From: an uncultured Bacteroidales bacterium
GTDB taxonomy: Bacteria > Bacteroidota > Bacteroidia > Bacteroidales > Paludibacteraceae
Assembly: GCA_949282265.1 (NCBI GenBank)
Contig: CASDOZ010000017.1
Coordinates: 1 to 39,364, forward strand
DNA length: 39,364 nt
Direction: 5' to 3'
This document shows positions 1-39,364 of this stretch, piece by piece. The position numbers were made by a program, and so were the translations under genes. A model generated the notes under the pieces. The model saw nothing but the letters and a program-made list of their open reading frames with translations, was not told where the DNA came from and ran no database searches. Each line of letters begins with the position of its first letter. Within the stretch, counting starts at the first letter, position 1.

Positions 1-3000
1 GCCTTTCATGAAACTTATCCTGTCCTTTATCTGCAAATCCTCCTCATTGAAGATAACGTAGTTTTTCGCATTATCAGAACGTCCTCCTGTTGTAAATTGG
101 GCAGGGTATGATATTCCGACAAAACCTGCTCTTGAAAGAAATTCACTTGCTGCTTTGTCGCTGCCTAAACGTGATTTGTCGGATAATATGGCGTACACCC
201 GGTTAAAGTCATTACCCTTCACAACGGGGCGCATAATCTTATCAGCCATTTCATTCTCAAACTCCTGTTTGGCGGCATTCTCTATAATCTTTGCCTGATT
301 GTCAGACATCGGTTTCTCCCAGTCAAGATAATTTTCCCCCGTATTGTCGGGTATTTCTACGGTGTATAAAAAAACATTGCCTTCTGGAAGTTTTTTTCCT
401 GATTTTATTACTTTTATCTGTCCTCTTACTCTTTTTTTATCAGTCCACGTTTCAGTTAACAAAGAGTTTAAATATTCTAAAGAAGCATATTTATCTCCAT
501 TATTTGTTTTGAGAGTATTTCTTGCAAGTTCATTTATTATTCTATTCTCTTTGTATTTATCCTCCAACATCTTTTCGGCATACGTCTTTCCTATTCCTTT
601 TACCTCGGTGACATAGCTTCCCCATCCGTATGCCTGCGCGCCTTCGCCTGTTCCCATGAAATTATGGTCGAATGCGTCAAATTTTGCACCGCTGCCGTGG
701 TAGGCGGTCATAAGGCGTGATTTTATATCATCTGCCATTGCAGTTTCGGCATCTTTTCGTATCTTTGCAACGTCGGTGCTGCGGATAGCGTTTCGGACGA
801 GTGTATCAGGGGCAGTCTTTGACTGAGCATTGGTAGCCGCAGATGACTTTTCAGCCCACATGGTTATGGTTTCCATATCATTTGGGCTGTTTTTGTATTC
901 CTTTTCTACTACTACCACATAACCGTTGCTTAAATCCTTGTAGAAACGGACACTTTCACGACCGCTCATGTCCGTACTGCTCTTTTCCACACGGTCGGGA
1001 GCAACCATGATATATGGTATCAGCTCCAAGTCTTCTTCACGCAATGGTATGCTGCCATCCGAAAGCTTTTTGCCGCCTTCTCCGTGGTTGTTCAATATGT
1101 GCACAAGGCTGTTTGATGTAATGTTGTGGCTGTCAAAGTCACGACCCATCACATTTCGGATTTTTGTTTTGACGGAAACAGGCAAATCTATCGTAAGAGA
1201 CTTTCCCCTTACGCCACGCTTTACCCAATTGCGTATCGTGCGTGCCGTCCTGTCCAATGCGCCCATCCTCGCCTGCAATACCGCTTCACCGCCTCCGGCC
1301 AGCTGCTCCATCTGTTCGTTGCTCAACACTTCAACAGGGATTCCTGCTTTGCCCAACATCTCCGTAACGGAATCAAAGGCCAGTTGCTGGGATTCGGTCA
1401 TTGAAGGTATGGAAACAGGAGCAATGTTGAATAAAACCACATTACCCGTTTCCTCGTCAACTTTTTCCTGAATGGCATTGAACAGGTTGTCAAATGCGCC
1501 GTCAAGAATATCAAAATCGCTTTCTATCGGATAGGGATAAAAACTGTCCACATATTCTTCAAAGCCTGTCGGAATAGGATTGTTCGACAAATAGTCATTA
1601 ACAATACCTTTCTCTGAAAGTTTCCTTTCCACCCAAGACGCAAATGCCCTCGCACCCAATTCCGTAGGTTCTTTCCAATAGCTTGATTTAAGCGATGCGT
1701 ACATTGAACTGCGCTTCCCGTAATCACTCGCGTTGATATCATGTACAAGTTTCTTGAAAGCGTCCGTTATCTCCTTGCGCTCCTTGTCGCTTGAAAAATC
1801 CTTTCTTTCCCTGTCATACTTATAACCACCCCGCTCTGTGTTAAAACCGTGTTTCTCTCCTCTCCGCTTGGCAAAATAGTTGTCCAAAGCATGCCACCAT
1901 TCATGGGCAAGAGAACCAGCACCCTGCGTTTTTGTCAGGTTTATCACCGTCCTTCCGGATTCGTAATGGGCGGAAACCCTTCCGCCTCCTCTTGCACCGA
2001 ATGCTATGGCAAGTTCTCCGTTCAAAGACAGTGAACGGGGACTTTTGCCAATTGCCTCGGACAAGTCCATCAACGCGTCAAAAGCTCTGTTCAGCGCATC
2101 CTGTCTATCTGACTGGTTCGTCCAGTTGCCGAACTCAACACCCCGAAAACCGAATGTATTCATGAATTCATCGGCCGTCACATCTTTACCGGAACGCCAG
2201 TCCTTGCCTTCCCTTTCCCTGTTGTCCTTGAATGAAACCTCTGTCTTCTCCTTCATTCTTGAATACTGTGAAACAAGGTCATTGTAGTTGTTATTTACAT
2301 AATCAATCGCTTGTTTTGCAGTATCAAATCCGTTTTGTATGACAATGGAAGGCTTACCTTTGATGGTGATAAACGATTTACCGTCTTTCCTTGATGTATA
2401 TACCGAAAACGCTATCTTCTTTTCTACCTTTGTGGATTCCGGAGATGAGAAGTTCCGCAATGCCTGTACCGCCTCTTCCTTCGTGTCATATATGCCTCCG
2501 TATTTGCCCGCTTTCGAAACATACCATTTGCCCTCTGCACTGATCCATTCTCCATTTGCACCATAATGACCTGCCGTATGATCCAATTGCTGCAACTCCG
2601 CATCAGCCGTGTCCGCATTCCCGTCAAAGCCGCCCAAAGCCATGTATGCATCATACTTTCTTTTTACACCTTCTATCCCGAGAATCTTGTCAGACCATTT
2701 ACGTTGAACGCCACCTTCCGAAGAAACAAGCCTCAATGCCATGGTGTAAATAGAGAACACATTGCTCACCCATCTTCTTAACTTGTATTCCGTCCGGGGT
2801 TTCGATGGTATGAACTTTTTCATCGTTTCAATGAGTGTCACAACCTCGTTCGGAACGCCCTCTTCTCTCAATGCCGCATAATCAAAGTTATATACCTTGC
2901 TCAACGGAAGCTTCGCTATATCGGACAAAATATCTGAATTGTCCTTTTCTATATCTTTTATCTTTTCCGAATACTCCTTTATCCTGTCCTTTCTCGCACC

Positions 3001-4896
3001 GCCAATCTTCTCACCTACGTCCTCAATCTTTTCCTTGCTTGCGGAGGCTTGCCGGGTTGGCTGTTGTGATGCCTCTTGCACATTCGGAGTAGTTTCATTA
3101 CCTTTGTCTGCAGATAACTCCTGTCCAGTCGGATATTGAGCGAAATTGGGTCGCTCCAGAAGTGACGATTGTTCAGGAGTTATTTCATCACTCCTGTAAA
3201 TCACATCTTCATTTTGTGGCAAATTTGCATTATTCCTGCGACCGAATACAGTAGAAATGGCATTCACTTCAATGTCACGACCTGCATTCTTGACATCTGC
3301 ACCGATAACCACAAACTCGCCACTATCTGTCCGGACAGTCGTGTAAATGCGGTATGAATCCTCCTTGCTGTCAAGTTTGGCAATGGCAAAAGGATTCTGC
3401 AAGGCATTGGGTAACTGCGACCAATCTTTTTCTGTCAGTGCGTGTGAACCGTCCTTGTCAAGATGACGGGCAATTACACCGTACTTGATTGTAAACTTGT
3501 CACCACGCAATCCGAGGTCTTTCATGAATTTTGGTGTCTTGGCCACATCAAAGAATGAACGTTGGAATAGCTTTGAGGCCGCTCCCTTTCCTTTCGTGTA
3601 AAGTGTCCTTACCGCGTCAAGCAGTGTAGCAGGCTTTGCGCTTTCAGTCTCCTGTTGCGTGCCATCCTCTCTGCTTTCTCTTATTCCTTTTGTTGCCGGC
3701 TGTCTGCTTTCTGCGATTTCTGACGGCCATTCCGGAACTCGTTCACTTTCCCGAACGCTTGTTGAAGCATTGCCGGTTTTTGTTTCCGTACTTCCTGAAA
3801 CGGGGGCAATGTTATCTGCAGCTTGTTTAGAACCCCCATCTGCCCATTCGTTGTCCCTGTATATTTCCGTGTAACTTCCGTCTGCGTTTCTCCTTTCTAT
3901 GCTTTCGACTTCATCAAGGGTATATTGGCCATCTGTTATCCATCCGTCTGCAAGCTGACCGTTTTTCATTACAGCACGGTTGCCATCGGATTTTTCCTTG
4001 TCAAAATCCATTTTTAGCTTGACACGATAGCCACTTGATGCACTTGTGGTCGGCAGTTCGGAAGCGGTTACATCAATCTTGCCACCAATCCTTCTGCTTT
4101 TTATCTTTCCGGAACTACGCAGCTCGTCAACCTCACTTTGACCGACATGCCTGTATACATTCCTGTGCTGCCAAGGTATCCCATACAAATCAAGGTCTCT
4201 CTGAGCTGCTTCGTCACCATTTCTCGCCGCATCAATTTCAGCGTCAATGTCACTTGGTTCATTACGGCTCAAAGCTGCGTCCGCATTTGTTCCATGCACC
4301 ACATTTTTTTTGCCGGAACTATTGCCGGTTGCAGAACTTTCGCTACCTTTGCGAACAGAAGTATCGGGCACATTACCGTTTGAAGGTGTTTGATTGTCGG
4401 ATTTTTCTTCACCTTGCAAAGTGCTGTCAGTAGCCGACTGCTTATTCTGCACTTCGGAGGCAGACCATACTTCTTTCTTATTCTTTCCGTATTCATTTCT
4501 GAAAATTCCACCGCTATTAACACCCCAATAGCTACCGTCATTTGAAAGTTCTACATAGATAGTGTTATTGTGGCTATCCTCAATTTGTAACAGGTAAGTT
4601 CCATTTGATTCTCCAACACTATTTTCGCCTTGGCTGATTCGTTTGTAGTTTTGGCAAACATATTCTACAAATTCTTCAACTGAATCAAATCCGGCATTTC
4701 GTATTTGCCCACCGTGTCGTTTTTCAATGTGAATAAGTCCATACTTTGAATTACCACGACTTAATTTGATAGGAGCAGGAGTTAGGCCTGTATCAGCCTT
4801 AATCTCACCAAATACTGTTGTTCCTGATGAAGATAGCACGAAAGGTGAACCATCTTCATCAAATTCGGCATCAGAAGTATTTACGGTCGTTCCCAT
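1..4896 (-). CDS. Giant polyvalent mobile-element protein (nuclease-like, zincin and ADP-ribosyltransferase domains), 3' end outside window
   Basis: The minus-strand frame is open for 1632 codons from ATG at 4896-4894 to the window edge; I checked every in-frame triplet and found no stop. Visible parts: an N-terminal HIEKRHG-containing domain (about residues 20-165), like the barnase/EndoU/RelE-type nuclease domains of polyvalent proteins; a low-complexity linker; a MuF-C-like domain (LPNALQNPFAIAKLD, about 490-555); a charged coil; an LPD-type region ending in a zincin motif HEWWH (998-1002); a PBECR3-like nuclease domain (about 1213-1345, NWVKRGVRGKS and NSPNDMETI); and an ART domain starting YHGSG (1399) and ending NYVIFNEEDL. 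Known of the family: such proteins are carried by phages and conjugative elements and are thought to be delivered with the DNA to act on the recipient. ATG 4896 overlaps the upstream gene by 16 bases with AAGGTGAT before it. Domain names are from memory of motifs; the ART and zincin calls are firmest. Confidence 0.92.
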   Translation of the reverse strand, partial: MGTTVNTSDAEFDEDGSPFVLSSSGTTVFGEIKADTGLTPAPIKLSRGNSKYGLIHIEKRHGGQIRNAGFDSVEEFVEYVCQNYKRISQGENSVGESNGTYLLQIEDSHNNTIYVELSNDGSYWGVNSGGIFRNEYGKNKKEVWSASEVQNKQSATDSTLQGEEKSDNQTPSNGNVPDTSVRKGSESSATGNSSGKKNVVHGTNADAALSRNEPSDIDAEIDAARNGDEAAQRDLDLYGIPWQHRNVYRHVGQSEVDELRSSGKIKSRRIGGKIDVTASELPTTSASSGYRVKLKMDFDKEKSDGNRAVMKNGQLADGWITDGQYTLDEVESIERRNADGSYTEIYRDNEWADGGSKQAADNIAPVSGSTETKTGNASTSVRESERVPEWPSEIAESRQPATKGIRESREDGTQQETESAKPATLLDAVRTLYTKGKGAASKLFQRSFFDVAKTPKFMKDLGLRGDKFTIKYGVIARHLDKDGSHALTEKDWSQLPNALQNPFAIAKLDSKEDSYRIYTTVRTDSGEFVVIGADVKNAGRDIEVNAISTVFGRRNNANLPQNEDVIYRSDEITPEQSSLLERPNFAQYPTGQELSADKGNETTPNVQEASQQPTRQASASKEKIEDVGEKIGGARKDRIKEYSEKIKDIEKDNSDILSDIAKLPLSKVYNFDYAALREEGVPNEVVTLIETMKKFIPSKPRTEYKLRRWVSNVFSIYTMALRLVSSEGGVQRKWSDKILGIEGVKRKYDAYMALGGFDGNADTADAELQQLDHTAGHYGANGEWISAEGKWYVSKAGKYGGIYDTKEEAVQALRNFSSPESTKVEKKIAFSVYTSRKDGKSFITIKGKPSIVIQNGFDTAKQAIDYVNNNYNDLVSQYSRMKEKTEVSFKDNREREGKDWRSGKDVTADEFMNTFGFRGVEFGNWTNQSDRQDALNRAFDALMDLSEAIGKSPRSLSLNGELAIAFGARGGGRVSAHYESGRTVINLTKTQGAGSLAHEWWHALDNYFAKRRGEKHGFNTERGGYKYDRERKDFSSDKERKEITDAFKKLVHDINASDYGKRSSMYASLKSSYWKEPTELGARAFASWVERKLSEKGIVNDYLSNNPIPTGFEEYVDSFYPYPIESDFDILDGAFDNLFNAIQEKVDEETGNVVLFNIAPVSIPSMTESQQLAFDSVTEMLGKAGIPVEVLSNEQMEQLAGGGEAVLQARMGALDRTARTIRNWVKRGVRGKSLTIDLPVSVKTKIRNVMGRDFDSHNITSNSLVHILNNHGEGGKKLSDGSIPLREEDLELIPYIMVAPDRVEKSSTDMSGRESVRFYKDLSNGYVVVVEKEYKNSPNDMETITMWAEKSSAATNAQSKTAPDTLVRNAIRSTDVAKIRKDAETAMADDIKSRLMTAYHGSGAKFDAFDHNFMGTGEGAQAYGWGSYVTEVKGIGKTYAEKMLEDKYKENRIINELARNTLKTNNGDKYASLEYLNSLLTETWTDKKRVRGQIKVIKSGKKLPEGNVFLYTVEIPDNTGENYLDWEKPMSDNQAKIIENAAKQEFENEMADKIMRPVVKGNDFNRVYAILSDKSRLGSDKAASEFLSRAGFVGISYPAQFTTGGRSDNAKNYVIFNEEDLQIKDRISFMKG

Positions 4897-5090
4897 ATCA
4901 CCTTGCCGTTCTGCAAGGCGTTCTTTATTTCCGCTTCTTTCGCTATCTCTTCCAGTTCTTCCTGCACTGTCGGTTGTCCCGTTTCCGTTCTGAACCCGTT
5001 CTCCTGACGGAGCACTTCCATCGCTTCCTTGTCGCCATTGTTGGCCTGTTGCACTACCGCCAGCCAATACATTGCTTCTCCGTTGTCCAT
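4881..5090 (-). CDS. Small 69-aa protein upstream of the polyvalent gene
   Basis: A short acidic, probably helical protein (GDKEAMEVLRQE, EELEEIAKEAE) with no family that I recognise. Its stop overlaps the start of the giant gene by 16 bases in another frame, which suggests translational coupling. The alternative frame through the same stretch (that of the giant gene) reads as Gly/Ser/Arg-rich low complexity, so the 69-aa frame looks the better coding frame. The ATG lies only 5 bases from a CRISPR repeat; the next in-frame stop upstream (5109-5111) is inside that repeat, so no longer form exists in this contig. If the join at about 5095 is artificial, the natural gene could be longer. Confidence 0.6.
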   Translation of the reverse strand: MDNGEAMYWLAVVQQANNGDKEAMEVLRQENGFRTETGQPTVQEELEEIAKEAEIKNALQNGKVIWERP

Positions 5091-5095
5091 TGTAT

Positions 5096-5217
5096 GTTGT
5101 TTCTGATGTCAAAGATACAAGATTTGAAAGGAACTCACAACTACAGACCTTGCAACGACAAAGACCGCCTTGTTGTTTCTGATGTCAAAGATACAAGGTT
5201 TGAAAGGAATACCAAAA
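5096..5217 (-). CRISPR. Two-repeat, one-spacer CRISPR remnant, type II-C style
   Basis: Repeat 1 is 5096-5141 (46 bases, ends GTTGT and ACAAC), spacer 5142-5171 (30 bases), repeat 2 is 5172-5217. The period is 76. The first 38 bases of the two repeats differ at one site (A5122/G5198); the last 8 bases of repeat 2 are degenerate, as is usual for the outermost repeat. The 46+30 geometry, the GTTGTGAG start on the minus strand and the internal TATCTTTG fit type II-C arrays of Bacteroidota as I remember them. No cas9, cas1, cas2 or tracrRNA is visible within the window. The array stops abruptly on its left side, where the mobile-element genes begin. Strand is given as the expected crRNA direction. 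Confidence 0.8.
5110..5141 (-). promoter_or_regulatory. Promoter inside CRISPR repeat 1
   Basis: Read on the minus strand, repeat 1 starts GTTG, then 20 bases, then TATCTTTG (+ strand CAAAGATA, 5110-5117). This matches the Bacteroidota -33/-7 consensus. A start about 6-7 bases further on would give a leader of only about 10-15 bases before the ATG at 5090. In type II-C systems promoters inside repeats are known to drive crRNA synthesis; here the same element faces the polyvalent genes. Confidence 0.55.
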
Positions 5218-5430
5218 ATGGCGATAAAAAAGTTTGCTTTACCACTGCTTTAAAACTTCATAAGAAAATGTGAAAGGACAAGGACATGATTATCAAATTA
5301 TTCTATCCGTATTAGGCTTTAAGTTCAAGAAGCGCCAAATAATATAAAATAAGTGGAAAAAATAATTGAGAAGATCGGGGCCATTATGAATAAAATAAGT
5401 GCTCAAGATGGTAATAATTTTATTTGTCTG
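5218..5430. other. AT-rich intergenic stretch with no gene seen
   Basis: Between the CRISPR remnant and the mtnN promoter I see no ORF with coding character, no cas fragment and no convincing anti-repeat that would mark a tracrRNA. It is AT-rich and lacks obvious repeats. Confidence 0.5.
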
Positions 5431-5461
5431 TTTGCATGAATGCGGATTTTGTGTATCTTTG
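5431..5461 (+). promoter_or_regulatory. Promoter of the mtnN operon
   Basis: TTTG at 5431-5434, 19-base spacer, TATCTTTG at 5454-5461, a full match to the Bacteroidota consensus, about 50 bases before the ATG at 5514. Confidence 0.75.
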
Positions 5462-5513
5462 TAATTGCCTTAAAGAAATAACACCATTTGTAAGAACATA
5501 GATACAACGGATT

Positions 5514-6278
5514 ATGAAACTTGGATTAATAGGGTCGGCGCCCGAGGACATGGAAAGGATTCTGAAAACGATTGGCAACAAACGAATCCATGAACATGGC
5601 AACCGTGTTTTTTATGAGGGTACATTGTTGGGAATACCGGTTGTCGCAGTCTTTTCGCGTTGGGGCAAAGTGGCGGCAGCGGTTACGGCGGCTAATCTGA
5701 TTATCGAGTACGGCGTTGATCATATCTTTTTTACGGGTGTTGCCCGGGCTTTGTCCGGCGACCTGCATGTTGGGGACGTGGTTGTCGCGCAGCGGCTTTT
5801 CCAGCATGACATGGATGCCCGTCCGCTGATGCGGCGTTTTGAAGTCCCCTTGACTGGCAAAACTTCTTTCGAGATAGCGGAGAAACAGGTGGAAATGTCG
5901 CGCCAGGCGGTGTACAATTTTTTGAAGAATGCGAAGGATTTCCGTGCCGCCTTGGTCGAAAATGACATTGAACAGCCTCGCTTGTTCGTGGGTGATGTTG
6001 CGTCGGGCGATTTGTATCTCAGTACGCAAGATATGTGCAAGGCTTTGAACAGGAACTTGCCGTCGGTGTTGTGTGCCGATATGGAAAGTGCTGCCGTTGC
6101 CCAGGTTTGCGACGATTATGGCGTCCTGTTGTGTGTGGTCAGGATTATTTCGGACAGTTTTGAGGAAAGCCGCCACGCAGATACGGCTAGGAACTTTGTG
6201 GAGAGGCACAGCGCGGATTATTCGGTCGCTATTATTGGTGAATATGTTGCTTTGCTGCAAGAAAATGGATTATTGTAA
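5514..6278 (+). CDS. mtnN: 5'-methylthioadenosine/S-adenosylhomocysteine nucleosidase
   Basis: 254 aa, PNP/UDP-phosphorylase superfamily. The family cleaves adenine from MTA, SAH and 5'-deoxyadenosine, recycling by-products of SAM-dependent methylation and radical-SAM chemistry in the cytosol. Visible: N-terminal KLGLIGSAPEDMERI (the family normally has an acidic catalytic residue here, E11/D12), GVARALSGDLHVGDVVVA matching the GxAG..GDVVV region, the substrate-binding motif CADMESAAVAQVC, and RIISDSFEES with the catalytic Asp. It is slightly longer than the E. coli enzyme (about 232 aa) because of an insertion after the GDVVV region (FLKNAKDFRAALVEND). First gene of an operon with the CYTH gene 7 bases downstream. 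Exact substrate preference is inferred from the family; a related nucleoside hydrolase role cannot be excluded. Confidence 0.85.
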   Translation: MKLGLIGSAPEDMERILKTIGNKRIHEHGNRVFYEGTLLGIPVVAVFSRWGKVAAAVTAANLIIEYGVDHIFFTGVARALSGDLHVGDVVVAQRLFQHDMDARPLMRRFEVPLTGKTSFEIAEKQVEMSRQAVYNFLKNAKDFRAALVENDIEQPRLFVGDVASGDLYLSTQDMCKALNRNLPSVLCADMESAAVAQVCDDYGVLLCVVRIISDSFEESRHADTARNFVERHSADYSVAIIGEYVALLQENGLL

Positions 6279-6285
6279 TTCACAT

Positions 6286-6762
6286 ATGAAGAATATCGAA
6301 ATTGAACGGAAATTTTTGGTGAAGGATGAGTCGTGGCGCCGCATGGCGGCGGAGTCCATGCGGATTGTGCAGGGTTATATCAGCCAGGATCCGGATCGCA
6401 CCGTGCGGGTGCGCCGCAAGGGTGATAAGGCTTACCTGACGATTAAAGGCCGTCCGAATGAATTGGGTTGGAGCCGCTACGAATTTGAGAAGCAGATTTC
6501 CATGGAGGATGCGGAAGAACTGTTCCATTTGTGCTTGCCTTCCGTGATTGACAAAATCCGTTATAATGTGCCATACGGTAACATTCTGGTTGAAGTAGAT
6601 GAGTTCTTGGGCGATAACCAGGGATTGGTCGTGGCAGAAATTGAATTGGCATCGGAAGACCAGCAATTTGAAAGGCCGGATTTCTTGGGCATGGAAGTTA
6701 CAAATGATACACGTTATTATAATGTGATGTTGGCGCAGCAACCTTACAAAGACTGGAAATAA
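6286..6762 (+). CDS. CYTH-domain protein (inorganic triphosphatase-like)
   Basis: 158 aa from the ATG at 6286, 7 bases after mtnN. A longer reading frame extends upstream through mtnN in another frame, but this ATG gives the family's exact N-terminus. The signature ExExK is EIERK at residues 5-9. Further basic and acidic residues of the triphosphate tunnel are visible: TVRVRRKGDKAYLTIKG, and VEVDEFLGDNQGLVVAEIEL. Bacterial CYTH proteins of this size mostly hydrolyse inorganic triphosphate with Mg2+; some bind nucleotides. Cytosolic. The presence of mtnN and the pyrophosphatase next door is suggestive of phosphate/nucleoside housekeeping but does not prove a joint role. Confidence 0.85.
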   Translation: MKNIEIERKFLVKDESWRRMAAESMRIVQGYISQDPDRTVRVRRKGDKAYLTIKGRPNELGWSRYEFEKQISMEDAEELFHLCLPSVIDKIRYNVPYGNILVEVDEFLGDNQGLVVAEIELASEDQQFERPDFLGMEVTNDTRYYNVMLAQQPYKDWK

Positions 6763-6818
6763 GAAATGCTGATATCCATGTTTTGATTGTAATTCATTTA
6801 TCATACTTAAATTTAATC

Positions 6819-9035
6819 ATGAATATGACAAACACAGTTTTTTATTTGGTGCCATTGGCGGCGCTTATGGCCTTGGGATTTGCTTATTATTTTTTTAAGA
6901 AAATGATTCGTCAAGACGAAGGTACGCCGACCATGAAGCGCATAGCGCAATTTGTTCGCGAGGGTGCAATGTCTTATTTGAAACAACAATACAAAGTTGT
7001 TGCGGGTGTTTTTGTCGTTTTGGCTGTTATTTTTGCCGTCATGGCAATATTTGATTTGCAAAACCATTGGGTTCCTTTTGCTTTCCTGACTGGCGGTTTC
7101 TTCTCTGGTTTGGCTGGCTTTTTTGGTATGAAAACAGCCACATATGCGTCGGCTCGTACGGCCAATGCGGCGCGTAAGTCGCTGAACGCCGGTTTGCAGG
7201 TAGCGTTCCGCTCTGGTGCGGTGATGGGCTTGGTTGTTGTGGGGTTGGCCTTGTTGGATATCTCTGTTTGGTTCTTGATTTTGAATGCGTTTGTTGAGGA
7301 AGAAGTTGATGCCGCCCATAAACTGATGGTGATAACGACTACCATGTTGACTTTCGGCATGGGAGCAAGTACGCAGGCGCTTTTTGCCCGTGTGGGTGGC
7401 GGCATTTACACCAAGGCTGCTGATGTGGGAGCTGACTTGGTCGGCAAGGTGGAGGCGGGAATCCCGGAAGATGACCCGCGCAATCCGGCTACGATTGCCG
7501 ACAATGTGGGCGACAACGTGGGCGATGTTGCCGGCATGGGTGCCGATTTGTACGAAAGTTATTGTGGTTCCATTTTGGCCACGGCAGCCCTTGGCGCTTC
7601 GTGCTTTATGGCGAATCCGGACATGCAGCTAAAAGCCGTTTTGGCTCCTATGTTGATTGCGGCAGTCGGCATATTCCTTTCCATAATAGGCATCTTTTTG
7701 GTGAAGACACAAGAAGGTGCAGGTATGAAACAGCTTATGGCTGCTTTGAACAGGGGTGTGAATGTCAGTTCGGCGCTGATTGCCGTTTGCACGTTTGCCA
7801 TTTTGTATTTGCTTGGTATACAAAACTGGCTGGGACTTTCTTGTGCTGTGATTTGTGGTTTGGTGGCTGGTATCGTTATCGGTAAGGGTACGGAGTATTA
7901 TACGTCGCATTCTTATCGTCCGACACAGAAAGTGGCGGGCAGTGCGCAAACCGGCCCGGCAACGGTGATTATTTCCGGCTTGGGATTGGGTATGATTTCA
8001 AGTTGTATTCCGGTGATAGCCATTGCCTTGGCTATTTTGTTGAGCTACTTGTGTGCCATTAACTTTGATATTGTGAACATGCTGACAGCGGAGAACTTGA
8101 GTTTGGGCTTGTACGGTATTGGCATTGCGGCCGTGGGTATGCTTTCCACGTTGGGCATCACGTTGGCAACGGATGCTTATGGGCCGATTGCCGATAATGC
8201 CGGCGGAAATGCAGAAATGAGCGGTCTGGGGGCGGAAGTCCGTCAGCGCACGGATGCGTTGGATGCTTTGGGAAATACGACGGCCGCAACTGGTAAAGGT
8301 TTTGCCATCGGTTCTGCTGCTTTGACAGCTCTTGCCTTGCTGGCTTCGTATATTGAAGAAATAAAAATCGGTCTGATACGTTTGGGAAATGAGGTTCTGG
8401 ACATGCCGAATGGCGATTCCGTTCCCGTGCCGACAGCCTCATTCGGCGATTTTATGGAATATTACCAGGTTAATTTGATGAACCCGAAAGTCCTGATTGG
8501 CATGTTTGTCGGTGCAATGATGGCGTTTTTGTTTTGTGGTCTGACCATGAATGCCGTAGGCCGTGCGGCACAAAAAATGGTGGAGGAAGTGCGCCGCCAG
8601 TTCCGTGAAATCAAAGGAATTCTCACCGGCGAAGGAACGCCTGATTACGCGCGTTGCGTGGCTATATCGACCAAGGGTGCACAACATGAAATGCTTTTCC
8701 CGTCGTTGTTGGCGATTATTGTTCCTGTCGTCATCGGATTGCTATTAGGCGTGGCTGGCGTCATGGGGTTGTTGGTCGGTGGCTTGGCTGCCGGATTTGT
8801 GCTGGCCATTTTCATGGCCAATGCCGGCGGAGCTTGGGACAATGCAAAGAAATACATCGAAGAAGGTCATTTTGGAGGCAAGGGGAGTGATAACCATAAG
8901 GCAACGGTTGTCGGCGACACGGTTGGTGATCCGTTCAAGGACACTTCCGGCCCGAGCCTGAACATCTTGATAAAACTCATGTCCATGGTATCCATTGTGA
9001 TGGCCGGTTTGACCGTTGCTTGGAGTTTGTTCTGA
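6819..9035 (+). CDS. hppA: Membrane-bound K+-dependent pyrophosphatase (Na+/H+ pumping)
   Basis: 738 aa from ATG 6819; the in-frame ATG at 6783 would add 12 residues of no family character, and ATG 6825 is also possible. An integral membrane protein with about 16 helices that couples PPi hydrolysis to cation export. Visible: the substrate loop [11 protein letters not shown] (about 202-212), [20 protein letters not shown] (about 227-246), [15 protein letters not shown] (485-499) and the C-terminal [19 protein letters not shown]. Ala rather than Lys after GNTT marks the K+-dependent class. The Glu in GADLYES sits where Na+-transporting and dual Na+,H+ enzymes carry it; dual pumping has been described in Bacteroides. 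Whether this one moves Na+, H+ or both cannot be decided by eye. It lies 56 bases after the CYTH gene and is followed by a strong terminator. Confidence 0.95.
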
Positions 9036-9062
9036 TGTGTTTCCGGAAACAAGGTAAAACCA

Positions 9063-9100
9063 CGCCATCCCGATTATTTTTGGGATGGCGCGGCTCTTTT
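9063..9100. terminator. Terminator between hppA and the flavin-reductase gene
   Basis: Perfect 9-bp stem CGCCATCCC (9063-9071) / GGGATGGCG (9082-9090) with a 10-base loop and CTCTTTT following. It ends hppA and, being symmetric, may also end the convergent minus-strand gene that stops at 9099. Confidence 0.8.
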
Positions 9101-9641
9101 ATAGGCCGGGTGGCAATTTCGCTGCCATGAGTTGCCGGTGTTCCTCCTTTTCCCCATCTATGACAAATGTGCCATCGCCGACGGCGTGGAACATCCGGTG
9201 GTCTTGCGACTGTTCATTTTTAACTACCCGTTCCACATGCAGTACGATAAATCCGTATTTTTCAATATAATCCACAACCTTACATTCCAAGCAGGCCATG
9301 CATTCGGCAATCAGAGGTGCTTGTACGTATTTGGCCGGCAGGGCTGTTAGGCCGAATGTTTTGAATTTGTCCGTGTCTGTGCCGCTGGTCATTCCTATTT
9401 TGACCGTGGTTTCTATCATGCTCGCATTCGGGATGCAGACCACGCATTCCCTGGTGCGCATGATGGTTTCAAACGAATGGTTCCACGGGCCTGTGGTGAT
9501 GACAATATGCTGGGCGAAATCGATGGCCATGGTCCATGAAATGGTCATTACGTTGTTTTTCTCGCCATCGTACGTCGTAACCAATACGACTGGCCCAGGT
9601 TCAATGAAAGTCAGGGCTTTTTCTTTTTTGATTTCTTTCAT
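9099..9641 (-). CDS. Flavin reductase-like, FMN-binding split-barrel protein
   Basis: 180 aa. The N-terminal PGPVVLVTTYDGEKNNVMTI followed by TGPWNHSFETIMRTRECVV is the flavin-binding split-barrel pattern of the flavin reductase-like family; GMTSGTDTDKFKTFGLT corresponds to the conserved loop before the second half. The family uses FMN with NAD(P)H or other partners; no substrate can be read from the sequence. The gene follows the LysR gene by 11 bases on the same strand, so regulator and enzyme are probably co-transcribed. Confidence 0.85.
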   Translation of the reverse strand: MKEIKKEKALTFIEPGPVVLVTTYDGEKNNVMTISWTMAIDFAQHIVITTGPWNHSFETIMRTRECVVCIPNASMIETTVKIGMTSGTDTDKFKTFGLTALPAKYVQAPLIAECMACLECKVVDYIEKYGFIVLHVERVVKNEQSQDHRMFHAVGDGTFVIDGEKEEHRQLMAAKLPPGL

Positions 9642-9652
9642 GTTTATGATTG

Positions 9653-10546
9653 TTATTGGATTGTGAGCTCTGTTGTCGGTTCTACAATTTCATTGATCAG
9701 TGTCTGGCAAAGAACCTGTTTGCTTCGTTCTTTGAGCCACATGATGCAGACTGATAGTATCTCATTCTTATCTGCAATAGGAATGGCGGTGCAGTTTTCC
9801 CTGCGTCGGATGCTTAATGGCGAGAGGATGGATATCCAGTGCCCGGTTTCCACCATTTCCAGAATCAAGTTTGTGTCGTTGACTTCGACTTGTGGGACGA
9901 TGTGCATGTCATTTGCCGCAAACAGTTTTTCGATCATGTTCCTTGTATGCATCCCTTTCAGGAATGTAACGAACGGATAGCCGCAAATTTCTTTTAACGA
10001 CAGTTGCTGTCTGGTGGCCAATTCGTGGTTTTTGTGCACGATTATGTTCAACGGGGCTTCAGTCAACGGACGTATCGCTACGGTCGGGAGCAATTTCTCT
10101 GGTTTGTAGGTGATGGCGATGTCCAGCTTGTTGGACAATATGCCGTCTATAGCTTCCGCAACGGTTGTTGACATAATGATTGTCAGCCGTACATCAGGGT
10201 ATTTTTCCGTGTATTGGATAATACGGGAATTCAGGATTTCTGCAGTACTGTATGTTACGCCGATACGTAGTTTCCCTTTGAAAATGCGATTGACGGCATT
10301 TATTTCCTGTACGCCATCGTGGATATTGGTCAGGGCTGTTTGCGCGTAAGTTAAAAACAAACATCCTTCTTCGGTCAGATATACTTTTTTGCCAATGCGG
10401 TCAAAAAGTTTTGCACCTATTTCTTCTTCCAGCTGTTTTATGCTGATAGACAAGGTACTTTGGGTAATGAACAAGGCTTTTGCCGCTTCTGTGAAATTTA
10501 AGACATCGGCCAATTTGACAAAGTATCTGATGGGTGTCAGTTCCAT
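9653..10546 (-). CDS. LysR-family transcriptional regulator
   Basis: 297 aa. N-terminal winged helix-turn-helix with the family signature (FTEAAKALFITQSTLSISIK, residues about 18-37; LEEEIGAKLFDR follows), then a periplasmic-binding-protein-like effector domain from about residue 90 (GKLRIGVTYSTAEILNSRI). LysR proteins sense a small molecule and usually control a divergent gene and themselves. Here the divergent neighbour is the BASS-type transporter 97 bases away and the downstream partner is the flavin reductase, so these are the likely targets. The effector is unknown. Confidence 0.93.
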   Translation of the reverse strand: MELTPIRYFVKLADVLNFTEAAKALFITQSTLSISIKQLEEEIGAKLFDRIGKKVYLTEEGCLFLTYAQTALTNIHDGVQEINAVNRIFKGKLRIGVTYSTAEILNSRIIQYTEKYPDVRLTIIMSTTVAEAIDGILSNKLDIAITYKPEKLLPTVAIRPLTEAPLNIIVHKNHELATRQQLSLKEICGYPFVTFLKGMHTRNMIEKLFAANDMHIVPQVEVNDTNLILEMVETGHWISILSPLSIRRRENCTAIPIADKNEILSVCIMWLKERSKQVLCQTLINEIVEPTTELTIQ

Positions 10547-10585
10547 AAATTATATCAATGGTTTTTATGAAATAGTTTTATGATA

Positions 10586-10593
10586 CAAATATA
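10586..10593 (-). promoter_or_regulatory. Likely -7 box for the LysR-flavin reductase operon
   Basis: The + strand reads CAAATATA, so the minus strand reads TATATTTG, a match to TAnnTTTG, 40 bases before the LysR start. A clear -33 box is not seen. A second candidate, TAATTTTG at 10616-10623, faces the transporter gene. A LysR operator would be expected in this 97-base gap. Confidence 0.5.
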
Positions 10594-10643
10594 ATGACTT
10601 TCGGGATAAATCGGTTAATTTTGCGGCTTCAAAAAATTGGTGT

Positions 10644-11606
10644 ATGAAAATTATTAGATTTATTAAGGATTGGACGCTGATTATTTCCATTATAGTTGGG
10701 ATAGCTGGTTATTTCATTTATGTAAATATTCCTTTTTTACAGCCGACGCATGAAATGGCACGCAAGACGGTTGGGATATTGCAGCCCCTGCTTATTTTTG
10801 CCATGTTGTTTCTGACTTTCTGCAAAGTGAATCCTAAAAAATTGCGTATTTGTGGCTGGCATTGGTGGCTTTTGCTTTTTCAGGTGGGTTTGTTTATGTT
10901 TTTTGCAGTTGTGCTCATTTTGTTGCCAAAGAGCGGGATGCGGGTGGTTCTGGAAGGTGCCATCATTTGTTTTATCTGTCCGACAGCAACAGCGGGCGCA
11001 GTTATTACCAAAAAATTGGGCGGCCGTGTGACCCATATTACCACATATACGATTTTAATTAACATAGCGGCAGCTTTGTTGATTCCTGCGGTTGTGCCGC
11101 TCGTACATCCCAATCCTTCGTTGAATATATTTAATTCGGCCATGCTGATTCTCGGGAAAGTATTCCCCCTGTTGTTGCTCCCGTTGATTGCAGCCATTCT
11201 GGTCAGATATTTGTTTCCGCGTTTACATTTTGTGTTGTCCCATTACCACGATTTGTCGTTTTATCTGTGGGCGGTAGCTCTGGCCTTGGCTACGGCTGTT
11301 ACGGCACGGAGTATTGTGCACAGCGAAGTGGAACTGTCCACTGAATTATGGCTTGTGGCGGTGTCGCTGTTTTGTTGTGTGTTGCAGTTTTATGTCGGCC
11401 GCAAAATTGGTGCACGTTATCATGACACAGTGACGGCAGGGCAGTCGTTAGGGCAGAAGAATACGATTCTGGCCATTTGGTTGGGGTATACTTTCTTCAC
11501 GCCGATAACTTCTGTCGTTGGCGGATTTTACAGCATTTGGCATAATGTGATAAATTCCTGGCAGTTGTATGAGCATAAAAAGGCTGCACAATCAAAAGAT
11601 TTTTGA
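10644..11606 (+). CDS. BASS-type (bile acid:Na+ symporter-like) transporter
   Basis: 320 aa with about nine to ten hydrophobic helices, starting ..DWTLIISIIVGIAGYF. The signs of the BASS/SBF-like fold are CPTATAGAVITKKLGG in the middle and GQSLGQKNTILAIWLGYTF with SVVGGFYSIWHNVINSW near the end, resembling the crossing-helix regions of that superfamily. The fold serves Na+-coupled uptake of organic anions such as bile acids or pantoate. The substrate is not readable. It is divergent from the LysR gene, which probably regulates it. Assignment to the superfamily is reasonably firm, to any subgroup weak. Confidence 0.7.
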   Translation: MKIIRFIKDWTLIISIIVGIAGYFIYVNIPFLQPTHEMARKTVGILQPLLIFAMLFLTFCKVNPKKLRICGWHWWLLLFQVGLFMFFAVVLILLPKSGMRVVLEGAIICFICPTATAGAVITKKLGGRVTHITTYTILINIAAALLIPAVVPLVHPNPSLNIFNSAMLILGKVFPLLLLPLIAAILVRYLFPRLHFVLSHYHDLSFYLWAVALALATAVTARSIVHSEVELSTELWLVAVSLFCCVLQFYVGRKIGARYHDTVTAGQSLGQKNTILAIWLGYTFFTPITSVVGGFYSIWHNVINSWQLYEHKKAAQSKDF

Positions 11607-11674
11607 TAATATGGCCGAAAAACTTGTTATATTGGGAGTTGTTTCAGTTTTTTTTATGCCGTCGGTGATGTTAG

Positions 11675-11706
11675 CTTGCATAATCTGAAAAAATACATTA
11701 CCTTTG
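11675..11706 (+). promoter_or_regulatory. Promoter of rplU-rpmA
   Basis: CTTG (11675-11678), 20-base spacer, TACCTTTG (11699-11706). It lies about 90 bases ahead of the rplU ATG, leaving a structured leader of about 83 bases. Confidence 0.7.
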
Positions 11707-11724
11707 CACCCGCTTTTTGATTGG

Positions 11725-11764
11725 GGTAGCTAAGAAGCTCTGCCTGTTTTTCAGGTAACTCACC
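11725..11764 (+). promoter_or_regulatory. Structured rplU leader, possible L21 autoregulatory element
   Basis: The leader can form competing hairpins: GGTAG (11725-11729) with CTGCC (11740-11744, one G-U pair), AGC/GCT inside it, CCTG (11743-11746) with CAGG (11752-11755) over a T5 loop, and GGT with ACC (11754-11764). Overlapping alternatives are typical of ribosomal-protein leaders that bind their own product. The role is inference; no poly-T attenuator follows. Confidence 0.35.
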
Positions 11765-11795
11765 TCACCAATGTAATTTTAATTTCATTTTTAAT

Positions 11796-12110
11796 ATGTA
11801 CGCAGTAGTAGAAATTTTGGGACAGCAATTCAAGGCAGAAGCTGGCAAGAAATTGTTCGTTCACAGAATGGAAGAGGCCGAAAGAGGCTCGCAAGTAGAA
11901 TTTGAAAAAGTTCTGCTGCTTGATAACGAAGGTGTTATCACGGTAGGAGCACCCACCGTAGAAGGGGCGAAAATCGTATGTGAAGTGTTGTCGCACGTAC
12001 GTGGTGACAAAGTGATTGTTTTCCACAAAAAACGTCGTAAAGGTTACAAAAAACGCAACGGCCACCGTCAGAACTTCACGGAAATATTAGTAAAAGAAAT
12101 TGTAGCTTAA
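11796..12110 (+). CDS. rplU: 50S ribosomal protein L21
   Basis: 104 aa, starting [20 protein letters not shown] and containing the highly conserved [12 protein letters not shown] and [21 protein letters not shown] segment near the C-terminus, which binds 23S rRNA. Normal length for the family. First gene of the usual L21-L27 pair; rpmA starts 20 bases downstream. The promoter and a structured leader are described separately. Confidence 0.98.
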
Positions 12111-12130
12111 CCGATTAAAAAGAAAAGAAA

Positions 12131-12397
12131 ATGGCACATAAGAAAGGTGTTGGTAGTTCCAAGAACGGTCGTGAATCGGAAAGTAAGCGACTCGGAGTGA
12201 AAATCTTTGGCGGACAGTTTGCCAAAGCCGGAAATATTATTGTACGTCAGCGCGGTACGGTACATCACGTAGGCGAAAATATCGGTATGGGCAAAGACCA
12301 TACGTTGTTTGCTTTGGTGGATGGTATCGTTGAATTTAGAAAAAGAAAAGACAACAAGTCTTTCGTTTCTATCAAACCGATAGCGGAAGCCAATTAA
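12131..12397 (+). CDS. rpmA: 50S ribosomal protein L27
   Basis: 88 aa, starting [20 protein letters not shown] and with the signature [17 protein letters not shown] and [16 protein letters not shown]27 reaches the peptidyl-transferase centre with its N-terminus. There is no N-terminal extension of the kind that Firmicutes cleave. Second gene of the rplU operon; a hairpin and a long terminator follow. Confidence 0.98.
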
Positions 12398-12416
12398 GTT
12401 TAAGCATCCTGATATG

Positions 12417-12439
12417 CGTGGAGTAGTTTAGCTACTCGC
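12417..12439 (+). other. Hairpin downstream of rpmA
   Basis: GAGTAG (12421-12426) pairs with CTACTC (12432-12437), extended by GCG/CGC with a bulge. There is no T-run. It could be an RNA-processing or 3'-stabilising hairpin. Confidence 0.4.
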
Positions 12440-12467
12440 TTGAGAGGCTTATCTGATAAAGTTATAG

Positions 12468-12514
12468 AATCTCCTGTTGTTTTGCGGTATCGTAAAAGGC
12501 AGGAGATTTTGTTG
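12468..12514 (+). terminator. Terminator of the rplU-rpmA operon
   Basis: AATCTCCTG (12468-12476) pairs with CAGGAGATT (12500-12508), and the inner TTTTGCG/CGTAAAA pairs over a GTAT loop, giving an almost continuous hairpin of about 16 bp followed by TTGTTG. It lies 28 bases before serS, which has no clear promoter of its own; partial read-through into serS is possible. Confidence 0.7.
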
Positions 12515-12542
12515 ATTATAAACTATAGAAAAACAAAAAATT

Positions 12543-13814
12543 ATGCTGACGATTAAATACGTTACGGAACATACGGAAGAAGCCATAGCACGGCTTGCCA
12601 AGAAACATTTTGATGGGCGGGAATTGTTGGGCCGCGTGGTTGAGTTGAACAATTTGCGCAAAAGCACCCAAGTAGAACTGGATACGGCATCTGCCGAGAT
12701 GAACCGCTTGTCAAAGGAAATCGGTTTGTTGTTTAAGGAAGGCAAGAAAGCCGAAGCTGATGCTGCCAAAGCAAAAACCGGCGAACTGAAAGACAAAATC
12801 AAGGTTTTGAATGACCAGATGACTTCCGCCGAACAACAGATAACGGAAATCCTGTTGCAGGTACCCAATGTGCCTTGCGATGCCGTTCCTGAGGGCGCGG
12901 GGGCACAAGACAACGTGGTGGAAAAGATGGGTGGCTCAATGACTGACCTGCCCGAGAATCCGCTACCGCACTGGGAACTGGCTAAAAAATACGATTTGAT
13001 TGATTTTGACCTGGGTGTGAAAATCACGGGAGCGGGTTTCCCCGTGTATAAAGGCAAGGGGGCGCAGTTGCAGCGTGCGTTGATTAATTTCTTCCTTGAT
13101 GAGGCGCGTGCCGCAGGTTATCTGGAAGTTATGCCGCCTACGGTCGTGAATGCGGCTTCCGGCTACGGGACAGGACAGTTGCCCGACAAGGAAGGACAGA
13201 TGTATCATTGCGAAGTGGATGACTTGTATCTGATTCCGACAGCCGAGGTCCCGGTTACGAATATTTATCGCGATGTGATTCTGGAGGAAAAATCGCTGCC
13301 AATCAAGAATTGCGCCTATACGCAATGCTTCCGTCGCGAAGCCGGTTCATACGGCAAGGATGTGCGCGGCCTGAACCGACTGCATGAGTTTTCAAAAGTG
13401 GAGATTGTGCGTATCGATACGCCGGAACATTCGTATGAATCATTGAAAGAAATGTTGGCGCATGTGGAAAGTCTGGTGCAGAAACTGGAGCTTCCGTATC
13501 GGATATTGCGCCTTTGTGGCGGTGATATGAGTTTCACATCGGCCATCTGTTTCGATTTTGAGGTATATTCCGAAGCCCAGAAACGTTGGTTGGAAGTCAG
13601 CTCGGTTTCCAATTTTGAGAGCTATCAGGCCAATCGGCTGAAATGTCGTTACCGGAACGCGGACAAAAAGATACAACTTTGCCACACCTTGAACGGAAGT
13701 GCTTTGGCGTTGCCGCGCATTGTGGCAGCTTTGCTCGAAAATAACCAGACCGATAAAGGTATCCGGATTCCGGCAGCGTTGGTTCCTTATACCAAATTTG
13801 AATGGATTGACTAA
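12543..13814 (+). CDS. serS: Seryl-tRNA synthetase
   Basis: 423 aa, normal length. Charges tRNA-Ser (and tRNA-Sec) in the cytosol. The N-terminal long coiled-coil arm that grips the tRNA extra arm spans about residues 30-105 (STQVELDTASAEMNRLSKEI). Class II motif 2 is FRREAGSYGKDVRGLNRLHE from residue 263; motif 3 is HTLNGSALALPRIVAALLE from residue 381. The C-terminus IRIPAALVPYTKF is typical. It ends 2 bases from the convergent UbiA gene, so no terminator fits between them. Confidence 0.98.
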   Translation: MLTIKYVTEHTEEAIARLAKKHFDGRELLGRVVELNNLRKSTQVELDTASAEMNRLSKEIGLLFKEGKKAEADAAKAKTGELKDKIKVLNDQMTSAEQQITEILLQVPNVPCDAVPEGAGAQDNVVEKMGGSMTDLPENPLPHWELAKKYDLIDFDLGVKITGAGFPVYKGKGAQLQRALINFFLDEARAAGYLEVMPPTVVNAASGYGTGQLPDKEGQMYHCEVDDLYLIPTAEVPVTNIYRDVILEEKSLPIKNCAYTQCFRREAGSYGKDVRGLNRLHEFSKVEIVRIDTPEHSYESLKEMLAHVESLVQKLELPYRILRLCGGDMSFTSAICFDFEVYSEAQKRWLEVSSVSNFESYQANRLKCRYRNADKKIQLCHTLNGSALALPRIVAALLENNQTDKGIRIPAALVPYTKFEWID

Positions 13815-13816
13815 AA

Positions 13817-14815
13817 TCAGTGCGGCGACACGAGGAACAGGCCGAATAGGCTGATTCCGAATGTCTTTGCTTGCATGTAATAGAAAATAAGGCTATAAAA
13901 TACGCCTATCAGCATAATGAATTTGCAAAGTGTTGAGGCGTTTTTATAGTCTTTTTTATTTTTTGCCGTGGCAATGAAATAAATTAGAATGGCAAGCGGA
14001 AGCAACAGCCCGAAAATCAGATAACGTGTGGAAATGCCCTTTTCGACAAATGGAAGCAGGACAAAGTTGGCATAGCATAAAAGTCCGGCTGTCAGTGCAA
14101 TAAGTCCGTAAAGGATGATTTTTGTTTTCTGGATTCCCAATTTGATAGGCAGGGTGTGGCATTCCAGTTCGCGGTCGCCTTGCTCGTCTTCCATGTCTTT
14201 GATGATTTCGCGGATTAATGTGGTCAGGAATGCGAACAGTGCGAAGCCGCCAATCCATGCGTATATTTGTTTGACAAGCGGGAACGGTGTTTGGTATAGG
14301 AGTGTGCCGTATTGGTGCGTCAGTATGCTGATGTTGGCAATGGCAACGGCCAATATGGAAAGTGCGGCGTTGAATGCCACAATGATGTTGCCGATAAAAA
14401 ATTGGCGTTTGTAACTTGCTGAATAAAACCACAGCAGCCCGGGTACGAACAACGCGAAAATGCTTATGGTAACGCTTTGTACCGATATGGCCAGGACAAT
14501 GCCGCATATTGCGCCGATGGCGGTGAACACCTGATGGTATATCATGGCCATTTTCCGATCCATGCTGCGCCCTACAATGCGGCTTTCGGGCTTGTTGATT
14601 TCATCTATTTTGACATCGAAATAATCGTTGATAGCATAGCCTCCGGCTGTTATCAGCATGGTTGCGGCTATCAGGAGTGCCAATTGCATGGTGTCTAACC
14701 CTTGGGCAAAGCCGCAGGTGATCAGAATCGGGTCAACGATGGAACGCTGCATCAAGTAGAGCATGACAGCGATGAACAGCAGGTTTTTCCAGCGGATGAG
14801 TCGTAAAACGTCCAT
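13817..14815 (-). CDS. UbiA-family membrane prenyltransferase
   Basis: 332 aa from ATG 14815, 2 bases after the amylase stop; an upstream in-frame ATG at 14866 would overlap the amylase by 49 bases and adds a polar stretch, so I prefer 14815. About nine membrane helices. The two Asp-rich motifs that bind Mg-prenyl diphosphate are visible: NDYFDVKIDEINKPES and REIIKDMEDEQGD. Bacteroidota homologues are often labelled geranylgeranylglycerol-phosphate geranylgeranyltransferase-like, but menaquinone-type roles are also possible; the acceptor cannot be told. Co-transcribed with the amylase on the minus strand, probably only by position. Confidence 0.88.
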   Translation of the reverse strand: MDVLRLIRWKNLLFIAVMLYLMQRSIVDPILITCGFAQGLDTMQLALLIAATMLITAGGYAINDYFDVKIDEINKPESRIVGRSMDRKMAMIYHQVFTAIGAICGIVLAISVQSVTISIFALFVPGLLWFYSASYKRQFFIGNIIVAFNAALSILAVAIANISILTHQYGTLLYQTPFPLVKQIYAWIGGFALFAFLTTLIREIIKDMEDEQGDRELECHTLPIKLGIQKTKIILYGLIALTAGLLCYANFVLLPFVEKGISTRYLIFGLLLPLAILIYFIATAKNKKDYKNASTLCKFIMLIGVFYSLIFYYMQAKTFGISLFGLFLVSPH

Positions 14816-14817
14816 TT

Positions 14818-16512
14818 CTATTTCTTGCGCGGTTGTTTTTTTATCTTGATTATTTTGCCTTTCCATGCAGGCATTGAAACGGCAAACGGTTTGTCGGATG
14901 CCAGTGTTTGCGCCTCGATGGTTTCTGCCGGTTCAAGCAGGTTTTCAAAAATATAAGTCTGGTTCTCTTTCAGGCCGACATATTCGAATGCTTCTTTTGG
15001 TATGTTGACTTGCAAATCTACTTTTTTGTCATCAAAATTCAGCACGATTAACAATATGTCGTTTCCCTGGTTGCGGAAATAAGCGAATTGCTCATGCGGA
15101 TTGTAGTGCGGATTCTGGAAATTGGCATATTCCAGGTCGTACATGCTGCCTTCGCGGATGGCTTTTTCCGACATGCACAAGGTCAACAGTTTTTTGTAGA
15201 ATTGTTGCAGGTCCAGTTGGTCTTCTGTGAGTTGTGCGCCATCAAATTTGCCTTGGTTGGCCCAAGCCCTGATGGTCTTGACCGACCAGTAATCATAAAT
15301 GGTGGTCCGTCCATCCATGCCGCTGAATCCTTCTATGTCCATACCCAGTTCGCCCAGTTCCTGCCCTGCATACACCATTACAGGCCCTTTGGTCAAGGTG
15401 GCGGCCACAATCATGGCAGGTTGGGCATACATGCCGTTTCCAGAGAAAAATCCGGATGCTATGCGTTGCTCATCGTGGTTTTCAAGGAATTGCAGCATGT
15501 TGTCTTCAATGCCCCTTATGGCTTGCCAGCAAGATGTGATGTCATAGACTGGCGTGTTCTTGCTTGTCGCGCTGCGGAGCGTGTCATACATGCCGACTTT
15601 GTCGTACAGGTAATCAAATTTGCCGTTGAAAATATAATTGCGGTATTCGCATGGGTTATATACTTCGGCAATGAATATGATGTCCGGATATTGCTCTTTA
15701 ATTGTTGGAATTACCCAGCCCCAGAACTCCACAGGCACCATTTCCGCCATGTCGCAGCGGAAACCGTCAATGCCTTTGCCTGCCCAGAAAAGCAGGATAT
15801 CCCGCATTTTCAACCAAGTGTCGGGAATCGGGTCGAATTGTTTCTGTTTGTCGCCTTGGTAAAATACGCCATAATTCAATTTTACGGTTTCGTACCAGTC
15901 ATTTGCGGTCGGATGTGCCGTGAATTGGTCGTTTCCAGTCGCCTTGGCCGGGAATTCATGGTAATCTTGTATGTCGAAATCGGGAGCAAATGGTTCGTCT
16001 GGAATGTAATAGAAGTTGTTGAGCGGTGAAAAGGCCCATTGCGTATTGTCCGTTTCCCCGAAATCCTTGACTTGTGCCGGTTTGGCATCCGAATGGTATT
16101 CGCGGGCGACATGGTTGGGGACAAAATCAATGATTACTTTCAGTTTTGCCTTGTGGGTGCGTGTAACCAAGGCTTCAAATTCCGCCATACGGTTCGGGAC
16201 ATCTTCTGCCAAGTCAGGATCGACATCGTAGTAATCCTTGATGGCGTATGGCGAGCCGGCTTTTCCTTTTACAATGGCAGGATGATCCCGTTTGATGCCA
16301 TATTCGGAGTAATCGGTTTGTGTGGCATGTTCAATAACGCCGGTGTACCATATATGTGTCGCGCCTAATTCCCGAATGGCTTTCAGTGCCGTCGGCGTGA
16401 AACTGTTGAATTTTCCACAGCCGTTTTGTTCAATGCTACCGTTTGGGACAAGCGATTGGTTGTAATTCCCGAATAGTCGTGGAAGTACTTGATATATAAC
16501 GAATTTTGCCAT
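14818..16512 (-). CDS. GH13 alpha-amylase family glycoside hydrolase
   Basis: 564 aa, no signal peptide (begins MAKFVIYQVLPRLFG), so it should be cytosolic and act on internal or imported alpha-glucans. TIM-barrel motifs are in order: VIIDFVPNHVA (region I), GFRCDMAEM with the nucleophile D254 (region II), FIAEVYNP with the acid/base E283 (region III) and FLENHDEQR with D347 (region IV). The C-terminal beta-sandwich contains FAYFRNQGNDILLIVLNFDD. All three catalytic acids are present. Exact specificity (amylase, glucosidase or glucan transferase) is not readable. It begins opposite ftsY across a 174-base promoter gap; TATATTTG (16576-16569, minus) is the likely -7 box. Confidence 0.92.
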   Translation of the reverse strand: MAKFVIYQVLPRLFGNYNQSLVPNGSIEQNGCGKFNSFTPTALKAIRELGATHIWYTGVIEHATQTDYSEYGIKRDHPAIVKGKAGSPYAIKDYYDVDPDLAEDVPNRMAEFEALVTRTHKAKLKVIIDFVPNHVAREYHSDAKPAQVKDFGETDNTQWAFSPLNNFYYIPDEPFAPDFDIQDYHEFPAKATGNDQFTAHPTANDWYETVKLNYGVFYQGDKQKQFDPIPDTWLKMRDILLFWAGKGIDGFRCDMAEMVPVEFWGWVIPTIKEQYPDIIFIAEVYNPCEYRNYIFNGKFDYLYDKVGMYDTLRSATSKNTPVYDITSCWQAIRGIEDNMLQFLENHDEQRIASGFFSGNGMYAQPAMIVAATLTKGPVMVYAGQELGELGMDIEGFSGMDGRTTIYDYWSVKTIRAWANQGKFDGAQLTEDQLDLQQFYKKLLTLCMSEKAIREGSMYDLEYANFQNPHYNPHEQFAYFRNQGNDILLIVLNFDDKKVDLQVNIPKEAFEYVGLKENQTYIFENLLEPAETIEAQTLASDKPFAVSMPAWKGKIIKIKKQPRKK

Positions 16513-16568
16513 AATCTTATGAAACAGCCAAATGCTGTAATTGTGGTTTGTAAGTTGAATTTCTTCTG

Positions 16569-16576
16569 CAAATATA
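16569..16576 (-). promoter_or_regulatory. Likely -7 box of the amylase-UbiA operon
   Basis: The + strand reads CAAATATA, so the minus strand reads TATATTTG, 57 bases before the amylase ATG. The -33 box is weak. Confidence 0.5.
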
Positions 16577-16640
16577 GTTTTTTTGTTTAAAACGGCAGGT
16601 TGCTTTTTACCGTTATAGCCGGCTATTTAGAATAAATTTG

Positions 16641-16648
16641 TACCTTTG
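16641..16648 (+). promoter_or_regulatory. Likely -7 box of ftsY
   Basis: TACCTTTG matches TAnnTTTG and lies 38 bases before the ftsY start. No clear TTTG is seen at -33. Confidence 0.55.
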
Positions 16649-16671
16649 CAGCAATTTTTAGGATAAACAAG

Positions 16672-16679
16672 AAAGGAGG
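16672..16679 (+). promoter_or_regulatory. Strong Shine-Dalgarno of ftsY
   Basis: AAAGGAGG, 7 bases before ATG 16687. Strong SD sites are uncommon in Bacteroidota, where most genes use A-rich leaders, so this and the infC site stand out in the window. Confidence 0.75.
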
Positions 16680-16686
16680 CAAATAT

Positions 16687-17646
16687 ATGGGATTTTTTAA
16701 TAAGCTCTTTTCCAAAGAGAAAAAAGAAACCCTTGACCAGGGATTGGAAAAAACCAAGCAAAGCGTATTCGACAAAATATCGCGTGCCATTGCCGGCAAA
16801 TCCAAGGTGGACGATGAAGTGCTTGACAATTTGGAAGAAGCGCTGATTTCGTCCGATGTGGGCGTGGAAACTACTTTACGGATAATAGAACGTATCGAGG
16901 CGCGTGTCGCACGTGATAAATACATGGGTACGGCCGAGTTGAATACGATTCTGAAAGAAGAAACTGCGGCTTTGCTGGCAGAAAACAATGCGCAGAATGT
17001 CACGGATTTTGACGAAGAGTTGCCCGCAAAACCGTATGTCATTATGGTGGTCGGTGTCAATGGGGTAGGTAAAACGACGACAATCGGTAAACTGGCATAT
17101 CTATATACACAAGCGGGCAAAAAAGTATATTTGGGCGCAGCCGACACATTCCGTGCTGCCGCTATCGACCAGTTGGCCGTATGGGGCGAACGGACTGGCG
17201 TGCCCGTCGTCAAGCAGCAGATGGGCGCAGATCCGGCTTCCGTTGCTTATGACACGTTGGCATCGGCCAAGGCCAACAATGCTGATGTGGTGATTATCGA
17301 TACGGCCGGGCGGTTGCACAACAAGGTGAATTTAATGAACGAGCTGACCAAAATCAAGAATGTCATGCGCAAGATTGTGCCGGATGCTCCGCATGATGTC
17401 ATGCTCGTGCTGGATGGTTCTACTGGACAAAATGCTTATGAGCAGGCGAAACAGTTTACGAAAGCGACTCAAGTAACTTCGTTGGCCATCACGAAATTGG
17501 ATGGAACGGCCAAAGGCGGTGTTGTCATAGGCATTTCCGACCAGTTCAAAATTCCTGTGAAATACATTGGCTTGGGCGAAAAAATCGACCAGTTGCAAGT
17601 GTTTGACAAGGAGGCATTTGTGGAGTCATTATTGGGGATTGAATAA
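16687..17646 (+). CDS. ftsY: Signal recognition particle receptor FtsY
   Basis: 319 aa. SRP-type GTPase that docks ribosome-SRP complexes at the membrane for co-translational insertion. The helical N domain covers about residues 20-100 ([22 protein letters not shown]). G-domain motifs: GVNGVGKTT (123-131), [16 protein letters not shown] (205-209), [10 protein letters not shown] (about 269) and the C-terminal [13 protein letters not shown]. It has only a very short A domain ([15 protein letters not shown]), as is common in this phylum. The start is fixed by a strong SD. infC follows after 128 bases with its own promoter. Confidence 0.97.
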
Positions 17647-17694
17647 TTTGTGCAGGAAAGCAATTGGCAACACATGTTTTTTACGGTTAATATT

Positions 17695-17723
17695 TTTGTT
17701 TTCAAAAAAATGTTGTATATTTG
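17695..17723 (+). promoter_or_regulatory. Promoter of infC-rpmI-rplT
   Basis: TTTG (17695-17698), 17-base spacer, TATATTTG (17716-17723). The spacer is a little short of the usual 19-20. The leader to the ATA start is about 45 bases. Confidence 0.6.
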
Positions 17724-17759
17724 CCGGCCGAAAAAATAAACTGAATACATAACTTTTTT

Positions 17760-17765
17760 AGGAGG
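17760..17765 (+). promoter_or_regulatory. Shine-Dalgarno that fixes the ATA start of infC
   Basis: AGGAGG, then 9 bases, then ATA at 17775-17777, in frame with infC. The first ATG of the frame, at 17829, is preceded only by ACAAAGGAA and would discard the preceding 18 codons. Confidence 0.7.
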
Positions 17766-17774
17766 ACCCAAGTA

Positions 17775-18338
17775 ATAGCTAAGCAATTAGTAATCAAGCC
17801 AAGACAACCCCAGGCTCGGACAAAGGAAATGCCGAACCGGATAAACGAACAAATCAGAGATGTAGCAGAAGTTCGTTTGGTTGGAGACAATGTGGAACAA
17901 GGTGTATATCCAATCGCGGAAGCGTTGCATATTGCAGATATGCAAGAATTGGATTTGGTTGAAATTTCACCAAAAGCGGTTCCTCCTGTATGCCGGATTG
18001 TTGATTATCAGAAATTCCTGTATCAACAGAAAAAGCGAGAAAAAGAGCAAAAGGCAAAATCGGCCAAGGTCGTGACCAAAGAAATCCGTTTCGGGCCGCA
18101 GACCGATGACCATGATTATAATTTCAAACTGAAACATGCGCAAGAGTTCTTGAAGGAAGGCTCCAAAGTAAAGGCTTATGTGTTTTTCAAGGGGCGTTCC
18201 ATTATGTTTAAAGAACAAGGTGAGATTCTGTTATTGCGTTTTGCCAATGATTTGGAAGAGTTTGCCAAGGTAGATCAGTTGCCGAAGCTGGAGGGGAAAA
18301 AGATGTTCTTGTTCCTTTCTCCCAAAAAAGCGAAATGA
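17775..18338 (+). CDS. infC: Translation initiation factor IF-3, apparent ATA start
   Basis: 187 aa when started at ATA 17775. The core is unmistakable: [44 protein letters not shown] (N domain), a lysine-rich linker [14 protein letters not shown], then [22 protein letters not shown] and the C domain to [11 protein letters not shown]3 binds the 30S subunit, proofreads the start codon and keeps subunits apart. Rare start codons on infC are a known autoregulatory device: IF3 rejects non-AUG starts, so high IF3 lowers its own synthesis. Here AGGAGG sits 9 bases before ATA, and the 18-residue extension ([17 protein letters not shown]) is basic, like the N-terminal tails of other IF3 proteins. An ATG start at 17829 would give 169 aa and is less likely. 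Heads the infC-rpmI-rplT operon. Confidence 0.93.
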
Positions 18339-18378
18339 TTTGCCGAAAAAGTAGGACACTAATTTAAAATAAAGTAAT

Positions 18379-18576
18379 ATGCCAAAAATGAAAACTAACT
18401 CCGGTGCCAAAAAGAGGTTCGCCCTTACCGGATCAGGAAAGATTAAAAGAAAACATGCTTTTAAAAGTCACATTTTGACCAAGAAAACCAAAAAGCAGAA
18501 ACGCAATCTGACACATTTTGCAATCCTTGATGGTACAAATGCAAAAAGCGTAAAAGAATTGCTCTGCATGCGTTAA
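18379..18576 (+). CDS. rpmI: 50S ribosomal protein L35
   Basis: 65 aa, [20 protein letters not shown] then [17 protein letters not shown], the canonical L35 sequence and length. Lies 40 bases after infC and 104 bases before rplT in the classical IF3-L35-L20 order. Confidence 0.98.
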
Positions 18577-18680
18577 TTTCAAAAAACAGAACTTTTAAAG
18601 ACAGAATCTTAGTTAGAAACCGAGTGTTTAGCATCAAGATTGCAATTATGCAGCGCTAACTCTCAAAAATTCATTTAGTT
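18577..18680 (+). promoter_or_regulatory. rpmI-rplT spacer with pairing potential
   Basis: 104 bases between two tightly linked ribosomal genes is long. GTTAG can pair with CTAAC across it, and TGCA-ATTA-TGCA forms a small hairpin inside. L20 is known to repress its operon by binding RNA in other bacteria; a similar site here is inference only. Confidence 0.3.
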
Positions 18681-19031
18681 ATGCCAAGATCAGTAAATCA
18701 CGTTGCTTCACGTAAAAGAAGAAAAAGAATTTTGAGCCTTACCAGAGGCTATTTTGGTGGTCGTCGCAATGTCTGGACCGTTGCCAAAAACACATGGGAA
18801 AAAGGTTTGCAATATGCTTACCGTGACCGCAAAACCAAAAAACGTAATTTCCGCGCTTTGTGGATACAGCGTATCAATGCTGCAGCCCGTTTGGAAGGTT
18901 ATTCATATTCCCAGTTAATGGGTGCGCTGCACAAAGCTGGTATTGAAATAAACCGTAAGGTGCTTGCCGATTTGGCAATGAACCATCCGGAAGCATTCAA
19001 AGCTATCGTAGTGAAAGCCAAGAACGCTTAA
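18681..19031 (+). CDS. rplT: 50S ribosomal protein L20
   Basis: 116 aa, starting [18 protein letters not shown] and containing [20 protein letters not shown] and [21 protein letters not shown]20 is needed for early 50S assembly and in other bacteria also represses its own operon. Normal length. Last gene of the infC operon, followed by a strong terminator. Confidence 0.98.
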
Positions 19032-19060
19032 TAACAAGAATAACTTGTTTTATATAAATG

Positions 19061-19096
19061 AACTGCCCGACTTGCATAGTCGGGCAGTTCGTTTTA
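19061..19096 (+). terminator. Terminator of the infC-rpmI-rplT operon
   Basis: Perfect 12-bp stem AACTGCCCGACT (19061-19072) / AGTCGGGCAGTT (19078-19089), TGCAT loop, then CGTTTTA. Confidence 0.9.
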
Positions 19097-19202
19097 TTAT
19101 AGCTTATATTCCTCTAATAGCTCGTATATAATCCGCAAAACGAGGTGTATGTTTTTTTAAGAGACGTTACATGCGTGTCCTCTCCTGCGGGAGCGCTCGT
19201 GT

Positions 19203-19233
19203 TTTGCCTTTTCTCCGAGATTCCTTATCTTTG
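19203..19233 (+). promoter_or_regulatory. Promoter of the small lipoprotein gene
   Basis: TTTG (19203-19206), 19-base spacer, TATCTTTG (19226-19233): a full consensus match, 25 bases before the ATG at 19259. Confidence 0.75.
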
Positions 19234-19258
19234 CCGGAAACTTTTAATTTTTTTAGCC

Positions 19259-19642
19259 ATGAAAACTGCAATTTATTTCCTTTCCGTATGCCTTGCCCTG
19301 TGCCTTGCGGCCTGCAATAACCAGAACGAACCAGAACCCAACCACCAGCCTGCAAACCCAAAAACGTTCAGCCTCGCAGGGAAAATGTATGTATCAAGTT
19401 ATGAAACCAATGAGAATCTGGCTGATGGTTGTTTTCTTGTCTTTTCATTTACAACTGATAGCATATTTTACTATCAAACCAGTAATACAGACCTTTCGCC
19501 TATGGATAATTTTTATCGCAAAACCACTTATGAACTAAAATATCCCAATATCGAGGTAAATTACAATCCTTATCCAGAAATTATTACCATGCAAGATACG
19601 TTGACAATCGATTATTACGGTTCGATACATAGACTTCTTTAA
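19259..19642 (+). CDS. Small hypothetical lipoprotein
   Basis: 127 aa from ATG 19259 (an in-frame upstream start at 19145 would begin before the promoter and is rejected). The signal peptide ends in a lipobox LAAC with Cys19, followed by a polar Asn/Pro/Glu-rich linker (NNQNEPEPNHQPANP), as in many Bacteroidota lipoproteins. The mature part is rich in Tyr, Thr and Asp (GKMYVSSYE, FLVFSFTTDSIFYYQ), suggesting a small beta-fold; I recognise no family. It has its own promoter. Its stop overlaps the minus-strand phage-like remnant. The protein looks short and might be the N-terminal part of a longer ancestor, which cannot be decided here. Confidence 0.75.
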   Translation: MKTAIYFLSVCLALCLAACNNQNEPEPNHQPANPKTFSLAGKMYVSSYETNENLADGCFLVFSFTTDSIFYYQTSNTDLSPMDNFYRKTTYELKYPNIEVNYNPYPEIITMQDTLTIDYYGSIHRLL

Positions 19643-19773
19643 GGAACTATCTTCAATGTTCCTCCGCTATTCCATAGCTGTCCACTTTCAGCTGGCTGTG
19701 TTGTCGGCAGCCCTTTCATTCTGACGTCCAGGTTGCTTTTTGAGTTGTACACGTAGAAATGGCTGTCGGACAT
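19639..19773 (-). pseudogene. Probable remnant of the C-terminus of a phage structural protein
   Basis: A 44-codon minus-strand frame from ATG 19773 ends MKGLPTTQPAESGQLWNSGG then TLKIVP. The pattern (hydrophobic)-LPT..P..(A/S)G.LW(N)..GT(L/V)K(I/V) is, from memory, a recurrent C-terminus of tail or structural proteins in Bacteroidota phages and prophages. Nothing phage-like continues upstream: the frame is preceded by the nqrF-side terminator. So it looks like a stranded end of a lost prophage gene, overlapping the lipoprotein stop tail to tail. It could also be an intact very small ORF. Confidence 0.45.
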
Positions 19774-19786
19774 TTGGTGACATAAT

Positions 19787-19829
19787 AAAACAAGCGCATC
19801 CAAAATTGTTATTTGAATGCGCTTGTTTT
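19787..19829. terminator. Bidirectional terminator at the end of the nqr operon
   Basis: AAAACAAGCGCAT (19787-19799) pairs with ATGCGCTTGTTTT (19817-19829), giving a 13-bp stem with an A/T run on both sides. It lies 25 bases past the nqrF stop (minus strand). Confidence 0.85.
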
Positions 19830-19853
19830 CTGTATAATATGTCTGAAAATTAC

Positions 19854-21140
19854 TTATCCGCCGAAGTTGTCATACATAAGGTTTTCAGACGGAACGCCGA
19901 GGCTGTCGAGCATTCCTTCTACGGCTTTGCTCATCGGGCCAGGGCCGCACATGTAGTATTCAATATCTTCCGGAGCCTCGTGGTTTTTCAGATAGGTTTC
20001 GTAAATGACAGTGTGTACGAATCCCGGTGTGTATTTCACGCCGGCAGCATCTGCTGCAGGGTCAGGCCGGTCGAGTGCAAGGTGGAACGAGAAATTGGGG
20101 AATTCTTTTTCCAGTTGCAGGAAATCTTCCAGATAGAACACTTCGTTGAGGGCACGCGCGCCATAGAAATAGGACATTTTGCGGTCTGTGGTGTGCAGTG
20201 TCTTGGTCATGTGCATGATTTGCGCACGCAACGGAGCCATACCGGCACCACCTCCAATCCACATCATTTCGTTTTTGGTGTCGAAGATAGGATGGAAGTC
20301 GCCGTAAGGGCCGCTCATGATTACTTTGTCGCCCGGTTTCAATGTGAAGATATAGGACGAGGCGATACCCGGCATGACATCCATGAATCCGGGGCCTTGT
20401 TCTTTTGGTTTGAACGGCGGTGTGGCAATACGCACGGTCAGCATAATGCGGTCGCCTTCGGCCGGATAGTTGGCCATGGAATAGGCACGGATGGTCGGTT
20501 CCGTGTTTTTGCACTTCAATCCGAACAATCCGAATTTTTCCCATGCGGGCAGGTATTCTTCGCCAATCAATGATTTGTCAATATCCTTGTTGTAGTCCAT
20601 CTCGTAGGTTGGAATCTTGATTTGCGCATACGAACCTGGGACAAAGTCCATGTGTTCTCCGGGAGGCAGTGCGACGATAAATTCCTTGATAAAGGTTGCA
20701 ACGTTCTTGTTGCTGATTACTTCACATTCCCATTCTTTTACGCCAAGTACGGATTCCGGTACTTTGATGGACAAATCGCCTTTCACTTTGACCTGGCAGC
20801 CGAGACGCCAATGGTCTTTGATTTGCTTGCGTGTGAAATGCACGGCTTCGGTCGGCAGTATTTCGCCGCCGCCTTCCAGCACTTGGCATTTGCATTGTGC
20901 GCACGAGCCTTTTCCGCCGCATGCGGAAGGCAAGAATACGCCGGCAGCAGACATGGCGCCGAGCAACGAACCTCCGGCACCGATTTCCATTTCTTTTTCC
21001 CCATTCAGGAGGACTTTGACATTGCCGGATGCTACCAGGTATTTTTTTGCCACCAGCAGTATGATAACCAGCAGTATGATAACTACAAGGAATACTACCA
21101 GGCTGGACAAAACAGCTGTTAAATTGATTTCAAGTAACAT
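19854..21140 (-). CDS. nqrF: Na+-translocating NADH:quinone reductase subunit F
   Basis: 428 aa; the electron-entry subunit. One N-terminal membrane helix (about residues 9-31), then a 2Fe-2S ferredoxin domain with C74, C80, C83 and C115 (CGGKGSCAQC and LGC), then a ferredoxin-reductase domain: RAYSMANYP binds FAD, GGGAGMAPLRAQI binds NADH and YYMCGPGPM is the C-terminal nucleotide loop. It ends NLMYDNFGG as the family does. NADH reduces FAD, then 2Fe-2S, and electrons pass to NqrD/E, C, B. Last gene of nqrABCDEF; a strong terminator follows. Confidence 0.97.
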   Translation of the reverse strand: MLLEINLTAVLSSLVVFLVVIILLVIILLVAKKYLVASGNVKVLLNGEKEMEIGAGGSLLGAMSAAGVFLPSACGGKGSCAQCKCQVLEGGGEILPTEAVHFTRKQIKDHWRLGCQVKVKGDLSIKVPESVLGVKEWECEVISNKNVATFIKEFIVALPPGEHMDFVPGSYAQIKIPTYEMDYNKDIDKSLIGEEYLPAWEKFGLFGLKCKNTEPTIRAYSMANYPAEGDRIMLTVRIATPPFKPKEQGPGFMDVMPGIASSYIFTLKPGDKVIMSGPYGDFHPIFDTKNEMMWIGGGAGMAPLRAQIMHMTKTLHTTDRKMSYFYGARALNEVFYLEDFLQLEKEFPNFSFHLALDRPDPAADAAGVKYTPGFVHTVIYETYLKNHEAPEDIEYYMCGPGPMSKAVEGMLDSLGVPSENLMYDNFGG

Positions 21141-21176
21141 ATATTTCTGTTTTTATTTCGTTCTACATCGTTTTTA

Positions 21177-21821
21177 TTAGATTTCCAGACCGGAGAAGCA
21201 CAAGAACGCCATAGCCATAAGGCCTACGGTGATGAATGTTATGCCTAATCCTTTCAGTGATGCCGGAACGTCGTTGTATTCCATTTTTTCGCGTACGGCA
21301 GCCAGGCCGACAATGGCGAGCATCCAGCCCAAACCGGAGCCGAGTGCGTATGCTACAACATCCAGCATATTGGTCAAAGCCTTGGGGTCGGTTGGTTCCA
21401 GGCCAACGCGCTGTTGCATAAACAAGGCACCACCCATGATAGCGCAGTTTACGGCAATCAGCGGCAGGAAAATTCCCAACGAAGCATAAAGTGTCGGCGA
21501 GAATTTTTCAACGACCATTTCTACCAACTGCACAATGGCGGCGATAACAGCAATGAACAGGATAAAACTCAGGTAGCTTAAATCGAGGGAGGCAAAACCT
21601 TCGCCCAACCATGCCAATGCACCTTTGCTCAATACTTTTGTTTCGAGTATGTAGTTTACCGGCAAGGTGATCAACAATACGAATGTAACCGCTATGCCTA
21701 ACCCCACTGATGTTTTGACGTTCTTGGAAACCGCCAAATACGAACACATTCCCAAGAAGAATGCGAAAATCATATTGTCCACAAAAATGGACCGTACAAA
21801 TAAACTTAATGCGTGTTCCAT
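21177..21821 (-). CDS. nqrE: Na+-NQR subunit E
   Basis: 214 aa, six membrane helices, starting [20 protein letters not shown]. Conserved short segments [19 protein letters not shown] and [14 protein letters not shown] carry the Cys residues that, with NqrD, hold the intramembrane iron-sulfur centre. Homologous to RnfA. Lies between nqrD and nqrF with gaps of 12 and 36 bases. Confidence 0.97.
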
Positions 21822-21833
21822 ATCTTAGTTTTC

Positions 21834-22457
21834 TTATTTTTCTTGTAAATCTTTGTTTATATAGCGGTGTACCCAGATAATGCAGGCAACGAGAATCAAG
21901 GCCATGGAAGGCATCATCATCAAACCGTTGTCTACATAACCGGCTTCATAGAAGCTTTCCGGAATGATTTGGAAACCGAGCAATTTGCCGCTTCCGAGCA
22001 GTTCACGGAAGAAGGCTACCACGATCAGTATCCATGCATAGCCGATACCGTTTCCGAGTCCATCAAGCAGCGAGTCGAGCGGTTTGTTGCTCATGGCAAA
22101 TGCTTCCAGGCGTCCCATAAGGATACAGTTCGTGATAATCAAACCGATATAGACGGAAAGTTGCACGCTGACATCATAAGCGAATGCTTTCAGCACCTCG
22201 CTGACAACCGTAACAACGGCAGCGACCACGACGAGCTGCACAATAATGCGCACGCTGTTCGGGATAGTGTTGCGGAGCAACGAGATGATAACGTTGGCCA
22301 AGGCCACAATGATGGTTACCGACAGGCCCATTACAAGGGCGGGTTTCAGCTGTACGGTTACGGCCAATGCGGAGCAGATACCCAAAACCTGTACTACGAC
22401 AGGGTTGTTTTTGTTCAACGGGCCGAGTAATGTCTCTTTGAATTTATCGCTTTTCAT
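21834..22457 (-). CDS. nqrD: Na+-NQR subunit D
   Basis: 207 aa, six membrane helices, homologous to RnfE and NqrE. LGICSALAVTVQLKPALVMG and ITNCILMGRLEAFAMSNKP contain the conserved Cys motifs for the iron centre shared with NqrE. Its ATG overlaps the nqrC stop by 4 bases (22454-22457), implying coupled translation. Confidence 0.97.
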   Translation of the reverse strand: MKSDKFKETLLGPLNKNNPVVVQVLGICSALAVTVQLKPALVMGLSVTIIVALANVIISLLRNTIPNSVRIIVQLVVVAAVVTVVSEVLKAFAYDVSVQLSVYIGLIITNCILMGRLEAFAMSNKPLDSLLDGLGNGIGYAWILIVVAFFRELLGSGKLLGFQIIPESFYEAGYVDNGLMMMPSMALILVACIIWVHRYINKDLQEK

Positions 22458-23353
22458 AATGTTGTTCCTCCTTCCTCTGCAACGGTTTCTTCCGCTGTTT
22501 CTGTCTGGTTGTTATTGACGATTGTTTCTACTTTTTTCAAGAATGGCTCGTATGGGGCGATGCTGGTGCGCAGCATGGTTTCCACACCTTTACTGGTAAT
22601 GGTGCCGCCGGAGAGCGCATCTACCTGGTCTTGTCCGGCTGCAATTTGTCCGGCTTTCATGACCGCGATGGAAGCGAACGAGCCGTTTTGCATCAAATGC
22701 TTTCCTTCAAATTGGCTGCGGAATGCCGTTGTCGTAATGTTGGCCCCAAGTCCCGGGGTTTCGCTTGCGTGCGAGAAAAAGACACCGTTTACCGTGTTGC
22801 GGTCGTCATCCAACGCAATATAACCCCAAATGGCTCCCCACAGTCCCTTGCCGTTCATGGGAATAATCCATTTGGTTTCCTGGTTGATTTCCGCCATGTA
22901 AATGAGCAGTTCATTTTCGCCTGCGGCGTAATTGAAGTCGCCCACGGGGTCAAGGTCTTTTTTGATTTCGCCGTTCTGGTCGAGAACATAAATGTGTTTG
23001 ATGTTTTCGGCATAAATCTGTGCGGCATCAGCGCCTTCCAGCACGACAGCCGGCAAGGAAGACAAAATCTGCTTCTTCTTGTCCAATTCCACGTTTGCGT
23101 TCTGGCGGGCTTTCAGCGCACCTGACGTAATGGACAGCAACAAGGCTACCACAACGACGATAATGGTTGTATATGCCAGAATGTAGGCGTTGCTGTTTTT
23201 ATTGATGCCTTTCTTGTCGGTTATGGCTTTGCCGTTATCATCAATCAACTCAAACTCCGATGCGGGAGCTTGGCAAACCGGACATTTTTCCGGGGCCTTG
23301 TCGCCCTCATGAATATATCCGCAAACTTTACATCTATATTTTTTAGTTGCCAT
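22454..23353 (-). CDS. nqrC: Na+-NQR subunit C with an N-terminal rubredoxin-like domain
   Basis: 299 aa, some 40-50 residues longer than ordinary NqrC. The first 35 residues form a rubrerythrin-type rubredoxin module, KYRCKVCGYIHEGDKAPEKC then PVC, with C8, C11, C24 and C27. A linker leads to the normal NqrC: one membrane helix (about 57-77), then the periplasmic FMN domain with PGLGANI and the flavinylation motif SGGT (248-251), where Thr251 should carry FMN; the usual form is SGAT. The N-terminus of NqrC is cytoplasmic, so the extra iron site would face the NqrF side. A flavin transferase (ApbE) is needed but not in the window. The fusion is in one uninterrupted frame starting at the only sensible ATG, 9 bases after nqrB. 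Confidence 0.95.
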   Translation of the reverse strand: MATKKYRCKVCGYIHEGDKAPEKCPVCQAPASEFELIDDNGKAITDKKGINKNSNAYILAYTTIIVVVVALLLSITSGALKARQNANVELDKKKQILSSLPAVVLEGADAAQIYAENIKHIYVLDQNGEIKKDLDPVGDFNYAAGENELLIYMAEINQETKWIIPMNGKGLWGAIWGYIALDDDRNTVNGVFFSHASETPGLGANITTTAFRSQFEGKHLMQNGSFASIAVMKAGQIAAGQDQVDALSGGTITSKGVETMLRTSIAPYEPFLKKVETIVNNNQTETAEETVAEEGGTTL

Positions 23354-23361
23354 AGGATTTC

Positions 23362-24567
23362 TTATTTAGCATTTACACGTTTCATTCTTCTCTTTATGTT
23401 GGCTTGTACGACGTAGTAGTCAATCAAGCCTGCGAATATGTTCATCAGCAGGATAGCCAGCATCATGCCTTCCGCATAGCCAGGGTTGAGTACACGTACC
23501 AGAATGGCGATGACGCCGATCAGGAACCCGTAAATCCATTTTCCGGTTTCCGTACGTGCCGAAGTTACAGGGTCGGTTGCCATGAACACGGCGCCGAATG
23601 CGAATCCGCCTAACACGAGGTGGTTATACCAAGGCAGATTTGCGATAGCCGTATCCGGTCCCCACAAGTTGAAGGCTAATGCTGTAAGCGCACCTCCGAG
23701 GAAAACGGATAAGGTTACTTTCCAGCTGGAAACACCGGTTCCGATCAGGATAATCGCGCCGAGCAAAATGGCGAGTGTGCAAGTTTCACCGACAGATCCA
23801 GGAATCAGGCCAAAGAAACCATCCCAAAATCCGATGGGGTTGCCCAGGATATCCGTGAAAACAGGTGCGGGTGTTGTTGAAGTGCCGACTTGGCCGAGCG
23901 GTGTTGCGCCGGTGAATCCGTCAACGAGCGGTTGTCCGTTGCTCCAGCCCCATGTGCCTTCCGTGCGTACCCACACTTTGTCGCCAGACATGGCAGTCGG
24001 GTAGGCGAAGAACAGGAAAACACGTGTTACCAACGCTACATTGAAAATATTGTAGCCGGTTCCGCCATAAACTTCCTTGGCAAATATGACTGCGAATGCA
24101 GTGGCTACGGCGACCATCCACAGCGGTGTGTTGATGGGGACGATAAGCGGAATCAGCAAACCTGTAACCAGGAAGCCTTCTGCTATTTCGTGCCCTTTGA
24201 ACTGGGCTACCGTAAATTCGATACCCAGACCAACGATATAGGAAACCAGAATGTAAGGAAGCAAAGCCAAAAATCCAAAAAAGAAAGTGGCCCAGAAACC
24301 TGCATCCTGCCCAATGGCCAGGAAATGCTGGTAACCAATATTATACATACCGAATAAAAGTGCCGGAATCAAGGCTATGACAACCATGATCATGGTACGT
24401 TTTGAGTCGATGGCATCGTGAATTTGCGAACCGATTTTTTTGCTGGTGCTGTTCGGTACGAACAGAAATGTTTCAAAACCGTCGAAAACGGAATGGAACA
24501 TGCTCAACTTGCCGCCTTCGGAAAAGGTCGGTTTCAGTTTATCAACTATGTTCTTTAAGAATTTCAT
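23362..24567 (-). CDS. nqrB: Na+-NQR subunit B
   Basis: 401 aa, about ten membrane helices, the main Na+-channel subunit. The covalent FMN site is FTGATPLGQ with Thr222 of TGAT as the expected attachment point. SEGGKLSMFHSVFDGFETF near the N-terminus and GFAFGAVFMATDPVTSARTE are family hallmarks. It also binds riboflavin and quinone in characterised enzymes. Lies 19 bases after nqrA and 8 before nqrC. Confidence 0.97.
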   Translation of the reverse strand: MKFLKNIVDKLKPTFSEGGKLSMFHSVFDGFETFLFVPNSTSKKIGSQIHDAIDSKRTMIMVVIALIPALLFGMYNIGYQHFLAIGQDAGFWATFFFGFLALLPYILVSYIVGLGIEFTVAQFKGHEIAEGFLVTGLLIPLIVPINTPLWMVAVATAFAVIFAKEVYGGTGYNIFNVALVTRVFLFFAYPTAMSGDKVWVRTEGTWGWSNGQPLVDGFTGATPLGQVGTSTTPAPVFTDILGNPIGFWDGFFGLIPGSVGETCTLAILLGAIILIGTGVSSWKVTLSVFLGGALTALAFNLWGPDTAIANLPWYNHLVLGGFAFGAVFMATDPVTSARTETGKWIYGFLIGVIAILVRVLNPGYAEGMMLAILLMNIFAGLIDYYVVQANIKRRMKRVNAK

Positions 24568-24586
24568 ATCTGTGTTTTAATATTGT

Positions 24587-25954
24587 TTATTCCAATTCAG
24601 ATCTCATATTGTCCAATGCTTTCCGTACGATGGCTTGCAAAGGCATTTTGGATGTACATACGAATTCGCAGAGGGCGACGTCTTCTGGTGCGATTTCATA
24701 TGCGCCGAGGGCTTCCATTTTGTCTATGTTTCCGGCAATCATGGCCTTGATGAGGAATTCCATGTAAATGTCCATCGGCAGTACTTTGTCGTATTCGCCC
24801 GACATGATGATGGCGCGTCGGCCGCCCAGCAGGCGTGCGTCGAAGTCGTAGTGCATGTCAGGGAATATCTTGCGGAAAATGTTGGTCAGGTAAGTGTTGC
24901 TGACGCTGAACTTGTTGAAACGCGGCATTGCCCAACCCAACAGTTCGTGGGTTTCGCTGCCTTCGTCCAATACGGTCACTTGGTTGGTGTAAGGCGACAA
25001 GACTTCATTTTCCTCTATTTGGTAACCGGATAAAACGTTTCCGCAGATGTATCGCAATGGAATTTCGCGATGGACATTACCGTAAAGCAGGCTATGTGCG
25101 GTTGTTCCGTATTTGACATTGTAATACAACTTGCCATAGGCTTCCGGCCCAGTAAGTGCGACAAGACGGGTCATGTCGACAATGCCGTCGCAAAGGAATT
25201 TGCCGATAATCAACAAGTCTTGCAGGTTGATTGTCCAGACGGTTTCGCCTTTGTTTATTGGCGCAATGTGGTGGATTTGTACGCCCACGTTTCCTGCCGG
25301 ATGAGGCCCATCGAATTCAGTTAGGTTCACGTTGTGCAGCATACGGAAGTCAGTAGCTGCACTGCCTGCTTTCAAACCCATTTCAACAAGTTTACCGCTG
25401 ATTTTTGCAAAGGCGTTGATAGCTGCCTGCATATAATGCATTTTACCGTGCGCGATAAATTCGTAATCAGGCGCCAAAGGAGCCGAATCGAAAGTCGAAA
25501 CGAACACGGCGCGTGGAGATACGGTCGGGTTGGCAATTACGTCGTATGGACGTTGTTTGATACAATACCACAATCCGGAACGGAGTAGCCATGCTTTTAC
25601 ATCATCGCTGTTCATGTTATCCAAATCAGCCTTACCGAAGTTTTCGTAACATTGTTCTTCATTGGCTTTGATGGTGATACTCATGATTTTGCGGCGCTCC
25701 CCGCGATTGATGTTTAGAACTTCGCCGCTTACAGGTGCCACGAAGTTCATGTCGGCGTACTTCTTGTCATGGAAAAGTGGCGTGCCGGCTTTGACTTTTT
25801 CACCTTCCTTTACTGTCAGTTTAGGGGTAATTCCTGCAAAATGGTCGGGGACAACAGCAAATACATCGGGATACATGGAACTGCCGATACGCAATTCGGC
25901 GCGCCCATCTATTGCAATGTCCAAACCCTGCTTCAGTTTGATTTTTTTGGTCAT
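24587..25954 (-). CDS. nqrA: Na+-NQR subunit A
   Basis: 455 aa, a soluble peripheral subunit on the cytoplasmic face that contributes to the quinone site. KLKQGLDIAIDGRAE at the N-terminus and the biotinyl-lipoyl-like region KLTVKEGEKVKAGTPLFHDK (about 45-65) are typical, as is HPAGNVGVQIHHIAPINKGE. First gene of the operon, with a long leader upstream. Confidence 0.97.
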   Translation of the reverse strand: MTKKIKLKQGLDIAIDGRAELRIGSSMYPDVFAVVPDHFAGITPKLTVKEGEKVKAGTPLFHDKKYADMNFVAPVSGEVLNINRGERRKIMSITIKANEEQCYENFGKADLDNMNSDDVKAWLLRSGLWYCIKQRPYDVIANPTVSPRAVFVSTFDSAPLAPDYEFIAHGKMHYMQAAINAFAKISGKLVEMGLKAGSAATDFRMLHNVNLTEFDGPHPAGNVGVQIHHIAPINKGETVWTINLQDLLIIGKFLCDGIVDMTRLVALTGPEAYGKLYYNVKYGTTAHSLLYGNVHREIPLRYICGNVLSGYQIEENEVLSPYTNQVTVLDEGSETHELLGWAMPRFNKFSVSNTYLTNIFRKIFPDMHYDFDARLLGGRRAIIMSGEYDKVLPMDIYMEFLIKAMIAGNIDKMEALGAYEIAPEDVALCEFVCTSKMPLQAIVRKALDNMRSELE

Positions 25955-26361
25955 AAATATGTTTATTACAAGTTACGAGTTCTTGTGGAATACAAAACAC
26001 CGTTTTTGTCGGATATTTTTTGTTGGTTGGTCAAATTACACTCCATCAACAAAACTTGCTTCCGCGTTTATCAGGTGTATTTTCCGTAATTGCTTAATAG
26101 CCACAGAAAATGCAAGCCAAATAAAAACTATTTTTCAAGGCGCAAAAGTACATAAAATATATTAAATAAATGGCCTGATTAAAGAAAAATTTCCGTAATT
26201 TTTTTTCAACATATTTTTGAAGTATGGGAAAAAAGAATTTTTCTTTTCTTTTTTATTTGTAAATCAGTTATTTATGTGGTTTCCTAGCGCTTCCTGTTTG
26301 AAGAAGTAATTGGCAAAAATTTACTTCATCCAAAGTTGCTGATTGTAATTTTTATGCTTTT
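25955..26361 (-). promoter_or_regulatory. nqr upstream region with a candidate promoter at 26143-26150
   Basis: 407 bases without a gene, very AT-rich from 26090 to 26280. The + strand CAAAAGTA at 26143-26150 reads TACTTTTG on the minus strand, a -7 match; the -33 box is weak. That would give nqrA an unusually long leader of about 180 bases. An imperfect hairpin GAAGTAA/TTACTTC (26303-26327) lies just after the hisC stop and could end hisC transcription, but no T-run follows. Confidence 0.45.
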
Positions 26362-27396
26362 TCAGGCATATTTCTCCAAAGCTTGCAGCAAGGCCAGATT
26401 TTCTTCGTGTTTACCTATGCTGATACGTAGGCAATTTTCGCACAGCGTCACGGAATTCCTGTTGCGGACAATAATTCCTTCAGAAACCAAATAGGCGTAA
26501 ATGCGGTTTGCGTTTGTAACTTTGCACAATATGAAGTTGGCGTCACTGGGGTAGAGATGCAGGAAATGTTTGTTTTTCCGGAGTTCGTTTTGCATGAACG
26601 TGCGTTCTTTCAAGATTTCGCGTATCCAGAGTTGTACTTGCGGTGCGTTTTCCAGCATTTTGATGGCTTGCTGTTGGGTCGGCAGGCTGATGTTGTAAGG
26701 ATATTTGATTTTGTTCAGTATGTCGATGATTGCTTCTGACGCGAATGCCATGCCCAAACGGATTGCCGCGCTTCCCCAGGCTTTGGAAAAGGTTTGCAGC
26801 ACGACTAAATTGGGATATTCATCTAATTTTTTCAGCCACGATGGCTGCGTGGAAAAGTCGATATAGGCTTCGTCAATGACGGTAATGCCATCAAATCCGG
26901 CCAGGATACGTTCAATTTCTTCGGCTTGCATGTTATTGCCGGTCGGGTTGTTGGGCGAACACAGCCAGATGAGTTTGGTATGTTCGTCACATCGCGCCAG
27001 CAATTCCGCAGCAGAAAACTGGAATTCCGCGTTGAGTGGAACTTGGCGGTATTCCACATCGTTCACATCGGCGCAGACGCCGTACATACCGTATGTCGGC
27101 GCGATTGCGACCACGTTGTCCAGCCTTGGTTCGCAGAACGCGCGGTAGAGCAGGTCAATGGGTTCGTCGCTGCCGACACCGAGGAACAGTTGCGTGGCGC
27201 GGGCATGTTTTATTTGGACTATTTTTTCCTTCAAAGCCGATTGGCGCGGATCAGGATAGCGGTTGTAAGGGCTGTTGTTCGGGTTCTCGTTGGCGTCCAG
27301 ATATACAGATGCTTCGCCTTTGAATTCATCGCGGGCACATGAATAGGGTTTGAATTTCCAGATGTTCGGACGAGTCAGTTCTTGCAGGGTTTTCAT
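26362..27396 (-). CDS. hisC: Histidinol-phosphate aminotransferase-like, PLP-dependent
   Basis: 344 aa, class I/II aminotransferase fold. [19 protein letters not shown] at the N-terminus is the HisC substrate-binding strip; [10 protein letters not shown] and VIDEAYIDF bind [20 protein letters not shown] contains the Schiff-base Lys205. The enzyme converts imidazole-acetol phosphate and glutamate to histidinol phosphate; some relatives accept aromatic or cobyric-acid-pathway substrates. It stands alone: the usual hisG, hisD and hisB partners of the Bacteroidota operon are not adjacent. TACCTTTG (27424-27417, minus) is its probable -7 box, about 20 bases before the ATG. Confidence 0.9.
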
Positions 27397-27416
27397 ACAA
27401 CTATGGAATTTGTTCG

Positions 27417-27424
27417 CAAAGGTA
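27417..27424 (-). promoter_or_regulatory. Likely -7 box of hisC
   Basis: The + strand CAAAGGTA reads TACCTTTG on the minus strand. TTTTTTCG lies about 20 bases upstream of it as a rough -33 box. Confidence 0.55.
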
Positions 27425-27586
27425 GCAGAATAATTTTACTCGAAAAAACGAAAATGGAATCAACAGGAACATTTTTGTTGCAATTTGCGGATTTTTGCGA
27501 GAAAATGTTATCAAAATAATATAAAAAGTGAAATTTGTTTATGCCGATATTTCAACGTTACATAATCGTCGGATTGTCAGTTCCCT

Positions 27587-27617
27587 TTTTTCTTTATGGC
27601 GGATTTCCGTATCTTTG
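27587..27617 (+). promoter_or_regulatory. Promoter of the M48 protease gene
   Basis: TTTT (27587-27590), 19-base spacer, TATCTTTG (27610-27617), 16 bases before ATG 27634, so the leader must be very short. Confidence 0.65.
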
Positions 27618-27633
27618 CGCCGTTTTTTAATAA

Positions 27634-28875
27634 ATGAATATGTCGGTTACGTTTGTTTTTTATGCGATTGTGGTAATCCTGTCCATTGATTTCTTGATTG
27701 GACGGACGCTTTCCTGGTTGAATATTAGAAATTCGCGGAAGCCACTGCCCGGATTGGTGGCGGATATTTACGATGCGGACAAATACGCAAAACAGCAGGC
27801 TTATTTCCGTGCAAATGCCAAATTGGGCTGGATTATGAGCCTGTTCAGTTTCGTGCTGGTCCTGTGCATGTATGTGTTCGGCGGTTTCGCCTTGGTCGAT
27901 ACGTGGTCAAGGATGCTCGTCGATAATGAACTGGCCGTTTCATTGGTGTTTTTCGGCATTTTGTATTATGCCAACGATATTCTAACCATTCCATTCCAAC
28001 TTTATGATACGTTTAGCATAGAAGCCCGTTTTGGTTTCAACCGTGTGACCCCGCGTTTGTTTGTTACGGACAAATTGAAAGGTTGGGGGTTGAATTTGTT
28101 GATTGGTGGCGGCCTGTTGTGCCTGGTTATCCTGATTTATCAGCAGATTCCTGACTATTTCTGGATTGTGGCATGGGCGGTTGTTACGGTTTTTGGGTTG
28201 TTTATGAGTTTGCTCTATTCGGAATTGATTGTGCCTTTGTTTAACAAGCAGACACCTTTGGAAGCGGGCGAACTCCGTGATGCCATTGAGCAATTCGCGC
28301 GGAAAACCGATTTTTCAGTGCAGAATATATATGTCATGGACAGTTCCAAACGCAGCACGAAATCGAATGCTTATTTCACCGGCTGGGGAAAAAAGAAACG
28401 CATCGTGTTGTACGATACGTTGATCAATGATTTGGAAACGCAGGAAATTGTGGCGGTATTGGCGCATGAAATCGGGCATAACAAGCACAAACATACGCTG
28501 AAAAGCATGTCGGTGTCCATGCCGTCGAGTTTGTTGCTTTTCTTTTTGCTCGGTTTGATTCTGAAATATGATGTGTTCGCCCAGGCGGTCGGATGTGCAT
28601 CGGCATCATTCCACATCAACATGCTGGTGTTCGGTATATTGTATACACCGGTTAGTGTAACGTTGGATTTGCTGTCTAACTATTTGTCGCGGAAACATGA
28701 ATACCAAGCGGATGCTTTTGTGCGTCAGCACGGATGTGCGGAACAGCTGGTCAGTGCGCTGAAGAAAATTTCTGCCGGTTCGTTGAGCAATCTGACTCCG
28801 CACCCGTTGTATGTTTTCTTTTATTATTCACACCCCACCTTATGCCAGCGCATAAGTAAATTGTTGCAGGATTAA
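27634..28875 (+). CDS. M48 membrane metalloprotease, Ste24/CAAX-protease type
   Basis: 413 aa. Several N-terminal membrane helices, then the zinc site HEIGH (278-282) in LAHEIGHNKHKHTLKSM and the third ligand Glu356 in SRKHEYQADAFV. FTGWGKKKRIVLYDTLI is the strand before the active-site helix. Eukaryotic Ste24 trims prenylated CAAX proteins; bacterial members are thought to act in membrane-protein quality control, since bacteria have no CAAX prenylation. All zinc ligands are intact. It ends tail to tail with the EEP nuclease gene, sharing TTAA (28872-28875). Confidence 0.95.
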   Translation: MNMSVTFVFYAIVVILSIDFLIGRTLSWLNIRNSRKPLPGLVADIYDADKYAKQQAYFRANAKLGWIMSLFSFVLVLCMYVFGGFALVDTWSRMLVDNELAVSLVFFGILYYANDILTIPFQLYDTFSIEARFGFNRVTPRLFVTDKLKGWGLNLLIGGGLLCLVILIYQQIPDYFWIVAWAVVTVFGLFMSLLYSELIVPLFNKQTPLEAGELRDAIEQFARKTDFSVQNIYVMDSSKRSTKSNAYFTGWGKKKRIVLYDTLINDLETQEIVAVLAHEIGHNKHKHTLKSMSVSMPSSLLLFFLLGLILKYDVFAQAVGCASASFHINMLVFGILYTPVSVTLDLLSNYLSRKHEYQADAFVRQHGCAEQLVSALKKISAGSLSNLTPHPLYVFFYYSHPTLCQRISKLLQD

Positions 28876-29912
28876 GGTTTAAGGTGGACAGACAGGTCAA
28901 TGTAAATGGGCAAATGGTCGCTGAAACCGCCGTTGTATTTCATGCCAATGTAAGTGCGGAACGGTTTGGTGCCCAGATTGGTCAAATCGCTTTCTTGCAG
29001 CCATTCTGCATTAAAAATGTGCGTGTTTTCTTGTGATGTGTGTATTGCGCTGTTCGGGTTCAGCAGATTCTCCGACACGATGAACTGGTCCAGGCATCCC
29101 CAATTTCCCTGGTATTTATATGTTCCGATGTCTTGCTTTACGTATATGTGCATCAGGTTGTACATTTTCGTCGGACAAGGCATTTCGTCCAAGGGCCGGC
29201 CACCTATCACTTCTGCAACACTTTGGTTTTCAGGATAGTCGTTGAAGTCACCCATGACGATGATGTTTGCTGCCGGTTGTTGCGCGAAAATGCTGTCGAT
29301 ATGGGTGCGTACAACCGCGGCTGCTGCCAAGCGCTTGTTTTCTGATGCGAGTTCGCCGCCCAGGCGCGATGGGAAATGGCATACGAACACATGGAGCGTG
29401 TCAGTGTCTAAAACCAGCCCTTTGGCATACAAGATGTCGCGTGTCGGTCGGTTATCGGGCAATTCCACTGTGAGAGGTTGGCTATATAGCGGTGTAAATT
29501 GCCGCGGATGATACAGCAGAGCTACGTCTATACCGCGGATGTCTGGCGACTCGTAATGGATAAATTCATATTTGTATGCTTTTAGAGCATATTTTGTGAG
29601 GTCAGTCAAACATTTGCGGCTCTCGATTTCGCATAATCCTATTAATGCTGGTGGTGTCCAGCCTCCGATGGCTGCGATTACTTTGGCTATGTTGGCTTGT
29701 TTTTGTCTGTATTTTGTGTAATTCCAGCCCCGGATACCGCCTGGCAGGTATTCTTCGTCAAGCGTGGCCGTATCGTCAATGCAGTCGAAAAAGTTCTCTA
29801 CATTGTAACTGATGATGCGAAACTGTTCTGTTTGGGCATATAACCCATTGTATAGCAGAAAAAACAGGCACGCAAGGCCGATTGTTTTGAGGATATACCG
29901 GTTTTCATTCAT
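28872..29912 (-). CDS. Secreted endonuclease/exonuclease/phosphatase-family protein
   Basis: 346 aa with an N-terminal signal peptide (hydrophobic run ending YNGLYAQ). The DNase I-like fold motifs occur in order: ISYNVENFFD, GLCEIESRKC (metal-binding Glu), GIDVALLY, FVCHFPSR (catalytic His), VMGDFNDYPEN (Asp and Asn) and FSDHLPIYID (C-terminal Asp-His). Members cleave nucleic acids, phospholipids or other phosphodiesters; export suggests an extracytoplasmic substrate. Last gene of the porT operon, overlapping the lipoprotein gene by 8 bases. Confidence 0.9.
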   Translation of the reverse strand: MNENRYILKTIGLACLFFLLYNGLYAQTEQFRIISYNVENFFDCIDDTATLDEEYLPGGIRGWNYTKYRQKQANIAKVIAAIGGWTPPALIGLCEIESRKCLTDLTKYALKAYKYEFIHYESPDIRGIDVALLYHPRQFTPLYSQPLTVELPDNRPTRDILYAKGLVLDTDTLHVFVCHFPSRLGGELASENKRLAAAAVVRTHIDSIFAQQPAANIIVMGDFNDYPENQSVAEVIGGRPLDEMPCPTKMYNLMHIYVKQDIGTYKYQGNWGCLDQFIVSENLLNPNSAIHTSQENTHIFNAEWLQESDLTNLGTKPFRTYIGMKYNGGFSDHLPIYIDLSVHLKP

Positions 29913-31395
29913 TTGGTTGTTTGGTTATTTGACTTTGCCATTCATATGCACCAGCATCTGGTGCACCGTCGGCTAAGCGGTTGTTACCATTACGATCAAA
30001 TGGATATTGTGCAGCTGTTTCCAAGTCGCCAATGCCACGTGCCGGTGAAACGGAATCCAGTTGGAAATCGTAATAATTGTAATCCCCGTATGCAACGTAT
30101 GTATTGACAAAAACGGTGTCTTCTGCTTGGCAATATGCCATGTCAGTAAATTGTGGCAGTTTCAGACTGTCGCAGCGGAAATAGCAATGGCTGAATTCTC
30201 CGTGGTAACGTTCTGGGAATGTAGCACCGATTTCAAATTCTGTTTTTACAGAACCGGTTACGATGCAATTCCGGAAGATGCTGTTCATGGGTGCTGATGT
30301 TTTGGACAAGTCATTAATATACACAGCTGGTTGCGGCCGTTCGCCATCGCGTTTTGTTGGTTGCGAAATTGCGTTCGTGTTGCCGAAATAATTGGCTATG
30401 GTGCTGTGTATAAACTTGTGTTCGCCGCCTGCCAGATAGGCGCAATAACTTGCACAGTTGGATATCTCGGTATTGATGACTTCCACATTGGCGTTTTGCG
30501 CGACAAGGCCGTATGTGCTAAAATTATGCAACCGTGAGTTTTCGAGCCGTAAGTTCGGCGTGATGTTTTTGTTGTCGCTTGACAGGTAAATGCCGATTGT
30601 ACCGCTGTTCGTTTCCACGTAATCCAGCTTGTGCCTGGCTGTCGCATGGTTGTTTACTTGGATCAAGTACAGCCCGTCCCATTGTCCTGCGCTGTAATTG
30701 TACGGGATGTGCGGGAACATGTAGTCCAGCCGGTCGCCCCGCATGGTTATCGGCTTTTCGAGCGTGCCTTCCGCGATCAGGTTGCCGAATACGACAAATT
30801 GTGCGCGGTCGTGGAAATAAAATTTGCAGCCAGCCGCTATGGTCAGTGTTCTGGCCGTATCGACAGCCAGGTAATCGTAAACAAGATAGGGCTTTTCGGC
30901 GGTCAGGATAGTGTCTTGCGTAATGAGTTTTTGTTTGAACAGTATAATGTCCTGGCCGTAGGCTTCCAGTTCAATCCGCTGGGTGTTCCCGTTGGTGCTG
31001 AATTGGATATAGTCGTTTACCAGAACTGGCGAATTTTGGTTGTTTGGATCGATGGTTACTTCGATAAAAAGGTAAAGGCTGTCATGTTTCAGTATTTCCA
31101 CGTTACTGATGGTGTTTTCTGCATTCGCATAACCGTCCAAGTTGATGCGGAAATACGATTCGGCTCCTTTCCCGAGCATGACTTGGTCTATTTTCAGGTT
31201 TTCCTTGTTCGGGTTGTAAACCATGACGCGCGCGGTCGTGCTGCCTATGGTCGTGAAAACGGTATCGAACCGCACGGTGTCGGCCGAAAAGGCAAGTTTA
31301 TAAGATGGGTTATCAGAAAACTTGTCGTTGCAGGCTGTGAAAAGTGTTGTCAGTAAGGTGAATATGTAAACGAAATATTTTTTCAACATAGGCAT
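29905..31395 (-). CDS. Right-handed beta-helix lipoprotein
   Basis: 496 aa (a start at Met3 is equally possible). Lipobox FTAC with Cys22. The first third is a beta-sandwich-like part (LAFSADTVRFDTVFTTIGST), as in Bacteroidota proteins that precede a helix domain. The rest is a parallel beta-helix: LRLENSRLHNFSTYGLVAQN, VEVINTEISNCASYCAYLAG and SIFRNCIVTGSVKTE are successive coils, ending in the common DRNGNNRLADGAPDAGAYEW motif. Such proteins bind or cut polysaccharides, but no catalytic set is visible. It directly follows porT (0-base gap). Confidence 0.9.
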   Translation of the reverse strand: MPMLKKYFVYIFTLLTTLFTACNDKFSDNPSYKLAFSADTVRFDTVFTTIGSTTARVMVYNPNKENLKIDQVMLGKGAESYFRINLDGYANAENTISNVEILKHDSLYLFIEVTIDPNNQNSPVLVNDYIQFSTNGNTQRIELEAYGQDIILFKQKLITQDTILTAEKPYLVYDYLAVDTARTLTIAAGCKFYFHDRAQFVVFGNLIAEGTLEKPITMRGDRLDYMFPHIPYNYSAGQWDGLYLIQVNNHATARHKLDYVETNSGTIGIYLSSDNKNITPNLRLENSRLHNFSTYGLVAQNANVEVINTEISNCASYCAYLAGGEHKFIHSTIANYFGNTNAISQPTKRDGERPQPAVYINDLSKTSAPMNSIFRNCIVTGSVKTEFEIGATFPERYHGEFSHCYFRCDSLKLPQFTDMAYCQAEDTVFVNTYVAYGDYNYYDFQLDSVSPARGIGDLETAAQYPFDRNGNNRLADGAPDAGAYEWQSQITKQPNE

Positions 31396-32106
31396 CTATT
31401 CAAAATGAAAGGTTAGTGTCAACATGCGCGTTGTCAGTTTGCTGATGGCTTGCGTATAAAGCCAGTCGTCTGGGTTCGGGATGGTGCGTTCATCAAACGG
31501 CGTCAGCATGTTGTTGAACCCGATGGCGAATTTTAGCTCCGGCGCGAGTTTGAAAAATGAAAAATAAATGTCGCATCCGAAACCGAATTCTACAAAGTAG
31601 TCGAACGGTTTCAGCAGGACCGGTTGTTCCTTGTTGCGTCCCAAGTCGAAATAGACACCGCCGCCACCGATGATATACGGACGGTAATTGACTTCGCGGT
31701 CGGCGCTGAATTTCAGGTATAAAGGTATTGAAATAGGTAATGAAACGACATCGGTCCGGTGTGTTGCTTCGCTGTTAGGGTCGGCCGATTCCGGCTTGTA
31801 TGTCAAGATATGTTGCCCGAAGTGCAAGGTCGGGATTGCACGCAAGTTCAGATGCTTGCTCAGACGCAAGTCGCCGATGACACCTACGGAAAATCCAGGT
31901 GTCAAGGCGGAAGAGCGTGCCTGATATACTTCGCCATTGATTTCCGCCAAGCTTGGTGTAACGGCAAAATCCATCAGGTTTATGCCCAGGGAAAAACCAA
32001 AATGGAACAAGCGCGCGTCCGCATAAGGCAGGTTCTGCGCCCTGAGGTTCCAAGTGTTGCAAGCCGCTATCGCCGTGAGAAATATGATAAAATATTTTTT
32101 GAACAT
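31396..32106 (-). CDS. porT: PorT-family outer membrane beta-barrel protein
   Basis: 236 aa from ATG 32106; a longer frame back to 32244 would run through the promoter and lacks signal-peptide character. The signal peptide is followed by NLPYADARLFHFGFSLGINL and MDFAVTPSLAEI, which match the start of the PorT family barrel as I remember it. Alternating strands end in LTTRMLTLTFHFE, an aromatic C-terminus usual for outer-membrane barrels. PorT is required for type IX secretion and gliding in species that have it, but the family is widespread in Bacteroidales that lack T9SS. No other por genes are in the window. First gene of an operon with the beta-helix lipoprotein and EEP nuclease. Confidence 0.75.
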   Translation of the reverse strand: MFKKYFIIFLTAIAACNTWNLRAQNLPYADARLFHFGFSLGINLMDFAVTPSLAEINGEVYQARSSALTPGFSVGVIGDLRLSKHLNLRAIPTLHFGQHILTYKPESADPNSEATHRTDVVSLPISIPLYLKFSADREVNYRPYIIGGGGVYFDLGRNKEQPVLLKPFDYFVEFGFGCDIYFSFFKLAPELKFAIGFNNMLTPFDERTIPNPDDWLYTQAISKLTTRMLTLTFHFE

Positions 32107-32166
32107 GGATGTTGTTTTCAATGCCCACCATAAAAACGCGGTTCTTCGCGTATTATTGTCCGGCTG

Positions 32167-32174
32167 CAAAGTTA
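32167..32174 (-). promoter_or_regulatory. -7 box of the porT operon
   Basis: The + strand CAAAGTTA reads TAACTTTG on the minus strand; GTTG lies 20 bases upstream (32198-32195). Confidence 0.6.
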
Positions 32175-32187
32175 CGGAAATAAACAA

Positions 32188-32219
32188 ATTGTTACAACCC
32201 GTGTTTTTTATTACTTTTG
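32188..32219 (+). promoter_or_regulatory. Promoter of the LysM-SGNH-rsmG operon
   Basis: ATTG (32188-32191), 20-base spacer, TACTTTTG (32212-32219), only 8 bases before the ATG at 32228, so the mRNA is leaderless or nearly so unless another promoter exists. It overlaps the porT promoter region back to back. Confidence 0.6.
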
Positions 32220-32227
32220 CGAACGCA

Positions 32228-33118
32228 ATGAAACGGTTTGTCATTTATATGGTTTTTGCTGCTTTTGTATGGCACTCGTTGCGGGCTTATGATTTTGCCG
32301 CGTATGCGCCTTATGACCGTTTGTGGACCGATGCCATGTTGCAGAACGGCCTGCCTGTGCACTACAAGTTCCTGCCGCTTTTGCTGACTGGTTCTGATAC
32401 TGGTTTCCGCGGTGAATATGTTGCTGGTGCGTGGGCTTTGTCGGTGCCGGTGGCGCGCCATTACGGCCTGAAAATCGATGCGGTCTATGATGAGCGGTTC
32501 GATGTGCGGCTTGCTACGGATGCGGCTGTGGCATATTTGAAGGACTTGAAAAAAGTATATGCCGGTGATGTGGAACAACAGCTTTGCGTGTATGCAACTT
32601 CTGCAAATTGTTTTGAGGATTCAGTGTCCGGCACACTGAACAGCCGTCTGGCGTGGTTGGCGGTCGAATGGAAAAATGCTATGCAGAAAATAGGCCAGCC
32701 CGATATGTTTTCTGCCGACACATCATGGGTTTACTTGGACAAAAATTTGCGCGTGTCCGATTTTTGCGCTTTGCTGGGGCTTGACAGTCTGCAATTGTTC
32801 AGCATGAATCCGTGTTTGTCGCCTTCGGCGCAATACTTGAAAAAGGGTTACCGGATTTATTTGCCACAGGAATTTCGGGCGTTGTATGCCGGTGTTGCAG
32901 TCCAATTGGACAGCTTGTCGCTTCCTGACAAGCCGGTGGTCTGCCAGCCGACTTTGCCTGCGCCCAAGTTGCAATACGTCGTTTATCGGGTCAGGGCAGG
33001 AGACACGCTTGGCCATATAGCCATGCGTTATCATGTCGGTGTCTCGCAATTGAAGCGTTGGAACAATTTGCGTTCTGATATGTTACAGATAGGACAACGG
33101 ATAAAAATATACAAATGA
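32228..33118 (+). CDS. LysM protein with an inactive lytic-transglycosylase-like domain
   Basis: 296 aa from ATG 32228 (the frame opens upstream at 32054, before the promoter). A signal peptide is followed by a region closely patterned on MltD-type transglycosylases: FLPLLLTGSDTGFRGEYVAG, then AWALSVPVARHYGLKID, DERFDVRLATDAAVAYLKDL. In active enzymes the first piece reads YLPLIES with the catalytic Glu; here that position is Leu53, so the lytic reaction should be lost. A C-terminal LysM domain (about 252-295, YRVRAGDTLGHIAMRYHVGV) would bind peptidoglycan. Likely a cell-wall-binding scaffold. The downstream SGNH gene overlaps its stop by 4 bases. Confidence 0.88.
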   Translation: MKRFVIYMVFAAFVWHSLRAYDFAAYAPYDRLWTDAMLQNGLPVHYKFLPLLLTGSDTGFRGEYVAGAWALSVPVARHYGLKIDAVYDERFDVRLATDAAVAYLKDLKKVYAGDVEQQLCVYATSANCFEDSVSGTLNSRLAWLAVEWKNAMQKIGQPDMFSADTSWVYLDKNLRVSDFCALLGLDSLQLFSMNPCLSPSAQYLKKGYRIYLPQEFRALYAGVAVQLDSLSLPDKPVVCQPTLPAPKLQYVVYRVRAGDTLGHIAMRYHVGVSQLKRWNNLRSDMLQIGQRIKIYK

Positions 33119-34548
33119 AAGCCTATAAGGTAGTTTTGTTCATATTTGCGGTTATTGCCTTGTTGGGAGTGCTGTGCATGGTTTTTCCGCAGGATGGTTT
33201 GCAGGTCGGTAGTCTGGATTTGCGTTTCCCGACTTTGTCGGAGGTGCTTTCGCCTGCCGATGAAGCGGAGATGCCGGAAGAAAGCCCGGAAGAGTTGTTG
33301 CGGAAACGTCTGGAAGAAATGCGTATGCAGCAGGAAGCGGAATACATGCGTTTTTTCCGCGAAAATCCGGCACGTATCCACTTTCCGGACGACAGCATTG
33401 CGCTGTTCGACCCGTTGTTTGCTGCATTGGACAGCGCGCGAACACACCCCATGCGTATCCTGCATTATGGCGATTCGCAAATTGAGGAAGACAGGATTAC
33501 CAACATGTTGCGGGACGAGCTGCAAGACCGTTTCGGCGGCAGCGGGGTGGGGCTTGTACCTGTTATCCAGACCATTCCGAGCATGTCTGTCGGGCAGTCA
33601 TGCGATGCGGATTTGCCGCGTTACATGGTGTTCGGCAGCCAGGACATGCGTGCTGGACATAGGCGTTACGGCATCGCCGGACAATTCGTGCAATTGGATA
33701 CAACTGTAACGGTGCGTTTCTTCTCGCGTCCGGTCGATGTGGCACCGCAACATGCGCGCTATTTCGACAGGTTGACTTTGTTGGTGGGCAATGTGGATGA
33801 AACTTTGCATGTCAGCGTGTCGCAAGCTGGTGACAAAACAGTGCAGGCGCTATCCGAAGGCTTGAAATTGCTGGAATTTGACATGCCTGACAGTACGCGT
33901 CGAGCCGTGATGACTATGAGCGGCTATGCTGAGTTGTACGGTGTTCTGTTGGATGGCGAAACCGGCGTTTCGGTCGATAACATACCGATGCGCGGCTGTT
34001 CCGGCACGGTTTTTACGGGCATGGACAAAAACATTTTGCGTACGTTCTGCCGGCAAAAGAATGTACGTCTGCTTATTTTGCAGTTCGGCGGAAATTCCAT
34101 GCCGTACATGAAGACGGAAAAACAACTTTCGGCATACAAGTCCGGCATTATCAGGCAAATCAATTATTTGAAGCAGGTTGCGCCGGATGCCTGCGTGCTG
34201 TTCATAGGCCCTTCGGACATGACGACCCGCGTCAAAGGTGTTATGCAGACCTATCCGATGTTGCCGGCCATGGTGGATGCCTTGAAAGAGGCTGCTTTCG
34301 CTTGCGGTGCCGCTTACTGGGATTTGTACAGCGCCATGGGCGGGCATAATTCCATGCAGGCATGGGTCAAGGCCGTGCCGCCGTTGGCTTCTTCCGATCA
34401 TGTCCATTTTACCCGCCTTGGTGCCGAAAAAATCGGCGATATGTTTTATAAATCTTTGATGCTCTATTATGATTATTACCGTTTCCGGAACGGCGATACG
34501 CAATATTTGGAAAATGTGGAATTGGAAACAGATACGGTCGGGAAATGA
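33115..34548 (+). CDS. SGNH/GDSL hydrolase-like envelope protein, first of two
   Basis: 477 aa, anchored by one N-terminal helix (VVLFIFAVIALLGVLCMVF), then a charged Glu-rich coil (about 45-85), then a large SGNH domain. Block I is HYGDSQIEED with Ser121 in GDSQ; LQFGGNSMPY (Asn327) is block III; SSDHVHFT gives the catalytic D428-H431 pair. Known relatives act on O-acetyl groups of cell-wall or exported polysaccharides. An MBOAT acetyltransferase gene often sits in such clusters, but none is here. Start overlaps the LysM gene (ATGA). Confidence 0.88.
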   Translation: MKAYKVVLFIFAVIALLGVLCMVFPQDGLQVGSLDLRFPTLSEVLSPADEAEMPEESPEELLRKRLEEMRMQQEAEYMRFFRENPARIHFPDDSIALFDPLFAALDSARTHPMRILHYGDSQIEEDRITNMLRDELQDRFGGSGVGLVPVIQTIPSMSVGQSCDADLPRYMVFGSQDMRAGHRRYGIAGQFVQLDTTVTVRFFSRPVDVAPQHARYFDRLTLLVGNVDETLHVSVSQAGDKTVQALSEGLKLLEFDMPDSTRRAVMTMSGYAELYGVLLDGETGVSVDNIPMRGCSGTVFTGMDKNILRTFCRQKNVRLLILQFGGNSMPYMKTEKQLSAYKSGIIRQINYLKQVAPDACVLFIGPSDMTTRVKGVMQTYPMLPAMVDALKEAAFACGAAYWDLYSAMGGHNSMQAWVKAVPPLASSDHVHFTRLGAEKIGDMFYKSLMLYYDYYRFRNGDTQYLENVELETDTVGK

Positions 34549-35794
34549 CTTCGTGAAATACGTAGTGCTGTTCCTGTGCTTGCTGTGTGGTACGGTGAGT
34601 GTGCCGGCACAGCCGTTGTTGCGCGTGCTTCCTGATTATGAGTGCGTGCATTACGACAGGAACCGCCTGCATTTTCCGGCAGGAAAAGAAAAAATGTCGT
34701 TGTTCTATGCTCGTTTGGATTCTTTGTTGCTGTTCGGCAAGGGCAACATTAACATATTGCACATAGGCGGTTCGCACATACAGGCCGATTTTCTGCCTCA
34801 TGCCATTCGTACCGATTTGGTCAGTTTGCAACCCGGTTTGGTAGCGGAGCGAGGCATAATTTTTCCGCACAATGTGGCGCCCCACATGAACACTTCGCGC
34901 AACTACACTATCCGTTGCAGCGGCGAGTGGACAGCCAACCGCAATTCGCGCAAGCCCTGGGATTTGCGTATGGGGCTGGCTGGAATGGCGGCCATGACTT
35001 CCGACACGGCGGCCGAGGTGCGTTTTTGTCTGAACAAATTGGCTGATACGCCGCAATGGCGGTTTGACCGTTTGCGCGTTCTGGGTTATGCTTCGTCCGA
35101 TTCGGTCATGCCCATATTGCTGGCGGTCGGTGATACGCTCTTGCCGGAGCTTGACACCGTGCAGCCGGGTTATGTGTTCCGCCTTCCGGAAATGACGGAT
35201 TCCGCTTGTATCCGCTTCCGGATTCCGGCCGATGGGCAGTGGTTCACGCTTACTGGCATATTGCCGGAAAACGATTTGCAGGGCATCAATTATTTTTCCG
35301 TGGGGGTGAACGGTGCGGCTGTACCGGCATGGTTGCGTTGCGTCGATTTTGAGCGCGATTTGCGTTTGGTCAAGCCGCAGCTGGTTGTGTTCGGCATCGG
35401 CATAAACGATGCGGCGGTGCCTTACGGTGACTTCAATCCTGAAAAGTTCAAGCAGAATTATCGTTTGCTGATTGAACGCATTCGGCGCGTTTCGCCCGAT
35501 TGCGCTTTGATTTTCACGACTAACAACGACAGCTACCGCAGTGCAGGCCGCCGCACGATGGTGCCTAACCGCAACGGTGAACTTGTGCAACGTGCGTTTT
35601 ATGAACTTGCCGAGGAATACCAGGCTGCAGTTTGGGATCTGTTCGACTTTATGGGCGGCTACGGCTCTGTGGAAAAATGGGAAATGTATGATTTGATACA
35701 GCGCGACCGGTTGCATTTTACGCAAAAAGGCTATGAACTGATTGGCCACATGTTTTACAACGCTTTGATAAGTGATTATTTGGGATATTATTGA
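34514..35794 (+). CDS. SGNH/GDSL hydrolase-like secreted protein, second of two
   Basis: 426 aa from ATG 34514, overlapping the previous gene by 35 bases; the longer start at 34469 adds residues ahead of the signal peptide and is less likely. The signal peptide ends near TVSVPAQP. The block I motif is HIGGSHIQADF, so the nucleophile Ser87 sits in GGSH rather than GDS; GIGINDA supplies Asn298 and DRLHFT the D398/H401 pair. An insertion of about 150 residues of beta-structure lies between blocks I and III. It is a distant sister of the preceding gene. Likely substrate: acetylated wall glycan, by context with LysM. Confidence 0.87.
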   Translation: MWNWKQIRSGNDFVKYVVLFLCLLCGTVSVPAQPLLRVLPDYECVHYDRNRLHFPAGKEKMSLFYARLDSLLLFGKGNINILHIGGSHIQADFLPHAIRTDLVSLQPGLVAERGIIFPHNVAPHMNTSRNYTIRCSGEWTANRNSRKPWDLRMGLAGMAAMTSDTAAEVRFCLNKLADTPQWRFDRLRVLGYASSDSVMPILLAVGDTLLPELDTVQPGYVFRLPEMTDSACIRFRIPADGQWFTLTGILPENDLQGINYFSVGVNGAAVPAWLRCVDFERDLRLVKPQLVVFGIGINDAAVPYGDFNPEKFKQNYRLLIERIRRVSPDCALIFTTNNDSYRSAGRRTMVPNRNGELVQRAFYELAEEYQAAVWDLFDFMGGYGSVEKWEMYDLIQRDRLHFTQKGYELIGHMFYNALISDYLGYY

Positions 35795-35797
35795 TTT

Positions 35798-36418
35798 ATG
35801 GAAGAGATATTGAAATACTTTCCGCAACTGACGGAAACGCAGCGTGCGCAGTTTGCCGCGCTTTATGATTTGTATGCCGAATGGAATGCCAAAATCAATG
35901 TCATTTCGCGCAAGGATATTGAAAACCTGTATATCCACCATGTGCTCCATTCGTTGGGAATAGCCAAACTGATTGCTTTCAAGCCGGGTACGGATGTGCT
36001 GGATGTCGGTACGGGCGGCGGTTTTCCGGGCATTCCGTTGGCAATCCTGTTGCCAGAATGCCGTTTTACGTTGATTGATTCCATAGGCAAGAAAATCAAG
36101 GTCGGAACGGCAGTTGTGGAAGCCATCGGGTTGCAAAATGTTGTTTTGAAGCATTTGCGCGTGCAGGACGAAAAAGGGAAATACGACTTTGTGGTCAGCC
36201 GTGCGGTCATGCCTCTGGATGAGTTGGTACCTTTGGTGCGTAAAAACATAAAACCACGGGGGAAAAATGCCTTGCCGAACGGTTTGATTTGCCTAAAAGG
36301 CGGCGAACTACAACACGAATTGCAACCGTTTAGGAATATGGCGGAGGAGTTCAGTCTTTCCGATTATTTTTCCGAGCCATTTTTTGAAACGAAAAAGCTT
36401 GTTTATTTACCTCTTTGA
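35798..36418 (+). CDS. rsmG: 16S rRNA (guanine527-N7)-methyltransferase
   Basis: 206 aa. Rossmann methyltransferase with DVGTGGGFPGIPLAI as the SAM-binding loop, preceded by NVISRKDIENLYIHHVLHSL, the RsmG N-terminal signature. It methylates G527 in helix 18 of 16S rRNA; its loss gives low-level streptomycin resistance in other bacteria. Normal length. It follows the SGNH gene by 3 bases, so a housekeeping gene is expressed from an envelope operon. The DEKGKYDFVVSRAVMPLDEL segment matches the family core. Confidence 0.97.
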   Translation: MEEILKYFPQLTETQRAQFAALYDLYAEWNAKINVISRKDIENLYIHHVLHSLGIAKLIAFKPGTDVLDVGTGGGFPGIPLAILLPECRFTLIDSIGKKIKVGTAVVEAIGLQNVVLKHLRVQDEKGKYDFVVSRAVMPLDELVPLVRKNIKPRGKNALPNGLICLKGGELQHELQPFRNMAEEFSLSDYFSEPFFETKKLVYLPL

Positions 36419-36468
36419 TTTTTACAGTCCATGGATTCTACCGATTGGAATGTAGTCCGGCGGCAAGG

Positions 36469-36573
36469 CAGTCTGTCTCAAAGCCAGACTGGTTCTGCCC
36501 CATCGTGTTGATGTTGTGTGTTGGTCTTGCAAAATGGCAATAGAAAACAGCCGGTTTTGCGGGTTATTCCGGC
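36469..36573 (+). terminator. Two hairpins after rsmG
   Basis: CAGTCTG (36469-36475) / CAGACTG (36485-36491) and GCCGG (36550-36554) / CCGGC (36569-36573). Neither has a T-run directly after it, so termination is only likely. Confidence 0.4.
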
Positions 36574-36697
36574 TTGTCGAAATATTTTTTCTTTGTCTGC
36601 TTTTAGGTGGTTGAAAGTTAGTGTTTTAATTCTTTGCTTGTCGAATATTTTGGGAGAGTGAATATTTGGCAGTCATCGTTGTCGTGTTTTATCTTTG
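36571..36697 (+). repeat. Promoter-module repeat, copy A
   Basis: A 127-base unit starting GGCTTGTCGAAATATTTTTT and ending at TATCTTTG (36690-36697), with TTTGGCAG (36665) as -33. It contains two GCTTGTCGAA boxes at 36572 and 36636. Copy B, 429 bases downstream, is about the same length and order. No convincing gene follows copy A; a 55-codon ORF (36719-36886) has little coding character. Confidence 0.7.
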
Positions 36698-36999
36698 TGG
36701 ACATAGACAAGGTATAATATGCATACCCGGAAACGTTGTGGAAACTTTATGGAAATTTCCGGCCTGCATTCGGGCTTGCTTTTTCGTGGTGGAAGATATA
36801 ATCAGTTTTCGCTTTCTTTATTAAACTTGGCGGGGTTGGTAAAATTTCTGCCAAACCTGTACATTCAAACGGATTTTGGGCAATGATGTTTAATATATCT
36901 GCCCTAAAAGCAAATGTTTTGCAATGGATTTGTTTTGATTGTGTCTGGTGCCGTGCGTCTTTTTCGCATCGAAAGCAGCTTGTTTTTTCCGGATAATCT
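36698..36999. other. Intergenic stretch between the two promoter modules
   Basis: Holds a 55-codon plus-strand ORF (36719-36886) and part of a 92-codon minus-strand ORF (36747-37025). Neither has a recognisable family. The minus ORF (ECTGLAEILPTPPSLIKKAK) would start inside the duplicated module and has no promoter. I see no RNA gene. Confidence 0.4.
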
Positions 37000-37125
37000 G
37001 GCTTGTCGAAATATTTTTTCTCCACGTAATTGTAAAATGTTGAATGTTAGAGTATTAATTCTTCGCTTGTCGAATGTTTTTTGGGGAGGAAATTTGGCAG
37101 TCCCTGTTGTTGTGTTTTATCTTTG
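37000..37125 (+). repeat. Promoter-module repeat, copy B
   Basis: Starts GGCTTGTCGAAATATTTTTT, has a second GCTTGTCGAA at 37065 (64 bases after the first, exactly as in copy A), TTTGGCAG at 37093 and TATCTTTG at 37118-37125. The middle differs from copy A. It precedes the TPR regulator gene by about 270 bases. Confidence 0.7.
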
Positions 37126-37355
37126 CTGCCATACAACAGAACGCATGTATATTGTGTTCGACCTCCATTGACCGTCGTACAAATAACCTTATGCCTTAAC
37201 AAACGAAACCTTTACAAGAACGGTTTGGGAGAAAAGGGGTGCATCGAAAATATTTGGTGCACCCTTAATATATCAGGACGTTTTGAAAAACATGTTTGTA
37301 TTGCCGGCTTTCCGGCAGGAGATGCCCACATTTTTTACTGTTTTGGGATTTTTAT

Positions 37356-37363
37356 TACCTTTG
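37356..37363 (+). promoter_or_regulatory. -7 box of the first TPR regulator
   Basis: TACCTTTG followed by CCCGCAG, aligning with TATCTTTG-CCCCAGC ahead of the second paralogue (39026). TTTT lies about 20 bases upstream. Confidence 0.6.
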
Positions 37364-37395
37364 CCCGCAGGATTTATCATACAAGTATTGGAAGC

Positions 37396-39009
37396 GTGAC
37401 TGTTGTTTGGTGGCAATATCTGGTTTTGGTTTTATTTTTGGGCTTTCCGGGAAAAGGCCGGTATTCGTCTGGGAAGCTGAACGATACGTCTTATGTTTCA
37501 TTGTCGGGTTGTAAATCCGACACGGTTGCATACATGGTTGCGGCTTTGGAACAGCGTCCCGCCGACAGCTTGACATCTGACCAGCGCGCATGGTTGGCCT
37601 TGTGCGGCCTATGCCTGCAAGACAAGAACTTTTCAGACACTATCGGTCCGCAGAGCCGCATAGACTCCGTGGTTAGTTATTACGAGCAGACAAAATCGCC
37701 CTATCTGGCAACAGCCTATTTTTACAAGGCAAGGAGTTTGTATTACGTAAACCGTTATGAGGCAGCTGTCCCTTTCTATCTGAAAGCTGAAAAACAAGCC
37801 GAGTCGGTGGGTGATTACAGTCTGCTGGCGCGGATAAATATGGATATCGGCGATTTCAATGTTTACCAGCGGTATTATACGAAAGCGCGCGGGCGTTTCC
37901 AGAAGGCTCTGCGCTACTATGAGTTAGCGCATGAAAACCACGGTGTTTATGCGCTGACAAGCATTGGTTATTCATATCTGTATGATGAAAGTTTCGATGT
38001 GGAGCAGGCCTTGCACTATTTCCATGAAGCATTGGATTTGGCACAGGGAGATTCCGCTTTGACGGGTCTGGTCTTGTATGAAATGGGACTTGTGTTTTAC
38101 GAAGAATTCCGTTCGGACTCGGCAAAATATTATTTCCTGCAAAGTGAGAAAATATCCGAAAAAAATTACATGAAAGCATCGCGGAGCCTTTGCCTTGCCA
38201 ATATCTATCACGAGGAAGGAAAGCAAGATTCTGCGCTTTATTACCTTGACGCGGCATTGGCTGCGGCATCCGATATTTATGTGTCCCAGGAATGTTATGA
38301 GATGAAAGCCATATTGGCACAGCAGGCAGGTGATTATGAGGAGGCAAACAGGTACAGGGAACTGGAATTGGCATGTTTGGATTCAATCGGGCGGATAGAG
38401 CGGAGCCATCATGAAGCATACGTTTATGAACATAATTACCACAAAGAACAAGAACGTCTTCGTGAACGCAATACGTGGATAACTGCTGGCATGGTGGTTT
38501 TGGTGCTGATAGGCTTGTTTGCCTTGATCGGGTTGTTTGAGTTTCTGGAAAAGAAGCGGATGCTGGAACATTATGAAGGTAAAGGCCGTCAGGCCGAGCA
38601 AGAGCGCGATTCGTGGGTGGCGGAATTGTTCGAGGTGCAGAAGCAGAAAATCCAGGCGCACATGGAAACATTGCAAAAACATGGGACGGATTATGAAACG
38701 GCCTTGCGTACCGCCTATAATGAAATGCTTCGGCTGGATAGTTTTCCTGATTTCTGCAAGTTTGCCGATAGCTACCTTAATAATCTGATAACCAAATTGC
38801 ATGTGGAATATCCGCAATTGGACGAACGTGATTTGAAACTGTGTGTCCTGCATTTGCTCCAAACCCGCAACAAAGAAATATCCTTGCTTTTGAACATTTC
38901 GGTGAACAGCGTGGGCAACACCAAAACCCGTTTGGCCAAAAAGGTCGGTGCCGGTTCGGCCACCGGATTGACACGGCTCCTGTACGATATTTTTGCCCGT
39001 AGGGAGTGA
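37396..39009 (+). CDS. TPR membrane protein with cytoplasmic HTH-like domain, copy 1
   Basis: 537 aa if started at GTG 37396. The frame has no ATG between its opening and the homologous region, so the start is non-ATG or the N-terminus is damaged; a TTG start at 37081 would include the promoter and is rejected. A hydrophobic N-terminus (WWQYLVLVLFLGF) leads to a TPR array (about 50-320; YYEQTKSPYLATAYFYKARS, YLKAEKQAESVGDYSLLARI). One membrane helix (361-385), a coiled coil, then a C-terminal helical domain LDERDLKLCVLHLLQTRN, KEISLLLNISVNSVGNTKTR (475-518) like a LuxR-type HTH. Such proteins are thought to sense periplasmic signals; ligand and targets are unknown. Its N-terminal mature part is the paralogue of the next gene. 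Confidence 0.85.
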   Translation: MTVVWWQYLVLVLFLGFPGKGRYSSGKLNDTSYVSLSGCKSDTVAYMVAALEQRPADSLTSDQRAWLALCGLCLQDKNFSDTIGPQSRIDSVVSYYEQTKSPYLATAYFYKARSLYYVNRYEAAVPFYLKAEKQAESVGDYSLLARINMDIGDFNVYQRYYTKARGRFQKALRYYELAHENHGVYALTSIGYSYLYDESFDVEQALHYFHEALDLAQGDSALTGLVLYEMGLVFYEEFRSDSAKYYFLQSEKISEKNYMKASRSLCLANIYHEEGKQDSALYYLDAALAAASDIYVSQECYEMKAILAQQAGDYEEANRYRELELACLDSIGRIERSHHEAYVYEHNYHKEQERLRERNTWITAGMVVLVLIGLFALIGLFEFLEKKRMLEHYEGKGRQAEQERDSWVAELFEVQKQKIQAHMETLQKHGTDYETALRTAYNEMLRLDSFPDFCKFADSYLNNLITKLHVEYPQLDERDLKLCVLHLLQTRNKEISLLLNISVNSVGNTKTRLAKKVGAGSATGLTRLLYDIFARRE

Positions 39010-39025
39010 ATAATTTGGAAATCAT

Positions 39026-39033
39026 TATCTTTG
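39026..39033 (+). promoter_or_regulatory. -7 box of the second TPR regulator
   Basis: TATCTTTG, 19 bases before ATG 39053 and only 16 bases after the stop of copy 1, so copy 2 has its own promoter. TTTGG at 39014 is close to the expected -33 but spaced too short. Confidence 0.6.
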
Positions 39034-39052
39034 CCCCAGCAAGTTGAATACC

Positions 39053-39364
39053 ATGAAAAATATTACAACCGCCATGTATTTCATTTCCCGTATATGCGTT
39101 CTGTCAGCTTTGCTTGCCTGCTTGTCGTTTTCGGGAGGCTGTACGCCGCGCAAGAGCCGTCCGTCTTATATTTCGTTGGCGGGCTGTTCGCTTGACACGG
39201 TGGCCGGCATGGTCGGTGCATTGGACCAAGTTCCGGCCGACAGCTTGACTGCCGGCCTGCGTGCATGGCGTGGTTTGTGCGGTGTATGCCTGCAAGATAA
39301 AAGCTATGCCGATACCTTGGGTCCGCAAAGCCTTATTGACTCGGTGGTGGATTATTATGAACAA
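39053..39364 (+). CDS. TPR regulator paralogue, copy 2, 3' end outside window
   Basis: 104 codons in frame to the window edge. The signal peptide has two possible lipobox cysteines (LLAC at Cys23 or SGGC at Cys30), so it may be a lipoprotein, unlike copy 1. The mature start SYISLAGCSLDTVAGMVGAL then DQVPADSLTAGLRAW runs parallel to copy 1 (SYVSLSGCKSDTVAYMVAAL), and GPQSLIDSVVDYYEQ continues the match. A recent tandem duplication is likely. Whether it keeps the membrane helix and HTH domain cannot be seen. Confidence 0.85.
   Translation, partial: MKNITTAMYFISRICVLSALLACLSFSGGCTPRKSRPSYISLAGCSLDTVAGMVGALDQVPADSLTAGLRAWRGLCGVCLQDKSYADTLGPQSLIDSVVDYYEQ

Follow-up and report, generated by a model that had tools for sequence, protein, structure and literature searches.

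A 2019 study in staphylococci reportedly described junctions at which a phage and a CRISPR locus were connected at a spacer and its target, and work by Varble et al. in 2021 is said to document prophage integration into the CRISPR loci of Streptococcus pyogenes. Recombination between spacers and phage targets is also reported in PMC8616872. Here we describe a comparable join at the tail of a CRISPR array from an uncultured member of the Bacteroidales. The window, which is the whole stretch of DNA analyzed, comprises the entire 39,364-base contig C17 of a draft genome (G000; 2.47 Mb in 28 contigs). It was compared with G001, the sole second genome of the genus included, a metagenome-assembled uncultured Bacteroidales with SPAdes-style contig names, and with G215 from another genus of the same family (Paludibacteraceae); the cases discussed for all three come from draft genomes. 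Loci on G000 contig C5 and G001 contig C9 are referred to as L009 and L039, respectively.

We consider it probable that the contig leaves the tail of a native type II array, crosses its second-last spacer (5066-5095) and continues in the corresponding protospacer within a DarB-like gene of a Bacteroides-type phage, whether this crossing was made in the cell or by the assembler. The 30 bases would most likely be spacer and protospacer at once. As the window is a complete contig, its phage part spans only the interval from the contig end to the join.

Architecture of the join

The features around the join are collected in Table 1. The original prediction described two 46-base repeats with a period of 76, a 30-base spacer and a degenerate outer copy, and all of these are present. 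Because the perfect copy is identical to eight of the ten C5 repeats, a chance pair of repeats is excluded. The last repeat of the G001 array is degenerate too and occupies the same position as that of the window. The crRNA sense corresponds to the minus strand of the window, as judged from the anti-repeat beside cas9, and no PADLOC cas family was detected in 10 of the larger frames between 5514 and 21140, in agreement with the prediction that no cas genes lie near.

Table 1. Coordinates of the array tail, the joined phage gene and the right flank in the window
Feature	Position	Strand	Remarks
Fragment of large polyvalent DarB-like phage-type gene	1..5095	-	Truncated by the join on one side and by the contig end on the other
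Short 69-codon ORF lying within the polyvalent gene in a different frame	4881..5090	-	Start ATG 5090-5088
PAM-side flank of 5066-5095	5057..5065	-	Reads GGCTGGCGG on the minus strand; assigned by position
Putative second-last spacer and phage protospacer	5066..5095	-	30 bases adjoining the repeat; left-side repeat absent
Perfect 46-base CRISPR repeat	5096..5141	-	Identical to 8 of 10 repeats of C5 and to one trailing repeat of G001
Last array spacer, 30 bases	5142..5171	-	Between the two repeats
Degenerate terminal repeat	5172..5217	-	6 of 46 bases differ, mostly at the outer end
Phosphorylase-superfamily gene, right flank of array	5514..6278	+	PF01048

The gene to the left of the join matches Pfam families LPD5, LPD1, PBECR3 and MuF_C above their cut-offs as well as PHROG 616, and has 112 relatives in IMG/VR, of which the best 80 of 112 were kept. 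Its coding frame is the minus-strand open frame of 1,704 codons that runs from 5112 to the contig end. Two Bacteroides phages resemble the window in DNA up to the join: BKO1-TP3 (PQ571269; 79% identity over 169 bases), in which the gene is DarB-like, and BS-TP4 (PQ571277; 82% over 146 bases), in which it is labelled 'hypothetical protein'. Within 5066-5095 the identities are 27/30 and 26/30, respectively, and in the next 30 bases they fall to 10/30 in both. Aligned on one diagonal, the window agrees with the two phages at 14-18 of 20 positions per bin up to 5094 and at 5-10 of 20 beyond, whereas BKO1-TP3 and BS-TP4 remain 19-20/20 alike across the same point. No further DNA match was found between window positions 1-5300 and the 16.2 and 14.6 kb fetched from BKO1-TP3 and BS-TP4.

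The break in the phage gene and the repeat edge are no more than one base apart, and the adjoining 30 bases are of spacer length; similarity to the phages thus takes in one spacer length beside the repeat and ceases at its edge. In both phages the giant frame reads through the join point and continues about 5 kb further upstream. The original prediction placed the join 5 bases from a first codon. An ATG does stand five bases inside the edge; the phage gene itself is not cut just before its start, its long frame (1-5112) continuing upstream in the phages. The ATG opens the short nested frame, which has 67% amino acid identity over 54-55 residues in the two phages and 39% in IMG/VR contigs L077 and L148, and which may be a real overlapping gene; a query with this ORF against the viral contig collection matched 18 stretches, none of which was confirmed.

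Since similarity to the phages is lost in the midst of their coding frame, no more than one base from the repeat edge, the interpretation of 5066-5095 as both spacer and target is the best supported of the three that had been proposed; the accompanying suggestion that the assembler made the crossing survives as one of two venues. We infer that 5066-5095 is a true spacer, the assembly lacking its other repeat, and that the crossover took place through sequence identity of spacer and protospacer. Another of the proposed explanations invoked a mobile element that entered the array and eliminated what remained of it; transposition or site-specific recombination would be the route of entry. Foreign DNA does abut the array, and a repeated sequence does break the C5 array, yet the joined sequence corresponds to the middle of a 16.7-kb gene of BKO1-TP3 and not to the end of an element, and four of the five joins considered below are clearly inside genes, with the fifth near a gene's start. 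Insertion of an element is thus not supported, and we regard it as very improbable.

GC skew lies between -0.10 and -0.24 in each 1-kb bin of 1-5000 (five bins) and changes to +0.13 in 5001-6000. Such a switch near the join fits a change of origin there, although gene direction alone could produce it.

The native array and its cas operon

The original prediction called for a search of the remaining genome for cas9 and an array with the same repeat, and both are present on contig C5. The end of this contig carries ten repeats (eight identical, one with a single change and one broken by another sequence) and nine spacers, adjoining cas2, cas1 and cas9, which match TIGR01573, TIGR03639 and TIGR01865, respectively, all above their own cut-offs. 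Spacers measure 29-30 bases across C5 and the window. A tracrRNA anti-repeat matching 13/13 bases of the repeat lies at L009 6952-6964, about 100 bases upstream of cas9, and is followed by what appears by eye to be a terminator-like stem and T run. G000 thus combines regular repeats and spacers, cas9-cas1-cas2 and a tracrRNA anti-repeat, as a type II array does, and the CRISPR assignment is borne out by repeat, array, cas operon and anti-repeat within one genome. Between cas1, cas2 and the array on C5, which was inspected as bearing on subtype II-C, there is no long ORF.

At the very end of C5 (L009 1-98) a repeated sequence splits a CRISPR repeat. This sequence has nine matches in the genome including itself, with one other at 100% and the rest at 73-93%. 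Because the C5 array is interrupted in this way, the assembly lacks the part of the array that would connect C5 with C17, and the C5 half breaks off before it could reach spacer 5066-5095.

In G001, cas9-cas1-cas2 and 22 repeats are followed further along by an array tail built like that of the window, with a perfect copy of its repeat variant, one spacer and a degenerate repeat, and then by the same flanking genes, the phosphorylase-superfamily protein of the window being 83% identical to that encoded beside the G001 array tail. As the G001 array tail adjoins the same genes, we conclude that the window from 5096 onward is native chromosome. This synteny also bears on the remaining proposal, that the phage carries a mini-array of its own. 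Its repeats would then touch phage DNA, as they do here, but the genes that follow them are chromosomal, and a pattern scan of viral contigs for the repeat core returned one contig, a cas1-cas2-array locus with phage-like genes behind it. A phage-borne mini-array is therefore not supported and seems to us scarcely credible. The contig recovered by that scan, L243 (IMGVR_UViG_3300029998_001016), is filed as viral; in it cas1, cas2 and a three-repeat array are followed by genes that look phage-like by eye.

As a separate observation, the regions containing cas9 and tracrRNA look exchanged between the two species (L009 2151-7063 on G000 C5 versus L039 13488-17966 on G001 C9). Cas1 is 97% identical between G000 and G001, and the DNA flanking the cas9 region is 88% and 94.5% identical; between those flanks there is no blastn similarity, and the Cas9 proteins (1566 and 1424 amino acids) are alike only in patches. 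The tail repeats of G001 resemble the G000 variant and its 22 other repeats represent a second variant, as if the repeat had followed a new tracrRNA; the G001 anti-repeat was recognized by eye.

Searches for protospacers and a PAM

The original prediction also proposed a search for an identical copy of 5066-5095, and none was found. The stretch occurs once in the G000 genome, with neither the spacer nor the phage sequence present in a second copy, and the exact 30-mer is absent from the viral and genome contig collections (in which near-identical records are possibly omitted), the best match being 27/30. The three visible flanks read GGCTGGCGG, GGCACATCA and TAAAATTAA, from which no PAM was established; the Cas9 proteins of G000 and G001 are very different.

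The 31 other spacers of G000 and G001, a set that left out one trailing G001 spacer, were compared with both phage stretches, and none aligned with fewer than 10 mismatches (control with the reversed G001 insert, 11). Similarly, the best of 82 G215 spacers against the insert of that genome had 10 mismatches, as did the reversed control. Given that the other spacers are without a match, the case for targeting of these phages comes from the joined units themselves. A search of the retrieved viral loci with the 31 spacers and three join units, allowing 7 mismatches at most, recovered the two phage matches of 5066-5095 already described, two matches with 7 mismatches and nothing else. Neither of two queries with array sequence against phages yielded a protospacer that could be used among the matches listed (15 of 22 records for one of the queries); repeat-only matches had E values of about 0.01-0.04 and the rest 0.5 to 9.

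An unannotated stretch of 41 bases, ~88% like the CRISPR repeat (query L039 10500-12160), is present in Riemerella phages, RAP44 among them, usually at one place per phage genome and at five places in CRP19. Solitary phage-borne repeats are described as RNA anti-CRISPRs in PMC10651486, and the Riemerella stretch may be of this kind or may be due to chance.

Inserts joined at both ends

In G001, 3,632 bases of phage DNA (L039 6881-10512) lie between two repeats, with the joins inside a 110-kb contig. The leader-side edge enters a head-morphogenesis/ADP-ribosyltransferase frame at a conserved stretch. Of 35 phage relatives found, 10 were examined, and 9 of these 10 read [K/Q]YL..P at the edge stretch (L043 and L044 being alike there), while all 10 run on upstream of the edge. 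L042, the closest relative overall, reads ECLNDP, with ECL in place of KYL, and its similarity in DNA sets in 112 bases from the edge. L075 is the one relative whose DNA match extends almost to the edge, the others beginning further in. L042, an IMG/VR contig, carries both genes of the G001 insert in the same arrangement. The other edge is weaker: protein similarity to L042 and L048 sets in nine bases into the insert, and in L042 the gene itself seems to begin no more than about ten codons ahead of that point. When the insert, short of a single base, was used as a query, G001 returned one copy and G000 none. The repeats on the two sides of the insert belong to different variants, which would be expected from a loss of the array units between two spacers.

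The G215 insert comprises 987 bases between repeats 83 and 84 of the array and encodes a YoeB-type toxin (PF06769) and a partner. Its outer frames are cut at both repeats, and their homologues in G165 (58% and 53% amino acid identity) extend past those ends. The cut genes matched no Pfam or PHROG family, for which reason a phage or mobile origin of this insert is only a possibility. Against phages the insert gave one weak match covering 9% of the query, and within its genus 12 of 48 genomes matched some part of it, mostly over short lengths. Taken over the three genomes, four of five joins are clearly inside genes and the fifth is near the start of one.

A survey of arrays, from which G000 and G001 were excluded because they had prompted it, scored gaps within arrays and not one-sided joins. 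Among 40 regions fetched an array was detected in 36, and a gap of more than 100 bases was present in 2 of the 36; G215 was the only case among the 36 arrays with cut genes at both edges. The gap at L213 (G633) was not counted as an insert, given that its edge genes are uncut and the outer repeat is degenerate; here a small gene pair that looks toxin-antitoxin-like by eye (11823-12523) lies between the degenerate outer repeat and the array. G511, the only single-contig genome with an array in the survey, contained no insert. We note that at the array ends of L196 and L202 (G205 and G071) the final repeat is interrupted in its middle by a short inverted-repeat insertion.

One contiguous stretch between two repeats, as in G001 and G215, might also be expected if kilobase-long foreign DNA had been placed there in a single adaptation step. 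Cas1-Cas2 is not known to take up kilobase lengths. With 22 and 83 other repeats ahead of them, these inserts occupy the old part of the array, yet their reading frames are open. In G001 one repeat variant gives way to another across the insert; the corresponding change in G215 is uninformative, because the variant beyond the insert also occurs once within the array. Acquisition as a giant spacer is, in our judgment, very improbable.

Origin of the crossing

Two venues share the probable reading of a passage from spacer to protospacer. In the first, homologous recombination between the array spacer and the phage target would have made the crossing in the cell, to which we assign somewhat less than an even chance. 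A crossover of this type would generate a join at the repeat edge inside the phage gene. In crRNA sense the order in the window is repeat, spacer, PAM side and phage. Under the ordinary rules of type II systems, the repeat after a spacer pairs with the tracrRNA and is needed for the guide. A recombined spacer retaining only one repeat would be predicted to give no working guide against the phage copy that keeps its PAM side, and the join would be self-tolerant by geometry, since the spacer lacks a following repeat that pairs with the tracrRNA.

In the second venue the same crossing would have been made by the assembler only, across a 30-base word common to spacer and phage, and the chimera would reveal the targeted phage; we place this only marginally below the first venue. 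The draft state of G000 in its 28 contigs, the single occurrence of the spacer and phage stretch in the genome, and the metagenomic assembly of G001 are all consistent with such an artifact, and arrays are weak points of assembly: 8 of 20 regions beside cas9 were short because the contig ended, with the array within 60 bases of the contig end in 4 of these 8. Against the assembler, short-read assemblers usually finish with words of more than 30 bases, longer than this spacer, and two such errors would be needed in one G001 contig, with two more for G215 if its insert is of the same kind. The position of the G001 joins inside a 110-kb contig with a SPAdes-style name also speaks for the cell. 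The similar two-sided join in G001, and perhaps that in G215, makes real recombination plausible, and the usual word sizes together with the two errors needed in G001 lead us to lean very slightly toward the cell, although all the cases come from draft genomes.

A broader model, which we consider rather doubtful, is that the older portions of type II arrays in Bacteroidales undergo repeated replacement in living cells, fragments of the very elements they remember taking their place through recombination between spacer and protospacer. In this model a first crossover would bring the element in, and remaining spacers that target it would favor a second crossover at their own protospacer, trimming the insert. 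The product would be tolerated, as each target copy that keeps its PAM would have lost one repeat and hence its guide.

If the joins are real, CRISPR spacers would act as landing sites for phage pieces in the chromosome, erasing old immunity at the same time, and such recombination would occur outside the laboratory species in which it was reported. If they are an effect of assembly, a single contig still names a likely pair of host and phage, and phage genes beside arrays in draft genomes should be treated with caution as potentially chimeric.

Comparison with described systems

No earlier report of such joins was found among the open-licence papers searched. The join in the window resembles the staphylococcal junctions of 2019 in that a phage is connected to a CRISPR locus at a spacer and its target. 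It differs in that the site is the array tail of an uncultured Bacteroidales, known from assembled sequence, and in that G001, and perhaps G215, is joined at both ends of the insert. With the Streptococcus pyogenes case of Varble et al. 2021 it shares the presence of phage DNA in a CRISPR locus, whereas the joins described here lie inside phage genes. The kind of event is thus already known, and its place, its two-sided form and its recurrence would be new if real.
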